A stretch of 64,000 nt of DNA from Streptomyces sp. NBC_01294 (GTDB lineage Bacteria > Actinomycetota > Actinomycetes > Streptomycetales > Streptomycetaceae): positions 2,793,001-2,857,000 of the forward strand of contig NZ_CP108423.1 of the NCBI RefSeq assembly GCF_035917235.1, written 5' to 3'. The notes beneath the pieces were generated by a model. It made no database searches. It had not been told where the DNA came from and was given only the letters and a program-made list of their open reading frames with translations. Positions 1-64,000 of this stretch are shown piece after piece (the stretch's first letter is position 1; each line of letters begins with the position of its first letter). A program made the position numbers and the translations under genes.

Positions 1-848
1 AACAGCACGGCGCAGATCGCGGCGATGGCGACGAGGATCGTCTTCGCCGGCAGGTAGGCGTTGGCGTCGACGTACCGCAGGCCCGTCCAGTTGTCGGCGG
101 CCTTGAAATCACTCGACTTCACGGCGAGCCCGTACCGGTCGAGCCAGTACGCGAGCGCCTTGAGCGAGACGAAGAGGCCGAGCAGCACCGACAGGTGCCC
201 GGTCGCGGCGGCGGTGGCCCGGGCGCCCGGGCTGGTCACGCGCAGTCCGCCGTACAGGTAGTGCACGACGGCCGCGGCGATCACCGACAGCACGACCGCG
301 GCGAAGCCGAAGCCGAGCAGGAAGCGGTACCAGGGCAGGTCGAAGGTGTAGAAGGACACGTCCATGTTGAACTGGGGGTCCTTCGTTCCGAAGGCCACCC
401 CGTTCACGTACATGAGCCAGGTCTTCCACTGACCGGCCGCCGAGGCGCCCGCGATCAGGCCGACGAGCACGGCGATGCCCAGCAGCAGCCACTTCTTGTA
501 AGGGGCGATGCTCATCCGGTAGCGGTCGAGGCTCTGCTGCTCCATCGACATCGCGCTGAGCGGCGGCCGCAGCCGGTGCGCCAGCCAGATGTTGAACCCG
601 ACGGCACCGGTCATCAGCAGACCGAAGACGGCGAAGAGGCCGATCTTGGTCCACAGGGTGGTGGTGAAGACCGTGGAGTACTTGACGGAGCGGAACCAGA
701 GCCAGTCCGTCCAGAACCCCGCGAACATGATGAAGAGCATGGCCAGGACGGCCAGCACGCCCAAGGTCATAAGGAGAGTGCGGGCTCGCCGGGACGGGCG
801 GCCGACTCTCATCCGTGGCCCGGAAGGGCCTCCGCCGCGGTCCGGCAT
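1..848 (-). CDS. UPF0182 family membrane protein, N-terminal part (cut by window edge)
   Basis: The reverse frame reads as the N-terminal part of a UPF0182 multi-pass membrane protein; its C-terminus lies beyond base 1. The start is placed at ATG 848, giving [12 protein letters not shown] before the first membrane segment; an internal ATG at 812 is possible. There is a hydrophobic segment near residues 25-45 followed by [11 protein letters not shown], typical of the family. Further membrane segments lie near residues 65-85, 120-140, 180-205, 225-245 and at the truncated end. The family has no established biochemical role; the full protein is usually about 900-1000 residues with a large extracytoplasmic domain. 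It is transcribed away from the PPA1309 gene. Family assignment is confident, function unknown. Confidence 0.85.
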
Positions 849-979
849 CTGGAAAGCCAAGGTGGCCACCTCGAAAGTCGCTGAGTCTGGTATTGAACGG
901 GACCCCCGATCGTAGAGCCCATTCATGCAACTTACTGAGGCTCCGGTCAGTTCCCGGTATGGGGCGGAAAGGAGGCAGG

Positions 980-1549
980 ATGTTGCCCATGTCCAACGTT
1001 TCGCCTTCCCCCGGCACCCCCATGGCGGCCAGCCCGCTGACCCGCGCCTGTCTCGAGATCGACGAGTACGCGGCCGGCCTCGGCTGGGACAAGCCCGCGC
1101 GGCTGTTCGCGCTGGTCGACACCGCCCGGCTCAAGAAGCAGGAGCCGCGTCTCGCGAGCCAGCTCGGCCTCGACCAGGACGACGCCGGCAAGTCCTCCCT
1201 GACCCCGATCGAGCAGGACGAGGTCCCGGCCGGGACCCCCCTCGACAAGTTCCTGGGCACCATCGCCTGGCCGGACGCCGTCGTCGGCTGCGCGCTGACC
1301 GTGGAGCGGCTGATGCTGCCGCCGTCCGCGGAGGCCTCCGTACCGGAGGGGCTGAACGACAAGCAGCTGGCGAAGTGGGTCGCCGGGCACCCGGAGCGGC
1401 AGGAGGTCCGCCTCACCGTGGCCGTGCTGCGCGACGGCTCGCGCGAGTCGGCCGTACGGCTGCGCGAGAAGGACTCCTCGACCGAGGTCCTCACCGGCGG
1501 CGGCCTGGTGCCCGGGCTCGCGGAAGCCCTGGCCGCGACCTTCTCCTAG
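980..1549 (+). CDS. PPA1309 family protein
   Basis: A soluble protein of about 189 residues matching the actinobacterial PPA1309 family of unknown function. The conserved N-terminal stretch [20 protein letters not shown] and the [20 protein letters not shown] segment are visible, and the C-terminus ends in a family-typical [14 protein letters not shown]. An AAGGAGG Shine-Dalgarno lies 4 bases before ATG 980; a second in-frame ATG at 989 is 13 bases away, so the start could be either. It is divergent from the UPF0182 gene and convergent with the PDZ protease gene. Charged residues and the absence of a signal or membrane segment imply a cytoplasmic protein. Catalytic residues were not recognised. 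Confidence 0.8.
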
Positions 1550-1573
1550 GGCTTCAGCGGGGGGACGGACCGG

Positions 1574-2665
1574 TCAGGGCTTGGTGCTGCACTGCGGCAG
1601 CCCGGCCGGGTCCCCCTTGCTGATCTTCTCCAGCGACTTCGCGGCGTCCTCGATGGTGGAGACCTTCACCAGGGTCAGCCCGTCGGGCACGTGGGCGGCC
1701 GCGGCGGCGCAGTTGTCCGCGGGCGTCAGGAAGTACTCCGCCCCGGCCTGGCGGGCGCCGATGGTCTTCATCTGGATGCCGCCGATGGGTCCGACCTTGC
1801 CCGTGTCGTCGATGGTGCCGGTGCCCGCGACGAACTTGCCGCCGGTCAGGTCGCCCGGGGTGAGCTTGTCGACGATACCGAGGGCGAACATCAGGCCGGC
1901 GCTCGGGCCGCCGACGTCGGCGAGCTTGATGTCGATCGTGAACGGGAAGGCGTGGTCGGTACCCGCCCGGATGCCGACGATGGCGTGGCCGTCGCCCTCC
2001 GCCTTGCCCGCGGTGATCGTGATCTTGGAGGTGCCGGCGGGCTCGCGGTTCGCCTTCGCGGCCTCGGCCGCCTCGGCGGCGGGCACGATGGTGAACTCGA
2101 CCGGTTCGCCCGGCTTGTGCTTGGTGACGAGCTTGGCGACGTCCTCGGGGGCGGTGACCGGGCTGCCGTCCACGGCCTTGATCACGTCACCGGCGTGCAG
2201 CCGGCCCTCGGAGGGGCTGGACTTCACGACGGAGGAGACGATCACCCGGGCGGTGACCGGGATGCCGAGCTGCTTCAGGGCTGCCACCTTGGCGCTCTGC
2301 TGCGACTGGCTGAACTCCTCGGCGTTCTCCTGGGTGGATTCCGCGTCCGTCTTGCCGTTCGGGTAGAGGTTCTCGTGCGGCACGACGATGTTGTCGCCGG
2401 CCACCCAGCCGTACACGGCCTCCACCAGGCTCATGTCGTAGTCGGCGCCCGTGACGCGGACCGTCGTCATGTTGAGGTGCCCGCTGGTCGGGTACGTCTG
2501 GCGCCCCGAGATGTGCAGGACGGGCTCGCCGTGCGAATCCCCGAGCGTGTTCACGGTCGGTCCCGGGCTCATCTCGGAGTACGGGACCTTCATGAACACC
2601 CCTGCGCAGAGCAGCGCGAACAGCACCAGGGTGGAAGCGAGCATCGTCGCAGTGCGGCGTGGCAT
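1574..2665 (-). CDS. Membrane-anchored PDZ/Lon-like serine protease (YlbL type)
   Basis: 363 residues. An uncleaved signal-anchor at residues 8-25 places the rest outside the membrane. A PDZ domain spans roughly residues 125-215. The C-terminal domain is a Lon (S16) proteolytic fold with the nucleophile in GGPSAG (Ser255) and the general-base lysine in GGIQMKTIGA (Lys300), the usual 45-residue spacing. There is no AAA+ ATPase, so this is an ATP-independent Lon-like protease of the YlbL/Rv3194c type, probably cleaving envelope substrates. Ala- and Glu-rich stretches near residues 195-205 look like a flexible linker. It converges on the PPA1309 gene. The fold is confident; substrates are unknown. 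Confidence 0.88.
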   Translation of the reverse strand: MPRRTATMLASTLVLFALLCAGVFMKVPYSEMSPGPTVNTLGDSHGEPVLHISGRQTYPTSGHLNMTTVRVTGADYDMSLVEAVYGWVAGDNIVVPHENLYPNGKTDAESTQENAEEFSQSQQSAKVAALKQLGIPVTARVIVSSVVKSSPSEGRLHAGDVIKAVDGSPVTAPEDVAKLVTKHKPGEPVEFTIVPAAEAAEAAKANREPAGTSKITITAGKAEGDGHAIVGIRAGTDHAFPFTIDIKLADVGGPSAGLMFALGIVDKLTPGDLTGGKFVAGTGTIDDTGKVGPIGGIQMKTIGARQAGAEYFLTPADNCAAAAAHVPDGLTLVKVSTIEDAAKSLEKISKGDPAGLPQCSTKP

Positions 2666-2787
2666 GGATCCGACAGTACGGGACGGCCCTGGCGGGCGGC
2701 CCTCGGGGCCGGTCCGTACGGGCGCCGCACGCGAAACTCTCAGCGGAATCTCACGGAGGGGGAGCGGGCCTGGAGGGGACGGGCGCC

Positions 2788-2985
2788 TCAGACGGCGTCG
2801 GAGCCGGAGTGCGCCTCGGTCTTGGGCCTGGTCTGATCGGCGTGGGCCATGGCTTCACGGAACCGCGCGTAGCCGGCGAGCTCGGATATGTCACCTTGTG
2901 TGCGGTCGCGTGCCGCCCAGCTGCCCCATATGCCCGCGCCGACCGCCGCGAACAGCGGAATCAGCAACCACGCCAAAGACGCCAT
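2788..2985 (-). CDS. Small single-pass membrane protein
   Basis: 65 residues with one hydrophobic helix (about residues 3-21, SLAWLLIPLFAAVGAGIWGSW) and a polar C-terminal tail containing ISELAGYARFREAM. A GGGAGG ribosome site sits 7 bases before ATG 2985, supporting translation. It lies between the PDZ protease and moaE on the same strand with gaps over 100 bases, so cotranscription is uncertain. It resembles small proteins found at this position in other Streptomyces genomes. No function can be assigned. Confidence 0.65.
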   Translation of the reverse strand: MASLAWLLIPLFAAVGAGIWGSWAARDRTQGDISELAGYARFREAMAHADQTRPKTEAHSGSDAV

Positions 2986-3130
2986 GGGCGTGCCTCCCTA
3001 CCCCGAACTACGTTTCGTTGGTGGCTTCAACGCTCGTGCCCGTGGGGGGGTTACGCAAATCGAGGGCGTGTTGCGCGGCCGAACGGGTGCGAGGTTACCG
3101 CCATCCGGGGAGAGCACAGCGACCGGGGGT

Positions 3131-3592
<462 letters not shown>

Positions 3593-3708
3593 GCCTTCAT
3601 CGTGCCCTAGCGGCTGACGAGGCGAAATAGCAGATTCGCCCGTGCCGCACCCAATCCCTTGGGACCCTCCTACGAACCCCACCCCTTCCGGCCCCGCCGC
3701 ACCAAATC

Positions 3709-3810
3709 AGCCCCGCCGGCGTTTGAGGCGCGGGGTCCGGGGCGGAGCCCCGCTCATTTCAGCCCCGCCGGCGTTTGAGGCGCGGGGGTCCGGGGGCGGC
3801 GCCCCCGGCA
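3709..3810. repeat. Dimer of the GC-rich palindromic repeat (intergenic)
   Basis: Two head-to-tail copies of a unit beginning CCCCGCCGGCGTTTGAGGCG, followed by a hairpin-forming GGGGTCCGGGGCGGAGCCCC in copy 1 and GGGGGTCCGGGGGCGGCGCCC in copy 2. They fill most of the 257-base gap between moaE and the SDR gene. Nothing else gene-like is seen in that gap. The same dimer recurs inside the ABC ATPase gene near 41172-41262, and single copies lie at 32020-32043 and in the 60-bp array at 37861-38280. As a hairpin it could act as a transcription terminator or RNA stabiliser for moaE or the SDR gene, but that is inference. Confidence 0.85.
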
Positions 3811-3849
3811 ACGGCGCCGCACGCGACCGGGTGCTCCGGCCCGGCAGGG

Positions 3850-5007
3850 TCAGATCCCGCGCCGCTTCCGAGCCAGGCGCACCGCCGCAGCCGCACCCAG
3901 CAGCGCAACCGTCGCACCCGCCGCACCCGCGGCCGTCGCGGCGTCCCGGCGGCCCAGCCGGCGCCCCGCGACCGTATGACGGCCCGCGACCTCCTGGAGG
4001 AGCTCCGCGAGCACCTCCTCGTTCGTCCAGCGCGGCCGCCAGCCCGCCGCGTGCAGCCCGCTGACGCTGACCACCCACGGGTGCATCGTGTACGCGAGGT
4101 CCCCGGCCGGGGACGGCGTCAGGCCGATCCGGTGCAGCCGGGCCGCCGCGCCCAGCGCGACCGCCGACGGGAGCTCCATGCGGCGGATGCCGCTGAGCTC
4201 CTCGACCTCCTCCTGCTCCAGCCACCCCTCGCAGCCCACGGCCAGCTCGCCCTCGACCTTCTCCAGGGCCGCGTACTCCAGGGCGCTGACCAGGTCCTCC
4301 ACGTGGCAGAACTGCCACTTCGGGCGGGATCCCGCCACCACCAGCAGGCGCGGGGACTCGAAGTACCGGGTCAGTGCGGTGTCCGTGCCGCCGACCAGGA
4401 CCGCCGGACGGATCACGGTGACGTTCAGGCCGGGGTGCGCGCGCGGGGCCCGGCGGCCGAGGCGCTCGATCTCCAGCAGGTCGCCGACGCCGGTTGCCTC
4501 GGCCGTGGCCCGCAGCTCGGAGTCCTCCGACAGCGGGATGTCATTGTCCGGCAGGGCCCCGTAGACCATCGCCGACGTGCAGAGCACGACCCGGTGCACG
4601 CCCGCCGCGGCGGCCGCGGTGAGGACGGTCTGGGTCCCGCGCACGTTGTACGCCGTACGGGCGGCCGGGTCGGTCTCCAGATCGAGGTCCAGGGCGAGGT
4701 GGACCACGACGTCCGCGCCGCGCAGCTTCTCGGCGATCGCGGGGTCCCGTACGTCCAGGACGTGCCACTGCGCGGTCGCGCAGTCCCCGCGCCGCTCGTC
4801 GATGGCGACGACCTGCTTGACCTCGTCGGAGGCGGCCAGGCGGCTCACCAGGGCCGCGCCGACGCCCGACGCGGCGCCGGTCACGGCGATCACCGGGCCT
4901 CGCACGGCCGGGTTTCGCGGCCGGCGAACGCTCTGGGCGCTGTCACCGTGGTCAGGGCGGTCTTCGTCGTCGGGCGTCGCGCGAAACTGCGGATCTGGGG
5001 AACTCAC
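3850..5007 (-). CDS. SDR-type NAD-dependent epimerase/dehydratase
   Basis: 385 residues, GTG start with GGAGA upstream. After a charged 35-residue N-terminal tail comes a Rossmann fold with the dinucleotide loop TGAASGVG (about residues 43-50) and an acidic residue ending strand 2 (VVAIDER), suggesting NAD(H) preference. The SDR tyrosine region reads STAMVYGALPDN; a canonical YxxxK motif is not obvious, so catalysis may differ or be lost. The C-terminus has an Ala/Val-rich hydrophobic stretch (about residues 360-378) ending in RLARKRRGI, which could anchor the protein to the membrane. Such proteins are common in Streptomyces with unknown substrates. The extended-SDR assignment is firm, the reaction unknown. 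Confidence 0.8.
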   Translation of the reverse strand: MSSPDPQFRATPDDEDRPDHGDSAQSVRRPRNPAVRGPVIAVTGAASGVGAALVSRLAASDEVKQVVAIDERRGDCATAQWHVLDVRDPAIAEKLRGADVVVHLALDLDLETDPAARTAYNVRGTQTVLTAAAAAGVHRVVLCTSAMVYGALPDNDIPLSEDSELRATAEATGVGDLLEIERLGRRAPRAHPGLNVTVIRPAVLVGGTDTALTRYFESPRLLVVAGSRPKWQFCHVEDLVSALEYAALEKVEGELAVGCEGWLEQEEVEELSGIRRMELPSAVALGAAARLHRIGLTPSPAGDLAYTMHPWVVSVSGLHAAGWRPRWTNEEVLAELLQEVAGRHTVAGRRLGRRDAATAAGAAGATVALLGAAAAVRLARKRRGI

Positions 5008-5200
5008 CGGGCGTCTCCAGCGGTTGTCTTCAGTAGGGACGCGCCGTGACGCGTACCCACCAGGTGATGTCCATCCTGCCGCAGCCCAGGAGTCGGCGGA
5101 GCACCGAGCCCGTATGCGGGCTCCGGTGTCTACGCTGGGTGGTGTTGTCGGACCATTGCCCGTCGGCTCCCGCCGGCGGCCCTACGAGCCGAGGAAACCC

Positions 5201-6658
5201 GTGAGCGACACCCCATTCGGATTCGGCCTCCCGCCGGAGGAGCCGGACAACGGCGACGAAGGCAGGAAGAAGGGCAACCAGGGCGGTCAGGGCGGCCCGG
5301 CGAATCCCTTCGGGTTCCCCGGCATGGGCCTGCCGGGCGGTGCGGGCGGACCCGGTGGCGCGGACAATCCGTTCGCCGCGATGTTCGGTTCGATGAACCC
5401 GAACGACCTGGGCGCGGCCTTCCAGCAGCTCGGCCAGATGCTCAGCTACGAGGGCGGTCCCGTGAACTGGGACATGGCCAAGGACATCGCCCGCCAGACC
5501 GTCGCCCAGGGCACGGCGGACGGCGTGAAGGACGCGAGCGTCGGCATCGCCGAGAAGTCCGCCGTCGAGGAGGCCGTGCGCCTCGCCGACCACTGGCTGG
5601 ACGGCGTGACCTCGCTGCCCTCGGGCGCCACCACGGCCGTGGCCTGGAGCCGGGCGGAGTGGGTCGAGGCCACCCTTCCGGTGTGGAAGGAGCTCGTGGA
5701 CCCGGTCGCCGAGCGGGTCGGTGCGGCCATGGGCAGCGTCCTGCCCGAGGAGATGCAGGCCATGGCGGGCCCGCTGCTCGGGATGATGCGCTCCATGGGC
5801 GGGGCCATGTTCGGCCAGCAGATCGGCCAGGCCGTCGGCACCCTCGCGGGCGAGGTCGTCGGTTCCACGGACATCGGCCTGCCGCTGGGCCCGGCCGGCA
5901 AGGCCGCGCTGCTGCCGCTGAACATCGAGAGCTTCGGCAAGGACCTGAGCGTGCCCCCGGACGAGGTGCGGCTGTACCTGGCCCTGCGCGAGGCGGCCCA
6001 CGCCCGGCTCTTCGCCCACGTGCCGTGGCTGCGCTCGCACCTGTTCGGCGCGGTCGAGGGCTACGCCCGCGGCATCACGGTCGACACCTCGAAGCTGGAG
6101 GACGTGGTCGGCCGGCTGGACCCGTCCAACCCCGAGCAGCTGCAGGAAGCGCTGCAGGGCGGCATGTTCCAGCCGCAGGACACCCCCGAGCAGAAGGCCG
6201 CCCTGGCCCGCCTGGAGACGGCGCTCGCGCTGGTCGAGGGCTGGGTCGACGCGGTGGTGCACGAGGCCGCGAAGCCCCGGCTGACCTCGGCGGACGCGAT
6301 GCGCGAGACGATGCGGCGGCGGCGCGCCTCGGGCGGCCCTGCGGAGCAGACCTTCGCGACGCTGATCGGTCTGGAGCTGCGTCCGCGCCGGCTGCGCGAC
6401 GCCTCGCGGCTGTGGGCCTCGCTCACGGACGCGCGGGGTGTGGACGGCCGCGACGGGCTGTGGGAACACCCGGACATGCTGCCGACGGCCACCGACCTGG
6501 ACGACCCGGACGGCTTCGTGCACCGCGAGCAGCTGGACTTCTCGGAGATCGACAAGATGCTCGGCGAGGCCGCCCGGAAGCGCGACCAGCGGGACGCGGG
6601 CGACGGCGACGGCACCGGCACCGGCACCGGCACGGACGAAGGCGAAGCGAAGAAGTGA
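5201..6658 (+). CDS. Zinc-dependent metalloprotease family (TIGR03624-type putative hydrolase)
   Basis: 485 residues from GTG 5201, which has GAGGAAA just upstream. The N-terminal 60 residues are Gly/Pro-rich and disordered (PFGFGLPP, GGAGGPGGADNPF). The remainder is helical and includes the conserved block REAAHARLFAHVPWLRSHL (about residues 263-281), which replaces a classic HExxH but is the family's proposed metal region. The segment ESFGKDLSVPPDEVRLYLALR precedes it. It matches Rv3195-type proteins annotated as zinc-dependent metalloproteases or F420-associated; protease activity is not established as far as I know. Its stop overlaps the Nudix start (GTGA), so the two are translationally coupled. 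The C-terminal tail has a run of Gly-Thr from a GGCACC repeat. Confidence 0.8.
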   Translation: MSDTPFGFGLPPEEPDNGDEGRKKGNQGGQGGPANPFGFPGMGLPGGAGGPGGADNPFAAMFGSMNPNDLGAAFQQLGQMLSYEGGPVNWDMAKDIARQTVAQGTADGVKDASVGIAEKSAVEEAVRLADHWLDGVTSLPSGATTAVAWSRAEWVEATLPVWKELVDPVAERVGAAMGSVLPEEMQAMAGPLLGMMRSMGGAMFGQQIGQAVGTLAGEVVGSTDIGLPLGPAGKAALLPLNIESFGKDLSVPPDEVRLYLALREAAHARLFAHVPWLRSHLFGAVEGYARGITVDTSKLEDVVGRLDPSNPEQLQEALQGGMFQPQDTPEQKAALARLETALALVEGWVDAVVHEAAKPRLTSADAMRETMRRRRASGGPAEQTFATLIGLELRPRRLRDASRLWASLTDARGVDGRDGLWEHPDMLPTATDLDDPDGFVHREQLDFSEIDKMLGEAARKRDQRDAGDGDGTGTGTGTDEGEAKK

Positions 6659-7185
6659 GCCTGTACGACGACGCGGTTCTCGTGCTGAAGGGCTACGAGG
6701 ACCAGCCCGAGCTGCGTGACGCCTATCTGGAGCACCTCGCCGCCCACCCGGACGGGGTCTACAAGCCCTGCCGGGCCGGGCACGTCACCGCCAGTGCGCT
6801 GGTGATCGACCCGGCGGCGCGGCGCGTGCTGCTGACCCTGCACAAGAAGCTGGGCCTGTGGCTGCAGATGGGCGGCCACTGCGAGCCCGGCGACGACACG
6901 CTGGTCGCGGCGGCGCTGCGCGAGGCCCGCGAGGAGTCGGGCATCGCGTCGGGGCTGAGCGTGCTGCCCGGCGGCCCGGTGCGCCTGGACCGGCATCCGA
7001 TCCCCGCGCCGTGCCACTGGCACCTGGACGTGCAGTACGCGGCGCTGGCTCCGGCCGACGCGGTGGCGGAGATCAGCGAGGAGTCGCTGGACCTGCGCTG
7101 GTTCCCGTACGAGGAGGTGGCGGCGGTGGCCGACACCTCCGTCGTCCGGCTGATGGAGGCGACCTTGGCGCGGCTCGGCGGCTGA
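6655..7185 (+). CDS. Nudix hydrolase
   Basis: 176 residues, GTG start overlapping the stop of the metalloprotease by 4 bases. The Nudix fold is shown by MGGHCEPGDDTLVAAALREA followed by REESGI, a Nudix box with Asp in place of the first Glu and one extra residue before REAREESG. Upstream is the strand VTASALVIDPAARRVLLTLH with KKLGLWLQ, as in ADP-ribose or mRNA-cap-like Nudix enzymes. A conserved PCHWHLDVQYAA strand follows. The substrate cannot be read from sequence. A strong terminator follows directly, so this ends the two-gene unit. Confidence 0.88.
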   Translation: MSLYDDAVLVLKGYEDQPELRDAYLEHLAAHPDGVYKPCRAGHVTASALVIDPAARRVLLTLHKKLGLWLQMGGHCEPGDDTLVAAALREAREESGIASGLSVLPGGPVRLDRHPIPAPCHWHLDVQYAALAPADAVAEISEESLDLRWFPYEEVAAVADTSVVRLMEATLARLGG

Positions 7186-7191
7186 GCCACG

Positions 7192-7239
7192 GGCACGGCG
7201 AAGGGGCGGTCCCTCTCGGGGCCGCCCCTTCGCCGTGCC
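7192..7239. terminator. Strong bidirectional hairpin terminator
   Basis: An 18-bp perfect inverted repeat (arms 7192-7209 and 7222-7239, GGCACGGCGAAGGGGCGG and its complement) with a 12-base loop. It lies between the Nudix gene and the convergent AIM24 gene, so it can serve both strands. No long T-run follows, as is usual in Streptomyces. Confidence 0.85.
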
Positions 7240-7259
7240 GGAAACCGTGCAGGTGACCG

Positions 7260-8015
7260 TCAGTTCCAGGCGTTGTTCTGGTTCTGCCCGTGTGCGCCGT
7301 TCTGCCCCATGCCGAACTGGGCCGCGGCGCCCTGTCCGACCTGGGCGTTCTGCGGCGGCAGCACCTCGCTGGGCTGCACCAGCGCGAAGCCGGTGCCGAG
7401 GAAGCTGAGCTCCCAGCCCTCGCCGGTGTTGCCGCGCCGCCGCCAGACTCCGCTGGAGTGCGTCTGCGCCTGCATCTGCACGCGCAGCGAGGTCGACCAG
7501 GCGACGATCGCGTCCGCGTCGACGTTGACGTACTTGTCGGGCGTCACGTGCATCATCAGCGGCTGCCCGGAGGTCATCAGCGCGACCTTGCCGCGGCCGG
7601 TGATGTTGAGCTGGTACTTGCCGGAACCGGAGATCCCGTACTGGCTGTCCACCGCGATGACCTCGGTGTGCAGGGTGGAGTCCAGGGCCAGCACGTAGCT
7701 GCTGTCGACCGTGAGGCCTTCCTGGTCCACGTCCACGACGTGCACGTACTGGGCGAGGTTGGCCAGATAGACCGTGCCCTGCCCGGAACAGCGCATGAGG
7801 TCCAAGCCCTCGCCGGTGCGGCGGCGGGCGTTGCGCTGGCTGGTGCTCTGGTACTCGCCGTCGAAATCGATGAGGCCCTGGTAGGCGACCATCGCGCCCT
7901 TGCGGGCGAGTACGTCGTCGGAGCCGGTCAGCGAGACCCGCAGCAGCTGCGGGTTCTGGATGGCGTACCGCTCCTGGGACTGCGCCTCGGCGTGGGCGAA
8001 AAGTGCGCTCTGCAT
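7260..8015 (-). CDS. AIM24 (DUF124) family protein, copy 1
   Basis: 251 residues. AIM24-family beta-barrel: LLRVSLTGSDDVLARKGAMV, MVAYQGLIDF, LMRCSGQGTVYLAN and GRGKVALMTSGQPL match the conserved strands of the TIGR00266/AIM24 fold. The C-terminal tail is Gln/Asn/Gly-rich and disordered. A GGGGGAG site precedes ATG 8015. It is the last of three AIM24-domain genes on this strand (gaps of 17 and 11 bases), clearly one operon with the TerD fusion. Such proteins are often beside tellurite-resistance-type (Ter) genes; molecular function is unknown. Confidence 0.88.
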   Translation of the reverse strand: MQSALFAHAEAQSQERYAIQNPQLLRVSLTGSDDVLARKGAMVAYQGLIDFDGEYQSTSQRNARRRTGEGLDLMRCSGQGTVYLANLAQYVHVVDVDQEGLTVDSSYVLALDSTLHTEVIAVDSQYGISGSGKYQLNITGRGKVALMTSGQPLMMHVTPDKYVNVDADAIVAWSTSLRVQMQAQTHSSGVWRRRGNTGEGWELSFLGTGFALVQPSEVLPPQNAQVGQGAAAQFGMGQNGAHGQNQNNAWN

Positions 8016-8032
8016 GATGTGTCCGCTCCCCC

Positions 8033-8722
8033 TCAGCCCCGGATCCGGAGCCGGTCGGTGCTGTCCTCGCTGGGCTGTACTACGACGATGCCCTGGCCGG
8101 AGAAGGCCATCTGGTAGGCCTCCCCGCTGCCCCGGCCGATCATCGACGAGGCCTTGAAACTGCGCTTGCCCTTGACCTTGAGGTTCGGCGACCAGGCGAC
8201 GAGGGCGTCCGGGTCGACGTACGTCTCGTCCTCGCCGCGGCCGCAGTCGACCACGATCGGGGTGCCGCGCGAGGTCAGGGCGACCCAGCCGGTGCCCGCG
8301 ATCTCCACGTTGAACAGGCCCTGGCCGGCGAACTTGGCGAGACCCTTGACCCGCTCGACGCCCCACTGGAGGTGGGCGTCGAAGGCGAGCAGGTTGGTGC
8401 CGTTGACCGAGAGCGAGTCGTTGTTGAGGTTGATGACGACGACGTCGGCGCCGTAGTCGGCCAGGTAGAGCAGGCCGTCGCCGGTGCACTTCATCAGGGG
8501 CGCGCCTTCGCCGGTTGCCCACTGCGAGGCCATCTGGCGGACGGCCGGCGGGTTGGGCTCGTACTGGACGAAGCCCTCGTAGGCGACCATCGAGCCGGTG
8601 CGGGCGAAGAGGTCCTGGCCGCTCTGCATGGCGACCTTGAGCATCGCCCGGCCGTGGTTCTCCATGCGGGCCGTGACGGGGGTCGGGGCGAAGCCCGCGA
8701 GCTGCTGGTTCATTGCGTTCAT
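8033..8722 (-). CDS. AIM24 family protein, copy 2
   Basis: 229 residues. It starts MNAMNQQLAGFAP after a GGGAG site and shows the AIM24 strands MLKVAMQSGQDLFARTGSMV, VAYEGFVQYEP, LMKCTGDGLLYLADYGADV and GWVALTSRGTP. The C-terminal end has GSGEAYQMAFSGQGIVVVQP, a motif shared with the other two copies (GIVVVQPSE, FALVQPSE, NFIVVQPYE). It is a paralogue of its neighbours, consistent with a hetero-oligomeric barrel assembly. It is cytoplasmic, with no signal peptide. Confidence 0.88.
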   Translation of the reverse strand: MNAMNQQLAGFAPTPVTARMENHGRAMLKVAMQSGQDLFARTGSMVAYEGFVQYEPNPPAVRQMASQWATGEGAPLMKCTGDGLLYLADYGADVVVINLNNDSLSVNGTNLLAFDAHLQWGVERVKGLAKFAGQGLFNVEIAGTGWVALTSRGTPIVVDCGRGEDETYVDPDALVAWSPNLKVKGKRSFKASSMIGRGSGEAYQMAFSGQGIVVVQPSEDSTDRLRIRG

Positions 8723-8733
8723 GTCGGGCTCCC

Positions 8734-10398
8734 TCAGACCTCGTACGGCTGGACGACGATGAAATTGCCGGGAGCGCCGCGGAACTGGAGGTTCACGGTC
8801 TCCCCGCTGTGGCCCGGGTAGGCGTTGCGCCGCAGCCGGACCTGGCTGGACAGGATCACCTGCGCGGCGGAGGACCAGGCGACGATGGCGTTGCTGTCCG
8901 CGAAGGTGGTCGGGGTGACGGGCAGGACCACCGGGACGCCGTGCGTCTTGACGATGACCGTGCCGGTGCCCTGGAACTGCATGGTGAACAGGGCGCCGCC
9001 GGGAATGCCGTGGCCCTCGATCCGGCGGATCTCGTGCTGGAGCGACTCGTCGAAGGCGAGCACGGCCTCGGCGGAGACGCAGATTCCGTCGCCCTGGAGC
9101 TCGATGGCGTGCAGGTGGGCGCCGTCCTCGGCGAGGAAGACCTGGCCGCGGCCGGTGCACCGCATGAGCTGCATCTCCTGGCCGGTGGCGTTGCCGACGA
9201 TGCGTCCGGCGAAGCCCGCGCCCTTGTAGCTGAAGTCGACCTTGCCCTGGTACAGCACCATGCTGCCCTGGCGTGCGAGGACGGCCTGGCCGCCCATCGC
9301 GAGGTCGACCCGCATGAGTTGCTGGTTCTGCGGGGTCCAGCGGCTGCCCGTGGGGGCTTCCTTGTACGGCTGGAGCGCGGCGGCCAGTCCGGCGGCCGGG
9401 GCCGCGGCCTGGGGCGCGTAGCCGGGCTGCTGGCCCGGGACCTGGCCCGGGGGCTGGCCGGGGACCTGACCGTAGCCCGGCTGCTGCCCGTAGGGCGCCG
9501 GGGCGGGCGGCGGGACCTGGCCCGGGTACTGGCCGGGGACCTGTCCCGGAACCTGACCGGGGACCTGGCCGTACGAGGGCTGCTGCGGCTGCGGCGGCTG
9601 GCCGTACGGCGCGGGGGCCTGCGGGGCGATCGGCGCGGCCATGGTGGGCGCGGCGTGCACCGGAGCGGGAGCCGCGGGCTGCTGGTACTGCTGCGGCTGC
9701 GGCACGGCGGCGGGCGCGGGCGCACCGAAGGACGGCGCGGGGGCCGGTGCCTGCGGGGCCTGCGGGGCCGGAGCCGGGGCGCCGAAGGACGGGGCCGGTG
9801 CGGCCGCCTGCGGCGGCGCGCCGAACCCGGGCGAGGCGGCGGCCGGGGCCTGCTGCTGCGGCTGCGCCTCCTCGGCGACCTCGCCGCCGAAGTTCTTCAG
9901 CAGCGCGTCGAGCCCGCCGTCGAAGCCCTGGCCGACGGCGGCGAAGCGCCACACGTCCTTGAGGTAGAAGTCGCCGAGCATCACGGCCCGCTCGGTGGTG
10001 AACTCCGCACCGGTGAACGCGTACCGGACGACTTCTTCGCCGCCGGCGACGATCCGGATGTAACCCGGGCCGACCTGCGACATCTGTCCGGCGCCGTCGA
10101 TGGTGGCGGTGAAGGACAGCTTGTGGATGGACGCCGGAATGCGATCCAGCGTCACCCGGAAGGATTCGGTGTCGCCCGACTGCGCACCGAGTTGCTGAAT
10201 GGACTCTTCCGGCGACTTCGGCTGATTGAAGAAGACGAAGTAACGGTCGTCCGACAACTGCTCATTGGCGTCGAGGCCGAAACAGCTGATGTCGAAGGTG
10301 AGTCCGGGCCCGGCGATCTGGACGCCTACGTACAGATCGGTGCCCGCCGTCAGATCACTGATCTTGGCCTTGTGGCCGCGTTGGAATTCCCTGGCCAT
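8734..10398 (-). CDS. TerD-AIM24 fusion protein
   Basis: 554 residues, first gene of the operon. Residues 1-180 are a TerD domain: LYVGVQIAGPGLTFDISCFG, LDANEQLSDDRYFVFFNQPK and AVMLGDFYLKDVWRFAAVGQ, with acidic Ca2+-binding-type residues. Residues 185-345 form a low-complexity Pro/Gln/Gly/Ala linker with repeats such as GQVPGQVPGQVPGQYPGQ. Residues 350-554 are an AIM24 barrel (LMRVDLAMGGQAVLARQGSM, LMRCTGRGQVFLAEDGA). TerD proteins bind calcium and are linked to tellurite, phage and stress phenotypes. The fusion with two free AIM24 partners suggests a Ca2+-responsive scaffold, which is inference. ATG 10398 follows GGGGGA. Confidence 0.9.
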   Translation of the reverse strand: MAREFQRGHKAKISDLTAGTDLYVGVQIAGPGLTFDISCFGLDANEQLSDDRYFVFFNQPKSPEESIQQLGAQSGDTESFRVTLDRIPASIHKLSFTATIDGAGQMSQVGPGYIRIVAGGEEVVRYAFTGAEFTTERAVMLGDFYLKDVWRFAAVGQGFDGGLDALLKNFGGEVAEEAQPQQQAPAAASPGFGAPPQAAAPAPSFGAPAPAPQAPQAPAPAPSFGAPAPAAVPQPQQYQQPAAPAPVHAAPTMAAPIAPQAPAPYGQPPQPQQPSYGQVPGQVPGQVPGQYPGQVPPPAPAPYGQQPGYGQVPGQPPGQVPGQQPGYAPQAAAPAAGLAAALQPYKEAPTGSRWTPQNQQLMRVDLAMGGQAVLARQGSMVLYQGKVDFSYKGAGFAGRIVGNATGQEMQLMRCTGRGQVFLAEDGAHLHAIELQGDGICVSAEAVLAFDESLQHEIRRIEGHGIPGGALFTMQFQGTGTVIVKTHGVPVVLPVTPTTFADSNAIVAWSSAAQVILSSQVRLRRNAYPGHSGETVNLQFRGAPGNFIVVQPYEV

Positions 10399-10536
10399 AC
10401 GTAACGACCGTCCCCCATCCCGACTGTGAATACGTGCCGCTCAGGCTAACGGCATCTGCCGACATCCGGCCAAGTCGGTACCGACCCGGTACAAAGACAC
10501 TGGGTGACACGACCGGCGGACGCCGGAGTTCCGGGC

Positions 10537-11076
10537 TCATTCATCGCGGGCGGCGGGCACTTTCGGGAGGCGCTCGGCCGCCACCACGCCCTCCAGGTAC
10601 CCGCGGGCCCGCTCGGTGCGCGGGTAGGCCTCCAGCAGTTCCCAGAAGCGGGGGCCGTGGCCGGGCACGAGGAGGTGGGCCAGCTCGTGCAGGAGGACGT
10701 AGTCGATGACGTACTCCGGCATCCCCTGGAGGCGGTGCGAGAGCCGGATGCTGCCCTCGGCCGGGGTGCAGGAGCCCCAGCGGGTGTTCTGGTTGGTGAC
10801 CCAGCGGACCGTGCGGGGGCGGGCCCGGCCGTCGAAGTACTGCTCGGACAGGCGCTCGGCGCGCTCGGTGAGTTCCGCGTCCCCGAGGGTGCGCTTGCTC
10901 TCCTGGGCGGCCAGCTTGTCGAGCATGACGCCCACCCAGCGCTGCTCCTCCGCCTCGGACATCCGGGCAGGGATGAGGACGACCGTACGGTCACCCTCGC
11001 GATAGGCGGATACGGTCCTGCGGCGGCGCGCGCTCCGGCGGACTTCGACGGCGCGCTGCGGTGGGTCGGCGGACAC
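10537..11076 (-). CDS. YgjP/WLM-type zinc metallopeptidase (M48-like)
   Basis: 179 residues from GTG 11076; the frame stays open to ATG 11175 but that extension looks like intergenic DNA. The zinc site is HELAHLLVPGHGPRFWELLE: HExxH, with a third histidine in GHGPRFW. Upstream is TRWGSCTPAEGSIRLSHRL, the hallmark of the YgjP-like domain (DUF45), which resembles SprT-type proteases. The N-terminus contains ARRRRTVSAYREGDRTVVLIP. It is a cytoplasmic peptidase of unknown substrate; homologues sit beside restriction and repair genes in some bacteria. It is divergent from the ThiF-like gene, sharing a 225-base upstream region. Confidence 0.85.
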   Translation of the reverse strand: MSADPPQRAVEVRRSARRRRTVSAYREGDRTVVLIPARMSEAEEQRWVGVMLDKLAAQESKRTLGDAELTERAERLSEQYFDGRARPRTVRWVTNQNTRWGSCTPAEGSIRLSHRLQGMPEYVIDYVLLHELAHLLVPGHGPRFWELLEAYPRTERARGYLEGVVAAERLPKVPAARDE

Positions 11077-11301
11077 GCCACGACGGTACCCGGTACCGGT
11101 GGCCGAAGTCCCGACCGTCCGGCCCTCGAACACGGGCGATTCGCGGCCGATATCCGGAACACCATTTCCCTTCATCTCATATGCCTAATACCTCTCACCT
11201 GTGGACAATTTCCTGCACCGTTTCCGGCGGACGGGCAGTGTTGCGGGAGAGCGGGAAACAGGCGGCGCGAGTCCGCACGGGAAATCGAGGGGGGACCGGA
11301 C

Positions 11302-12447
11302 ATGTATCCGAAGGTGAAGCCGGCGCTGGCGCGGGCCTGGCGGGATCGGGAGACGGTGCAGTTCGGGGTGACGCCCGCCCATGCGGTGGTGCTCGGCCCC
11401 GTGGACACGGCGACGGGTGCGCTCATCGACCGGATCGACGGAACACGGGGGATGGAGCTGCTGCGGGCCGAGGCCTCGGGGATGGGCCTGCCGGACGGCC
11501 GGGCCGACGAGGTGGTCAGGCGGCTGGCCGGGGCGGGTCTGCTCGACGACGCGACGGCGGGCGGCCCGCGGGCCCAGGCCGTGCGCAGGCATCCGGAGGC
11601 CGTGGAGCGGCTGGGGCCCGATCTGGGCTCGCTCTCCCTGGTCCACCGGGAACCGGGCGGGGACTTACGGGGTGTCGCCGCGCGCCGGGTGATACGGGTG
11701 CGGGTGCGCGGGAGCGGCCGGGTGGGCGCCGTCATCGCCGCGGTCCTGGCCGGGGCCGGCGTGGGCCGGGTCGACGTGCTCGACGGGGGCCGGGTGGAGC
11801 CCGCGGACGTGGCCCCGGGCGGGCTGGATCCCGGGAGCGTGGGCCGGCTGCGGGCCGAGGCCGCGGGGAAGCTGGTGCGCGCGTCGGCCCCGGGGCGCGG
11901 CCCGCGGACCGCGGAGGACGAGGGCCCGGAGCCGGGGCTGGCCCTGGTGGTGGTCGCGCCGCGGGACGGGCTGCAGGCCTGGGCCCCGGATCCGGACACC
12001 GCGGCCGACTGGGTCGCTACGGGCGTCCCGCACCTGTACGCGGGGGTGTTGGAGGGGACGGGGCTGGTGGGGCCGCTGGTACTGCCGGGCGCGACGGCGT
12101 GCGCGGGGTGCATGGAGCGCGAGCGGGTGGACCGGGACGCGGCCTGGCCGAGGATGCTGGTGCAGTGGCGCTCCGCCCACCGGCGGCGCACGGGCGCCGC
12201 GTGCGACCTGGGCCTGTCGACGGCGGTGGCCGGCCTGGCCGCGGCCCACGCGCTCTCCTTCCTCGACGGGCGGCTGCCCGCGTCCACCGCGGCCCGCTGG
12301 GAGACGGCCCTGCCCGCCCTCCACTGGGAACCCACCCCGGTCCACCCCCACCCCGACTGCCCCTGCGGCGCGAGCGCGGAACGTCCGGGCCCGCCCGAGT
12401 ACGCCGGACCGGTCGCGGGGGAGGATCGGGAGCGGACCGGCCAGTAG
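11302..12447 (+). CDS. E1/ThiF-like protein related to RiPP (TOMM) leader-binding partners
   Basis: 381 residues, ATG after GAGGGGGG. The N-terminal 90 residues (VQFGVTPAHAVVLGPVDTAT, then RADEVVRRLAGAGLLDD) resemble the winged-helix leader-binding (RRE-like) region of ocin-ThiF-like proteins. A Rossmann E1-like core follows: VRVRGSGRVGAVIAAVLAGA, VGRVDVLDGGRVEPADV. C-terminal cysteines CAGC and CPCG could bind a structural zinc. The adenylation residues of active ThiF/MoeB (the Arg and Lys after the D-x-V strand) are not evident, so it may be a pseudo-E1. It precedes the ABC1 kinase gene by 89 bases. It corresponds in position to Rv3196 of M. tuberculosis. No YcaO or precursor peptide is nearby. 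Confidence 0.7.
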   Translation: MYPKVKPALARAWRDRETVQFGVTPAHAVVLGPVDTATGALIDRIDGTRGMELLRAEASGMGLPDGRADEVVRRLAGAGLLDDATAGGPRAQAVRRHPEAVERLGPDLGSLSLVHREPGGDLRGVAARRVIRVRVRGSGRVGAVIAAVLAGAGVGRVDVLDGGRVEPADVAPGGLDPGSVGRLRAEAAGKLVRASAPGRGPRTAEDEGPEPGLALVVVAPRDGLQAWAPDPDTAADWVATGVPHLYAGVLEGTGLVGPLVLPGATACAGCMERERVDRDAAWPRMLVQWRSAHRRRTGAACDLGLSTAVAGLAAAHALSFLDGRLPASTAARWETALPALHWEPTPVHPHPDCPCGASAERPGPPEYAGPVAGEDRERTGQ

Positions 12448-12536
12448 GGCCATGACAGGATGCGTTGAGGCTGTCGGGTCGGAGGGTTCCTGAAACCGCC
12501 GCTTGCTGCGCAGCTGTCTGGGAAATGGAGGGGCGT

Positions 12537-13865
12537 ATGTCTGATCTTCCCCGGAAGGCGGTCACCCGTACCGTCAAGCTGGCCGCGCTGCCGCTCGGCA
12601 TCGCGGGCCGGGCCACCTGGGGGCTGGGCAAGCGGATCGGGGGCAAGTCGGCGGAGATCGTGGCACGCGAGCTCCAGCAGCGCACCGCCGAGCAGTTGTT
12701 CCGCACGCTCGGGGAGCTGAAGGGTGGTGCCATGAAGTTCGGGCAGGCCCTGTCGGTCTTCGAGTCGGCCCTGCCCGAGGAGGTCGCCGGGCCCTACCGG
12801 GCGGCGCTGACCAAGCTCCAGGAGGCGGCCCCGCCGCTGCCCGCGGCGACGGTGCACCAGGTGCTGTCGGACCGTCTCGGCGCGGACTGGCGGGACCTGT
12901 TCGAGGAGTTCGAGGACAAGCCGGCCGCGGCCGCCTCGATCGGGCAGGTGCACCGGGCGGTGTGGCACGACGGCCGGCAGGTGGCGGTCAAGGTCCAGTA
13001 CCCGGGTGCGGGTGAGGCGTTGCTGTCGGATCTGAAGCAGCTGGGCCGGTTCGCGGGGCTGCTGGGTCCGCTGATCCCCGGCATGGAGATCAAGCCGCTG
13101 ATCAAGGAGTTGCGCGACCGGGTCTCGGAGGAGCTCGACTACGAGCTGGAGGCCGAGGCCCAGCGGACGCACTCGGACGCCTTCGTGGACGACCCGGACG
13201 TGGTCGTGCCGGACGTCGTGCACCAAGGCGACGAGGTGCTCGTGACCGAGTGGATGGAGGGGACCCCGCTGTCGGAGGTGATAGCGGACGGGACCCAGGA
13301 GGAGCGCGACCGCGCCGGACAGCTGCTGGCCCGGTTCCTCTTCTCCGGTCCCGCGCGCACGGGCCTGCTGCACGCGGACCCGCACCCGGGCAACTTCCGG
13401 CTGATACCGGGGGCGGACGGCCGGATGAGGCTGGGCGTCCTGGACTTCGGCACGGTCGACCGGCTGCCCGGCGGCTGGCCCAAGCCCATCGGCCGGTCGC
13501 TGCGGATGACGCTCGACGGCGATGCCGAGGGGGTCTACGGGCACCTGCGCACCGAGGGGTTCGTGAAGGAGTCCATCGATCTGGACCCCGACGCGGTGCT
13601 GGACTACCTGAAGCCGATCATCGAGCCCGCCGAGGCCGAGGAGTTCACCTTCACGCGGCCGTGGCTGCGCGGACAGGCCGCGCGGATCGCCGATCCCCGC
13701 TCCCCCGCGCACCAGTTGGGCCGGCAGATCAATCTGCCGCCCTCGTACCTGCTGATCCACCGGGTGACGCTCAGCACCATCGGGGTGCTGTGCCAGCTGG
13801 GCGCGACGGTGCGGCTGCGAGACGAACTGGACGCCTGGCTGCCGGGGTTCGCATCCGCCGAGTGA
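12537..13865 (+). CDS. ABC1/UbiB atypical kinase family protein
   Basis: 442 residues. ATG 12537 has GGAGGGG upstream. All ABC1 signatures are visible: the KxGQ element in GGAMKFGQALS, the Ala-rich nucleotide loop KPAAAASIGQVH, VAVKVQYPG (lysine), EELDYELEAEAQ (ExD motif), LLHADPHPGNF (catalytic loop) and LGVLDFGTVD (metal-binding DFG). UbiB-type proteins are ATPases/kinases acting in lipid or isoprenoid-quinone metabolism at membranes. The actinobacterial homologue Rv3197 (MABP-1) is linked to macrolide resistance and the whiB7 regulon, fitting its place beside wblC. It converges on the small zinc-ribbon gene. Confidence 0.92.
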   Translation: MSDLPRKAVTRTVKLAALPLGIAGRATWGLGKRIGGKSAEIVARELQQRTAEQLFRTLGELKGGAMKFGQALSVFESALPEEVAGPYRAALTKLQEAAPPLPAATVHQVLSDRLGADWRDLFEEFEDKPAAAASIGQVHRAVWHDGRQVAVKVQYPGAGEALLSDLKQLGRFAGLLGPLIPGMEIKPLIKELRDRVSEELDYELEAEAQRTHSDAFVDDPDVVVPDVVHQGDEVLVTEWMEGTPLSEVIADGTQEERDRAGQLLARFLFSGPARTGLLHADPHPGNFRLIPGADGRMRLGVLDFGTVDRLPGGWPKPIGRSLRMTLDGDAEGVYGHLRTEGFVKESIDLDPDAVLDYLKPIIEPAEAEEFTFTRPWLRGQAARIADPRSPAHQLGRQINLPPSYLLIHRVTLSTIGVLCQLGATVRLRDELDAWLPGFASAE

Positions 13866-13878
13866 CGCCGTAGGGGTG

Positions 13879-14085
13879 TCACCACCAGGACGAGTCGAGC
13901 CTGCCTTCGATCGCCCGGAGATTGGCGCGCGCGCAGTCGACGCAGAAGTACTGTCTGGTCCCGTTCTCCACCGAACAGGTCCAGGTGGGCGGGGCGCCGT
14001 CGGGGGCTTCTGTGCCACAGCTCGCGCAGACGACGGGCTGGGCCTCGGATCCCGACGGGGCGGGGTGGGGAGTCGGCTGGTCCAC
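13879..14085 (-). CDS. Small zinc-ribbon protein
   Basis: About 68 residues from GTG 14085; a TTG at 14127 would add 14 residues, and neither start has a convincing ribosome site. Two Cys pairs, VVCASCGTEAP and QYFCVDCARANLR, make a four-cysteine zinc ribbon, and WTCSVENGTRQ lies between them. The C-terminus is IEGRLDSSWW. This type is widespread in Streptomyces next to wblC with no known function. Its stop is 13 bases from the convergent ABC1 stop. Confidence 0.6.
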   Translation of the reverse strand: MDQPTPHPAPSGSEAQPVVCASCGTEAPDGAPPTWTCSVENGTRQYFCVDCARANLRAIEGRLDSSWW

Positions 14086-14131
14086 CTCCAGACGATATCC
14101 CCGTCCGGGGTGGACAGCCCCGCGCAACGCA

Positions 14132-14167
14132 CCGGGGGGACCGGTCCGTTCGGACCGGTCCCCCCGG
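14132..14167. terminator. Perfect hairpin terminator
   Basis: A nearly loopless inverted repeat: arms 14132-14148 and 14151-14167, reading CCGGGGGGACCGGTCCG and its complement around TT. It lies between the wblC downstream gene and the zinc-ribbon gene, so it probably ends the wblC transcript. Confidence 0.8.
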
Positions 14168-14185
14168 GGACGCTGTTTTCAGCTC

Positions 14186-14515
14186 TTAGTGCATGACGGC
14201 CATGGCCAGCGCACGGCGGGCGCGCATGGAGACGCGCTCGGCACGCCGCTGCATGCGGCGGGCGGCGACCAGGCGTACGGCGTGACGCTCGACGTCCACC
14301 TCACGCATGAGCTCGTCCATATGAGCACGAGCCAGGGCTTCTGGGATGAGTTGCATTTCGCGGGTCCTGTTCTGACGCGAGGTCATCGCGCCGGCGGTGA
14401 TGAAGTCTGCGTGGGCGGCGCCGTGGGGCTGCTCGCTCGTGGTGTGGGCGGTCATGAGGGCCTGCTTCAAGGGGTCGTGCGTCAGGGGGCGGTCGATGGT
14501 TCCGATGGCGGTCAT
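14186..14515 (-). CDS. Basic helical protein downstream of wblC
   Basis: 109 residues. Its start (ATG 14515) overlaps the wblC stop by 4 bases, so it is translationally coupled to wblC. The C-terminal half is strongly basic and helical (RHAVRLVAARRMQRRAERVS, then MRARRALAMAVMH). The N-terminus is His/Thr-rich and probably disordered. No domain is recognised. Coupling suggests coexpression during antibiotic stress. A strong hairpin follows. Confidence 0.65.
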   Translation of the reverse strand: MTAIGTIDRPLTHDPLKQALMTAHTTSEQPHGAAHADFITAGAMTSRQNRTREMQLIPEALARAHMDELMREVDVERHAVRLVAARRMQRRAERVSMRARRALAMAVMH

Positions 14516-14883
14516 GCCGCGACAACCGGGTTCTTGCGCGGACGGCCACGGGGCCGCTTGCGGGCGACGACGACACCCTGGACGAAGAGCTCGCCACCCC
14601 AGACACCCCAGGGCTCGCGGCGCTCGATCGCCCCGGCGAGGCAGGCCTCGACCAGCGGGCAGGTGCGGCAGAGCGACTTGGCGTACTCGACGTCGGCCGG
14701 GGACTCGGCGAAGAAGACCTCGGGGTCGAAGGTACGGCAGGGAACCGGGACGCCGAGGTTCTCGATGGCGTCGTCGAGCGCGGTCAGCGCGGTGAGCGGG
14801 GTCAAGGTGTGGTCCTCCGGGACTGCGGGCGGGGAGATCGTTCGGGACTGCGGTACGGACGGGGCGTGCGCTTCGAGTTGCAC
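14512..14883 (-). CDS. wblC: WhiB-family regulator WblC (WhiB7)
   Basis: 123 residues from GTG 14883, which has GAGGAAG upstream; the frame is open to 14955 but known WblC proteins begin QLEAHAP. The four [4Fe-4S] ligands are Cys49, Cys72, Cys75 and Cys81 (CRTCPLVEAC), followed by the GVWGG turn (residues 93-97). The C-terminal RGRPRK AT-hook (112-117) distinguishes WhiB7/WblC from other Wbl proteins. It binds the HrdB/SigA region 4 and activates intrinsic antibiotic-resistance genes when translation is inhibited. Its own leader contains an upstream ORF, terminator and antiterminator (described separately), implying control by transcription attenuation plus autoactivation. Confidence 0.95.
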   Translation of the reverse strand: MQLEAHAPSVPQSRTISPPAVPEDHTLTPLTALTALDDAIENLGVPVPCRTFDPEVFFAESPADVEYAKSLCRTCPLVEACLAGAIERREPWGVWGGELFVQGVVVARKRPRGRPRKNPVVAA

Positions 14884-15010
14884 GGTGGTTTCTTCCTCGT
14901 CTTGTTCGGCTGGTCGTTCCGGCCGGTCGGCCGGGTTCGGCTGGGCTGCCATCACACCGACTGGTGCTGCCAGTCCCGAGACCCCTTCGCTCCGTCGTCC
15001 CCGATCGGGG

Positions 15011-15053
15011 ACAAACAGAAGGGCCGCGGATCCCGGGTGGGGTTCCGCGGCCC
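15011..15053 (-). terminator. Intrinsic terminator in the wblC leader
   Basis: On the minus strand, a perfect 10-bp stem (GGGCCGCGGA and TCCGCGGCCC; arms 15053-15044 and 15030-15021) with a 13-base loop is followed by the T-rich TTCTGTTTGT. This is a full factor-independent terminator placed 138 bases before the wblC start, where read-through must be regulated. Confidence 0.85.
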
Positions 15054-15121
15054 TGAAGGCGCCGGCCTGATCATGCGATCAGACTGGATCACTCCAGGGT
15101 TCGAGCCCACGGAAGGCCCAC
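15021..15121 (-). promoter_or_regulatory. Attenuator: antiterminator/terminator switch of wblC
   Basis: The minus-strand segment 15121-15107 (GTGGGCCTTCCGTGG), inside the upstream ORF, can pair with 15050-15037 (CCGCGGAACCCCAC). This gives 13 base pairs (one G-U) around a 2+1 internal loop. The second partner contains 7 of the 10 bases of the left terminator arm, so the two structures exclude each other. Pairing is read directly from sequence. The inferred mechanism is that ribosome stalling in the upstream ORF changes which hairpin forms. Weak local hairpins (CCAC-CTGAT-GTGG at about 15130-15118) could hold the antiterminator strand back. Confidence 0.75.
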
Positions 15122-15408
15122 ATCAGGTGGTGCTGCTGCTTCGTCTGCTTCGTCTTGGCTCCGGCACCGGCTGCGGCTGCGGCTGCGAAGCCATAGCCGC
15201 CATGCGCCTGAGCTTCTGCTGCCAGTACTGCCACCGGTGCCAGGGTCGGTCGCTCATTGCGCTCACTGACCGGAAGGGTCGCCAGCAGGGCGGGGCGGTC
15301 GGCGGAAATCGCGGACACACCGGTACCCAGAAGGGAGACGGAACCGAGCAGGCAGGAAGCGTCGACCGAGCGATCGGTCATTTTGGTGAAGGTCATGAAG
15401 CTGGTCAC
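15079..15408 (-). CDS. Upstream ORF (leader protein) of wblC
   Basis: 109 codons from GTG 15408, with a strong GAGAGGAGG site 9 bases upstream; ATG 15396 is an alternative. The N-terminal part (FTKMTDRSVDASCLLGSVSL) is followed by Ala-rich stretches (AAEAQAHGGYGFAAAAAAGA), a basic KTKQTKQQHH and a short end MWAFRGLEPWSDPV. The stop lies 25 bases before the terminator stem, and codons Met-Trp-Ala-Phe-Arg-Gly cover the antiterminator strand. It most likely acts as a translation sensor for wblC rather than as a functional protein, though a stable product cannot be excluded. Confidence 0.65.
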   Translation of the reverse strand: MTSFMTFTKMTDRSVDASCLLGSVSLLGTGVSAISADRPALLATLPVSERNERPTLAPVAVLAAEAQAHGGYGFAAAAAAGAGAKTKQTKQQHHLMWAFRGLEPWSDPV

Positions 15409-15525
15409 TGGTCTCGCCTCCTCTCGGCGTCTCGGGGACCCGGCCCGAGGGCCTGTCCCATGCGTATTCGGATAAGTACAGCACGGATCCAGGGCTTTGG
15501 AGAAGCCACCGTTTCCGTTGCTAAG

Positions 15526-15564
15526 AACCTATGGGTCTTCGCTGGGCATGTGCAAACTATTTTT
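15526..15564 (-). promoter_or_regulatory. Candidate WblC-autoactivated promoter
   Basis: On the minus strand AAAAATA (15564-15558), then TTGCAC (15555-15550), an 18-base spacer and TAGGTT (15531-15526). An A/T stretch just upstream of the -35 hexamer is the known signature of WhiB7/WblC-dependent promoters, where the AT-hook contacts the minor groove. It sits only some 15 bases beyond the uvrD2 stop and would give a leader of about 640 bases to wblC. Confidence 0.6.
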
Positions 15565-15575
15565 CCGACGAGTTT

Positions 15576-17741
15576 CTACGCGTCGTCAGGATCCACTGAC
15601 CCGGGCTCTTGACCTGCGCAGATGGCCAGGACCTCGGCTCCGTACCGGTCGAGCTTGCGGCCGCCCACCCCGGAGATCATAGAGAGCTCCCCCGGCTCGC
15701 AGGGCGCCGCCTCCGCGATCGCCATCAGCGTCTTGTCCGTGAAGACGCAGTAGGCGGGCAGCCCCTGCTCCTTCGACTGGCCCGCGCGCCACTCCCGCAG
15801 CCGCTCGTAGAGGCCTTCGTCCATGTCGGACGGACAGTCCTCGCAGCGCATCAGCTTCAGCTCGCCGGCCTCGGTCAGCGTCTTGCCGCAGACCCGGCAC
15901 AGCACCGGGCCGCGCCGTCCGCGCTTGCGCGCCCCCCGCTCGGCCGCCGCGCCCGGACCGCTCACGGGGGCCACGGAGCCCGGCCGCAGGCCGTTCAGGA
16001 AGCGGCTGGGGCGTCGGGAGGCCCGGCCGCCCGGAGCCCGGGAGAGGCCCCAGGAGAGGCCCAGGTGGAGCCTCGCCCGGGTGACACCGACGTACAGCAG
16101 CCGGCGCTCCTCCTCGACCTGCTCGTCGGTCTTCGCGTAGGTGATCGGCATCATGCCGTCGGTGAGGCCCACGAGGAACACGGCGTCCCACTCCAGGCCC
16201 TTCGCCGCGTGCAGCGAGGCCAGGGTGACGCCCTGGACGGTCGGGGCGTGCTGGGCGGCCTTGCGCTCCTCCAGCTCGATCGTGAGGTCCGCCAGGGTGG
16301 CCCCGGGCCGGGCCCGGGCGAAGTCCTCGGCGAGCCGGACCAGCGCGGCCACGGATTCCCACTGGTCGCGCACGGCCCCGGAGCCGGCGGGCGGCTCGGC
16401 GGTCCAGCCGGTGGAGCTGAGCACGGCCCGGACCTGGGAGCCCAGTTCCACGACGTCGTCGAGCAGCGGGTCGTTCCCGCCGGAGCGGGCGGCTCCGCGC
16501 AGCGCGAGGGTCGCCTTCTGGACCTCCTGGCGTTCGAAGAACCGCTCGGCTCCGCGCAGCTGGTAGGGGACCCCGGCGTCGGCGAGGGCCTGCTCGTAGA
16601 CCTCGGACTGGGCGTTGATGCGGTAGAGCACGGCGATCTCGCCGGCCGGGACGCCCGCGGCGATCAGGTCCCGGATCCGGTGGGCGACACCCTCGGCCTC
16701 GGCGGGCTCGTCGGGGTACTCGGCATAGACCGGATCGGGGCCGGTCTCGCGCTGGGAGACCAGCTCCAGCCGGTGCTCGGCGGCGCGGCCCTTGGCCTGG
16801 TTCAGGAGGCCGTTGGCGAGGTGGACCACCTGGGGCGTGGAGCGGTAGTCGCGGATCAGCTTGACCACGGTGGCCTGCGGGTAGCGGGTGCGGAAGTTCA
16901 GCAGGTGGTCGGGGGTGGCGCCGGTGAAGGAGTAGATCGTCTGGCTGGCGTCGCCGACGACGCAGAGGCTGTCGCGCTCGCCGAGCCAGAGGTCCAGCAG
17001 CCGCTGCTGGAGGGGGCTGACGTCCTGGTACTCGTCGACGACGAAGTGCTGGTACTGGGCGCGGATCTGCTCGGCGATGTCGTGGCGGTCCTGGAGGATG
17101 CCGACGGTCAGCAGCAGCACGTCCTCGAAGTCGATCATGCCGCGGTCGCGCTTGAGCTGCTCGTACGTCCCGTAGATCTGGGCGATCTCGGCCATGTCCC
17201 GGGGTGCCTCGCGGCCCGACTTGAGGGCCGCCACCGGATAGTCGGCGGGCACCGTCTGGGTGACCTTGGCCCACTCGATCTCGCCGGTGACATCGCGCAG
17301 CTCGCCCCGGTCGAGGCGGATGCGGCAGCGCGCGCCGGCCTCGGCGACGAACTGGATCTTGCGCTCCAGCAGCCGGGGCACGTCCCCGCCGACCGCCTTG
17401 GGCCAGAAGTACTGGAGCTGGCGCAGGGCGGCGGAGTGGAAGGTCCGGGCCTGGACACCGCCCGCGCCGAGGGTGCGCAGGCGGCCGCGCATCTCTCCGG
17501 CGGCGCGGTTGGTGAAGGTGACGGCCAGCACGCTGGCCGGCATGAGCTGGCCGGAGCGGACGCCGTAGGCGATGCGGTGGGTGATCGCGCGGGTCTTGCC
17601 GGTACCGGCGCCCGCCAGCACGCACACCGGCCCGCGCAGGGTCGTCGCGACCTCGCGCTGCTCCGGGTCCAGGCCCAGGAGCACCGCGTCGGCCGAGTCG
17701 CCGGCGGCGGAGAAGGATGAGGAGTGCGTTGCTGCTGTCAC
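15576..17741 (-). CDS. uvrD2: ATP-dependent DNA helicase UvrD2 (SF1, HRDC)
   Basis: 721 residues from GTG 17741 (reads VTAATHS). SF1A helicase motifs: Walker A AGAGTGKT (residues 43-50), DEYQD, GDASQTIYSFTGA, VVKLIRDYRSTPQ, SLHAAKGLEWDAVFLVG and VGVTRAR. A tetracysteine zinc element (CRVCGKTL and CEDCP) then a C-terminal HRDC domain (about 640-715, FTDKTLMAIAEAAP) are diagnostic of UvrD2. It is a 3'-5' DNA helicase, essential in mycobacteria. It is divergent from mrx1 with 167 bases between, and its end abuts the wblC promoter. Confidence 0.93.
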   Translation of the reverse strand: MTAATHSSSFSAAGDSADAVLLGLDPEQREVATTLRGPVCVLAGAGTGKTRAITHRIAYGVRSGQLMPASVLAVTFTNRAAGEMRGRLRTLGAGGVQARTFHSAALRQLQYFWPKAVGGDVPRLLERKIQFVAEAGARCRIRLDRGELRDVTGEIEWAKVTQTVPADYPVAALKSGREAPRDMAEIAQIYGTYEQLKRDRGMIDFEDVLLLTVGILQDRHDIAEQIRAQYQHFVVDEYQDVSPLQQRLLDLWLGERDSLCVVGDASQTIYSFTGATPDHLLNFRTRYPQATVVKLIRDYRSTPQVVHLANGLLNQAKGRAAEHRLELVSQRETGPDPVYAEYPDEPAEAEGVAHRIRDLIAAGVPAGEIAVLYRINAQSEVYEQALADAGVPYQLRGAERFFERQEVQKATLALRGAARSGGNDPLLDDVVELGSQVRAVLSSTGWTAEPPAGSGAVRDQWESVAALVRLAEDFARARPGATLADLTIELEERKAAQHAPTVQGVTLASLHAAKGLEWDAVFLVGLTDGMMPITYAKTDEQVEEERRLLYVGVTRARLHLGLSWGLSRAPGGRASRRPSRFLNGLRPGSVAPVSGPGAAAERGARKRGRRGPVLCRVCGKTLTEAGELKLMRCEDCPSDMDEGLYERLREWRAGQSKEQGLPAYCVFTDKTLMAIAEAAPCEPGELSMISGVGGRKLDRYGAEVLAICAGQEPGSVDPDDA

Positions 17742-17908
17742 TCCGCCATGCTGCCAGGTCTCGTGGGGCGGGCGGGAAATTCGTCCACAGGCCCCGGGCA
17801 TCCGTCGTATCGGTCACACCGGCCGCGCGGGGGCGCCCGTACGGGAATGGCCGCGCAACCACGTACGTTCGAGTAGTCGGACCACCCAGCCTCACGAAGG
17901 AGCGCAGC

Positions 17909-18169
17909 ATGCAGGACACGGGCACCGTCACGATGTACAGCACGACCTGGTGCGGCTACTGCCGTCGACTGAAGACGCAGCTGGACCGGGAGGGCATCGC
18001 GTACAACGAGATCAACATCGAGCTCGACCCCGCGTCCGCCGCGTTCGTGGAGAAGGCCAACGGCGGCAACCAGACGGTTCCCACCGTGCTGGTGAAGTCC
18101 TCCGCCGGCAACGAGTCCGTGATGACGAACCCGAGCCTGGCCCAGGTCAAGCAGGCCCTCGCCGTCTGA
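17909..18169 (+). CDS. mrx1: Mycoredoxin (glutaredoxin-like, Mrx1)
   Basis: 86 residues; ATG after GAAGGAG. A thioredoxin fold with active site WCGYC (Cys15, Cys18), cis-proline motif TVPTV and no signal peptide. In actinobacteria this protein reduces mycothiol mixed disulfides. Its place beside uvrD2 and nudC is the standard actinobacterial arrangement. A strong hairpin follows the stop, so it is monocistronic. Confidence 0.93.
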   Translation: MQDTGTVTMYSTTWCGYCRRLKTQLDREGIAYNEINIELDPASAAFVEKANGGNQTVPTVLVKSSAGNESVMTNPSLAQVKQALAV

Positions 18170-18200
18170 GCGAGCGCCTCGGAGCATCCCGAGCACCAGA

Positions 18201-18226
18201 AAGGCCCCCGCCGCGGCGGGGGCCTT
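18201..18226. terminator. Bidirectional terminator between mrx1 and nudC
   Basis: Inverted repeat AAGGCCCCCGCC (18201-18212) and its complement (18215-18226) around GC, between two convergent genes. The outer A/T pairs give a TT end on each strand. Confidence 0.85.
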
Positions 18227-18241
18227 CTGCTGTGACGAACG

Positions 18242-19171
18242 TTACGCCGCGCCCCTCGGCAGCGGCTCGCCGTACCAGAGCTCGACCAGCCGGGCGGCGA
18301 TGGAGATCCCCGACGGCGGCAGCACCGCGCCCGATGCGAACGCCGCGCGCAGCTCCTCGCGGGAGAACCAGCGGGCCTCCTGGATCTCCTCGCCGTCCAC
18401 CGTGATCTCGGAGGTGGTGGCGCGGGCCGTGAAGCCCAGCATCAGGCTGTACGGGAAGGGCCACGGCTGGCTGGCCACGTACTCGACCTGGCCGACCCTG
18501 ACGCCCGCCTCCTCCCACACCTCGCGGACGACGGACTGCTCGATCGACTCGCCCGGCTCCACGAACCCGGCGAGCGTGGAGAAGCGGCCTTCCGGCCAGT
18601 GCACCTGGCGGCCCAGCAGCGCGCGGTCGTGCTCGTCCGTGACCAGCATGATCACGGCCGGGTCGGTGCGCGGGTAGTGCTCGGCGCCGCAGCCCGGGCA
18701 GCGGCGGATGTGCCCGGCGGCCGCGACCACCGTTCGCTTGCCGCAGCGGGAGCAGAAGCGGTGCATCCGCTGCCAGTTCTCCAGCGCCACCGCGTGCACC
18801 ATCAGCCCGGCGTCGCGCGGGGACAGCAGCAGCCCGGCCTCGCGCAGGCCGGCCGGGCGGGCCGACTGGTCCATGCGGCCGGGCAGCGCGTCCTTCTGCA
18901 GGGCGAAGTACCGTACGCCGTCCTCGTCGGTGCCCAGGAAGTAGCGGTGGGTCTCGGTGACCGGGGCCTCGAAGGCCGGGGTCATCACGATGCCGGTGCC
19001 CCCGTCGGGGGTGTCGTCGATCAGCACCTGGCCGCCGGAGACGACGAAGACGCGGGTCGTCGGGTGGCTCCAGGCGGCGGCGAGCCAAGCCTCGTCGAGG
19101 CGGTGGTGCGCGGCACGGTCGATTCCGCTGGGCGCGGCGAGCGAGAGGGGCCGCTCGATATGGATGCTCAC
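18242..19171 (-). CDS. nudC: NAD(+) diphosphatase NudC
   Basis: 309 residues from GTG 19171 with GGAAG upstream; a TTG at 19183 is less likely. The zinc ribbon uses Cys140, Cys143, Cys158 and Cys161 (CSRCGK, CPGCGAEHYPR). The Nudix box GFVEPGESIEQSVVREVWEE with AGV lies at 202-224, and the NADH-pyrophosphatase signature SQPWPFPYS at 234-242. It hydrolyses NAD(H) to NMN and AMP and can remove NAD caps from RNA. It converges on mrx1; the M20 peptidase gene lies upstream on the same strand, 72 bases away. Confidence 0.94.
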   Translation of the reverse strand: MSIHIERPLSLAAPSGIDRAAHHRLDEAWLAAAWSHPTTRVFVVSGGQVLIDDTPDGGTGIVMTPAFEAPVTETHRYFLGTDEDGVRYFALQKDALPGRMDQSARPAGLREAGLLLSPRDAGLMVHAVALENWQRMHRFCSRCGKRTVVAAAGHIRRCPGCGAEHYPRTDPAVIMLVTDEHDRALLGRQVHWPEGRFSTLAGFVEPGESIEQSVVREVWEEAGVRVGQVEYVASQPWPFPYSLMLGFTARATTSEITVDGEEIQEARWFSREELRAAFASGAVLPPSGISIAARLVELWYGEPLPRGAA

Positions 19172-19243
19172 GGGTACTTCCAACTCCCCCGGTGGTGGGA
19201 CAGGCAGGCTCGGTACGTCGGGTGTGCGTCGGTGTGCGTCGGG

Positions 19244-20650
19244 TCAGGCGGGTGTGCGGTGGGCGTCGGCCAGGTCTCCCCAGAGGTAGGCGGCCGTCTC
19301 GACGCCCTTGAGCAGGAGGTCCAGCTCGACCTTCTCGTTCGGCGCGTGCCAGCCGTCGGACGGTACCGAGATGCCGAGGAAGAGGACGGGTGCGTCCAGG
19401 ACGTCCTGGAGGTCGGCCGCGGGTCCGGAGCCGCCCTCGCGGGTGAAGCGGACCTTCTGGCCGAAGGCGCGGCCCATGGACCGTACGACCGACTGCAGGG
19501 CCGGGTGGTCCAGCGGGGTCAGGCACGGGCGGGTCGGTGCGCCGAAGGTGATGGAGTGCCGGATTCCGTCGGGGACGCGTGCCGCGACCCAGTCCCGGAC
19601 GGCGGCCTCGACCTCGTACGGGTCCTGTCCGGACACCAGGCGGAACGACAGCTTCAGGTGGGCGGAGGCGGGCACGATGGTCTTGCCGCCGGGGCCCTGG
19701 TAGCCGCCGCCGATGCCGTTGACCTCGGCGGTCGGGCGGGCCCAGACGCGCTCCAGGGTGGAGTACCCGGCCTCGCCGGAGGCCGCGTGGGACTTGGCCG
19801 TACGCAGCCACTCGGACTCGTCGAAGGGCAGCTCGGCGATGAGCGCGCGCTCCGCGTCGGTGAGCTCGGTGATGCCGTCGTAGAAGCCGGGGACCGTGAC
19901 CCGCCCGTCGTCGTCGTGCAGGGCGGCGACCAGGCGGGCGGCGGCGGTGGCCGGATTGGGAACGGCCCCGCCGAAGGCGCCGGAGTGGATGTCCTGGTCC
20001 GGGCCGTGGAAGTCGATCTCGCAGTCGGCGACCCCGCGCATGCCGGTGCAGACGGTGGGGGTGGTCTCGGACCACATGCCGGTGTCGGAGACGATCACCA
20101 CGTCGGCGGCCAGCTCGGCGGCGCGGGCCTCGACGAGCGCGCGGAAGTGGACGGAGCCGGACTCCTCCTCGCCCTCGACGAGCAGCTTGAGGTGCACGGC
20201 GGGGGCGGAGGCGCCGGTGGCCGCCAGGTGCGCCCGTACGCCGAGGGTGTGGAAGAACACCTGGCCCTTGTCGTCGGCGGCGCCGCGCGCGTACATGCGG
20301 CCGCCCTGGACCACCGGCTCGAACGGGTCGGTGTGCCAGCCGTCGGCGAGGGCGGCGGGCTGCACGTCGTGGTGCCCGTACACGAGGACGGTGGGGGCGT
20401 CCGGGTCCTCGCTCGGCCAGTGCGCGAAGACGGCGGGGGCCCCGTCGGTCTCCCAGACCTCCGCGACCGGGAAGCCGGTCTCCTTGAGCTTCGTCGCGAG
20501 CCACTCGGCGCTGCGGCGTACGTCGCCCGCGTGCTCGGGCTGGGCCGAGACGGAGGGGATGCGGAGCCACTCGGCGAGGTCGTCGAGGAAGGCGGCGCGG
20601 TGGGTGTCGATGTACGTACGGACGACGTTGTCCGGCGGGGTGTCGCTCAT
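19244..20650 (-). CDS. M20 family dipeptidase / metallopeptidase
   Basis: 468 residues. M20 metal ligands are visible: VLVYGHHDVQPA (His), ARGAADDKGQ (bridging Asp), LLVEGEEESGS (catalytic and metal Glu), VSDTGMWS (Asp) and a C-terminal SDGWHAPNE (His). The lid domain carries CEIDFHGPDQDIHSGAFGG. It fits cytosolic nonspecific dipeptidases (CNDP-like, DapE/ArgE clan) that hydrolyse dipeptides with two zinc ions. No signal peptide. Its start is 9 bases after the adnB stop, so it may be read through from adnAB. Confidence 0.92.
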   Translation of the reverse strand: MSDTPPDNVVRTYIDTHRAAFLDDLAEWLRIPSVSAQPEHAGDVRRSAEWLATKLKETGFPVAEVWETDGAPAVFAHWPSEDPDAPTVLVYGHHDVQPAALADGWHTDPFEPVVQGGRMYARGAADDKGQVFFHTLGVRAHLAATGASAPAVHLKLLVEGEEESGSVHFRALVEARAAELAADVVIVSDTGMWSETTPTVCTGMRGVADCEIDFHGPDQDIHSGAFGGAVPNPATAAARLVAALHDDDGRVTVPGFYDGITELTDAERALIAELPFDESEWLRTAKSHAASGEAGYSTLERVWARPTAEVNGIGGGYQGPGGKTIVPASAHLKLSFRLVSGQDPYEVEAAVRDWVAARVPDGIRHSITFGAPTRPCLTPLDHPALQSVVRSMGRAFGQKVRFTREGGSGPAADLQDVLDAPVLFLGISVPSDGWHAPNEKVELDLLLKGVETAAYLWGDLADAHRTPA

Positions 20651-20659
20651 GCCCCGAGC

Positions 20660-23600
20660 CTAGCCGTCCGTCCGATGGTCACCGGCGGTGTCCGTTTTGC
20701 CTTGGAGGATCCGCTCAAGGCGGGTGCGGTCGGGGAGGTTGCGGGGCCGGATCACGCGGCCGCTGCGGACGTGGAGGAAGACGGCGGCGACCCGGCTGAG
20801 CGGGGTGTCCGTGGCCTCGGCCCAGGCCACGCGGTAGACGGCGAGCTGGAGGGGGTCGGCCTCGGTGGTCCGGCCGGTCTTCCAGTCGACGATCTCGTAC
20901 GAGCCGTCGGGGTTCTTGTAGACGGCGTCGATCCGGCCGCGGATGACGCGGCCGGCGAGGGTGAGCTGGACCGGGGCCTCCATGCGGTGGGGGGGCCGGT
21001 CCGCGTACGGGCTGCGCTCGAAGGCGGCCTTGAGGGAGTCGAGGTCGGCCTCGTCGGCGATCTCCTGGTCGGAGCCCGCGCCGGGGAGGTCGGCGACGGG
21101 GTCGAGGACGTCGAGGAACGGCAGCGGCAGCTCGTCGAAGCGGGACTCGACCCAGGCGTGGAACCGGGTGCCCTGGCGGGCGGCGGGCTGCGGGGGCTTG
21201 GGCATGGGGCGGGCGAGGTCGCGTACGAAGCCCTGCTCGTCGGCGGCGAGCCGGAGCAGCTGGCTGGCGGAGAGCGCGGCGGGCAGCTCGACGTCGCGGA
21301 CGGCCGCGCGGGCGCGGCGCAGCTCGCCCTCCAGGGCGTCGAGGTCCCGGTCCCAGGAGGCGACGGCGCGCGCGTCCTCGGGGGCGAGCCCGGCTGCGCC
21401 GTGGCCGGGCCGGGCGGCCGGCCGGGACTCCGCGGCCCAGGCCTCGCCGGCCCAGGGGTCGTCACCGTGCGGGCCGGCGGCTGCGGTGCGCGGCTGCGCC
21501 GCACGGCGGGCTCCGCCCCGGCCCTCGGCGCCGGCATCGGCGCCGGCGTCGGCATCGGCATCGGCATCGGCGTCGGCGTCGGCGTCGGCCCAGTGGGCCG
21601 CTTCCGGCCAAAGGTCGTCGTCCTGCGGGTCGGCGACCTTTGGGCGGGCCGGCGGCTTCGGTGCGCGGCCGCGCCGCACGGCGGGCTCCGCCCCGGCGCA
21701 AAGGTCGTCGTCCTGCGGGTCGGCGGGGGCGGAGTCCTCCCCCGCCCCGCCCCTTCCCGGAACCGCGGCGGCGGCTCGGGGCGCGGGCACGCCTGCGGCG
21801 GGCGCCGCGGGCGTGCCCGCCCAGGCCTCGTCGGCCCAGGGGTGGCCGGCGTCCTGCCCCGCGACGGGGGCCGGCTCCGCCGCCTCGGCCGGCAGGAGGC
21901 GTGCGTGCTCGCCGACGGAACCGTCCGGGGCCACGGTCCCGGACGGTTCCGTCGGGTCGGCGGGCCAGGGCTCCTCCGGGGGCCAGGGCTCGTCGTCGTA
22001 GGAGGGGTCCTCGCAGTCCGGGGGCCAGAGGTAGGCGTCGTCCTGCTCCGGCGGCGGCGGGGTCGCCAGGTAGGACTCCACCAGGGCGGCCGCCGCCCGG
22101 CGCAGGGTGAGGGAATGCGGGTCGAGCGGGAGGGGCCAGGAGTGGTCCTGGGTGGCGTCGTCGGACAGGGCCGGGTTCCCGGCGTCGGGGTCGGGCTCGT
22201 CCGCCCAGGCCTCGATCTCGCCGAAACCGGCGGCGCAGTGCTCGTACAGGGACTGCAGGAACTCCGACGGGCCGCGGCGCTTCTTCTGGGTCGGGCCCCA
22301 CCAGTGGCCCGAGGCCAGCAGGAGGGAGCGCGGCCGGGTGAAGGTCACGTAGCCGAGGCGGAGCTCCTCCACCGCCTTGTGGTCCTTGAGGGCGGCCTTG
22401 AAGGACTTCAGGCCCGCGGAGGTCCAGGCCGGGTCCCCGGGCAGGGTGGGGGCGTCGCCGCGCAGGGCGTACGGGAGCACCTTCGCGTACGAGGTCCAGG
22501 CCTCCGGCGCCTTCTCCTTCGGGAAGGATCCCGCGCACAGGTCCGGGACGACCACCACGTCCCACTCCAGGCCCTTGGACTTGTGGGCGGTGAGCACCTT
22601 GACGGTGTTCTCGCCGCCCGGCAGGGCGTGGTCCAGGCCCTTCTCGTACTGGGCGGCCGTGCGCAGGAACGCCAGGAAGGCCAGCAGCGTGGCCTCGCCG
22701 TCCAGCGCGGCGAAACCGGCCGCCACGTCCATGAAGCTCGACAGCGTCTCGCGCCGGCGGGCCGCCAGCGCGTGCGGGGAGGCGGACAGTTCCACTTCGA
22801 GGCCGGTCGCGGACAGCACCCGGTGCAGGACGTCCATCAGCGGGTCGGCGAGGGACCGCCGCAGGTCGCGCAGCTCCTGCGCGAGGTGCGCGAAGCGGAT
22901 CCGGGCCTCCGCCGAGAACGGGAGCTCGTCCGGGGCCTTTCCGGCGCCGTCGAGGAAGGTCTCCAGGGCGTCGGCCAGCGAGATGATCTCCGCCGGGTCC
23001 ACGCCCTCCACGGCCGCCGCCAGCCGCTCGTCCGGGTCCGCCTCGGCCGGCGACCGGCCCACGAGCAGGCGCGCGCGGCGGCCCAGCAGGGCCAGGTCGC
23101 GCGCGCCGATCCGCCAGCGCGGGCCGATGAGCAGCCGGACGAGGGAGGCGTTGGCGCCCGGGTCCTGGAGGACCTCGCAGACGGCGACGAGGTCCGCGAC
23201 CTCGGGGAGGTGCAGCAGCCCGGACAGGCCGACGACCTCCACCGGCACGTCCCGGTCCACCAGCACGGCCTGGATCTGTGCGAAGTCCCCGGCCGACCGG
23301 CACAGTACGGCGATCTCACGCGGCTCGGTCCCGGTGCGGACCAGGTGGGCGACGGAGTCGGCGAGCCAGTCGAGTTCCTGGGCGTGGGTCTCCAGCAGGG
23401 CGCAGCGGACCTGGCCGGATCCCTCGGCGCCCGGCGCCGGGCGCAGCGCCTCCACGCCCTGGTGCATGGCGCGCAGCGGGGCGGCGAGCTCGTTGGCCAG
23501 GTCCAGCAGGCGGCCGCCGCTGCGCCGGTTCTCACTGAGGGAGAGCCGGGTGGCGGGGCTGCCGTCGGCGTGCGGGAAGTGCTCGGGGAAGTCGTCGAGG

Positions 23601-24562
23601 TTGGCCACGGAGGCCCCGCGCCAGCCGTAGATGGCCTGGCAGGGGTCGCCGACGGCGGTCACGGCGTGGCCGGAGCCCGCGCCGAAGAGGCCGGACAGCA
23701 GCAGCCGCTGTGCCACGGAGGTGTCCTGGTACTCGTCGAGCAGGACCACCCGGAACTCCTCGCGCAGCAGCGCCCCCACCTCGGGCCGGGTGGTGGCGAG
23801 CTGCGCGGAGAGGGCTATCTGGTCGCTGAAGTCGAAGAGGTCGCGGGAACGTTTGGCGGCGCGGTAGCGGCTGACCAGTTCCAGCAGTTCGAGGCGGCCG
23901 TGCACGGCCTCGGGGACCTTGCGCAGGTCGTCGTTGGTGAGCCGGGTGCCGGCGAGCACGTCCAGCAGCCCGGTGTCGTACAGGCGCAGCCGGTCCGGCT
24001 CGACCAGGTGCTCGGACAGCTCCGCGTCGAGCGCGAGGAGGTCCCCGACCAGGTCGGGGAGGGACTTGGTGAGCGAGGGGTACGGGCCGGGGGCCTCGCG
24101 CAGCACCTTCGCGGCGAGCTGGAAGCGGGTGGCGTCGGCGAGCAGGCGGGAGCTGGGCTCCAGGCCGATGCGCAGGCCGTGGTCCTTGAGGAGCTGCCCG
24201 GCGAAGGCGTGGTACGTCGAGATGCGGGGCTCGCCGCCGGCCTCCTCGGCGTCGGCCGGGGAGGGGTCCGGGTCGGTGATCCCGGCCCGCGCGAGGGCCT
24301 TGCGCACGCGCTCGGACAGTTCACCGGCGGCCTTGTTGGTGAAGGTCAGGCCGAGCACCTGGGCGGGCGCCACCGCGCCGGTGCCGACGAGCCAGACCAC
24401 ACGCGCGGCCATGACGGTGGTCTTGCCGGAGCCCGCGCCCGCGACGACGACCTGAGGGGCGGGCGGGGCGGTGACGCAGGCCATCTGCTCGGGCGTGAAA
24501 GGGATCCCGAGGAGCTCCTTGAGCTGCTCGGGGTCGGTGAGGACGGGCGGACGCGCGGACAC
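20660..24562 (-). CDS. adnB: AdnB-like helicase-nuclease subunit
   Basis: 1300 residues from GTG 24562. The UvrD-like motor has VVVAGAGSGKT, LGLTFTNKAAGEL, VVLLDEYQDTSVAQ, VGDPCQAIYGWRGAS, LSLSENRRS, VLTAHKSKGLEWD and VTFTRPRS. The C-terminal RecB-type nuclease domain shows GTRFHAWVE, RGRIDAVYKNPDGSYEIVDW and KTGR. Order and sequence match AdnB, the active motor of the AdnAB complex that resects double-strand breaks in place of RecBCD in actinobacteria. An insertion of about 250 residues between motor and nuclease (about 835-1085) is Asp/Ala/Pro-rich and includes a hexanucleotide-encoded Ala-Asp run, making it longer than the roughly 1100-residue mycobacterial subunit. Confidence 0.9.
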   Translation of the reverse strand: MSARPPVLTDPEQLKELLGIPFTPEQMACVTAPPAPQVVVAGAGSGKTTVMAARVVWLVGTGAVAPAQVLGLTFTNKAAGELSERVRKALARAGITDPDPSPADAEEAGGEPRISTYHAFAGQLLKDHGLRIGLEPSSRLLADATRFQLAAKVLREAPGPYPSLTKSLPDLVGDLLALDAELSEHLVEPDRLRLYDTGLLDVLAGTRLTNDDLRKVPEAVHGRLELLELVSRYRAAKRSRDLFDFSDQIALSAQLATTRPEVGALLREEFRVVLLDEYQDTSVAQRLLLSGLFGAGSGHAVTAVGDPCQAIYGWRGASVANLDDFPEHFPHADGSPATRLSLSENRRSGGRLLDLANELAAPLRAMHQGVEALRPAPGAEGSGQVRCALLETHAQELDWLADSVAHLVRTGTEPREIAVLCRSAGDFAQIQAVLVDRDVPVEVVGLSGLLHLPEVADLVAVCEVLQDPGANASLVRLLIGPRWRIGARDLALLGRRARLLVGRSPAEADPDERLAAAVEGVDPAEIISLADALETFLDGAGKAPDELPFSAEARIRFAHLAQELRDLRRSLADPLMDVLHRVLSATGLEVELSASPHALAARRRETLSSFMDVAAGFAALDGEATLLAFLAFLRTAAQYEKGLDHALPGGENTVKVLTAHKSKGLEWDVVVVPDLCAGSFPKEKAPEAWTSYAKVLPYALRGDAPTLPGDPAWTSAGLKSFKAALKDHKAVEELRLGYVTFTRPRSLLLASGHWWGPTQKKRRGPSEFLQSLYEHCAAGFGEIEAWADEPDPDAGNPALSDDATQDHSWPLPLDPHSLTLRRAAAALVESYLATPPPPEQDDAYLWPPDCEDPSYDDEPWPPEEPWPADPTEPSGTVAPDGSVGEHARLLPAEAAEPAPVAGQDAGHPWADEAWAGTPAAPAAGVPAPRAAAAVPGRGGAGEDSAPADPQDDDLCAGAEPAVRRGRAPKPPARPKVADPQDDDLWPEAAHWADADADADADADADAGADAGAEGRGGARRAAQPRTAAAGPHGDDPWAGEAWAAESRPAARPGHGAAGLAPEDARAVASWDRDLDALEGELRRARAAVRDVELPAALSASQLLRLAADEQGFVRDLARPMPKPPQPAARQGTRFHAWVESRFDELPLPFLDVLDPVADLPGAGSDQEIADEADLDSLKAAFERSPYADRPPHRMEAPVQLTLAGRVIRGRIDAVYKNPDGSYEIVDWKTGRTTEADPLQLAVYRVAWAEATDTPLSRVAAVFLHVRSGRVIRPRNLPDRTRLERILQGKTDTAGDHRTDG
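21530..21590. repeat. Hexanucleotide repeat in the adnB linker
   Basis: Tandem GGCATC/GGCGTC units, about nine copies, coding for alternating Ala-Asp in the minus frame (ADADADAD then AGADAGAE). The same hexamer forms the much longer array in adnA at 26570-26720. Confidence 0.85.
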
Positions 24563-24639
24563 GTAAAAAGGCTAGCCGCCCCCACCGACAGCCCCGACCG
24601 TCGTGGTCGCGCCGCCGGGCGCCTCCGCCGTCGTCCTGG

Positions 24640-28374
<3,735 letters not shown>

Positions 28375-28599
28375 GTGAGGTGCCGGTCCTGGTGGGTCTA
28401 CGGGTGTTGCTGGGTCTGCGTTTCCGGCGGGGGCCGCCGGGTCCGCGCGGTGTGCCGGTGCTGCCGTGACGGCTCCCGCGGAAGCCGAAGAGGCAACGCT
28501 ACGGCAACCGGCGGGCGCCGCGCAGTCCACCCGGGTACCCCGGACGGGCGTTCGCACGGTCGCCCGATCGCCCGCTCAAGCCGCGCATGGCCGAAGCTG

Positions 28600-28956
28600 T
28601 CAGGTGTGAGCCTCGTCGCGCGTGCCGTCCTGTCCGGGGGCCCCGTCCCAGCGCGCCCGCCGCATGTCCAGCCGCGGCTCACCGCCGACTCCGGGCGTCA
28701 GACGCAGCGGCGTGGACTCGGCCCGGTAGTGCTCCAGGGCGCGCGGCTCGTGGCCGGGCAGCGGCAGTCCGTCCGCCCGTACGACGCGCCACCAGGGCAC
28801 GGCTCCCCCGTACAGGGCCATGACACGCCCGACTTGGCGCGGTCCTCCCTCGCCGAGCCACTCGGCGACGTCCCCGTACGTCATCACCCGGCCGGGCGGA
28901 ATACGCTCGACCACCTCCAGCACGCGCTCCGCGTACGCGGGCAGCTCTTCACTCAT
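28600..28956 (-). CDS. Alkyltransferase-like protein (ATL, MGMT family)
   Basis: 118 residues. The DNA-binding domain of O6-alkylguanine transferases is recognisable: RVLEVVERIPPGRVMTYGDV, then AEWLGEGGPRQVGRVM. The alkyl-acceptor PCHR is replaced by PWWRVVRADG, with tryptophan in place of cysteine, as in ATL proteins. These bind O6-alkylguanine and hand it to nucleotide excision repair rather than reversing it. It lies beside adnA as in M. tuberculosis (Rv3204). It is divergent from the flippase-like gene. Confidence 0.9.
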   Translation of the reverse strand: MSEELPAYAERVLEVVERIPPGRVMTYGDVAEWLGEGGPRQVGRVMALYGGAVPWWRVVRADGLPLPGHEPRALEHYRAESTPLRLTPGVGGEPRLDMRRARWDGAPGQDGTRDEAHT

Positions 28957-29123
28957 TCAGCACATGGTGCAGTACGCCGGCCGCCCACCGGCGGAAGTCT
29001 CGGTTCCGGACCGGCGCGCACCCTGCTGCCCCGATGGCACGCCGGTCCGTGCCACCATCTTCCGGGCGGTGACTGGTGATACGTGATCAAGAAGAGACGG
29101 ATGTGACGACGAAGGAGCAGGGT

Positions 29124-31928
29124 GTGAGCCCTCCGGACGGCGCGGCGGCGGACGACGACGCACGCCCTGACGACGGCCCGGACTCCCGCCCCGACCCCCA
29201 CGCGGAGACCCTGCCGCAGACCCGGCCGGAGACACCGCCGGAGCCCCGGCGCCCCGCCGGCGACACCGAAGGCGCAGCCAACCGCAACGGCAACGGTGAC
29301 AACGGTGACGGTGACGGCGCGGAGGGCCCGCACGGCCACGCCCCCACGGCCGCCGACCAGGTCGAGGTCGACGAACCGCTGCTCGCCGCCCGCGTGCACC
29401 GCCCCTCCGACCTCGTCCGCCTGCTCGTCGGCATCCTCGGCATCGCCGTCGTGCTCGCCGTCGCCGCCTTCGCCCACGGCACCACCGTCGGCCTGGAGGA
29501 GGACATCAACAAGGGCACCGGCCAGGCGCCGGACCTGTTGATCAAGGTCGCCGCACTCGTGTCCAGCATCGCGGTGCTGCTGCTGCCCGTCGCCTTCGCC
29601 ATCGAGCGGCTCATCAAACGCGACGGCCTGCGCATCGCCGACGGCGTACTCGCCGCCGTCCTCGCGCACGGCGTGACCCTCGCCACCGACCTGTGGGTCT
29701 CCCAGGCCGCCCCCGACACCATCCAGGACGCCCTGACCCGTTCGGCGGGCGGCGGGGCCCTCACCGACCCGGTGCACGGCTACCTCGCGCCCGTCATCGC
29801 GTACATGACCGCCGTCGGCATGACCCGCAGACCCCACTGGCGCGTCGCGCTGTGGGTGGTCCTGCTGCTCAACGCCCTCACCATGCTGGTCAACGGGTAC
29901 ACCACCCCGTTCTCGATCATCCTCACCGTCCTGATCGGCTGGAGCGTCGCGTACGGCACCCTGTACGCCGTCGGCTCGCCCAACGTGCGCCCCACCGGGC
30001 AGAACCTCCTCGCCGGACTGCGCCGCGTCGGCTTCCAGCCGGTCAGCGCGATGCGCGCCGAGGCCCCCGACGGCCCCGAGGCGTCCGAGGTCAGCGACCG
30101 CGGCCGGCGCTACCACGTCACGCTGGAGGACGGGCCGCCGCTCGACGTCACCGTCGTCGACCGCGAACAGCAGGCCCAGGGCTTCTTCTACCGGGTCTGG
30201 CGCCGGCTCACCCTGCGCGGCATCACCACCCGGCGCAGCCTGCAGTCGCTGCGCCAGGCACTGGAGCAGGAGGCGCTCCTCGCGTACGCGGCGATCGCGG
30301 CCGGGGCCAACGCGCCGAAGCTGATCGCCACCTCCGAACTCGGTCCGGACGCGGTGATGCTCGTCTACGAGCACCTGGGCGGCCGGACCCTGGACTCGCT
30401 CCCCGACGAGGAGATCACCGACGAGCTGAGCCGCAACGCCTGGGAGCAGGTACGGGCCCTCCAGTCGCGGCGGATCGCGCACCGCAGGCTCACCGGGGAC
30501 GCCCTGGTGGTGGATCGTTCCGGCAACGTCATCCTCACCGACCTGCGGGGCGGCGAGATCGCCGCCGGCGATCTGGTGCTCCGGATGGACATCGCTCAGC
30601 TGCTGACCACGCTCGGCCTGCGGGTCGGCGCGGAGCGGTCGGTGGCTTCGGCGGTGTCGGTGCTCGGCCCCGACACCGTGGCGGACTGCCTGCCGCTGCT
30701 CCAGCCGATCGCGCTGAGCCGTTCCACCCGGGCGACGCTGCGCAGGCTGGCCCGGGAGCGGGCCGACCGGCAGCGCGAGGCCGTACTGGAATCCTCGCGC
30801 GCGGCGAAGGCGGCGCGCGAGGCGGAGTCCGCGGCCTCCGCCACTCCGGTCTCCGCCTCGGCCGCCGCCGACCGGAAGGCCGAGAAGAAGGCCCTGGACG
30901 ACGCGCTGGACGGGGCGCGCGAGGAGGACCTGCTCAGCCAGATCCGCCAGCAGGTGCTGCTGATCCGCCCGCAGGCGCCGGTGGAGCCGGCCCGGCTGGA
31001 GCGGATCCGGCCGCGCACGCTGGTGTCGTTCATCGCGGGCGCGTTCGGTGCGTACTTCCTGCTCACGCAGCTCGCCCACGTGGACTTCGGGACCGTGATC
31101 GGCGAGGCGCAGTGGGGCTGGGTCGGGGCGGCGCTCGCCTTCTCGGCGCTGAGCTACTTCGCGGCGGCGATGAGCCTGCTGGGCTTCGTGCCCGAGCGGG
31201 TGTCGTTCCTGCGGACCGTGGTCGCGCAGGTGGCCGGGTCGTTCGTGAAGCTGGTGGCCCCGGCGGCGGTCGGCGGTGTCGCGCTGAACACGCGGTTCCT
31301 GCAGCGGGCGGGGGTCCGGCCGGGGCTGGCGGTCGCGAGCGTGGGCGCCTCCCAGTTGTTCGGGCTGGCCAGCCACATCCTGCTGCTGCTGTCCTTCGGC
31401 TACCTGACCGGGACCGAGAAGACCCCGGAGATGACCCCGTCCCGGGCGGTCATCGCGGGGCTGCTGACGGTGGCGGTGCTGGTGCTGGTGGTGACGGCGG
31501 TCCCGTTCATGCGGAAGTTCATCGTGACGCGGGTACGGGCGCTGTTCGCGGGCGTGGTGCCGCGCATGCTGGACGTGCTCCAGCGGCCGAAGAAGCTGAT
31601 GACCGGGATCGGCGGGATGCTGCTGCTGACGGGCTGTTTCGTGATGTGCCTGGACGCGTCGATCCGCGCGTTCGGGGGCGGCGAGGCCATCAGCTACGCG
31701 AGCATCGCGGTGGTGTTCCTGGCGGGCAACGCGCTGGGGTCGGCGGCGCCGACGCCGGGCGGTATGGGCGCGGTCGAGACCACGCTGACCCTGGGGCTGA
31801 TCGCGGCCGGGCTGGACAAGGAGGTCGCGATCTCGGCGGTGCTGCTGTTCCGGCTGATGACCTTCTGGCTGCCGGTGCTGCCGGGGTGGATCTCGTTCAA
31901 CTTCCTGACGCGCAAGGAAGCCATCTAG
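29124..31928 (+). CDS. LPG-synthase/flippase-type membrane protein with kinase-like domain
   Basis: 934 residues from GTG 29124, which has AAGGAG 6 bases upstream; an upstream GTG at 29103 lacks a good site. After an acidic disordered N-terminus come about 6 membrane helices (residues about 95-290). A cytoplasmic ABC1/RIO-like kinase region follows (about 310-500: ALLAYAAIAAGANAPKLIAT, AHRRLTGDALVVDRSGNVIL, TDLRGGEI), in which HRD and DFG are degenerate. A coiled, Ala/Glu-rich linker precedes a C-terminal YbhN/MprF-type domain of 7-8 helices (about 620-934) with APTPGGMGAVETTLTLGLIA. MprF-type flippases move aminoacylated lipids; no synthase domain is present here, so the role is inferred transport or glycolipid handling. 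Confidence 0.85.
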   Translation: MSPPDGAAADDDARPDDGPDSRPDPHAETLPQTRPETPPEPRRPAGDTEGAANRNGNGDNGDGDGAEGPHGHAPTAADQVEVDEPLLAARVHRPSDLVRLLVGILGIAVVLAVAAFAHGTTVGLEEDINKGTGQAPDLLIKVAALVSSIAVLLLPVAFAIERLIKRDGLRIADGVLAAVLAHGVTLATDLWVSQAAPDTIQDALTRSAGGGALTDPVHGYLAPVIAYMTAVGMTRRPHWRVALWVVLLLNALTMLVNGYTTPFSIILTVLIGWSVAYGTLYAVGSPNVRPTGQNLLAGLRRVGFQPVSAMRAEAPDGPEASEVSDRGRRYHVTLEDGPPLDVTVVDREQQAQGFFYRVWRRLTLRGITTRRSLQSLRQALEQEALLAYAAIAAGANAPKLIATSELGPDAVMLVYEHLGGRTLDSLPDEEITDELSRNAWEQVRALQSRRIAHRRLTGDALVVDRSGNVILTDLRGGEIAAGDLVLRMDIAQLLTTLGLRVGAERSVASAVSVLGPDTVADCLPLLQPIALSRSTRATLRRLARERADRQREAVLESSRAAKAAREAESAASATPVSASAAADRKAEKKALDDALDGAREEDLLSQIRQQVLLIRPQAPVEPARLERIRPRTLVSFIAGAFGAYFLLTQLAHVDFGTVIGEAQWGWVGAALAFSALSYFAAAMSLLGFVPERVSFLRTVVAQVAGSFVKLVAPAAVGGVALNTRFLQRAGVRPGLAVASVGASQLFGLASHILLLLSFGYLTGTEKTPEMTPSRAVIAGLLTVAVLVLVVTAVPFMRKFIVTRVRALFAGVVPRMLDVLQRPKKLMTGIGGMLLLTGCFVMCLDASIRAFGGGEAISYASIAVVFLAGNALGSAAPTPGGMGAVETTLTLGLIAAGLDKEVAISAVLLFRLMTFWLPVLPGWISFNFLTRKEAI

Positions 31929-32019
31929 CCTCCGGCTCGGTCTGCGGGTGTCCGGGTTCCGCCCGGGCGTTCCGGTCCGCGCCCGCGGGGTGTCCGTACC
32001 CCCTACGGCGCTCCGCGCC

Positions 32020-32043
32020 CGCGCCTCAAACGCCGGCGGGGCT
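32020..32043. repeat. Single inverted copy of the palindromic repeat
   Basis: Reverse-complement copy of the unit seen at 3709 (CGCGCCTCAAACGCCGGCGG). It lies in the 206-base gap between the flippase-like gene and the TAP-like gene; the rest of the gap shows nothing recognisable beyond the next ribosome site. Confidence 0.85.
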
Positions 32044-32134
32044 GACTCGGCCGGGCGAAGCACGGAGGCGCCGGCGGACCCCCGGATGGGTCAGCGCGGG
32101 GGCGGTGGTGGGGAAGCGCGCACAGGATGGGGGC

Positions 32135-33736
32135 ATGTCGAGAAACGCCTGGCGGGTCACCGCCGCCGCCGCGCTCGCCGCCACCCTCCTCACCACGGCC
32201 GCCTGCTCCGACGACGGCGACGAGAAGAAGACGGCGGCCGACGGCACCCCGGAGGTCAAGCCGCTCAAGTGGGGCGAGTGCCAGGCTCCCACCACCGCCC
32301 AGGGCGGCGGCCAGGCCCCGCCCAAGGACTGGCAGTGCGCCACGCTCGACGTCCCGCTCGACTACGCGAAGCCCGAGGGCGAGACCATCCCGATCGCCCT
32401 GATCCGCGCCAAGGCGCGCGACCAGAAGAACCGTCTCGGCTCCCTGGTCTTCAACTTCGGCGGCCCCGGAGACTCCGGCATGGCCACCCTCCCCAGCGCC
32501 GCCAAGGAGTTCGAGGCCCTGCGCGCCCGGTATGACCTGGTCAGCTTCGACCCCCGCGGGGTGGGCGCCAGCGTCCCCGTGCTGTGCGCGAGCGACCGGC
32601 AGCTGGACGCGTACTACGCCGAGGACGCCTCCCCCGACACGCCGCAGGAGGAGAAGGCCTTCACCGACGCCGGCAAGGAGTACGTCGAGGCCTGCGAGAA
32701 GAACTCCGGCAAGCTCCTGCCCCACGTCGGCACCGAGAACGCCGCCCGCGACCTGGACCGCATCCGCCAGGCCCTCGGCGACGAGAAGCTGAACTACTTC
32801 GGGATCTCCTACGGCACCGAACTCGGCGGGGTCTACGCCCACCTCTTCCCCAAGAACGTCGGACGGGCCGTCTTCGACGCCGTCGTGGACCCGACCCAGA
32901 CCTCCGAGGAGGGGGCACTGGGCCAGGCCAAGGGCTTCCAGCTCGCGCTGGACAACTTCTCCCAGGACTGCGTGGACCGCGGCGACGAGTGCACGCTCCA
33001 GGGCAGCAGCGTCAAGGAGATCGAGGCCGGGATCATCAAGCTCCAGAAGGACCTGGCCGCGAAGCCCATCCCGGGCATCGGAGACCGGATGCTGACCGAG
33101 AGCCTCGCGACCAACGGCATCGCCCTGGCCCTGTACTCGCAGGAGCTGTGGCCGCTGCTGGAGCAGGGCCTCGACGAGGCGCAGGGCGGTCAGGGGCAAC
33201 TGCTGATGGCCCTGTCGGACTCGCTCAGCGGGCGTGACGAGCAAGGGCGTTACAGCAACCTCGGCGCGGCCAACATCGCCATCAACTGCCGAGACAGCAA
33301 AGACCGTTACACCCTGGAGCAGGCCAAGGCCAAGCTGCCGGCCTTCCGCGCGGCCTCGCCCGTCTTCGGGGACCTCCTCGGCTGGGGGATGCTGGGCTGC
33401 ACCGACTGGCCGGTCCCCGGCACCTGGGAGACCCCGGACGTCTCGGCGCCGGGATCCGAGCCGATCCTGGTGATCGGCAACACGGGCGACCCGGCCACCC
33501 CGTACGAGGGCGCCCGCAAGATGGTCGAGCGGCTCGGCCCCGGTGTGGGCGTGGAGCTCACGTACAAGGGCGAGGGCCACGGCGCGTACAACAGCGGCGA
33601 CCCGTGCGTGCAGGAGGCGGTGAACACGTACCTGATCGAGGGCAAGCCCCCGGCCGCCGGCACCGTCTGCACGGCCGCGCCGTCCGATCCGACCGCGCCG
33701 ACCCTGCCGTCCGAGCCGTCCGAGCTGCAGGGCTGA
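32135..33736 (+). CDS. Secreted alpha/beta hydrolase lipoprotein (tripeptidyl aminopeptidase type)
   Basis: 533 residues. A lipoprotein signal with lipobox TTAAC (Cys24) places it on the outer face of the membrane. The alpha/beta-hydrolase core has VFNFGGPGDSG (oxyanion), NYFGISYGTELGG (nucleophile Ser), GNTGDPATPYEGA (Asp) and GEGHGAYNSGD (His), followed by the TAP-like C-terminal domain. Paired cysteines suggest disulfides. Such enzymes remove tripeptides or process secreted peptides; some hydrolyse lipid esters. It is monocistronic, ending at a strong hairpin. Confidence 0.9.
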   Translation: MSRNAWRVTAAAALAATLLTTAACSDDGDEKKTAADGTPEVKPLKWGECQAPTTAQGGGQAPPKDWQCATLDVPLDYAKPEGETIPIALIRAKARDQKNRLGSLVFNFGGPGDSGMATLPSAAKEFEALRARYDLVSFDPRGVGASVPVLCASDRQLDAYYAEDASPDTPQEEKAFTDAGKEYVEACEKNSGKLLPHVGTENAARDLDRIRQALGDEKLNYFGISYGTELGGVYAHLFPKNVGRAVFDAVVDPTQTSEEGALGQAKGFQLALDNFSQDCVDRGDECTLQGSSVKEIEAGIIKLQKDLAAKPIPGIGDRMLTESLATNGIALALYSQELWPLLEQGLDEAQGGQGQLLMALSDSLSGRDEQGRYSNLGAANIAINCRDSKDRYTLEQAKAKLPAFRAASPVFGDLLGWGMLGCTDWPVPGTWETPDVSAPGSEPILVIGNTGDPATPYEGARKMVERLGPGVGVELTYKGEGHGAYNSGDPCVQEAVNTYLIEGKPPAAGTVCTAAPSDPTAPTLPSEPSELQG

Positions 33737-33774
33737 ACAGAGCCGCGCAGGGCCGCCGCAGGGCCGGGCAACGC

Positions 33775-33814
33775 CGAAGGGGCCGTACCCCGTGATCGGG
33801 GTACGGCCCCTTCG
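33775..33814. terminator. Bidirectional terminator between the TAP-like gene and moeZ
   Basis: Perfect 17-bp inverted repeat, arms 33775-33791 and 33798-33814 (CGAAGGGGCCGTACCCC and its complement) with a GTGATC loop, between convergent genes. Confidence 0.88.
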
Positions 33815-33822
33815 GGCGACTG

Positions 33823-35001
33823 CTAGTAGACCGGCTTCTCGGGCTCGATCTGGTGGACCCAGCCGATGACGCCGCCGCCGACGTGCACCGCGTCCGCGAA
33901 GCCCGCGGACTTCAGGACGGCGAGGACTTCCGCACTGCGGACACCCGTCTTGCAGTGCAAGACGATGCGCTTGTTCTGCGGCAGGTCCTGGAGGGCGGTG
34001 CCCATCAGGAACTCGCCCTTGGGGATCAGCTTCGCGCCGGGGATCGAGACGATCTCGTACTCGTTGATCTCGCGGACGTCGATGATCTCGATGGGCTCGT
34101 CGGTGTCGATCCACTCCTTGAGCTGCTTGGGAGTGATCGTCGAACCGGCGGCCGCCTCCTGGGCCTCCTCCGACACGACGCCGCAGAAGGCCTCGTAGTC
34201 GATGAGCTCGGTGACGGTCGCGTTCGGACCGCAGACCGCGCAGTCGGGGTCCTTGCGGACCTTGACCTGGCGGTACTGCATCTCCAGGGCGTCGTAGATC
34301 ATCAGGCGGCCGACCAGCGGCTCGCCGACGCCCGTGAGGACCTTGATGGCCTCGGTGACCTGGATGGACCCGATGGACGCGCAGAGCACGCCCAGCACGC
34401 CGCCCTCGGCACAGCTCGGGACCATGCCCGGCGGGGGCGGCTCCGGGTAGAGGCAGCGGTAGCACGGACCGTGCTCCGACCAGAAGACCGAGGCCTGGCC
34501 GTCGAAGCGGTAGATCGAACCCCACACGTACGGCTTGTTCAGCAGCACGCAGGCGTCGTTGACCAGGTAGCGGGTGGCGAAGTTGTCCGTGCCGTCGACG
34601 ATGAGGTCGTACTGGCTGAAGATCTCCATCACGTTCTCGGCTTCGAGCCGCTCTTCGTGAAGGACCACGTTCACGTACGGGTTGATGCCCAGCACGCTGT
34701 CGCGGGCCGACTCGGCCTTGGAACGGCCGATGTCCGCCTGGCTGTGGATGATCTGGCGCTGCAGGTTCGACTCGTCGACCTCGTCGAACTCCACGATGCC
34801 CAGCGTGCCGACGCCGGCCGCGGCCAGGTACATGAGGGCGGGCGAGCCGAGGCCGCCCGCGCCCACGGCCAGCACCTTGGCGTTCTTCAGGCGCTTCTGG
34901 CCGTCCATCCCGACATCGGGGATGATCAGGTGGCGGGAGTACCGACGGACCTCGTCAACGGTGAGCTCAGCAGCTGGCTCGACCAGGGGTGGCAGCGACA
35001 C
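33823..35001 (-). CDS. moeZ: MoeZ: adenylyltransferase/sulfurtransferase
   Basis: 392 residues, GTG start with GGAG upstream. The N-terminal E1-like domain has GAGGLGSP (47-54), the ATP-binding DEVDESNLQRQ, and zinc cysteines Cys180/Cys183 and Cys254/Cys257. The C-terminal rhodanese domain carries the active cysteine in LHCKTGVRS (Cys350). It adenylates and thiocarboxylates small ubiquitin-like sulfur carriers (MoaD, CysO, ThiS types), serving molybdenum cofactor, cysteine and thioamide/thioether natural-product pathways in actinobacteria. It is the last gene before the accessory block. Confidence 0.95.
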   Translation of the reverse strand: MSLPPLVEPAAELTVDEVRRYSRHLIIPDVGMDGQKRLKNAKVLAVGAGGLGSPALMYLAAAGVGTLGIVEFDEVDESNLQRQIIHSQADIGRSKAESARDSVLGINPYVNVVLHEERLEAENVMEIFSQYDLIVDGTDNFATRYLVNDACVLLNKPYVWGSIYRFDGQASVFWSEHGPCYRCLYPEPPPPGMVPSCAEGGVLGVLCASIGSIQVTEAIKVLTGVGEPLVGRLMIYDALEMQYRQVKVRKDPDCAVCGPNATVTELIDYEAFCGVVSEEAQEAAAGSTITPKQLKEWIDTDEPIEIIDVREINEYEIVSIPGAKLIPKGEFLMGTALQDLPQNKRIVLHCKTGVRSAEVLAVLKSAGFADAVHVGGGVIGWVHQIEPEKPVY

Positions 35002-35064
35002 GGGGACTCCGTAGATGGTGACGTCTTAACGGTGGTTCTCTCCGTAACACTGCCACGCCCGTCT

Positions 35065-35820
35065 TCATTCCAAGACACCTGTCCCGATCCTTGAGACGAT
35101 TTCGTCCCAGTACGCGGGCATCGAGGCCCATGGGTCACGGTCCGCGGACCCGCGCCGGTCGGTGAACCAGATGGTGCCCGCGCCCTGCCAGCGGGCGATC
35201 CGCATCGCCTCCTCGAGATGGGTGCGCGGCACCCCGTGCACGAGGTGGCAGAACCGCTCCGCCGGGTACTCCGCGGTCCACTCCGCCACCTGCGACCAGC
35301 GGTAGTCGACCCAGGTGCCGGAGAAGGTGACCAGCTGGTCCGCCGCCTCCGCGTAGCCCTCGTACGGGTGCGTGCCGTGGCCGAGCACGATCCGCAGGTC
35401 CTGCCCCAGGCCGCGCAGGGTGTCGACGACCCGGCACACCGAGGCCAGTTCCGCCTTGTCGGCCGGGGCCTCGGCGAGGTAGAAGCCGCCGACCCCGTAC
35501 CAGTCGCGGAAGCGGTGGGCGTCGGAGACCAGCTCCCCGAAGGAGCGCGATCCGCCCCGCATCGCGAGATGGCCGAGGACCGTGCCGCCCGCGCGGCGCA
35601 GCTTCGCGGCCGCCTCGGTGCAGTGCGGGTCGGGCCGCCCGCCCGGGCCGTCCGTGACGTTGAGCACGGCCCAGTGCAGCGGGGTGCCGGGGCGGGTCAG
35701 CTCGGCCCATTCGACGGGGGCGAGCAGCGGGTGCGCGTAGCCGGGGGTGCCGAGGCCGAGGCGGCCCGCCTCGGTCGCGGCGGCGGTCACGGCCCCCGGC
35801 GGGGTGGTCAGATGCGGCAC
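35065..35820 (-). CDS. Spherulin-4 family protein (GH135-like glycoside hydrolase)
   Basis: 251 residues from GTG 35820, overlapping the end of the epimerase gene by 13 bases. It is a TIM-barrel-like spherulation-specific family 4 protein: LGTPGYAHPLLAPVEWAEL, LHWAVLNVTDG, LGHLAMRGGSRS, FRDWYGVGGFYLAEAP and IVLGHGTHPYEGYAEAADQL. The acidic residue in GFYLAEAP sits where GH135 (Sph3) enzymes place a catalytic acid. Sph3 cleaves N-acetylgalactosamine-containing polymers in fungi. No signal peptide is seen, which is odd for an extracellular hydrolase; it may act inside or be exported otherwise. It ends the PelF-type operon. Confidence 0.8.
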   Translation of the reverse strand: MPHLTTPPGAVTAAATEAGRLGLGTPGYAHPLLAPVEWAELTRPGTPLHWAVLNVTDGPGGRPDPHCTEAAAKLRRAGGTVLGHLAMRGGSRSFGELVSDAHRFRDWYGVGGFYLAEAPADKAELASVCRVVDTLRGLGQDLRIVLGHGTHPYEGYAEAADQLVTFSGTWVDYRWSQVAEWTAEYPAERFCHLVHGVPRTHLEEAMRIARWQGAGTIWFTDRRGSADRDPWASMPAYWDEIVSRIGTGVLE

Positions 35821-36818
35821 GCCGCCTCCATCCAGATGTCTGCGAGCGATTCCTCCAGATTGATCCGCGGCCGCCAGCCGAGCCGGTCGCGGGCGGTGCG
35901 CACGTCGGCCTGCTGCCAGGCCCCGCAGCCGTCGGGGTAGGGGTACGGCTGGGGGGCTGCGGCGGCGATCTGCTCAGCGGTGGCCTCGGAGCGGGGCGCC
36001 CCGATGGAGGCAATCCCGGCCGGGCGGCCCGGGTGTCCGTGCCCCTGCTGCGGTCCGCCGTACGGTACGTCCAGCTCGTGCAGGGCGCCTCCGTACCCGG
36101 CGACCCGGGCCAGGACGGCGGCCGCGTCGCGCAGCCGGACCGCGCGGCCGGTGCCGATGTTGACGACGCCCTGGGCGGCCGACAGGGAGGCGGCGTGCAC
36201 GGCGCGCGCCACGTCCCGTACGTCCACGAAGTCGCGCTGCACGCCGAGCCCGCTGAGCTTGAGTTCGCCGTCGCCCGACTGCATCGCGCGGCGCATGGCC
36301 TCGGCGAGCCGGCCGAGCGGGGATCCGGCGGGGGTGCCGGGCCCGACGGGCGAGAAGATCCGCAGGACGACGGCGTCCAGCCCGGAGCCCAGGACCAGCT
36401 CGGTGGCGGCCAGTTTGCTGACTCCGTACGGCCCGCCGGGTCTCGGCACGGCGTCCTCGGCCGTGGACGAACCGGGCTGGCTGGGCCCGTACTCGGCGGC
36501 GCAGCCGAGCTGCACCAGCCGGGCGCCGCAGCCGCTGCGGCGCAGCGACTCGCAGATCGTCGCGACGGCGACGGTGTTGTGCCGGGTCAGCTCCCGGGCC
36601 CCGCCCCGGGTGGCGCCGGCACAGTTGATGACGACGCCCGGGTGGACGGCGTCGAGGAAGCGGGTGAGCGCGCCGGGGCTGCCGGTGGCGAGGTCGAAGC
36701 GGACGTCGGCGTCGTCGCCGCGGCCGAGCGCGGTGAGCTGGACCGCGGGGTCGGCGAGCAGCCGGTCGGCGACGTAACGGCCGAGGTATCCGTTGGCTCC
36801 GATCAGCAGCACCCTCAT
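35808..36818 (-). CDS. NAD-dependent sugar epimerase/dehydratase
   Basis: 336 residues from ATG 36818. An extended SDR with the Rossmann loop LIGANGYLGRYVADRLL at the N-terminus, an active-site YGVSKLAATE (YxxxK) and the sugar-nucleotide regions FSPVGPG and GLGVQRDFVDVRDVARAV. Asp-rich GRGDDADVRFDL follows strand 2. It most likely acts on a nucleotide-linked hexose such as UDP-GlcNAc or UDP-Gal, supplying the adjacent glycosyltransferase. It lies 134 bases downstream of the membrane-protein gene and overlaps the spherulin-4 gene. Confidence 0.85.
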   Translation of the reverse strand: MRVLLIGANGYLGRYVADRLLADPAVQLTALGRGDDADVRFDLATGSPGALTRFLDAVHPGVVINCAGATRGGARELTRHNTVAVATICESLRRSGCGARLVQLGCAAEYGPSQPGSSTAEDAVPRPGGPYGVSKLAATELVLGSGLDAVVLRIFSPVGPGTPAGSPLGRLAEAMRRAMQSGDGELKLSGLGVQRDFVDVRDVARAVHAASLSAAQGVVNIGTGRAVRLRDAAAVLARVAGYGGALHELDVPYGGPQQGHGHPGRPAGIASIGAPRSEATAEQIAAAAPQPYPYPDGCGAWQQADVRTARDRLGWRPRINLEESLADIWMEAACRI

Positions 36819-36952
36819 CGCGTGACCCCTTGTTTGGTTGGCTGGCCGGTCATGTCTGTTTCTCCTTGCGGACGGGCGGATGGATGGTGGGGCGGGGTAC
36901 GGGTACAGCGATTCGGCGTCGGCTCCGAAGGTCGGTGGTGGTCGCGGGGACG

Positions 36953-38464
36953 TCAGGGCCGCGCGTGCGCCGATGCGCGGGACAGGGCGAGGACGGCGTG
37001 GACGAGGAGTCCGGCCGCGGCGGCGAGGACCGCCGCAGGGACCGGGACCAGGGCGAGGGCGAGGGCGGCGCAGACGGGTCCGCGGTGGGCCGCGTGCCGG
37101 AGCAGGAGCCGCGTCAGGAACAGCAGCAGGGCGAACGGCACGGCCACCGGGAGCGGTGTCCCGGCGAGCGCGGCCGCCCCTGCGGCAGCCCCGGTGAACA
37201 CGGCGACGGCCGCGATCAGCAGGGGCCGGGTCCGGTCCGCGAAGTCCTCCAGGGCGCGGCTGCCGTCGAGCCGCGCCCGGGCCCCGGCGGCGAAGGCGGT
37301 GGCGACCAGGTGCCCGGGGGCGACGGCCAGCGCGAGGCCGACCGCGAGGGCGGCGCCGTGCCGGTACGCGGCCCAGCCGACGGCGGCCGCGGCGAGCAGG
37401 TGCGCGAGGGAGGGGAACCGGCCCCCTGCGGCCCGCCCGGGCCACACCAGGGCGGCGACGGTCGCGGCGACGGCGGCGGGCCCGGCCCACGCCTGCCCGG
37501 CGGCGGCCACGCCGAAGGCGAGTGCCCCGGGCAGCAGCGCGTAACCGAAGCCGCGGAAGGCCGACGGCCCCGCCGGGACCGGGGTGGGCGCGGCGGCGGG
37601 AACCTGCTCGCGCGGGCTCCGGGCGTACAGCTCCTCGGCGAGCGAGAAGACGTCCCGGTGCCGGAAGCGGGCGGCGGTACGGTCGGTGATGCCGTGGGCT
37701 TCCAGCCCGGCCGCGATCTCCAGCGGATCCACGGCCCGCTCGCACAGCTCCCGGTGCCGGTGCAGCAACGCCTTGACGGGATCCCCGCCACCCCTCCGCC
37801 GGGCCGCCTGCGGCGTCGCTCCCCGGACACTCTCAGGCTCGGCATCTTCGGCTTCGGCCTCGGCTTCGGCGTTTGACGCGCGGGGCCCCGCACACTCAGC
37901 GCCACCGCGGCCATTCTCAGCCTCGCCGGCGTTCGACGCACGGAGGTCCGCACACTCAGCGCCACCGCGGGCACTCTCAGCCCCGCCGGCGTTCGACGCG
38001 CGAGGCCCCGCACACTCAGCGCTGCCTCGGGCATTCTCAGCCTCGCCGGCGTTCAACGCACGGGGGTCCGCACACTCAGCAGCGCCGGGGACATGTTCAG
38101 CCTCGCCGGCGTTTGAGGCGCGGGGGTCCGCACACTCGGCGCCGCCGGGGACATGTTCAGCCTCGCCGGCGTTCGACGCACGGGGGTCCGCACACTCAGC
38201 GCCACCGGGGACATGTTCAGCCTCGCCGGCGTTTGAGGCGCGGGGGTCCGGGGGCAGCGCCCCCGGCAACGGCGCCGCGCCGGACCTCGAGCCGAAGGAC
38301 CGGATCACGGGTGCAGCGCCGCTGCCGGGGCTCTGCCCCGGACCCCGCGCCTCCATCGCCGGCGAGGCTGAATACGCCGCCGAGGCTGACGGCGGCTCGG
38401 CAGCGAGTGGCCAGGCGGGGGAAACGGCCGGTGGCGCTGCCGTGTCCGGGTCGACGGTGGTCAT
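36953..38464 (-). CDS. Multi-pass membrane protein with 20-residue repeats, PelF-operon partner
   Basis: 503 residues; ATG overlaps the glycosyltransferase stop (ATGA). Residues about 30-205 are a low-complexity region with about six 20-residue repeats of the type DPRASNAGEAEHVPGGAECA, translated from the 60-bp DNA array. A soluble helical motif follows (LLHRHRELCERAVDPLEIAA, GITDRTAARFRHRDVFSLAE). About 8 hydrophobic helices make up residues about 285-503 (LLPGALAFGVAAAGQAWAGP onward). It is shorter than PelG (12 helices) and has no clear Wzx/PelG signature, so the transport or polymerisation role is inferred only from context. Confidence 0.7.
   Translation of the reverse strand: MTTVDPDTAAPPAVSPAWPLAAEPPSASAAYSASPAMEARGPGQSPGSGAAPVIRSFGSRSGAAPLPGALPPDPRASNAGEAEHVPGGAECADPRASNAGEAEHVPGGAECADPRASNAGEAEHVPGAAECADPRALNAGEAENARGSAECAGPRASNAGGAESARGGAECADLRASNAGEAENGRGGAECAGPRASNAEAEAEAEDAEPESVRGATPQAARRRGGGDPVKALLHRHRELCERAVDPLEIAAGLEAHGITDRTAARFRHRDVFSLAEELYARSPREQVPAAAPTPVPAGPSAFRGFGYALLPGALAFGVAAAGQAWAGPAAVAATVAALVWPGRAAGGRFPSLAHLLAAAAVGWAAYRHGAALAVGLALAVAPGHLVATAFAAGARARLDGSRALEDFADRTRPLLIAAVAVFTGAAAGAAALAGTPLPVAVPFALLLFLTRLLLRHAAHRGPVCAALALALVPVPAAVLAAAAGLLVHAVLALSRASAHARP
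37861..38280. repeat. 60-bp tandem array inside a coding region
   Basis: About seven head-to-tail units of exactly 60 bp, each starting near CTCGCCGGCGTT(T/C)GA(G/C)GC and containing GGGGTCCGCACACTCAGC. The left half of each unit is the chromosomal palindromic repeat seen at 3709; the right half (GCGCCACCGGGGACATGTTC) is specific to the array. 60 is a multiple of 3, so the host gene stays in frame. A further reverse copy lies at about 38339-38365. Confidence 0.9.
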
Positions 38465-40077
38465 ACGGCGGCCTCCGGGGTCGGGTCCGGGGCCGGGGCC
38501 CACGTCGGGCTGGTCCAGTGCCCGGGCACACGCGCCTCCGGGGGCCGCGCGAAGGGGACCTCCCCGTCCGGCCGGACGGAACCCTTGGCGAGCAGCCGCA
38601 GGTAGATCTCCTGGAAGGCGGCCACGTTCTGCTCGACGGTGAAGAGCTCCAGGGCCCGCGCCCGGGCAGCCGCGCCGAGCCGCTGCGCCCGCTCGGGATC
38701 CCGCAGCAGCGACAGACACGCCTCGGCGAGCGCCCGCGGATTGCGCGGCGGGACGACGAGCCCGGTGCCCCCGATGACCTCGCACACCGCGCCCACGTCG
38801 GTGGAGACGGTGGCCCGGCCGCAGAACATCGCCTCGGCGAGGGTGATCGGGAAGCCCTCGATCACGGAGGACAGCACCACGACGCGTCCGGCGCCGTACG
38901 CCTCGGCCGGCGAGGGGGCGTCGGGTCCGCCGACCTCCTCGAAGGTGACCGGGCTCTCCCCGACGGTGACGGAGTCGGCGGCCTCGTCGGGGAAGAGCTG
39001 CGCGGCCAGGGACCGGCAGTCGGCGAGGTAGCCGGGCGCCACGGCCGTGGCGAAGAGACGCAGCCGGGTCTCGGGCGCGGCCCGTCGGACCTCGGCGAAG
39101 GCGTGCAGCAGGGCGATGAGGTCCTTGGCGGGCTCTATCCGGCCGACCCACACGAGCGTGTCGGGGTCCCCGCAGTCCGCGGCCTCCCCGACGGTGGCGA
39201 ATCGGTCCGCCTCCATCCCCGGGTAGACCGTGCGCAGCCGCTCGCGGGTGGCCCCGCACCGCTCCTGCCAGCGCCGGGCGTGCGCGTTCCCGGGGGTCAG
39301 GAAGTCGGCCCGGGCGTAGATCTCGGCGGCCAGCCGCAGGTGGAAGGCCGCGAGCAGGGCCCGTACGGCGGGACGGGTCTCCGCAGCGTGCTGTGCGTCG
39401 AGTTGGGCCAGGTAGTGGGCCCGGAGCTGGACCCCGTACTCGGTGACCAGCAGCGGGACTCCGAAGAAGCGTTTGGCCAGCAGTCCGGGGAGCGCCGCGA
39501 CCCCGCCCGCCGCCGCGTGGGAGATGTCGACCGCGCCGAGCCCGCCGGGCTCCTCGTACCAGTCGAGGGACAACGGCCGGAGCATGCGCTCCAGTTCGTC
39601 CACGAATTCCAGCAGGTCGGTCACCTGCGCCGCCTGTACGGTGCGGCTCGCGCCCGGCGCCCGGCAGGCGGCCTCCAGCGCCCGTACCGCGGACTCGGAG
39701 CGCAGGGCCGCGTACAGCCCGCCCTGCTCGCGGGCCAGTTCGGCGAGCCCGTAGAGCCCGGAGGCGAAGGGTTCCGGCTCGCCGGCGCAGATCCCGCGGA
39801 CCAGCTCCTTGAAGCGGTCCGCGAACCGCCGGCGCTCGCGCCGGGAGTAGGACCGCCCGTCGTCGGCGGGGGCCCACAGGGGGGCCGTCCGGACCTGGGT
39901 GACGTGCTCGGGCAGAGGGACCCGTGCGCGTTCCTGCTCGGCGCTGCGGCTCAGTGCGTAGAGCTCGAACTCGTGCTGCGGGAGCCCGCGCACGAGCCGG
40001 TCGCACCACAGCCTCGCCTCTCCCGTCGCATACGGATAACCACCTTCCGTGAGCAGTCCGATCCGCACGAGTGGCAC
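38461..40077 (-). CDS. PelF-type GT4 glycosyltransferase
   Basis: 538 residues from GTG 40077 (GTG 40068 is possible). The N-terminal DUF3492 region reads IGLLTEGGYPYATGEARLWC, LVRGLPQHEFELYAL and ISHAAAGGVAALPGLLAKRF, then GVPLLVTEYGVQLR. The C-terminal GT-B half has LVWVGRIEPAKDLIALLHAF, SSVIEGFPITLAEAMFCGRA and VSTDVGAV, with the ExGFPxTLAEA nucleotide-sugar motif. PelF is the UDP-hexosamine transferase of the Pel exopolysaccharide. It is the first gene of the operon GT / membrane protein / epimerase / spherulin-4, in the same order of transcription. A hairpin precedes it. The C-terminal tail is proline-rich. Confidence 0.88.
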   Translation of the reverse strand: MPLVRIGLLTEGGYPYATGEARLWCDRLVRGLPQHEFELYALSRSAEQERARVPLPEHVTQVRTAPLWAPADDGRSYSRRERRRFADRFKELVRGICAGEPEPFASGLYGLAELAREQGGLYAALRSESAVRALEAACRAPGASRTVQAAQVTDLLEFVDELERMLRPLSLDWYEEPGGLGAVDISHAAAGGVAALPGLLAKRFFGVPLLVTEYGVQLRAHYLAQLDAQHAAETRPAVRALLAAFHLRLAAEIYARADFLTPGNAHARRWQERCGATRERLRTVYPGMEADRFATVGEAADCGDPDTLVWVGRIEPAKDLIALLHAFAEVRRAAPETRLRLFATAVAPGYLADCRSLAAQLFPDEAADSVTVGESPVTFEEVGGPDAPSPAEAYGAGRVVVLSSVIEGFPITLAEAMFCGRATVSTDVGAVCEVIGGTGLVVPPRNPRALAEACLSLLRDPERAQRLGAAARARALELFTVEQNVAAFQEIYLRLLAKGSVRPDGEVPFARPPEARVPGHWTSPTWAPAPDPTPEAAV

Positions 40078-40152
40078 CCCCGATCTCCCGTTCAGGCGGT
40101 CGCCGTTCGGTCAGGCGACCCGCCGCGGGAGAACTCAAGCGGATATGCCGAA

Positions 40153-40180
40153 GGCGCGACGGACGGTTGTCCGTCGCGCC
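40153..40180 (-). terminator. Hairpin terminator after the peptide-transporter operon
   Basis: Perfect 12-bp inverted repeat GGCGCGACGGAC / GTCCGTCGCGCC around GGTT, in the 206-base gap between the ABC ATPase stop and the glycosyltransferase start. It separates the two operons. The gap also holds a 13-base direct repeat (AGGCGAGGACCTC at 40267 and 40286). Confidence 0.75.
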
Positions 40181-40283
40181 ACCGGAAGGGGTGAAGAGTC
40201 GTAACTTTCCCGTACGGTTCGCGTTCGAGCACGCTAGAAGTACTGCCTCGGGAAGCGGCGTCCCCAAGGCGAGGACCTCGTCC

Positions 40284-42074
40284 CTAGGCGAGGACCTCCT
40301 GGCGCGACGAACGGCGCTCGGCGGCCAGCCCGGGGTCCAGAGCCGGTACGGCGGCCAGCAGCTGCCGGGTGTAGGCGTGGGCCGGGCGGTCGTAGACCTC
40401 GTCCACCGGGCCCTGCTCCACGATCTCGCCGGCCCGCATGACGGCGACCCGGTCGCTGACCTGCCGGACGACCGCGAGGTCGTGCGCGATGAAGACCAGC
40501 GCGATGCCCAGCTCCCGCTGGAGCTCGGCCAGCAGTGCGGTGACCTGCGCCTGCGTGGTCACGTCGAGGGCGGAGACCGGCTCATCGCAGACGATCAGCC
40601 GGGGCCGGGGCGCGAGCGCCCGCGCGATGCCCACCCGCTGGCGCTGGCCGCCGCTGAACTCGTGCGGGTAGCGGTCGTAGTGCTCGGCCTCCAGCCCGAC
40701 GCGGAGCAGCAGCTCCCGGACCCGGGCCCGGACGGCCGCGTCGTCCCGCTCCCCGGCCGCGCGCAGCGGGTCGGCGATGGACTCGCCGATGGAGCGGCGC
40801 GGGTTGAGGGAGGACACCGGGTCCTGGAACACCATCTGCACGCCGCTCGCGATCCCGGTGACCTCGACGCCCTCGTGGCGGACCTGCCCGGACCCGGGCT
40901 CCAGCAGTCCGACGAGCATCCGCCCGAGCGTGCTCTTGCCGGAGCCGCTCTCACCGACGATCCCGAGCGTCTCCCCGGCACGCACGGCGAGCGACACCCC
41001 GGCCACGGCGACGACCCGCCGCTTCCCCCGCCCGAACTCCCGCCTCAGCCCAAACGCTTCAACCACCGGCTCCCCCGGCCCGGCAACCAGCGTCCGAGGC
41101 GCGAAGCCCCACTCCTCCAACCCCGCCGCACCCTCCAACCCCGCCGCACCCTCCAGCCCAGCCGCACCCTCCAGCCCCGCCGGCGTTTGAGGCGCGGGGT
41201 CCGGGGCGGAGCCCCGATCTTTCAGCCCCGCCGGCGTTTGAGGCGCGGGTCCGGGCAGCGCCCGGGAGACCCGCGGCGCGTCCAGCCTCGGCACCGCCGC
41301 CAGCAGGGCCTGGGTATACGGGGCGGCCGGCGCCGACAGCACCCCGCCCACCGCCCCGCGCTCCACGGCGGAGCCGTCCCGCATGACCAGCAGCTCGTCC
41401 ACGCTCTCCGCCGCCACCCCCACGTCGTGGGTGACCAGCAGCAGCCCGAGCCCCCGCTCCACCCGCAGGTCGTGCAGCAGGTCCAGGATCTGCGCCTGGA
41501 CGGTGACGTCCAGCGCGGTGGTCGGCTCGTCGGCGATCAGCAGCCGCGGCTCGCAGGCCAGCGCCATCGCGATGAGGGCCCGTTGCCGCATGCCGCCGCT
41601 GAACTCGTGCGGCCGCGCGCGGGAGCGGCGTACCGCGTCGGGGATGCCCACCCGGTCCAGTACCTCGACGGCCCGCGCCCGGGCGGCCCGCCGCGAGACG
41701 TCCGCGTGGACCCGGAGGACCTCGGCGATCTGGTCGCCGATGGCGTAGTACGGGTCCAGGGAGCTCAGCGGGTCCTGGAAGACCATCGCGGCGGTCCCGC
41801 CCCGCAGCCGGCGCAGCTCCGCCGCCGGCGCCGCGCCCACGTCGATGCCGCCCACCCGGACGGTGCCGCCCAGCCTGGCGCCCGTACCGCGGTGCAGCCC
41901 CAGCAGGGCCGCGGCCACGGTGGACTTGCCGCTGCCGGACTCGCCCACGATGCCCAGGGCGCGTCCCGGTTCCAGGGTGAAGGAGACCCCGTCCACGGCC
42001 CGTACGTACTCCCCCGCCCCGCCGACCGGGAAGTCGACGACGAGGCCGGTGACGTCCACCAGCGGTTCGGTCAT
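40284..42074 (-). CDS. Fused oligopeptide ABC transporter ATPase (DppD-DppF in one chain)
   Basis: 596 residues with two complete ATPase halves. Half 1 (about 1-255): Walker A GESGSGKS (44-51), VFQDPLSSLDPY (Q-loop), FSGGMRQRALIAMAL (signature), LLIADEPTTALDVT (Walker B). Half 2 (about 325-596): GESGSGKSTLGRML, VFQDPVSSLNPRRS, FSGGQRQRVGIARAL, LIVCDEPVSALDVT. Each half has the oligopeptide-type C-terminal end (PYTQALLAAVP, AYTRQLLAAVP). The linker is abnormal: it is encoded by three 18-bp repeats (Gly-Leu-Glu-Gly-Ala-Ala) and a dimer of the chromosomal palindromic repeat (APQTPAGL twice). It overlaps the permease gene (ATGA). Confidence 0.93.
   Translation of the reverse strand: MTEPLVDVTGLVVDFPVGGAGEYVRAVDGVSFTLEPGRALGIVGESGSGKSTVAAALLGLHRGTGARLGGTVRVGGIDVGAAPAAELRRLRGGTAAMVFQDPLSSLDPYYAIGDQIAEVLRVHADVSRRAARARAVEVLDRVGIPDAVRRSRARPHEFSGGMRQRALIAMALACEPRLLIADEPTTALDVTVQAQILDLLHDLRVERGLGLLLVTHDVGVAAESVDELLVMRDGSAVERGAVGGVLSAPAAPYTQALLAAVPRLDAPRVSRALPGPAPQTPAGLKDRGSAPDPAPQTPAGLEGAAGLEGAAGLEGAAGLEEWGFAPRTLVAGPGEPVVEAFGLRREFGRGKRRVVAVAGVSLAVRAGETLGIVGESGSGKSTLGRMLVGLLEPGSGQVRHEGVEVTGIASGVQMVFQDPVSSLNPRRSIGESIADPLRAAGERDDAAVRARVRELLLRVGLEAEHYDRYPHEFSGGQRQRVGIARALAPRPRLIVCDEPVSALDVTTQAQVTALLAELQRELGIALVFIAHDLAVVRQVSDRVAVMRAGEIVEQGPVDEVYDRPAHAYTRQLLAAVPALDPGLAAERRSSRQEVLA
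41115..41262. repeat. 18-bp tandem repeat plus palindromic-repeat dimer inside the ABC ATPase gene
   Basis: Three 18-bp units (CTCCAACCCCGCCGCACC) at 41115-41168 run into two copies of the palindromic repeat (from about 41172 and 41224). The dimer closely matches the intergenic dimer at 3709-3810, including the hairpin between copies. It codes for the flexible linker between the two ATPase halves. Confidence 0.88.
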
Positions 42075-43087
42075 GCGAGGGCCACCCTTCGGTCCGCAGC
42101 GGCGTACAACACGTCGGCGATCGCGCCCGCGAGGACCACGGCCGTCCCGATCGCCAGGACGACGCCGACCACGACGGGCAGGTCCACGACCCGCACCCCG
42201 TCGATGAGGGTCTTGCCGAGGCCGGGGATCCCGAACAGCGACTCCGTCAGCACCGCGCCGCCGATCATCGTGCCGAAGTCCACGGCGCTGAGCGCGATCA
42301 CGGGGGCCACGGCTCCGCGCACCGCGTGCCGGGTGACGACGGCCCGTTCCCCCACCCCGTAGGCGCGGAAGGTGCGGATGTGGTCCTCGGCAAGCGTCTC
42401 CAGGGTCGAACTCCGGGTGAGACGGGCGTACTTGGCGCTCTCGAAGAGGCCGAGGGTCACCCAGGGCAGCAGCAGGTTCCAGGCCCACTGCTCGGGGTCC
42501 TCGCCCAGCGGGACGTACGTCGGGAACGGCAGCCACTGGAGGTAGGCGCAGACGGTCATGAGCAGCAGCAGCCCCAGGATGAAGACGGGCGTGCCGGTCC
42601 CGGCGAGCGTGAGGACGGTCAGCGCCCGTTCGGTGATCCCGCCGCGGCGCAGCGCGGACAGCAGCCCGGTGCCGACGCCGACCACCAGCCAGATCACCAG
42701 CGCGCCCAGCGCCAGCGACAGGGTGGCGGGCAGCCGCTCCAGGATCAGCTCGGTGACCTGCTGGTCGTTCTGGTACGAGAATCCCAGGCAGGGCGCGTCG
42801 CAGTGCAGGACCAGCCCGGCGCCGCCGGAGTGGTCGCGGCCCGCCAGCAGCCCCTGGAGGAAGTGCAGGTACTGCACGACCACCGATTCGTTCAGCCCGA
42901 GCTGTTCGCGGACCTGGGCGATCTGCGCCGGGTTGCAGCGCTCCCCGCAGGCGAGGCGGGCGGGGTCGCCGGGGGCGAGGTAGAAGAGGGCGTAGACGAC
43001 GACGGACAGGGTGAGCAGCACGAGCAGTGCGCCCCCGGTCCGTTTGAGCACCAGGGGCACCCCCGGCGGTAGCTGGGGGAGGGTCAC
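42071..43087 (-). CDS. Oligopeptide ABC transporter permease (DppB type)
   Basis: 338 residues from GTG 43087, overlapping the DppC-type stop by 4 bases. An N-terminal helix (about 18-38, LLVLLTLSVVVYALFYLAPG, then DPA) has the typical PGDPA motif after it. The large periplasmic loop carries CGERCNPAQIAQVREQLGLN and an additional Cys pair (CDAPC). The transmembrane domain has the EAA-type coupling loop HAVRGAVAPVIALSAVDFG and GGAVLTESLFGIPGLGKTLI. It forms the channel with the DppC-type protein; both are energised by the fused ATPase. Confidence 0.92.
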   Translation of the reverse strand: MTLPQLPPGVPLVLKRTGGALLVLLTLSVVVYALFYLAPGDPARLACGERCNPAQIAQVREQLGLNESVVVQYLHFLQGLLAGRDHSGGAGLVLHCDAPCLGFSYQNDQQVTELILERLPATLSLALGALVIWLVVGVGTGLLSALRRGGITERALTVLTLAGTGTPVFILGLLLLMTVCAYLQWLPFPTYVPLGEDPEQWAWNLLLPWVTLGLFESAKYARLTRSSTLETLAEDHIRTFRAYGVGERAVVTRHAVRGAVAPVIALSAVDFGTMIGGAVLTESLFGIPGLGKTLIDGVRVVDLPVVVGVVLAIGTAVVLAGAIADVLYAAADRRVALA

Positions 43088-44079
43088 CCCTTGCGCTCCT
43101 TTCTGGTGCCGACCCGCAGGCGGGAGCCTTCGCGCGGGTCGAGGGCCGTGCGCACGGCGTCGCCGAGCACGGTGAAGGCGAGCACGGTGACGAAGAGCAG
43201 CCCTGCGGGGAGCAGGACGTAGGCGGGGTCGGCGCGGAACCAGGTCTGGGCGCTCGACAGCATCTGTCCCCAGGAGGGGGTGGGCGGTTTCACGCCGACG
43301 CCGAGGAAGGACAGCGAGGCCTCGGCCACCATGGCGGTGGGGACCTTGACGGCGGCGAGGGTGATGACGGGCGCGGCCAGTGAGGGCAGCAGTTCGCGGC
43401 GGGCGATGCGCAGCGTGCTGTTGCCGGAGAGCCGTGCGGCGTCCACGAAGTCCAGGTCGCGCAGGGCGAGGGTCTGGGCACGGACCATGCGGGCGGTGCC
43501 GCCCCAGTCGAGCAGGCCGATGATCAGGATCAGCAGCAGCGGCCGCGGGAAGTCGGGCGGGACGACGGCGGTGAGGGCGATGCCGAGCACCAGCATGGGC
43601 AGGGCGATCATCACGTCGGTGAACCGGCCGATGAGCTGTCCCACGAAGCGGTTGCCGAGGGCGGCGGCGAGTCCGGCGGACACGCCGACGAGGATCTGCA
43701 CGGCGGTGGCGCCGAGCGCGACGAGCAGGGAGATCCGCGCGCCGTAGACGAGCCGGGTGAAGAGGTCGCGGCCGGTGCCGGGCTCGACGCCGAGCCAGTG
43801 GTCGGCGGAGATCCCGCCGAAGGAGCCGATCGGGACGCCGCCGCGCGCGGAGTCGACGAGGTCGTCGTGGTACGCGTTCGGGTCCTGGCCGGTGAGCTGG
43901 GCGAGCAGCGGCGCGGTGAGGGCGAGGAGGACGAGCAGCGCCAGGACGCCGGCGGCCGCCAAGGCCGCGGGGCGGCGGCGCAGGCGCCGCCAGACCTGGC
44001 GCGCGGTGCCCGCGCCCGGGGCGGTGCCCCCGGGCGGGGGCACCGCCGCGGGCACCGGCCGTTCGGCCATGACGCTCAC
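43084..44079 (-). CDS. Oligopeptide ABC transporter permease (DppC type)
   Basis: 331 residues from GTG 44079, overlapping the binding-protein stop; ATG 44070 is an alternative. It has the N-terminal RRRPAALAAAGVLALLVLLA helix, HWLGVEPGTGRDLFTRLVYG (family motif LGTDxxGRD), and the coupling-loop region ARRELLPSLAAPVITLAAVK with AEASLSFLGVGVKPPTPSWG. About six helices. Its Pro/Gly-rich N-terminal tail is cytoplasmic. Confidence 0.92.
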   Translation of the reverse strand: MSVMAERPVPAAVPPPGGTAPGAGTARQVWRRLRRRPAALAAAGVLALLVLLALTAPLLAQLTGQDPNAYHDDLVDSARGGVPIGSFGGISADHWLGVEPGTGRDLFTRLVYGARISLLVALGATAVQILVGVSAGLAAALGNRFVGQLIGRFTDVMIALPMLVLGIALTAVVPPDFPRPLLLILIIGLLDWGGTARMVRAQTLALRDLDFVDAARLSGNSTLRIARRELLPSLAAPVITLAAVKVPTAMVAEASLSFLGVGVKPPTPSWGQMLSSAQTWFRADPAYVLLPAGLLFVTVLAFTVLGDAVRTALDPREGSRLRVGTRKERKG

Positions 44080-45827
44080 TTGACGGAGACCTGCGAGATG
44101 TCGAGGACGCCCGTCCAGTCGCTGATCACGACGTTCTTGACGTCCTTGCCGACGAGCCGCTTGTAGACCGGGTGGAAGAGCGGCACGGTGAGGGCCTGCT
44201 CACCGATCTTCTTGTCGAGGGCTCCCCAGCGCTTGCCGGCCTCCTTGAGGTCGGTCAGCTTGGCGATCTCGTCGATCTCGGTGTTCACGGCGGGGTCGTT
44301 GAGCTGCGCGTGGTTGTAGTTGGAGCCCTTGGCCACGATCTGCCGGCCGTCGAAGATCGGCGCGAGGAAGGGGCCGCCGGACGGCCAGTCGGCGCCCCAG
44401 CGGGAGAGGAAGAGGCCGGGGGTGTTCGCGGCGTCCCAGCGCTTCTCGTTGAAGGCGTTGTTCTCCAGGCCTTCCAGCTTGACGGTGATCCCGGCGGCGG
44501 CGAGCGCCTGCTGTACGGCGGTGGCGACTTCGGGGCTGGTCTGGCGGTTCTGCGCGGTGGAGTGGGTCAGGGTGACGGTGAGGCCGTCGGGGAAGCCCGC
44601 CTCCTTCAGGAGTTCCCTGGCCTTGGCCGGGTCACCGGTCTTGCCCGCCGGGAATTGGTCGTACGGGGTGAAGCCGAAGGCCTCGTGCTCGGGCAGGAAG
44701 GTGGTCGCGGGCTCGGCCAGCGCGGATCCGCCCGCCGCGTTGATCACGCTGGTGCGGTTGATCGCGTGGGAGACGGCCTGGCGCACCTTCGGGTTGTCGA
44801 AGGGGGCCGCCTTCGGGTTGAAGGCGAGGTAGTTGATGTAGCCGAAGTGGCCGGTGCCGACGCGTCCCGCCAGCTCCTTGTTGTCGCCGATCTGGGCGAG
44901 CTCGGCCGGGCCCAGGTTGGTGTCGGTGGTGACGGCGGCCGCGTCCGGGCCGGAGCTGGTGGACAGGCGCTGGTTGATGACGGCCGAGTCGAGGCCGGAG
45001 CGGACGTCGATCCGGTCCGGGTAGGCCTTGCGCTCGGGGTCGGTCTTCTCGTCCCAGTGCTCGTTGCGCTCCAGGGTGAGGTGCTCGCCGTCGTTGTCGT
45101 TCTTGACGACCTTGTAGGGGCCGGAGGAGACCGGGTGCTCCTCGTACTTGGCCCCGGTGTCCTTGGCCTTGGGGACGGGTGCGAACTGCGTCTGGGTGGC
45201 GACGAAGGGGAATTCGCCCTCGGGCTTGCGCAGTGTGAAGACGATCGTCTTCGCGTCGGGGACGACGATCGAGTCGAGCCCCTTGCCGCCGTCCTTGTAC
45301 GGGCCCTCGTACGTCTCCCCGCCGACCAGCCAGTCCCGCAGGTAGGGGGCTCCGCCCGACAGTTCGGCGGCGAAGGACCGCTCGATGCCGTACTTGATGT
45401 CGGCGGTGGTGATCGGGGAGCCGTCCTCGTACTTCAGCCCGTCCTTGAGCGTGTACGTCCACTCCGTGGCGTCGGCGTTGGGCTTGCCGGTGTCGGTGGC
45501 CAGGTCGGGCACGACCTGGGCGCCGGGCTTCCCGGCCTCGCGGTTGCGGGTGGTCAGCGTGCGGAACACCAGTGAGGGGACGTTTCCGCCGCCCGAGGTG
45601 TAGAGACGGGCCGGGTCGAAGTCGCTCTGCGGCTCGGAGTTGAGGACGGTCAGGGTGCCGCCCTTCTGCGGAGCGCCTCCGGCGGCGCCGGAAGCGTCAC
45701 CCGAACCCGCCTTGTCCGAGGCGTCCTTGGGGCCGCAGGCCGCGGCGCCCCCGGCCAGTACGAGGCTGACGGCGACCGCGGCCACGCGGCGCGATATGTG
45801 GGACTGGCGGAACGTCGGACGAAGCAT
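44076..45827 (-). CDS. Oligopeptide-binding lipoprotein (SBP family 5)
   Basis: 583 residues from ATG 45827. Lipoprotein signal with lipobox GAAAC (Cys31), then a Gly/Ala/Ser linker. SBP_bac_5 features: GGTLTVLNSEPQSDFDPARL, WTYTLKDGLKYEDGSPITTA with DIKYGIERSF, and NPKVRQAVSHAINRTSVIN. The C-terminal region VPLFHPVYKRLVGKDVKNVV is typical. It binds peptides or similar ligands outside the cell and delivers them to the two permeases. It is the first large gene of the operon; a leader peptide and hairpin precede it. Confidence 0.93.
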   Translation of the reverse strand: MLRPTFRQSHISRRVAAVAVSLVLAGGAAACGPKDASDKAGSGDASGAAGGAPQKGGTLTVLNSEPQSDFDPARLYTSGGGNVPSLVFRTLTTRNREAGKPGAQVVPDLATDTGKPNADATEWTYTLKDGLKYEDGSPITTADIKYGIERSFAAELSGGAPYLRDWLVGGETYEGPYKDGGKGLDSIVVPDAKTIVFTLRKPEGEFPFVATQTQFAPVPKAKDTGAKYEEHPVSSGPYKVVKNDNDGEHLTLERNEHWDEKTDPERKAYPDRIDVRSGLDSAVINQRLSTSSGPDAAAVTTDTNLGPAELAQIGDNKELAGRVGTGHFGYINYLAFNPKAAPFDNPKVRQAVSHAINRTSVINAAGGSALAEPATTFLPEHEAFGFTPYDQFPAGKTGDPAKARELLKEAGFPDGLTVTLTHSTAQNRQTSPEVATAVQQALAAAGITVKLEGLENNAFNEKRWDAANTPGLFLSRWGADWPSGGPFLAPIFDGRQIVAKGSNYNHAQLNDPAVNTEIDEIAKLTDLKEAGKRWGALDKKIGEQALTVPLFHPVYKRLVGKDVKNVVISDWTGVLDISQVSVK

Positions 45828-45922
45828 CGGAAAGTCGACCTCTCGGCGTGAAGGAAAGACGGGAAGGGCCACGCGAGGGGCAGCGGTCGACGGCGGTACC
45901 GGAGGGCACCGAACAGGAGGAA

Positions 45923-45958
45923 GCCGCGCCTGCGGGCATGGGTACACCCGGGCGCGGC
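45923..45958 (-). terminator. Hairpin between leader peptide and binding-protein gene
   Basis: 8-bp perfect arms (GGCGCGGC complement pair at 45923-45930 and 45951-45958) with a loop containing a smaller GGGT/ACCC stem. On the minus strand the second arm is followed by the pyrimidine-rich TTCCTCCTGTTC. It could be an attenuator hairpin governed by the leader peptide; no clear competing antiterminator was found by eye. Confidence 0.4.
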
Positions 45959-45996
45959 GAAGGGTCGGAAAAGGGTCGCGGCGCGGTCGGGCAGGC

Positions 45997-46092
45997 TCAG
46001 CGACAGAAGATGTCGGCCACGCTGTGCGCGGTCACACCAAGCAGCGCCAGCTCAATGGCGGCGCTCGCGGTCATGGTGTGGTGGTGCGACAT
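45997..46092 (-). CDS. Candidate leaderless 31-residue leader peptide
   Basis: ATG 46092 opens a 31-codon frame beginning MSHHHTMT, with a hydrophobic middle (AAIELALLGV) and ending SVADIFCR. There is no Shine-Dalgarno, but a promoter-like pair (TTGACA, 17 bases, CAATGG) is placed so that transcription would begin at or within 1-2 bases of the ATG, giving a leaderless mRNA. The form (short, Arg/Cys at the end, upstream of a transport operon) resembles actinobacterial Cys-containing leader peptides that sense amino acids. It could be a chance frame; codon composition is compatible with coding. Confidence 0.45.
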   Translation of the reverse strand: MSHHHTMTASAAIELALLGVTAHSVADIFCR

Positions 46093-46100
46093 GCGGAGAA

Positions 46101-46129
46101 CCATTGCCGATGATCGGACGGATTGTCAA
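46101..46129 (-). promoter_or_regulatory. Candidate promoter of the peptide-transporter operon
   Basis: TTGACA (46129-46124), exact consensus for the -35 of the housekeeping sigma, a 17-base spacer and CAATGG (46106-46101). The -10 is imperfect. The expected start point falls at the leader-peptide ATG. The promoter lies in the 336-base gap between the binding-protein gene and the DUF3152 gene. Confidence 0.5.
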
Positions 46130-46162
46130 CGCGCGCTCGGCCCCGGGGTGCGGCACACGGCA

Positions 46163-47563
46163 TCAACTGCCGGGGTGCACCCACGGGTTGGCCTTGCATT
46201 CGATGCCGCCGATGTCGAGGGACTTGGTCTGCTGCTGCATGATCGGGGCGAGCGCGCCGGGCGTGCGGCAGTTCACGTGCCCGTGTCCGAGCCGGTGGCC
46301 GACCTCGTGGTTGATGAGCATCTGGCGGTAGGCGAACATCTGGTCCGGTCCGTAGGTCGCGGACCCCTGCGCCCAGCGGAACGCGTTGATCATCACCCGG
46401 TCGGTCGACGCGGAGTCGCAGGAGACGTTGTCGACGGTGGTGTCGAGGTCGGACTTGGCGCACCAGACGCCGGTGGTCCCGGGGCTGGCCAGGGTGATCA
46501 CGAAATCGGCCTCGCCGCCCGGCACCCGCTCGAAGGTCATCGCGCCGCCGTGGGCCCAGCTGCGCGGGTCGTTGAGGGTGCGGTGGACGGCCTCGGCGAA
46601 GAGCTGCGGGTCCAACTCCAGGCCCTTCTCGACGTCGACCCGGTAGCGCACGAGCTTGCCCTTGCCGGGGGCCTTGGCGACACCGGGCACGGTGTCGAAG
46701 GTCCCGGGCCCGGCGAGTTTCGCGTCGATCGGCAGCTGCTGGGCCATCTTCTGCTCGTACGTCAGCTCCGGCGGGGGCGGGGCGACGGATGGCGCCGCGG
46801 GCGCGGCCGCGGGCACGTCGGGCGTCGGGCGCTCGTCCGAACGGGAGGCGGCCGAGTCGGACCGGGCGTCGTCGTTGGCGGCCAGTGCGCCGGTCTTGCC
46901 GCCGTCGCCGTCCGTGGCCACCTGGCCCGCGACGACGACGGCGAGGACGGTGGTGACGGCCGCGGCGGCCATGCCGGTGTACGTACGGACCTTCAGCCCG
47001 CGTCCGGGGCCGGAGCCGGAGCCGGGAGCCGGCTCGACGACGGGGTCGATCGGCTTGCGCGGCCCGGGCACCCTGCGGTGCGAGCCGGTGGAGGTGAACG
47101 GGTCGGGTGCGGGCTCGGGCACGACCGTCCGCGGGGCCGGCGGTGCCAGGGTGACCTGCGGGAAGCCCACGGCGGGGGTGCCGAAGGCCGGGGTGTCGGA
47201 GTCCAGGAGCGCGGCGGGGGCCGCCCCCGCCGTCGCGGTCGCGGTGGCGCCGCCGGCGCGACGCGGTACGCCGTGCCAGTCCCCGTACACGGAGTCGGGG
47301 CCGGCTCCCCAGGCGCCGCCGGGCTCGTACTGCTGGGGGTGGCCGCCGGCCCGCGCGCCGTCGGCGACGGGCAGGTCCCGGGGCACGTACCCCTGGTGGG
47401 TGACGGTGGGTTCGGGCCACCGCGCGACGTGCTGTTCCTCGTACGGCAGCGGCGCGGGTTCCGCGTACGGCGGCGGCGCGGGTTCCGCGTACGGCGGCGG
47501 CGCGGGTTCCGCCTGCGGACGGACGGGGGCAGCGGAAGGGGCCTTGCGACTATGTCGTCCCAC
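46163..47563 (-). CDS. DUF3152 protein: membrane-anchored putative zinc peptidase
   Basis: 466 residues from GTG 47563, five bases after the upstream hydrolase stop. The N-terminal 200 residues are proline-rich and contain three AEPAP(P/L)PY repeats; one membrane helix (about 208-228, GMAAAAVTTVLAVVVAGQVA) follows. The extracytoplasmic C-terminal domain (about 285-466) holds NHEVGHRLGHGH, an HExxH plus third His zinc site as in metzincin-like folds. Cysteines in GVWCAKSDLD, NVSCDSAST, HVNCRTPG and GIECKANP suggest disulfides. This equals Rv3207c in M. tuberculosis. Protease activity is inferred from the motif only. Confidence 0.88.
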   Translation of the reverse strand: MGRHSRKAPSAAPVRPQAEPAPPPYAEPAPPPYAEPAPLPYEEQHVARWPEPTVTHQGYVPRDLPVADGARAGGHPQQYEPGGAWGAGPDSVYGDWHGVPRRAGGATATATAGAAPAALLDSDTPAFGTPAVGFPQVTLAPPAPRTVVPEPAPDPFTSTGSHRRVPGPRKPIDPVVEPAPGSGSGPGRGLKVRTYTGMAAAAVTTVLAVVVAGQVATDGDGGKTGALAANDDARSDSAASRSDERPTPDVPAAAPAAPSVAPPPPELTYEQKMAQQLPIDAKLAGPGTFDTVPGVAKAPGKGKLVRYRVDVEKGLELDPQLFAEAVHRTLNDPRSWAHGGAMTFERVPGGEADFVITLASPGTTGVWCAKSDLDTTVDNVSCDSASTDRVMINAFRWAQGSATYGPDQMFAYRQMLINHEVGHRLGHGHVNCRTPGALAPIMQQQTKSLDIGGIECKANPWVHPGS

Positions 47564-47568
47564 GGTCC

Positions 47569-48564
47569 TCAGCCTCTGCCGTCTTCGGTATCCCGGTCGT
47601 TCTCGCCCGTTCCGGTGTCGCGCAGCAGCTCTCGGAAGGCTGCGGCCACCACCTCGGGGTACTCCATCATCGCCACGTGCCCGGCCTCCGGCAGACACAG
47701 CAGCCGCGAACCCCGGTAGGCGGCGGCCGCCTTGTGCGCCATACGGTACGAGACGAGTTGGTCCCGGCCACCGTAGACCAGCAGGGACGGGGCGAGAACC
47801 CGCTGTGCCTGCCGCCACAGTCCGTGCTGGCCGCCGAGCGTATAGGCGTCGACGATCCCGCGCGAGGAGCGGGTCATCGCCTCCCAGAAGTACGGCAGCG
47901 CCATCCGCCGCTCCATCTCCTCGACGGCGTTGCGGAATCCCTCGGACGTCACCCGGGAGGGGTCTCCGTAACAGAGGTCCGTCACCCCGCGGGTGCGCTG
48001 TTCGGCGCTGAGTCCCTGCGTCAGCCGGCTGAAGAGCGCGGCCACCCCGGGTACGGCGAGCAGTGCGGTCGGCACCGCCGACTTCTGCACGCGCAGTTCG
48101 GGCAGGGCGGGCGAGACCAGCGTCAGGGTGCGCACGAGGTCGGGGCGGACGGCCGCGACCCGGGTGGAGACGGCGCCGCCGAGGGAGTTCCCGAAGAGGT
48201 GGACCGGGCCGCGCCCGGCGGCGTCGAGGTGCCGGATGACGGCGCGGGCGAACGCCGTGACCGAGTAGTCCCGGTCTGCGGGCGGTGGGGACCAGCCGAA
48301 GCCGGGCAGGTCCAGGGCCTCCCCGTCGACGGTGTCCGCGAGCTGCGCCATCAGATCCGACCAGTTCTGCGAGGAACCGCCGAGTCCGTGCACGAACAGC
48401 GCGGGCGCCAGCCCCGCCCGCAGGGGCGGGCGCACCCGGACGTTCAGTTCCAGCCCGGGCAGGACGGCGGTGCGCAGCTGCTCACCCTCGGCCACCCGGA
48501 CGGCTCCCACCAGGGAGGACAGCTCGGCGGTGGACCGTACGCCCGGCAGCTCGGTCGAAGACAT
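47569..48564 (-). CDS. Alpha/beta fold hydrolase
   Basis: 331 residues. Core motifs: FVHGLGGSSQNW (oxyanion loop), LFGNSLGGAVSTR (nucleophile in GNSLGG), VYGGRDQLVSYR (Asp) and LPEAGHVAMMEYPE (His). The cap region (about 165-240) contains FSRLTQGLSAEQRTRGVTDL. No signal peptide, so it is probably cytoplasmic; it resembles ester or C-C bond hydrolases of the lipase-like group, substrate unknown. It is followed immediately by the DUF3152 gene, forming a two-gene unit. Confidence 0.88.
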   Translation of the reverse strand: MSSTELPGVRSTAELSSLVGAVRVAEGEQLRTAVLPGLELNVRVRPPLRAGLAPALFVHGLGGSSQNWSDLMAQLADTVDGEALDLPGFGWSPPPADRDYSVTAFARAVIRHLDAAGRGPVHLFGNSLGGAVSTRVAAVRPDLVRTLTLVSPALPELRVQKSAVPTALLAVPGVAALFSRLTQGLSAEQRTRGVTDLCYGDPSRVTSEGFRNAVEEMERRMALPYFWEAMTRSSRGIVDAYTLGGQHGLWRQAQRVLAPSLLVYGGRDQLVSYRMAHKAAAAYRGSRLLCLPEAGHVAMMEYPEVVAAAFRELLRDTGTGENDRDTEDGRG

Positions 48565-48702
48565 GCAGGCAATGTTACGAGACGATCACGTTCCACTTCC
48601 TGTGTTCGCCGTCACAGACACAAGCGGGTCGGGATCCGCATAGCGCTGCATCCGCGATCCTCCTAGGCTCGTAAGTGAACACAAGGAAGCGAGGGGAGCG
48701 GC

Positions 48703-48918
48703 ATGACTGTCGACCCTGCGGAGCCGGACACCTTCCGGGAGCCGTTTCCGGAAACCCTCGATCCTGAGGCGCCCGAGGCGGATGTGGCGGAGCAGCTGGC
48801 CGATCTCCGGCCGGACGAGGACGACCCGATCACGGGTGCGGAGGCGGGCGAGGCCGCGGACGGCGATGCCGCCGAGCAGGCGCGGGTGGTGCCGCTCGAC
48901 GAGGACGACTACCGCTGA
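48703..48918 (+). CDS. Small acidic protein
   Basis: 71 residues, very acidic (about one third Asp/Glu), ending ARVVPLDEDDYR; ATG follows GAGGGGAG. No hydrophobic segment and no known domain. Similar short acidic proteins occur at this place, between the hydrolase and the TetR gene, in other Streptomyces. A Thr-Val start and lack of cysteine give no functional clue. The following 193 bases to the TetR gene hold no other gene. Confidence 0.6.
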   Translation: MTVDPAEPDTFREPFPETLDPEAPEADVAEQLADLRPDEDDPITGAEAGEAADGDAAEQARVVPLDEDDYR

Positions 48919-49111
48919 CCGTCGACGACAGCCCGCCGGCGACCGCCGGCCGGCCGCTGACCAAAACCGCCGACCAAACCGCTGACCAGCGCCGTCGGGC
49001 CGTCCGTACCGCGAGAAAACTCGGCTTGAACCCTCCAGATTCGGTTACCGAAAAGTACGATGGCGGCGCGGCGCAGAGCGCACTGTGTTCTTAGAGAAAG
49101 TGGGAGGCGGC

Positions 49112-49765
49112 GTGACAGCCATCGAGCAGACCGAAGCAGCGCGTCCGCGGGGCACGCGACTGCCGCGCCGAGCCCGACGCAACCAGCTGCTGGGCGCGGC
49201 CCAGGAGGTCTTCGTCGCGCAGGGTTACCACGCGGCGGCGATGGACGACATCGCCGAGCGTGCCGGGGTGAGCAAGCCGGTGCTGTACCAGCACTTCCCG
49301 GGCAAGCTCGACCTGTACCTGGCGCTGCTGGACCAGCACTGCGAGGCCCTGTTGCTGGCCGTGCGCACCGCTCTCGCGTCGACGACGGACAACAAGCTGC
49401 GTGTGGCCGCGACCATGGACGCCTACTTCGCGTACGTGGAGGACGAGGGCGGCGCCTTCCGGCTGGTCTTCGAGTCCGACCTGACGAACGAGCCGGCCGT
49501 GCGCGAGCGCGTCGACCGCGTCTCGATGCAGTGCGCCGAGGCCATCTCCGACGTCATCGCCGAGGACACCGGCCTGTCCAAGGACGAGTCGATGCTGCTG
49601 GCCGTGGGCCTGGGCGGGGTCTCGCAGGTCGTGGCCCGCTACTGGCTCTCCAGCGAGAGCCCGGTCGCCCGCGACACGGCCGTGGGCCTGCTGACCTCGC
49701 TCGCGTGGCGCGGCATCGCCGGTTTCCCGCTGCACGGCTCGGAGTCCGGACCGACGGAGTCCTGA
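49112..49765 (+). CDS. TetR/AcrR family transcriptional regulator
   Basis: 217 residues from GTG 49112 with GGGAGG upstream. The DNA-binding domain is RRARRNQLLGAAQEVFVAQG, YHAAAMDDIAERAGVSKPVL and YQHFPGKLDLYLALLD (about residues 19-75), a canonical TetR helix-turn-helix. The C-terminal ligand domain is helical and has VGLGGVSQVVARYWL. It corresponds to Rv3208 by context and sequence. Target genes and ligand are unknown; it may control itself and the DUF3107 gene 147 bases downstream. Confidence 0.92.
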   Translation: MTAIEQTEAARPRGTRLPRRARRNQLLGAAQEVFVAQGYHAAAMDDIAERAGVSKPVLYQHFPGKLDLYLALLDQHCEALLLAVRTALASTTDNKLRVAATMDAYFAYVEDEGGAFRLVFESDLTNEPAVRERVDRVSMQCAEAISDVIAEDTGLSKDESMLLAVGLGGVSQVVARYWLSSESPVARDTAVGLLTSLAWRGIAGFPLHGSESGPTES

Positions 49766-49912
49766 GCGACGCAGTCCCGGCCGGCGGCCCGTCGGCTCTC
49801 TGTTCGCTGCGAGCGTGTCCGGTGCGCGCGGTCCGCATCCCCTCTCCGGGCTAATGTGGACCGCGTACGGCGCGGCTGATCGCGCGAACCGGATCGTCGG
49901 AGGGACAAAGCC

Positions 49913-50140
49913 GTGGAGGTCAAGATCGGCGTGCAGCACGCACCCCGGGAGATCGTGCTGGAGAGCGACCTGAGCGCCGAGGAGCTGGAGCGCATCGTCA
50001 CCGCCGCGCTGTCCGGCACCGCGCCGCTGCTGAGCCTCACCGACAACAAGGGCCGCAAGGTCCTGGTGCCGTCCGACCGCCTGTCGTATGTCGACCTGGG
50101 CGAGCCGAGCGTGCGCAAGGTCGGTTTCGGCGCGCTCTGA
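49913..50140 (+). CDS. DUF3107 protein (TB9.4-like)
   Basis: 75 residues, GTG after GGAGGG. The entire protein matches the small actinobacterial DUF3107 family: VEVKIGVQHAPREIVLESD, SAEELERIVTAALSG, LLSLTDNKGRKVLVPSDRLS and YVDLGEP. Predicted alpha/beta fold, cytoplasmic. It is always next to the TetR gene in actinobacteria; its function is not established. A textbook terminator follows. Confidence 0.9.
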   Translation: MEVKIGVQHAPREIVLESDLSAEELERIVTAALSGTAPLLSLTDNKGRKVLVPSDRLSYVDLGEPSVRKVGFGAL

Positions 50141-50150
50141 GAACTGTCGC

Positions 50151-50184
50151 AAACGGCCCGGTGGTTGATCCCACCGGGCCGTTT
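50151..50184 (+). terminator. Intrinsic terminator after the DUF3107 gene
   Basis: 14-bp perfect stem AAACGGCCCGGTGG (50151-50164) and its complement (50171-50184) with a 6-base loop, followed by CTCTTTCTT on the plus strand. Confidence 0.9.
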
Positions 50185-50213
50185 CTCTTTCTTCCGCTTC
50201 GGGTAGGACGGCA

Positions 50214-50552
50214 GTGACACGGTTCGCCCTGACACATGGGAGTGACCTCATGCTGCTGCTGGAAGTGCTCGGCTCCGCCCTGCTGGGCCTCGCCCTGTCC
50301 GCAACAGCCGCGCGAGTGCTCGCGAGCCGCTTGCCTTCCATGAGAGTGGTGCTGGTCAGCGGGGTGCTGGGAGCGCTGTTCGGGGCGTACCTCACCCACT
50401 TCGCGCTGGGCCCCGGGCACAACACCCTGACCGCGACCCTCATCGGCGGGGTGCTGGTGTCGGCGGTGGTCCTGTCGCTGCTGCTCCGTCCGGCCCCCGG
50501 GCCCCGCAGGCCGTCCCACAGGACTCCGTTTTCGCTCCCGTCGCGGGGCTGA
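50214..50552 (+). CDS. Small membrane protein with three helices
   Basis: 112 residues from GTG 50214 (AGGA upstream); ATG 50250 is an alternative start. Hydrophobic helices at about residues 13-33 (MLLLEVLGSALLGLALSATA), 44-64 (VVLVSGVLGALFGAYLTHFA) and 72-91 (LTATLIGGVLVSAVVLSLLL). The size and Gly-rich helices resemble the GlsB/YeaQ/YmgE (transglycosylase-associated) family, but the match is weak. The C-terminal tail is Pro/Arg-rich. After it, about 200 bases contain only short GC-rich direct repeats (CCTGAGGGCTCACC) and no gene. Confidence 0.6.
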   Translation: MTRFALTHGSDLMLLLEVLGSALLGLALSATAARVLASRLPSMRVVLVSGVLGALFGAYLTHFALGPGHNTLTATLIGGVLVSAVVLSLLLRPAPGPRRPSHRTPFSLPSRG

Positions 50553-50757
50553 CCCCAAAGGACCCGCCCCCCCCGGGGACCCACCGCCTGAGGGCTCACC
50601 GCCTGAGGAGCCACCCCCTGAGACCCCCTGAGGGCTCACCCGCTGTAGACCCGCCTCCGAGGCCCGGATCCTGACCCACGCACGTCGGCCCCGGTGCGCA
50701 CGGAGCGCGCCGGGGCCGACGTGTGGAGCCGTACCGGCTCCGTGGGGAGCCGTCCGA

Positions 50758-51516
50758 TCAGGCAGCGAGGCCGAGGGCGGCCATCCGCTTGGTGTGCGCC
50801 TTGGTGATCCGGGTGAACATCTCGCCGACGGCCGCGAGGTCGAAGCCCGCCGCCATCCCGTCGACGCCGCCGACCAGCATGGTCGAGAGCGCGTCGCGCT
50901 CGGCGACCACGCGCTGGGCCTGCGAGAGGGCCTCGCCCATCAGCCGGCGGGCCCACAGCGCGAGCCGGCCGCCGCAGCGCGGGTCCGCCTCGATCGCGGC
51001 GCGCACCTTCTCGACGGCGAAGTTGCCGTGGCCGGTGTCGTCGAGCACACCGAGCACGAGCGCGCGGGTGTCGTTGTCCAGGTGGGAGGCGACCTCGCGG
51101 TAGAAGTCACTGGCGATGGAGTCGCCGACGTACGCCTTCACCAGGCCCTCCAGCCAGTCCGACGGTGCGGTCTGGCGGTGGAAGTCGTCGACGCCCTTGG
51201 CGAAGGGCTCCATGGCGGCGGTGGGCTCGACCTCGATCGCCGCGAGCCGGTCCCGAAGCCGCTCGAAGTGGTGGAACTCGGCGGAGGCCATCGCGGCGAG
51301 CTCGGCCTTGTCGTCCAGGGTGGGCGCGAGCTTCGCGTCCTCCGCGAGGCGCTCGAAGGCCGCGAGCTCGCCGTACGCGAGTGCGCCGAGCAGGTCCACG
51401 ACGGCGGCCCGGTACTGCGGCGAGGCAGAGGCGGTCGCCCAGTCCTGGGAGGCGATGCCCGCGGCTCCGGCGGGCGCGCTGTCGTCGGCGGGCGAGGCGT
51501 TTTCTACGGTCGACAT
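50758..51516 (-). CDS. Ferritin-like fold protein (Rv3210c type)
   Basis: 252 residues from ATG 51516. A four-helix ferritin-like domain with candidate diiron ligands in LAYGELAAFERLAEDA (Glu) and MASAEFHHFERLRDRL (ExxH pattern), repeated later as YVGDSIASDFYREVA and GVLDDTGHGNFAVEKVR. This gives the Glu...ExxH...Glu...DxxH arrangement of MiaE-like hydroxylases. Whether the metal site is intact cannot be judged without alignment. It is cytoplasmic and divergent from the DEAD helicase gene, with a 381-base shared upstream region. Confidence 0.85.
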   Translation of the reverse strand: MSTVENASPADDSAPAGAAGIASQDWATASASPQYRAAVVDLLGALAYGELAAFERLAEDAKLAPTLDDKAELAAMASAEFHHFERLRDRLAAIEVEPTAAMEPFAKGVDDFHRQTAPSDWLEGLVKAYVGDSIASDFYREVASHLDNDTRALVLGVLDDTGHGNFAVEKVRAAIEADPRCGGRLALWARRLMGEALSQAQRVVAERDALSTMLVGGVDGMAAGFDLAAVGEMFTRITKAHTKRMAALGLAA

Positions 51517-51606
51517 GCTCCGCACAATAGCCCGCCGAATGCCGCTCCAAGTCATCACGGCGGTTGACCGGCTGTCCAGCTAAACGCGTCCGCCCGGTGA
51601 ATTCAC

Positions 51607-51637
51607 CCGACACACCTGCGCGATTCCGGGGTACAGT
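51607..51637 (+). promoter_or_regulatory. Candidate promoter of the helicase leader
   Basis: TACAGT (51632-51637) fits a -10; the best -35 is the weak CCGACA at 51607-51612 with a 19-base spacer. It is placed just upstream of the ATG at 51642 and leaves a leader of about 255 bases before the helicase CTG start. The remainder of the 381-base gap to the ferritin-like gene shows no other clear signal. Confidence 0.35.
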
Positions 51638-51641
51638 GGTA

Positions 51642-51800
51642 ATGCGCCTGCCGAACACTCGGCGGGCCATCCGAATGAGGATGCCCGGTCGGTGGCCCGA
51701 TCGGCTCCAACCGACCGCCCTCGGTGTGGTGCGTGCGTTCATGCGCACCGCCTCCTACGAGGGGCCCCCTCAGCGGCAGATGCGCCTGAGCGAAGGCTAG
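51642..51800 (+). CDS. Candidate upstream ORF in the DEAD-helicase leader
   Basis: 52 codons beginning MRLPNTRRAIRMRMPGRWPD and ending RQMRLSEG. It is Arg-rich and lies directly behind the proposed -10, so it could be translated from a leaderless mRNA. There is no Shine-Dalgarno. It stops 97 bases before the helicase. It may regulate helicase expression or be a fortuitous frame in a structured leader; conservation would decide. Confidence 0.35.
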   Translation: MRLPNTRRAIRMRMPGRWPDRLQPTALGVVRAFMRTASYEGPPQRQMRLSEG

Positions 51801-51897
51801 TGGTCCCGCGCGGCTTCGTACGTAGCAGTACTGCAAGCACGGCACGGTACGACCCCCCTCGCCGCCTCGCGCCGCGTCTCACAGAAGAGGCAGCACC

Positions 51898-53916
51898 CTG
51901 ACTACGTTCCGAGACCTCGGGATCCTTCCCGAAACGGCCGAAGCCCTTGAGGCCGTCGGCATTGTGTCCCCCTTCCCGATCCAGGAGATGACCCTCCCCG
52001 TCGCCCTTTCCGGCACGGACGTCATCGGCCAGGCCAAGACCGGTACCGGCAAGACGCTCGGTTTCGGCCTTCCCCTGCTGGAGCGGGTCACCGTCCCCGC
52101 GGACGTCGAGGCGGGCCGGGCCAAGCCCGAGCAGCTGACCGACGCCCCGCAGGCCCTCGTGGTGGTTCCGACCCGCGAGCTGTGCACCCAGGTCACCAAC
52201 GACCTCCTGACCGCGGGCAAGGTCCGCAACGTCCGCGTCCTCGCCATATACGGCGGCCGCGCGTACGAGCCGCAGGTCGAGGCGCTCAAGAAGGGCGTCG
52301 ACATCATCGTCGGCACCCCGGGCCGCCTGCTCGACCTGGCCGGCCAGAAGAAGCTCGACCTCTCGCACGTCCGCGCGCTCGTCCTGGACGAGGCCGACGA
52401 GATGCTCGACCTGGGCTTCCTGCCCGACGTCGAGCGGATCATGAGCTACCTGCCGCCGAAGCGCCAGACGATGCTGTTCTCGGCGACCATGCCGGGCGCG
52501 GTCATCGGCCTGGCCCGCCGGTACATGACGCAGCCGACCCACATCCGCGCCGTCTCCGAGGACGGCGAGGGCGCGACCGTCGCCAACACCACGCAGCACG
52601 TCTTCCGTGCGCACAACATGGACAAGCCGGAGCTCGTCTCCCGCATCCTGCAGGCCGAGGGCCGCGGCCTGGCCATGATCTTCTGCCGTACCAAGCGCAC
52701 GGCGGCCGACATCGCCGAGCAGCTGGAGAAGCGCGGCTTCGCCTCGGGCGCCGTCCACGGCGACCTGGGCCAGGGCGCCCGTGAGCAGGCGCTGCGCGCC
52801 TTCCGCAACGGCAAGGTCGACGTGCTGGTGTGCACCGACGTCGCCGCGCGCGGTATCGATGTCGAGGGTGTGACCCACGTCATCAACTACCAGACGCCGG
52901 AGGACGAGAAGACCTTCCTGCACCGTGTGGGCCGCACCGGCCGCGCGGGCAACAAGGGCATCGCCGTCACCCTGGTCGACTGGGACGACATCCCGCGCTG
53001 GCAGCTGATCAACAAGGCGCTGGAGCTGGACTTCCACGACCCGCTGGAGACGTACTCCACGTCGCCGCACCTGTTCGAGCAGCTGAACATCCCGGCCGGC
53101 ACCAAGGGCATCCTGCCGCGCGCCGAGCGCACGCGGGCCGGCCTGAAGGCCGAGAACGTCGAGGACCTGGGCGAGACCGGCGGCCGCGGTGCCCGTGGCG
53201 GCCGCGGTCCGGCCGCCGCCGCCGTGGTGACCGAGGAGCGTCCGGCCCGTACCCGTACGCCGCGTCAGCGCCGCCGTACGCGGGGCGGGGCGGAGCTCGC
53301 CGAGGGCGCCGAAGCCGTGACCCCCGTCGACGCGCCCGAGGCCCCCGCGGCCCCGGCCGCCGACGAGCCGCGCAGGCCGCGCCGCCGCCGCACCCGTGTG
53401 GCTGCGGTGCCGGCCCAGGCCGTGGAGGCCGTCCAGGCCGCTCCGGTCGTCGAGGCCGCACCGGTCGTCCAGGCCGCTCCCGTCGTGGAGGCCGCTCCGG
53501 TCGCCGTGGCGGAGGAGGCTCCGGTCAAGGCGAAGCGCACCCGCACCCGCAAGGTGGCGGAGGCCGCTCCCGAGCCCGACTTCCAGACGGCTGCGCCCCT
53601 GGAGCCGGTCACGGCCCCCCGGGCCCGGGTCCGCAGGGTCGTCGAGACCGCTCCGGAGCCGGACTTCCAGATGGCGCCCCCGGTGGAGCCCGTGAAGGCC
53701 CGCCGGACCCGTCCGCGCAAGGTCGTCGAGGCGGCTCCGGCCGTCGCCGAGGCCGTCGCGGTGGCGGAGGAGGCTCCGGCGAAGCCGAAGCGCACCCGCA
53801 CCCGCAAGGTCGCCGCGGCCGCTCCGGTCGCCGAGGCCGCCGCCGTGGCCGAGGAGGCCCCGGCCAAGCCGAAGCGCACCCGCACCCGCAAGGTCGCGGC
53901 CGCGCCCGAGGCGTAG
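51898..53916 (+). CDS. DEAD-box RNA helicase (RhlE-like) with basic C-terminal tail
   Basis: 672 residues if it starts at CTG 51898. That start is preferred because the essential Q motif (FRDLGILPETAEALEAVGI, SPFPIQ) is encoded upstream of the first GTG at 51964, and AGAGG lies 8 bases before the CTG. Motifs: AKTGTGKT, PTRELCTQ, GTPGRLLDL, VLDEADEMLD, FSATMP, IFCRTKRTA, VCTDVAARGID and HRVGRTGRAG. Residues about 420-672 form a low-complexity Ala/Val/Pro tail with five KRTRTRKV-like basic repeats, suited to nonspecific RNA binding. It likely remodels rRNA or mRNA. A strong hairpin ends the transcript. Confidence 0.93.
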   Translation: MTTFRDLGILPETAEALEAVGIVSPFPIQEMTLPVALSGTDVIGQAKTGTGKTLGFGLPLLERVTVPADVEAGRAKPEQLTDAPQALVVVPTRELCTQVTNDLLTAGKVRNVRVLAIYGGRAYEPQVEALKKGVDIIVGTPGRLLDLAGQKKLDLSHVRALVLDEADEMLDLGFLPDVERIMSYLPPKRQTMLFSATMPGAVIGLARRYMTQPTHIRAVSEDGEGATVANTTQHVFRAHNMDKPELVSRILQAEGRGLAMIFCRTKRTAADIAEQLEKRGFASGAVHGDLGQGAREQALRAFRNGKVDVLVCTDVAARGIDVEGVTHVINYQTPEDEKTFLHRVGRTGRAGNKGIAVTLVDWDDIPRWQLINKALELDFHDPLETYSTSPHLFEQLNIPAGTKGILPRAERTRAGLKAENVEDLGETGGRGARGGRGPAAAAVVTEERPARTRTPRQRRRTRGGAELAEGAEAVTPVDAPEAPAAPAADEPRRPRRRRTRVAAVPAQAVEAVQAAPVVEAAPVVQAAPVVEAAPVAVAEEAPVKAKRTRTRKVAEAAPEPDFQTAAPLEPVTAPRARVRRVVETAPEPDFQMAPPVEPVKARRTRPRKVVEAAPAVAEAVAVAEEAPAKPKRTRTRKVAAAAPVAEAAAVAEEAPAKPKRTRTRKVAAAPEA

Positions 53917-53926
53917 CACCCGGCAC

Positions 53927-53978
53927 GTACGCCGATGGCCCCGCTCCCCTTCCGAGGGGGCCGGGGCCATCGGCGTAC
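53927..53978. terminator. Terminator after the DEAD helicase
   Basis: 17-bp perfect arms GTACGCCGATGGCCCCG (53927-53943) and complement (53962-53978), with further inner pairing CTCCCC/AGGGGG that shortens the loop to about five bases. Confidence 0.88.
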
Positions 53979-54018
53979 CCGGGCTGTGCCGGAACCTACG
54001 GGCCGGTAACCTCGGGCC

Positions 54019-54873
54019 ATGAGCAAGCCGCCGTGCCTCACCCTGCCGTCCGCCGCCCGCGCGTACCTCCTCGCCACCGACCGCGGCGGGTTCGCCGTGC
54101 AGGAGGCCGGTGAGCCGCTGCGCGGGACCGCCCTGCTGGTCCCCGGCTTCACGGGCAGCAAGGAGGACTTCATCGGCCTCCTGGAGCCGCTGGCCGCTGC
54201 CGGGTACCGGGTGGTCGCCGTGGACGGGCGCGGGCAGTACGAGAGCCCCGGCCCGCGCGAGGAGTCGGCGTACGCGCTGGAGGAGCTGGCACGCGACGTC
54301 CTCGCCCAGGCCCGTGCGCTGGGGGCGGGCCCGGTCCACCTGGTCGGCCACTCGCTCGGCGGGCTGATCTCGCGCGCGGCGGTGCTGCGCGACCCGTCGC
54401 CGTTCGCCTCGCTCACCCTGATGAGCAGCGGGCCGGCGGCGATCTCCGAGGGGCAGCAGGCACGTACGAAGCTGCTCGTGGCCGCGCTGGAGGCGATGGG
54501 CGGCGACATGCCCGGGATCTGGGCGGCGATGCGGGCCCACGATCCGCAGGACGCGGCCGGGGACTCCCCCGAGCTGGCGGACTTCCTGCGTGACCGGTGG
54601 CTGGCCACCGTGCCCGAGCAGCTGATCGTCACGGGCCGGGCGCTGATCTCCGAGCCGGACCGGGTGGAGGAGCTGGCGGCCGTACCGCTCCCGAAGCTGG
54701 TGCTGTCCGGAGAGCTGGACTACGCGTGGCCCGTGCCGCTGATGGATGACATGGCGCACCGTTTGAGCGCGTCGCGCGTGCTCGTGGAGGGCGCCGAGCA
54801 CTCCCCCAACGCGGAGAATCCGCAGGTCACAGCTGGTGCGCTGGCCGCGTTCTGGGACGCCTGCACCGCATAG
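54019..54873 (+). CDS. Alpha/beta hydrolase (esterase/lipase-like)
   Basis: 284 residues. LLVPGFTGSKEDF forms the oxyanion loop, LVGHSLGGLISR holds the nucleophilic Ser (GHSLGG), VLSGELDYAWPVP supplies an Asp and VEGAEHSPNAENP the His. A complete triad with a short cap. No signal peptide. The ATG at 54019 is only about 100 bases after the helicase stop but behind its terminator, so it probably has its own promoter. The substrate is unknown. Confidence 0.88.
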   Translation: MSKPPCLTLPSAARAYLLATDRGGFAVQEAGEPLRGTALLVPGFTGSKEDFIGLLEPLAAAGYRVVAVDGRGQYESPGPREESAYALEELARDVLAQARALGAGPVHLVGHSLGGLISRAAVLRDPSPFASLTLMSSGPAAISEGQQARTKLLVAALEAMGGDMPGIWAAMRAHDPQDAAGDSPELADFLRDRWLATVPEQLIVTGRALISEPDRVEELAAVPLPKLVLSGELDYAWPVPLMDDMAHRLSASRVLVEGAEHSPNAENPQVTAGALAAFWDACTA

Positions 54874-54899
54874 TCGTTAGCGAGTGAAAAAATTTCTTT

Positions 54900-54927
54900 A
54901 GCGTAGGGAATGTTTCTCTCCTACGCT
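54900..54927. promoter_or_regulatory. AT-rich region with inverted repeat before the 50-residue gene
   Basis: AGCGTAGG (54900-54907) and CCTACGCT (54920-54927) form an 8-bp inverted repeat within an unusually AT-rich stretch (GAAAAAATTTCTTTA just before). It may be an operator/promoter for the small gene at 54975 or a terminator for the hydrolase. Confidence 0.45.
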
Positions 54928-54974
54928 CGGTTGAACCCCATGCAAGGAGAAACACCGACGAAGGGAGAAGCCCC

Positions 54975-55127
54975 GTGCGCTTCGAGATTCTGCGCCTGGA
55001 CGACGTCGACGGATCCGCCGTGGACAGCACCGTCGTGGACGCGGCCTCCGTCAACGGGATCGTGCAGCACGCCGCGTCTGTCGGCCAGCGCATTCTGATC
55101 CGACCGGCCGGGACGGCGTCCTGCTGA
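54975..55127 (+). CDS. 50-residue protein ending in Cys
   Basis: GTG 54975 with a strong GAAGGGAG site upstream opens a 50-codon frame starting MRFEILRLDDVDGSAVDSTV and ending RPAGTASC. It is acidic in the first half, with a helical VNGIVQHAASVGQR. No domain is recognised and no modification enzyme is near, so a RiPP precursor role is only speculative. The distinct AT-rich upstream region and the good ribosome site favour a real gene. It is too short for routine gene calling. Confidence 0.6.
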   Translation: MRFEILRLDDVDGSAVDSTVVDAASVNGIVQHAASVGQRILIRPAGTASC

Positions 55128-55157
55128 CGCGTCCCACACCACACCGCACACACGTCG

Positions 55158-55189
55158 ACGCCCCCGCACCGGTACCGGTACGGGGGCGT
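55158..55189. terminator. Terminator between the small gene and MarC
   Basis: Near-perfect palindrome ACGCCCCCG ... CGGGGGCGT (arms 55158-55166 and 55181-55189), with ACCGGTACCGGT inside, between convergent genes. Confidence 0.8.
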
Positions 55190-55211
55190 TCGCGCGTCGC
55201 GCGCCGGGCGG

Positions 55212-55817
55212 TCAGGCTCCCTGTACGACCTGGAGCACGCCGTTGATGATCTGCTGCACGGCGATCGCCGAGAGCATCATGCCGGCGAGCCGCGTCACGA
55301 GGACGACGCCGCCGTCCTTGATGACCCGGATGATCACCAGCGAGTAGCGCATGGTGATCCACAGCACGATGTGCATGGCGACGATCGCGGCCCAGACGGA
55401 GACCTGGCCGGCGGCGCCGTCCACCTTCTGCACGGCCAGGATGACGGACACGATCGCACCGGGCCCGGCCAGCAGCGGCATGCCCAGCGGGACCAGGGCG
55501 ACGTTCACGTCCTTGGTCTGCTTCGGCTCGTCGGTCTTTCCGGTGAGCAGGTCCAGCGCGATGAGCAGGAGCAGCAGACCACCGGCGATCATCAGCGCCG
55601 GGACGGAGACGTGCAGGTAGTCCAGGATCTGCTGGCCGCAGAGACCGAAGACGGCGATGACCCCGAAGGCCACACAGACGGCCTGCCAGGCCATGCGCCG
55701 CTGCACCTTGACGGGGCGGCCGGAGGTCAGGGCGAGGAAGATCGGCGTGATCCCCGGGGGGTCCATAATCACAAAAAGCGTGAGGAAAAGGGATCCGAAG
55801 ACGGCGAAATCAAACAC
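55212..55817 (-). CDS. MarC family integral membrane protein
   Basis: 201 residues, GTG start, six hydrophobic helices. Family motifs: LTLFVIMDPPGITPIFLALT near the N-terminus and ALVPLGMPLLAGPGAIVSVI in the middle (the PLAxPLLAGPG motif). UPF0056/MarC proteins were once linked to multiple antibiotic resistance, but this was not borne out; they are predicted transporters of unknown substrate. The upstream neighbour is the PHP gene, on the same strand 87 bases away. Confidence 0.92.
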   Translation of the reverse strand: MFDFAVFGSLFLTLFVIMDPPGITPIFLALTSGRPVKVQRRMAWQAVCVAFGVIAVFGLCGQQILDYLHVSVPALMIAGGLLLLLIALDLLTGKTDEPKQTKDVNVALVPLGMPLLAGPGAIVSVILAVQKVDGAAGQVSVWAAIVAMHIVLWITMRYSLVIIRVIKDGGVVLVTRLAGMMLSAIAVQQIINGVLQVVQGA

Positions 55818-55904
55818 AGTGATGCCTTGCAGGAGAGAGGGGTGTCGCGAAGAAGAAGAGCGGGACGGGTGGAGCGGTCCGGACCCGGGGGAAACCGGGC
55901 CGAT

Positions 55905-56768
55905 TCAGCGCTCGCGTCCGCCGGCGCCGGGCACCGGGAAGGCCCCGGTCGCGCGGCGCGTGATCTCGCCGTAGATCTCGGGGTCGGTCGTGTACTCCCC
56001 GAGGCCGCAGGTCTTGCGGCTGCCGTGGTAGTCGCTGGAGCCGGTGGTGAGCAGTCCGAGGTCCCCCGCCAGGCCGCGCAGACGCGCGCGGGTGTCGGCG
56101 TCGTGGTCCATGTGGTCCACCTCGATGCCGTCGAGGCCCGCGGCCGCCAGCTCGGCTATCGCGGCCTCCGGCACGCACCGGCCGCGCTTGACGGCGGCGG
56201 GGTGCGCGAAGACGGTCACGCCGCCGGCCGCCTTGACCAGGCGGATGGCGTCGAACGGGTCGAGCTCGTGCTTCTCGGCGTACGCGCGGCCGCCGTCGGC
56301 GAGCCAGTCGGGCGTGAAGGCGTCCGAGACGGTGGACACGACGCCCAGCTCGACGAGGGCGGTGGCGATGTGCGGCCGCCCGACCGAGCCCTCACCGGCG
56401 ATCCGGGCCACCTGCTCCCAGGTCACGTCCACGCCGAGGGCCTGGAGCTTGCCGACCATGGACTGTGCGCGCGGGGTGCGGTCGTCGCGGACGAGCTCCC
56501 GCTCGCGGGCGAGCTCGGGCTCCTCGGGGTCGAAGAGGTACGCGAGCATGTGCACGCCGACCCCGTCGAGCCGGCAGGACAGCTCGGCCCCGGTCACCAG
56601 CGTCAGTCCGGCGGGAAGGGCCGCGAGGGCCTCGCCGTATCCGCGCACGGTGTCGTGGTCGGTCAGCGCGACCACGTCCAGCCCGGCGCCGGCGGCGTTG
56701 CGCATCAGCTCGGCGGGGGTGTCCGTACCGTCGGAGGCCGTGGAGTGGGCGTGCAGGTCGATGCGCAC
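55905..56768 (-). CDS. PHP domain metal-dependent phosphoesterase
   Basis: 287 residues, GTG start. The N-terminal RIDLHAHSTASDGTDTP has the HxH ligands (His6, His8), ALTDHDTVRGYGEAL follows, then GAELSCR (Glu), VFAHPAAVKRG (His), IEVDHMDHD and the C-terminal SSDYHGSRK (DxH). All trinuclear metal ligands of the PHP fold are present. Related enzymes degrade 3',5'-phosphoadenosine nucleotides (Trpp/YciV type) or short RNAs. It lies with the DUF6758 gene upstream on the same strand. Confidence 0.92.
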   Translation of the reverse strand: MRIDLHAHSTASDGTDTPAELMRNAAGAGLDVVALTDHDTVRGYGEALAALPAGLTLVTGAELSCRLDGVGVHMLAYLFDPEEPELARERELVRDDRTPRAQSMVGKLQALGVDVTWEQVARIAGEGSVGRPHIATALVELGVVSTVSDAFTPDWLADGGRAYAEKHELDPFDAIRLVKAAGGVTVFAHPAAVKRGRCVPEAAIAELAAAGLDGIEVDHMDHDADTRARLRGLAGDLGLLTTGSSDYHGSRKTCGLGEYTTDPEIYGEITRRATGAFPVPGAGGRER

Positions 56769-56841
56769 AGCCGGGCTCCATGGGTCGTACGGGACGGGGG
56801 GACACCCCAGGATAACCGCGCAGGGGTTCCCTTTCGCCCTC

Positions 56842-57492
56842 CTAAGGGCTGTCCGGGCCCAGGATGCGCGGGCTCAGGGCCCCGCACGGAAGGAGCTCGA
56901 CCTCGGCTCCCGCGTCGCGGAGGTCGGTGAGGACGAGCTCGTCGTACAGCAGGAGGCCGGACTGCTCCGGCCAGACGATCGCCCAGAGCCACAGGCCCCG
57001 TGCCTCGCCGGCGAAGACGGCCCGGTCGTCGGGGCCGCCGTTGACGTGCCAGAGCGGTGTCGGGCGGCCCGCCGCGACGACCTTGGCGTGGGGCGGCGCC
57101 GACACGTTGATGGACGAGCCGGGGTCGAGGCCGTCGATCCCCGCGAACCGCGCGCCCATGCCGACGCCCAGTTCCTCCGCGATCAGCAACAGCTCGCCGA
57201 TGCCCCCCAGAGGTCCGGGACCCGAACAGGCCACGGCGGTCGCCCGGCCGCCACTGCGGTCGTCACCGGCGGACGCGACCCCCGTGAACAGCCATCCCAC
57301 CGGCAGCGGCCACGGCATCCACACGGGCACCCGCGCCCGGTGCACCACGACGCTCAGGCCTTCGACACTGGGCGGAATGACGGGTTGCAAGGGGTGGACG
57401 GTGCCGTGCACCGCGCACTGCCAGGAGTCGGAGAAGAGTCCGGGCGCCCTGACCCGGCCACCGCACTTCGGGCAACTTGGTTCACCCCTCAT
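56842..57492 (-). CDS. DUF6758 family protein with N-terminal zinc ribbon
   Basis: 216 residues. The N-terminus MRGEPSCPKCGGRVRAPG with WQCAVHGTVHPLQP forms a Cys/His zinc ribbon. The rest includes PPSVEGLSVVVHRARVPVWM, SGPGPLGGIGELLLIAEELG and VGMGARFAG, typical of the actinobacterial DUF6758 family. It is cytoplasmic with no recognisable catalytic motif. It is followed by the PHP gene (73 bases) and preceded by the SUFU-domain gene (64 bases) on the same strand, so they may form one transcript. Confidence 0.85.
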   Translation of the reverse strand: MRGEPSCPKCGGRVRAPGLFSDSWQCAVHGTVHPLQPVIPPSVEGLSVVVHRARVPVWMPWPLPVGWLFTGVASAGDDRSGGRATAVACSGPGPLGGIGELLLIAEELGVGMGARFAGIDGLDPGSSINVSAPPHAKVVAAGRPTPLWHVNGGPDDRAVFAGEARGLWLWAIVWPEQSGLLLYDELVLTDLRDAGAEVELLPCGALSPRILGPDSP

Positions 57493-57556
57493 AAGAAGCC
57501 ACGCTCCTCCCCGCCCGGGCCCCCGTCAAGGCGCGGTCACCCGTCCGGGCTGTCGG

Positions 57557-58141
57557 TCAGTCCAATGCGACGGCCGTACGCAAAGGGTCCCGCAGGTCCG
57601 TCCCCCGCGCGAGCCAGCGTTCCTGCAGGGCGGCCGCGCCGTGCACGCGCTTCCAGGCGGCCTCGTTCGCCGTCATCGGCAGGAGGGGGAGGAACTGCAC
57701 CGGGTCCATGGGCTCGTCGAGTTCCAGGTCCTCCACCAGACCGCCCGGTTCCGCCACGAGGACGGAGCTGAACGGCGCCCCGTCCCAGAGCGGATCGCCC
57801 ACGTCCAGCGAGGCCCCGGGGGCCACGATCAGCCCCTCGACCTGGGGCGAGGCGGCCAGTACGGCGAGCGGCCTGAGCAGTTTGTCGGTGGCCGCCAGTC
57901 CTGCGCGGACGGTCAGCACCAGCTCGGCGCGCGGGCCCCGTACGGGGTCGGCGACCACGGCGGTCGGATCGGTCATCGGGTGTGCGGACATCCCGAGGGT
58001 CGCGTACCGCACGAGGTCGCCCTCGGCGAAACGGAGTACCTCGATGCGGTCGGTGCCCAGGAAGGTGACGGCGGCGCGTGCGTCGGGTTCACCGAACGCG
58101 GTGCGCAGCCGGGCCTCGACGAGGGCCAGAATTTCTGCCAT
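57557..58141 (-). CDS. Suppressor-of-fused domain protein
   Basis: 194 residues. It resembles bacterial SUFU-like (suppressor of fused) domains: IEVLRFAEGDLVRYATLGMS, HPMTDPTAVVADPVRGPRAE, LVLTVRAGLAAT and PFSSVLVAEP, then DPVQFLPLLPMTANEAAWKR. Such domains act as protein-interaction or immunity modules in bacteria; the single actinobacterial copy here is not next to a toxin. ATG 58141. It is divergent from the CorA gene. Confidence 0.8.
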   Translation of the reverse strand: MAEILALVEARLRTAFGEPDARAAVTFLGTDRIEVLRFAEGDLVRYATLGMSAHPMTDPTAVVADPVRGPRAELVLTVRAGLAATDKLLRPLAVLAASPQVEGLIVAPGASLDVGDPLWDGAPFSSVLVAEPGGLVEDLELDEPMDPVQFLPLLPMTANEAAWKRVHGAAALQERWLARGTDLRDPLRTAVALD

Positions 58142-58221
58142 GGAGCGAGCATAGAACTCGTATCAGCCGGGTAAAGGGCGGGTCTTGACCATCCGTCGGC
58201 TGATAGTGTTGACAGCTGTTC

Positions 58222-58326
58222 GGGGCCGCATGCCGAAGCATGCCTGACGCCCCGGAGACAGGACCTCCCCCACGGGGGACCGGCCGGAGGAGGTGGGGCT
58301 GCAATGGATCGAAGTCGATCGTGCAG
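58222..58326 (+). promoter_or_regulatory. Structured leader upstream of corA (candidate cis-regulatory RNA)
   Basis: Within the 374-base gap before CorA, three helices are visible. Helix A is GGGGC/GCCCC (58222-58226, 58249-58253) enclosing GCATGC-CGAA-GCATGC (58228-58243). Helix B is CCCCAC/GTGGGG (58268-58273, 58293-58298). Helix C is CTGCA/TGCAG (58299-58303, 58322-58326) enclosing GATCG/CGATC. They are packed almost without gaps, like a riboswitch aptamer. A Mg2+ or other signal is inferred only from the downstream gene; it does not match the M-box consensus as I remember it. The rest of the gap (58327-58515) shows GC-rich stems (GACGGGCG ... CGCCCCGT) but no gene. Confidence 0.5.
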
Positions 58327-58515
58327 TACCAATCGCTCTTCCGCTTCTGTGACGGGCGCTTCCCGCCCCGTTTGATCTCCCGATCAGTAGAAGAGCGACG
58401 GCAGAACGTTGTCCTCCCGTCCTGTTCCCTCCGCCTGGTCCGAGCCTGCCCGCTCGCGGTGGTGGAGGGTCTCCCACCCGTACGGTCCGCAGCCGTGCGT
58501 GCGAAGGAGCCTGCC

Positions 58516-59631
58516 ATGTCGATGCTGCCCTACCTGCGTGCGGCCGTCCGCCCGTCCCTGCGCAAGTCCACCCCCGCACAGCCCGGCTACGACACGACCC
58601 GTGATCCGTCGGCGAGCAGCGCGGTCGTCGACTGCGCGGTGTACCGCGACGGCCGGCGGATGCTGGGGCCCGCGTGCCTGACGCCCCGTGAGGCGATCCG
58701 CAAGGTCCGCGAGGACGGCGGTTTCGCGTGGATCGGCCTGCACGAGCCGACCGAGGCCGAGTTCGCGGGGATCGCCGCCACGTTCGGCCTGCACCCGCTG
58801 GCCGTGGAGGACGCGGTGCACGCGCACCAGCGGCCGAAGCTGGAGCGCTACGACGACACCCTCTTCACCGTCTTCAAGACGATCCACTACGTCGAACACG
58901 CCGAACTGACCTCCACGAGCGAGGTGGTGGAGACCGGCGAGGTGATGTGTTTCACCGGCCCCGACTTCGTCATCACCGTCCGGCACGGCGGCCAGGGCTC
59001 CCTCAAGGGGCTGCGCCACCGTCTCCAGGACGACCCCGACCTCCTCGCCAAGGGCCCCTCGGCGGTCCTGCACTCGATCGCCGACCACGTCGTCGACGGG
59101 TACATCGCGGTCGCGGCGGCGGTGCAGGACGACATCGACGAGGTGGAGAGCGACGTCTTCGCGGCCCCCGCCAAGGGCAGTACACGCGGCGGCGACGCGG
59201 GCCGCATCTACCAGCTCAAGCGCGAGGTACTGGAGTTCAAGCGGGCGGTCTCGCCGCTGCTGCGTCCGATGGAGCTGCTGAGCGAGCGGCCGATGCGGCT
59301 GGTGGACCCGGACATCCAGAAGTACTTCCGGGACGTCGCCGACCACCTGGCGCGGGTGCACGAGCAGGTGGTCGGCTTCGACGAGCTGCTGAACTCGATC
59401 CTCCAGGCCAACCTCGCGCAGGCGACGGTCGCCCAGAACGAGGACATGCGCAAGATCACGTCCTGGGCGGCGATCATCGCCGTGCCGACGATGATCTGCG
59501 GGGTGTACGGGATGAACTTCGAGCACATGCCCGAGCTCCAGTGGAAGTACGGCTATCCGATGGTGATGGCCTCGATCGTCGGCATCTGCTTCACCATCCA
59601 CCGGGCGCTGCGCCGCCACGGCTGGCTCTGA
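58516..59631 (+). CDS. corA: CorA family magnesium/cobalt transporter
   Basis: 371 residues from ATG 58516 with GAAGGAG upstream. It has a large cytoplasmic N-terminal domain (GGFAWIGLHEPTEAEFAGIA, HPLAVEDAVHAHQRPKLERY, FVITVRHGG), a long helix region, and two C-terminal helices with the selectivity motif YGMNF followed by EHMPEL. The C-terminal end is positively charged (HRALRRHGWL). CorA forms a pentameric Mg2+ channel in the cytoplasmic membrane. The long structured leader suggests RNA-level control. It is one of three magnesium-related genes within 5 kb. Confidence 0.94.
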   Translation: MSMLPYLRAAVRPSLRKSTPAQPGYDTTRDPSASSAVVDCAVYRDGRRMLGPACLTPREAIRKVREDGGFAWIGLHEPTEAEFAGIAATFGLHPLAVEDAVHAHQRPKLERYDDTLFTVFKTIHYVEHAELTSTSEVVETGEVMCFTGPDFVITVRHGGQGSLKGLRHRLQDDPDLLAKGPSAVLHSIADHVVDGYIAVAAAVQDDIDEVESDVFAAPAKGSTRGGDAGRIYQLKREVLEFKRAVSPLLRPMELLSERPMRLVDPDIQKYFRDVADHLARVHEQVVGFDELLNSILQANLAQATVAQNEDMRKITSWAAIIAVPTMICGVYGMNFEHMPELQWKYGYPMVMASIVGICFTIHRALRRHGWL

Positions 59632-59699
59632 AACGGCGGGGTGTCCCGCCGGTCAGGACACCCTCTCGTGACCGGGTGCGGACCCCCTACCCTGTCCGC

Positions 59700-60215
59700 A
59701 TGACTCTCAGCACGCTCGACCTGGCCCTCGTCGAGGAGGCCACCAAGAAGTCCGGCCTGATCTGGGTCCGCGGCGCCGGGGCCGACCGCGCCCTGTGGCA
59801 CGCCTGGGTGGACGGCGCGGCCCACGTGCTGGGCGACGGGCCCGGCGAGCAGCCGTTCCCGGGGCTGGCCGACGGCGCGGCCGCCGAGGTGACCGTGCGG
59901 AGCAAGGACAAGGGCGGCCGGCTGGTGGCCTGGACCGCGACGGTACGGGAGCTCCCGCCGCGCGGCGAGGAGTGGGCGGCGGCGGTCGCCGAGCTCAAGG
60001 GCAAGCGGCTGAACGCGCCCGACTCCGAGGACATGACCGAGCGGTGGGCGCGGGAGTGCCGGCTGCTGCGGCTGGAGCCGGAGTCGGTCCGGGCGCAGCT
60101 GCCGGACGGTTCGCTGGCCGCGGCCCCCCTGGCGTCCCCGGCGACGACCCGCAGGGCCGTCCCGGCGGGCCTGCCGAAGCTGCTGCTGAAGCGCAAGAAG
60201 GCCGCCCGCCCGTAG
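59700..60215 (+). CDS. Uncharacterised soluble protein
   Basis: 171 residues from ATG 59700, lacking a ribosome site; TACCCT six bases upstream could be a -10, so it may be leaderless. Features include SGLIWVRGAGADRALWHAWV and VRSKDKGGRLVAWTATVREL, a predicted beta-rich domain that could be a pyridoxamine-oxidase-like split barrel, though I cannot confirm it. The C-terminal 40 residues are Pro/Ala-rich, ending in LLLKRKKAARP. It converges on the lipoprotein gene across a terminator. No function is assigned. Confidence 0.7.
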   Translation: MTLSTLDLALVEEATKKSGLIWVRGAGADRALWHAWVDGAAHVLGDGPGEQPFPGLADGAAAEVTVRSKDKGGRLVAWTATVRELPPRGEEWAAAVAELKGKRLNAPDSEDMTERWARECRLLRLEPESVRAQLPDGSLAAAPLASPATTRRAVPAGLPKLLLKRKKAARP

Positions 60216-60247
60216 CCTCCGGCGGGCGGCAGGGCCGTCCGCGGGTC

Positions 60248-60275
60248 CCGGTCGGGCCCCGCCGGGCCCGACCGG
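60248..60275. terminator. Bidirectional terminator
   Basis: 12-bp perfect arms CCGGTCGGGCCC (60248-60259) and complement (60264-60275) around a four-base loop, between two convergent genes. Confidence 0.85.
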
Positions 60276-61061
60276 TCACGGCGTCTTCGGGTTGGCGCCC
60301 TGGCCGGAGCCCTTGGAAGGGGACGGAGCCGGGTCGCCGCTCTTGGTCGTCGGCAGCTGGGACCCGTAGTCGACCGTCTGGTCCTGTGCGGGCGGGTCGA
60401 GCGGGAACTCCTTGCCCCACTCGGCGAGTTCCACGCGTCCGGCGCCGCCCGCGCGCTCCATGAGCAGCGGGTACGGGGTCCCCTCCAGGGACACCGAGAG
60501 CTTGCCGCCCTTGCCCTCGTTCGCCGTGACCTGGACCGCGCGGGTGTGCCCGACCTTGGTGTAGGAGCCCTTGGCGAGCTTGCCCTCCAGGCCGAGCAGC
60601 CCGTCGAGCAGGACGTCCATGTCGGTGAAGCCGCGGAACTGCTTGTAGGAGGGGTCGCCCTCGGGCACCTTCACGTACTTGTCGCCGAGCTTGCCGGCCG
60701 AGTCGGACTGGCCCCAGAACGCCGCGCTCGCCTTCAGGTACAGCTGCTCCCCCACCCGCAGCAGCTGGAAGGTGTCGTCCTGCGACTTCACCTCGCCGGA
60801 ACCGCCGTCCGACTTCAGGCGCATGTCGAGGGTGAAGGACTTGCCGCCGCTCACGAGCGTGCCCGACAGGTGGACCGAGTCGGCCTCCGTGGCGGCCGCC
60901 TTCGCCTTCTCCTCGATCTTGTCGGCGGAGAGCTTGCCGACGCCGTTCGTGCCCTCGTCGGGGTCGTCCCCGCAGCCCGTACCGGTGACGGCCAGGCCCG
61001 CGCACAGCACACCGATGAACGCGGCCCGGCGCAGCCGCGCGGCAGGGAAGTAGGCGGTCAC
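60276..61061 (-). CDS. LppX/LprG-like lipoprotein
   Basis: 261 residues from GTG 61061 with AGAGG upstream. Lipoprotein signal and lipobox TGTGC (Cys30). The mature part has the pattern of LppX_LprAFG/LolA-like lipid-carrier proteins: TEADSVHLSGTLVSGGKSFT, LDMRLKSDGGSGEV, FQLLRVGEQLYLKASAAFWG and HTRAVQVTANEG. It probably binds a lipid or senses the envelope on the outer membrane face. The C-terminus is Pro/Ser-rich. It is divergent from the MgtE-like gene. Confidence 0.82.
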   Translation of the reverse strand: MTAYFPAARLRRAAFIGVLCAGLAVTGTGCGDDPDEGTNGVGKLSADKIEEKAKAAATEADSVHLSGTLVSGGKSFTLDMRLKSDGGSGEVKSQDDTFQLLRVGEQLYLKASAAFWGQSDSAGKLGDKYVKVPEGDPSYKQFRGFTDMDVLLDGLLGLEGKLAKGSYTKVGHTRAVQVTANEGKGGKLSVSLEGTPYPLLMERAGGAGRVELAEWGKEFPLDPPAQDQTVDYGSQLPTTKSGDPAPSPSKGSGQGANPKTP

Positions 61062-61260
61062 GGGCAGGTGCCTCTCGTCGGTCGTCTGCGAGCAGCAGGC
61101 AGCGTACCCGTCCGTACGCCGCGCCCCGCGACCGCTCCCCGGCCGACGGCGGGCCTCGCGCCGCGCCCCGGGCGGACCGCCCCACCAGGACGCTTTCCGC
61201 GGGCACGGGCTAGCCTGAGGGGCGGCACGACTGTTGATTGACGCTCTAGGAGGCGCTCGG

Positions 61261-62532
61261 ATGGCTGTAGGCGCCCCGCGGATCTTCGTCTCGCATCTGT
61301 CGGGTGTGCCCGTCTTCGATCCCAACGGCGACCAGGTCGGCCGGGTCCGCGACCTCGTCGCGATGCTGCGCGTCGGCGGACGGCCGCCGCGGCTGCTCGG
61401 CCTGGTGGTCGAGGTGGTCAGCCGGCGCCGGATCTTCCTGCCGATGACGCGGGTCACGGGCGTGGAGTCCGGGCAGGTCATCACCACTGGTGTCGTCAAC
61501 ATGCGGCGCTTCGAGCAGCGCCCCACCGAGCGGCTCGTCCTGGGCGAACTGCTCGACCGGCGCGTGACGCTGGTCGCGAGCAGCGAGGAGGTCACCGTCC
61601 TCGACGTGGCCATCCAGCAGCTGCCGGCCCGCCGGGACTGGGAGATCGACCGCATCTTCGTACGGAAGGGCAAGTCGGGGGCGCTGCGCCGACGCGGCGA
61701 GACCCTGACCGTGGAGTGGTCGGCGGTGACGGGCTTCTCGCTGGAGGAGCACGGGCAGGGCGCCGAGAACCTGGTCGCCACCTTCGAGCAGATGCGCCCG
61801 GCCGACGTGGCGAACGTGCTGCACCACCTGACGCCGAAGCGCCGTGCCGAGGTGGCCAACGCCCTCGACGACGACCGGCTCGCCGACGTGCTGGAGGAGC
61901 TGCCCGAGGACGAGCAGGTGGAGATCCTCGGCAAGCTGAAGGAGGAGCGCGCCGCCGACGTCCTGGAGGCGATGGACCCGGACGACGCGGCCGACCTGCT
62001 CTCCGAGCTGCCGGAGGACGACAAGGAGCGGCTGCTGACGCTGATGCAGCCGGACGACGCGGCCGACGTGCGCCGCCTGCTGTCCTACGAGGAGAACACC
62101 GCCGGCGGTCTGATGACCACCGAGCCGATCGTGCTGCGGCCGGACGCGACGGTCGCGGACGCGCTGGCCCGCGTACGGCAGGCGGACCTGTCGCCGGCGC
62201 TGGCGGCCCAGGTGTACGTGTGCCGGCCGCCGGACGAGACGCCGACGGGCAAGTACCTGGGCACGGTGCACTTCCAGCGGCTGCTGCGGGACCCGCCGTT
62301 CACCCTGGTCAGCTCGATCGTGGACACGGACCTTCCGCCGCTGCGGCCGGACGCCTCGCTGCCCGCGGTGACCACCCACCTCGCCGCCTACAACATGGTG
62401 GCGGTGCCGGTGGTCGACGAGAGCGGTTCGCTGCTGGGCGCGGTCACGGTGGACGACGTGCTGGACCACCTGCTGCCGGACGACTGGCGGGAGACGGAGT
62501 TCCATTCCGAGGAGGCCGTGGGTGGCAGCTGA
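61261..62532 (+). CDS. Soluble MgtE-N/CBS protein with PRC-barrel (no channel domain)
   Basis: 423 residues from ATG 61261 (AGGAGG upstream). Residues about 1-85 and 90-165 look like PRC-barrel-type beta domains (IFVSHLSGVPVFDPNGDQVG, VGRVRDLV). The MgtE N-terminal superhelical domain follows (about 185-285: PADVANVLHHLTPKRRAEVA, MDPDDAADLLSELPEDDKER), then two CBS domains (about 290-415: GGLMTTEPIVLRPDATVADA, MVAVPVVDESGSLLGAVTVD). The five-helix Mg2+ channel of MgtE is absent. It may sense Mg2+ or nucleotides and act on another protein, perhaps the overlapping DUF1003 membrane protein. Confidence 0.88.
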   Translation: MAVGAPRIFVSHLSGVPVFDPNGDQVGRVRDLVAMLRVGGRPPRLLGLVVEVVSRRRIFLPMTRVTGVESGQVITTGVVNMRRFEQRPTERLVLGELLDRRVTLVASSEEVTVLDVAIQQLPARRDWEIDRIFVRKGKSGALRRRGETLTVEWSAVTGFSLEEHGQGAENLVATFEQMRPADVANVLHHLTPKRRAEVANALDDDRLADVLEELPEDEQVEILGKLKEERAADVLEAMDPDDAADLLSELPEDDKERLLTLMQPDDAADVRRLLSYEENTAGGLMTTEPIVLRPDATVADALARVRQADLSPALAAQVYVCRPPDETPTGKYLGTVHFQRLLRDPPFTLVSSIVDTDLPPLRPDASLPAVTTHLAAYNMVAVPVVDESGSLLGAVTVDDVLDHLLPDDWRETEFHSEEAVGGS

Positions 62533-63217
62533 GCGAGGGCGCTTCGACCGGGGGCGCGGGGAGCAGGCGCGCGAGCGGCGCCGTGAGCAGATCCGGGAGC
62601 GGCGCGAGCAGGCCCGGGTGCAGGCCCGTGAGCACGGGCTGGTGGCAGAGGCGGCGGAACGTGCCGCCGAGCGGGCGGGGAAGTCCGCCCAGAGCACCGG
62701 GTCGAGCGCGCTGACGCGCTCGCGGGTGCGCCTGGACCTGCCGCGGGCGCCGCGCCGCTCGCTGCTGCCCGAGTACGACCCGGAGGCCTTCGGGCGGCTG
62801 TCGGAACGGGTGGCGCGGTTCCTGGGCACGGGCCGGTTCATCGTCTGGATGACCCTGGTCATCATCGTCTGGGTGCTGTGGAACATCTTCGCGCCGGGCC
62901 ACCTGAGGTGGGACGAGTACCCGTTCATCTTCCTGACGCTGATGCTGTCGCTCCAGGCCTCCTACGCGGCGCCGCTGATCCTGCTCGCGCAGAACCGGCA
63001 GGACGACCGCGACCGGGTCAACCTGGAGCAGGACCGCAAGCAGAACGAGCGCTCCATCGCCGACACGGAGTACCTGACCCGGGAGATCGCCGCCCTGCGG
63101 ATGGGCCTGGGCGAGGTCGCCACGCGCGACTGGATCAGGTCCGAGTTCCAGGACCTGATCAAGGAGATGGACGAGCGGCGTCTATTCCCGGCGGAACGTG
63201 ATGAAGGCGACCGCTGA
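62522..63217 (+). CDS. DUF1003 membrane protein
   Basis: 231 residues, GTG start overlapping the MgtE-like stop by 11 bases. The N-terminal 80 residues are extremely Arg/Glu-rich coiled-coil (ERRREQIRERREQARVQARE). Two membrane helices follow: WMTLVIIVWVLWNIF and FIFLTLMLSLQASYAAPLIL. A conserved DUF1003 end reads QDDRDRVNLEQDRKQNERSI. The function is unknown. Overlap with the membrane-less MgtE-like gene implies the pair works together. Confidence 0.9.
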   Translation: MAAERGRFDRGRGEQARERRREQIRERREQARVQAREHGLVAEAAERAAERAGKSAQSTGSSALTRSRVRLDLPRAPRRSLLPEYDPEAFGRLSERVARFLGTGRFIVWMTLVIIVWVLWNIFAPGHLRWDEYPFIFLTLMLSLQASYAAPLILLAQNRQDDRDRVNLEQDRKQNERSIADTEYLTREIAALRMGLGEVATRDWIRSEFQDLIKEMDERRLFPAERDEGDR

Positions 63218-63259
63218 CAGGCTTCCCTGAGCCCTGCTACCGAGCCGTACCATCGGGGC

Positions 63260-64000
63260 ATGGCTACCGACACAAGCTCCGCCGCCGTGCCTGAGCAGGA
63301 CGCGATCCTGGACGCTCTGGCGACGGTGAACGACCCCGAGATCCACCGGCCGATCACCGAGCTCGGGATGGTCAAATCGGTGGAGATCGGTGACGGCGGC
63401 GCGGTCGCCGTCACGGTCTACCTGACCGTGTCGGGCTGTCCCATGCGCGAGACCATCACCAAGCTGGTCACCGAGGCCGTGGAGAAGGTCGCGGGCGTCA
63501 CCTCGGTCGCCGTCACGCTGGACGTGATGAGCGACGAGCAGCGCAAGGACCTGGCGGCCACGCTGCGCGGCGGCACCGCCGAGCGCGAGGTGCCCTTCGC
63601 CAAGCCGGGCTCGCTGACCCGTGTGTACGCGGTCGCGTCCGGCAAGGGCGGCGTCGGCAAGTCCTCGGTCACGGTCAACCTGGCCGCGGCGATGGCGGCG
63701 GACGGCCTGAAGGTCGGTGTGGTCGACGCGGACATCTACGGCCACAGCGTGCCACGCATGCTGGGTGTCGAGGGTCGTCCCACCCAGGTCGAGAACATGA
63801 TCATGCCGCCGTCCGCGCACGGCGTGAAGGTCATCTCCATCGGCATGTTCACCCCGGGCAACGCGCCGGTCGTGTGGCGCGGACCGATGCTGCACCGGGC
63901 CCTCCAGCAGTTCCTGGCGGACGTGTTCTGGGGCGACCTGGACGTGCTGCTGCTGGACCTGCCGCCGGGCACGGGCGACATCGCGATCTCGGTGGCCCAG
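63260..64000 (+). CDS. Mrp/ApbC Fe-S cluster carrier ATPase (cut by window edge)
   Basis: The first 247 residues. The N-terminal MIP18 (DUF59) domain (about 13-90) has TVNDPEIHRPITELGMVKSV and SGCPMRETITK. The P-loop domain begins VYAVASGKGGVGKSSVTVNL with the deviant Walker A of the MinD/Mrp class (128-136), then VVDADIYGHSVPRMLGV and LLLDLPPGTGDIAIS. It carries and transfers iron-sulfur clusters in the cytosol. ATG 63260 has no clear ribosome site and may be leaderless (TACCAT seven bases upstream). The remainder, including the CxxC cluster-binding region, is beyond the window. Confidence 0.93.
   Translation, partial: MATDTSSAAVPEQDAILDALATVNDPEIHRPITELGMVKSVEIGDGGAVAVTVYLTVSGCPMRETITKLVTEAVEKVAGVTSVAVTLDVMSDEQRKDLAATLRGGTAEREVPFAKPGSLTRVYAVASGKGGVGKSSVTVNLAAAMAADGLKVGVVDADIYGHSVPRMLGVEGRPTQVENMIMPPSAHGVKVISIGMFTPGNAPVVWRGPMLHRALQQFLADVFWGDLDVLLLDLPPGTGDIAISVAQ

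Follow-up and report, generated by a model that had tools for sequence, protein, structure and literature searches.

The level of intrinsic tolerance to drugs in antibiotic producers and mycobacteria is determined by whiB7/wblC, and the 5′ leader of the mycobacterial gene was reportedly described by Burian and Thompson in 2018. In that leader, an upstream open reading frame (uORF) is followed by a conserved stem-loop with a U-rich stretch, and transcription is attenuated (PMC4128351). Attenuation of whiB7/wblC mediated by a uORF was published by Lee, Lee and Roe (2022; Mol Microbiol 117:179; 10.1111/mmi.14834), as cited in PMC11550727, PMC9618640, PMC10727445 and PMC13393426, which bears out the statement of a first-pass annotation of the DNA analyzed here that such attenuation is known in principle. 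The citing literature describes this attenuator as responding to ribosome inhibitors and to amino-acid starvation (PMC11550727, PMC12121999, PMC9618640, PMC10727445).

The window analyzed here is a stretch of 64,000 nucleotides from the chromosome of Streptomyces sp. NBC_01294. It contains, on the minus strand, a leader element that we identify as a ribosome-controlled transcription attenuator of the whiB7/wblC type, with a probability of roughly 93%. As far as the attenuator of Lee, Lee and Roe is described in the papers citing it, the two share the gene, the long leader, the uORF, the intrinsic terminator and an antiterminator overlapping both the uORF and the terminator. The following features, all on the minus strand, were distinguished.

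15526..15566, minus strand: putative wblC promoter, with an A-rich box GGAAAAAT (15566-15559), a −35 element TTGCAC (15555-15550) and a −10 element TAGGTT (15531-15526)
15417..15422, minus strand: AGGAGG, the ribosome-binding sequence of the uORF, 8 nt upstream of its GTG, read directly
15079..15408, minus strand: uORF of 109 codons with a GTG start, ending in ...MWAFRGLEPWSDPV, stop codon TGA at 15081-15079
15107..15121, minus strand: 5′ strand of antiterminator helix P1, within the uORF codons MWAFRG
15092..15099, minus strand: 5′ strand of antiterminator helix P2, CCCTGGAG
15065..15084, minus strand: antiterminator hairpin P3 (15084-15077 paired with 15072-15065), which holds the uORF stop codon
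15051..15058, minus strand: 3′ strand of P2, CTTCAGGG, of which 15054-15051 are common to the terminator arm
15037..15050, minus strand: 3′ strand of P1, of which 15050-15044 are common to the terminator arm
15011..15054, minus strand: intrinsic terminator, with arms 15054-15044 and 15030-15020, an inner helix and a T-rich tail (15020-15011)
14512..14880, minus strand: wblC (whiB7 orthologue), 122 codons, GTG start at 14880, Pfam Whib E 2.6e-15

On this strand a gene for a UvrD-like helicase (end 15576) is followed by the promoter, the uORF, the terminator and wblC. The wblC gene was matched in all 199 genus genomes and, at E 1e-20, in 169 of the 197 genomes of the class; the best matches in two genomes, G116 (7.6e-10) and G135 (9.9e-11), may be a paralogue. 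The promoter of wblC in S. coelicolor is reported to be autoregulated, with a WblC box GAAAWY upstream of the −35 element (PMC7157823). In the window, GGAAAAAT precedes TTGCAC and is close to GAAAWY, which is expected 3 nt upstream of the −35, with no exact match in this strain. A loose promoter pattern, written from this window, is matched by 128 of 129 Streptomyces leaders, and a simple sigma-70 scan found no promoter at this site. A 109-codon ORF downstream (14515-14186, minus strand) has a 4-base overlap with the wblC stop, and its translation may be coupled to that of wblC. The ORF was matched in 137 of 200 loci, the number of the Streptomyces loci, in stretches free of stop codons, and showed no Pfam or NCBIfam family.

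A rho-independent terminator is present between the uORF and wblC, and it shows covariation across the class. It consists of a GC-rich hairpin of 11 bp (15054-15044 paired with 15030-15020) with a 3-bp inner helix, followed by TTCTGTTTGT at 15020-15011; the 10-bp stem of the first-pass annotation was thus correctly placed, the real one having an additional A-U pair. The segment 15011-15060 folds at −30.2 kcal/mol, against −17.2 ± 2.8 for shuffled sequences (z −4.6), and none of 200 shuffles was as stable. A terminator pattern search matched 59 of 61 genus genomes, with unrelated second hairpins in several among the matches listed; since the pattern also caught these, a covariance model (see below) was used instead. 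In a Term-seq study of S. clavuligerus the words wbl and whiB are absent from the main text (PMC8269248).

The competing structure has three tiers. P1 comprises 13 bp, i.e. an outer helix of 5 bp (15121-15117 with 15041-15037) and an inner one of 8 bp (15114-15107 with 15050-15043), exactly as previously annotated; P2 (15099-15092 with 15058-15051) and P3 (15084-15077 with 15072-15065) have 8 bp each, and both stack on P1. The segment 15035-15125 folds at −47.8 against −34.1 ± 3.6 for shuffled sequences (z −3.8), and none of 200 shuffles was as good, while the duplex of the upstream part with the terminator arm reached −28.3, compared with −17.8 when the upstream part was shuffled 200 times (p 0.010). 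The antiterminator overlaps the end of the uORF as well as the 5′ arm of the terminator. Its upstream strand lies within the uORF, as the first-pass annotation had it, the 5′ strand of P1 being formed by codons MWAFRG near the uORF end, and the stop codon TGA (15081-15079) sits inside P3. The two folds are mutually exclusive and the overlap at 15044-15050 is real, but its annotated extent of seven bases was too small: with P2 and P3 stacked on P1, the whole 11-base terminator 5′ arm is taken, the bases common to both folds belonging to P1 and P2. The outer 5 bp of P1 are the least conserved part of the antiterminator. They are absent from the Streptomyces consensus fold (37 rows), in which inner P1, P2 and P3 are kept, and of their five pairs, three are broken in 17-20 of the roughly 117 Streptomyces rows.

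Within Streptomyces (117 distinct rows of 129), pairs were kept in 95.3% of cells for P1, 99.5% for P2, 95.6% for P3 and 99.6% for the terminator. Covariation within the genus, suggested earlier as a check, says little here, since the strands hardly vary: 14 of 918 cells in P3 were changed on both sides, and P1, P2 and the terminator had none. In the test for a partner strand, the terminator arm beat shuffled sequences at p 0.05 in all 37 Streptomyces loci. Sequence identity in the genus exceeds what pairing requires, and wobble positions are fixed even in uORF codons distant from the switch. Both observations are what would be expected if the conserved block were mainly under another constraint, such as the uORF peptide or a protein- or ligand-binding RNA, with the alternative pairings as by-products. 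We regard this explanation as extremely improbable, given the covariation above shuffled and slid controls described below and the lack of any Rfam family at gathering score.

Comparison across the class was based on loci L001-L200. No terminator was located in five of them (L008, L159, L171, L174 and L195), and L190 was set aside because the hairpin picked there was wrong. The finder of arm hairpins required a GGC start; a freer scan gave similar arms, with none found in 13 of the loci scanned, and among the other-genus leaders listed, most carry the arm GGCC[G/A]CGG. After removal of duplicates and of stretches that were too short or contained N, 184 loci were left, and a 94% identity filter reduced these to 93. 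Two of these with a misplaced terminator (L098 and L099) were omitted from the consensus folds and the partner-strand test (91 tested), and are still rows of alignment A1. The sequence-only alignment A2 has 59 rows, 5 from Streptomyces and 54 from other genera.

A scan of column pairs in A2 made P1, P2, P3 and the terminator visible. For the antiterminator, 69.0% of the cells were paired (31% unpaired) against 63.7 ± 0.7 in shuffled alignments, and the covariation score was 0.215 against 0.144 ± 0.009, neither value being reached by any of 500 shuffles; as related rows are not independent, such covariation numbers are not probabilities. Cells changed on both sides numbered 92, against 51.1 ± 6.0 in shuffled alignments (0 of 500) and at most 49 in slid structures, a count that is biased towards the tested structure, because this was chosen after scanning A2 itself, and that speaks of P1 mainly for the other families, since the Streptomyces rows are out of their own P1 register. 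The covariation of the antiterminator strands sought by the first-pass annotation is therefore present at the level of the class. Counting the pairs that show a double change (16 against 13.5 ± 1.5) is a weak measure, since 40 of 500 shuffles reach that value; in P3, five of the six pairs recognized class-wide had changes on both sides. The terminator was paired in 93.6% of cells, with 21 double-changed cells against 3.6 ± 1.7 in shuffled alignments. RNAalifold applied to A2 returned no antiterminator (energy 0.0). In single loci of other genera, a partner strand for the terminator arm reached p 0.05 in 27 of 54 and p 0.01 in 10 of 54, the other 27 missing p 0.05, and the family mean z was negative in all 19 other families.

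A covariance model, R1, was built from A2, with the P1 strand of Streptomyces left unmodelled. At E 0.01 it matched 114 of 148 class genomes and 63 of 81 genera. All 97 hits with E 1.1e-6 or better are closely followed by wblC in the same orientation, with a median distance of 77 bases between hit and aligned wblC stretch. R1 also matched all 48 loci taken from the uORF relatives and the window, which are close relatives of its training rows. The wblC leader is the sole match below E 0.05 in its own genome (next E 0.089), and a few genomes have a second, weak match elsewhere. Under strict filters, R1 gave no match in some wblC-positive genomes, e.g. six of family f27 (G322, G340, G357, G371, G384 and G395), which are small-genome relatives; the attenuator may have been lost or have diverged there. 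Rfam gave no match in the window at gathering score and nothing credible at E 1, where the two weak hits in the leader scored 17.2 and 14.5 bits and the respective gathering cut-offs are 40 and 100. For the RNA element described here, no Rfam match was thus found.

The uORF is probably translated, judging from the conservation of its frame and the ribosome-binding sequence. Of 137 Streptomyces loci, in which six genomes are represented twice, 136 gave a match to it, the sole miss, L008, being on a contig that starts 414 bases upstream of wblC. The nearest named records among the matches listed were from Streptomyces sp. NRRL F-2580 (95%) and S. xanthophaeus (94%). An ORF of at least 20 codons with a stop starting 16-36 nt before the terminator arm was found in 53 of 54 other-genus loci, a count for which the longest ORF was taken and which has no chance control.

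In many other families the uORF ends in W-x-P-P-x-stop, mostly WSPPV, with the stop codon at P3. Of the 53 leaders from other genera (loci L117-L198), 36, in 13 of 19 families, carry Pro-Pro among the final four residues, and the remaining 17 uORFs are without it; elsewhere in the same ORFs it accounts for 16 of 6389 adjacent pairs. The spread of the first proline codon of this ending (CCA 24, CCG 6, CCC 3, CCT 3) hints at selection on the residue, with kinship uncorrected. The RNA itself is another possible reason, as the second proline codon falls in P3. The window uORF ends in S-D-P-V, and most Streptomyces uORFs also have D-P. We tentatively propose, while considering it rather unlikely, that the uORF end acts as a brake: pausing at Pro-Pro, together with slow release, would keep the terminating ribosome parked on P2/P3, making OFF the default state, and the switch would sense the loss of this ribosome; in Streptomyces the brake would have drifted to D-P. 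Such a brake, if true, together with the fixed A- and T-ending codons upstream, would show ribosome pause sites on the whiB7 uORF. According to a passage in PMC12121999 (2025), no test had been made of stalling within the whiB7 uORF. Literature searches on proline and alanine codons in leader peptides listed no pertinent paper, although one may exist.

In 129 leaders, many wobble positions of the uORF (15408-15082, minus strand) are fixed in a way that runs counter to the codon bias of Streptomyces. Residue −57 is encoded by CGA in 129/129; GCA makes up 122 of 129 Ala codons at −53, GGT 126 of 127 Gly codons at −80 and CCA 127 of 128 Pro codons at −2. GC3 of the uORF is 75.5%, against 91.3% in uvrD. 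In the pooled leaders alanine makes up 17.7% of uORF residues, and GCA 19.8% of Ala codons, against 5.7% in uvrD and 9.5% in wblC. GCA codons were considered as an alanine sensor; this reading is not claimed, because few leaders are significant singly (25 of 129 at p 0.05 and 5 at 0.01). Two further blocks within the uORF are conserved, a GACCGA/TCGGTC hairpin (15379-15364, minus strand) and, about 40 codons on, CGACCGACC (15252-15244, minus strand), within which CGACCGA complements TCGGTCG in the first block; they are perhaps a second switch or a polymerase pause.

The arrangement of these elements suggests how the attenuator may work. As polymerase leaves the uORF, P3, P2 and P1 would fold first and occupy the whole terminator 5′ arm. 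An undelayed ribosome would pass the P1 5′ strand and rest on the stop codon in P3; because it would hold P2 and P3 open, the terminator arm made later could capture its partner, and transcription would end near 15011-15020. With ribosomes stalled further upstream or not loaded, the antiterminator would stay closed, polymerase would pass and wblC would be made. The proposal of the first-pass annotation that slowed uORF ribosomes switch on wblC agrees with the conclusions that PMC11550727, PMC9618640, PMC10727445 and PMC13393426 convey for orthologues, and similar induction is likely in this strain.

Growing transcripts were folded with stretches blocked by assumed ribosome footprints. For transcripts ending at 15036 or 15031, P1, P2 and P3 had probabilities of 0.98-1.00 with no ribosome or with a ribosome over 15200-15150. 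A ribosome over 15098-15067 removed P2 and P3 (by construction) and left P1 at 0.86-0.91 before the terminator arm was made, and one over 15128-15098 removed P1, with P2 near 0.5. Once the terminator 3′ arm was complete, the terminator won at equilibrium in every ribosome state modelled (0.82-0.99). Read-through must therefore rest on the antiterminator forming first and on its slow displacement, a kinetic course that we infer. The same dominance at equilibrium would suit a constitutive partial terminator that merely lowers wblC expression, with a non-regulatory upstream helix and induction from the autoregulated promoter alone, and the promoter is indeed strongly conserved and, as reported for S. 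coelicolor (PMC7157823), autoregulated. That hypothesis is, however, highly improbable, as uORF-dependent attenuation is reported for orthologues (PMC11550727, PMC9618640, PMC10727445), the antiterminator strands covary across the class, and an ORF stop lies near P3 in 53 of 54 other-genus loci. The reading as a ribosome-controlled attenuator accordingly remains the preferred one.

In attenuation of the trp/ilv type, the position of the ribosome chooses between antiterminator and terminator, and a ribosome at a stop codon masks one strand. The wblC switch resembles it in this logic, but its uORF has about 100 codons and no single dominating amino acid (alanine, the 17.7% given above). The mycobacterial whiB7 leader, as far as described, is like the Streptomyces one in the arrangement of uORF and terminator, whereas the four loci of family f6, which we take to be mycobacteria-like, differ in having GGCCACGG/CCGTGGCC arms and, in two of them, uORFs ending in RGTI and RSFI. 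The leaders of the S. coelicolor ABCF genes are5sc and tiaA are reported to combine a uORF with a predicted terminator/antiterminator and induction by ribosome inhibitors; unlike the 109-codon uORF of the wblC leader, theirs have 3 and 9 residues, with stalling at the start codon caused by one drug group (PMC12421871). With base-level pairing partners, the model R1 and a stop codon within the antiterminator, the switch becomes easy to annotate and test. Its principle is already published for whiB7/wblC; our additions, namely the base-level layout in three tiers, the covariation and distribution of this form throughout the class and the Pro-Pro ending of the uORF, are possibly new relative to the 2022 paper.
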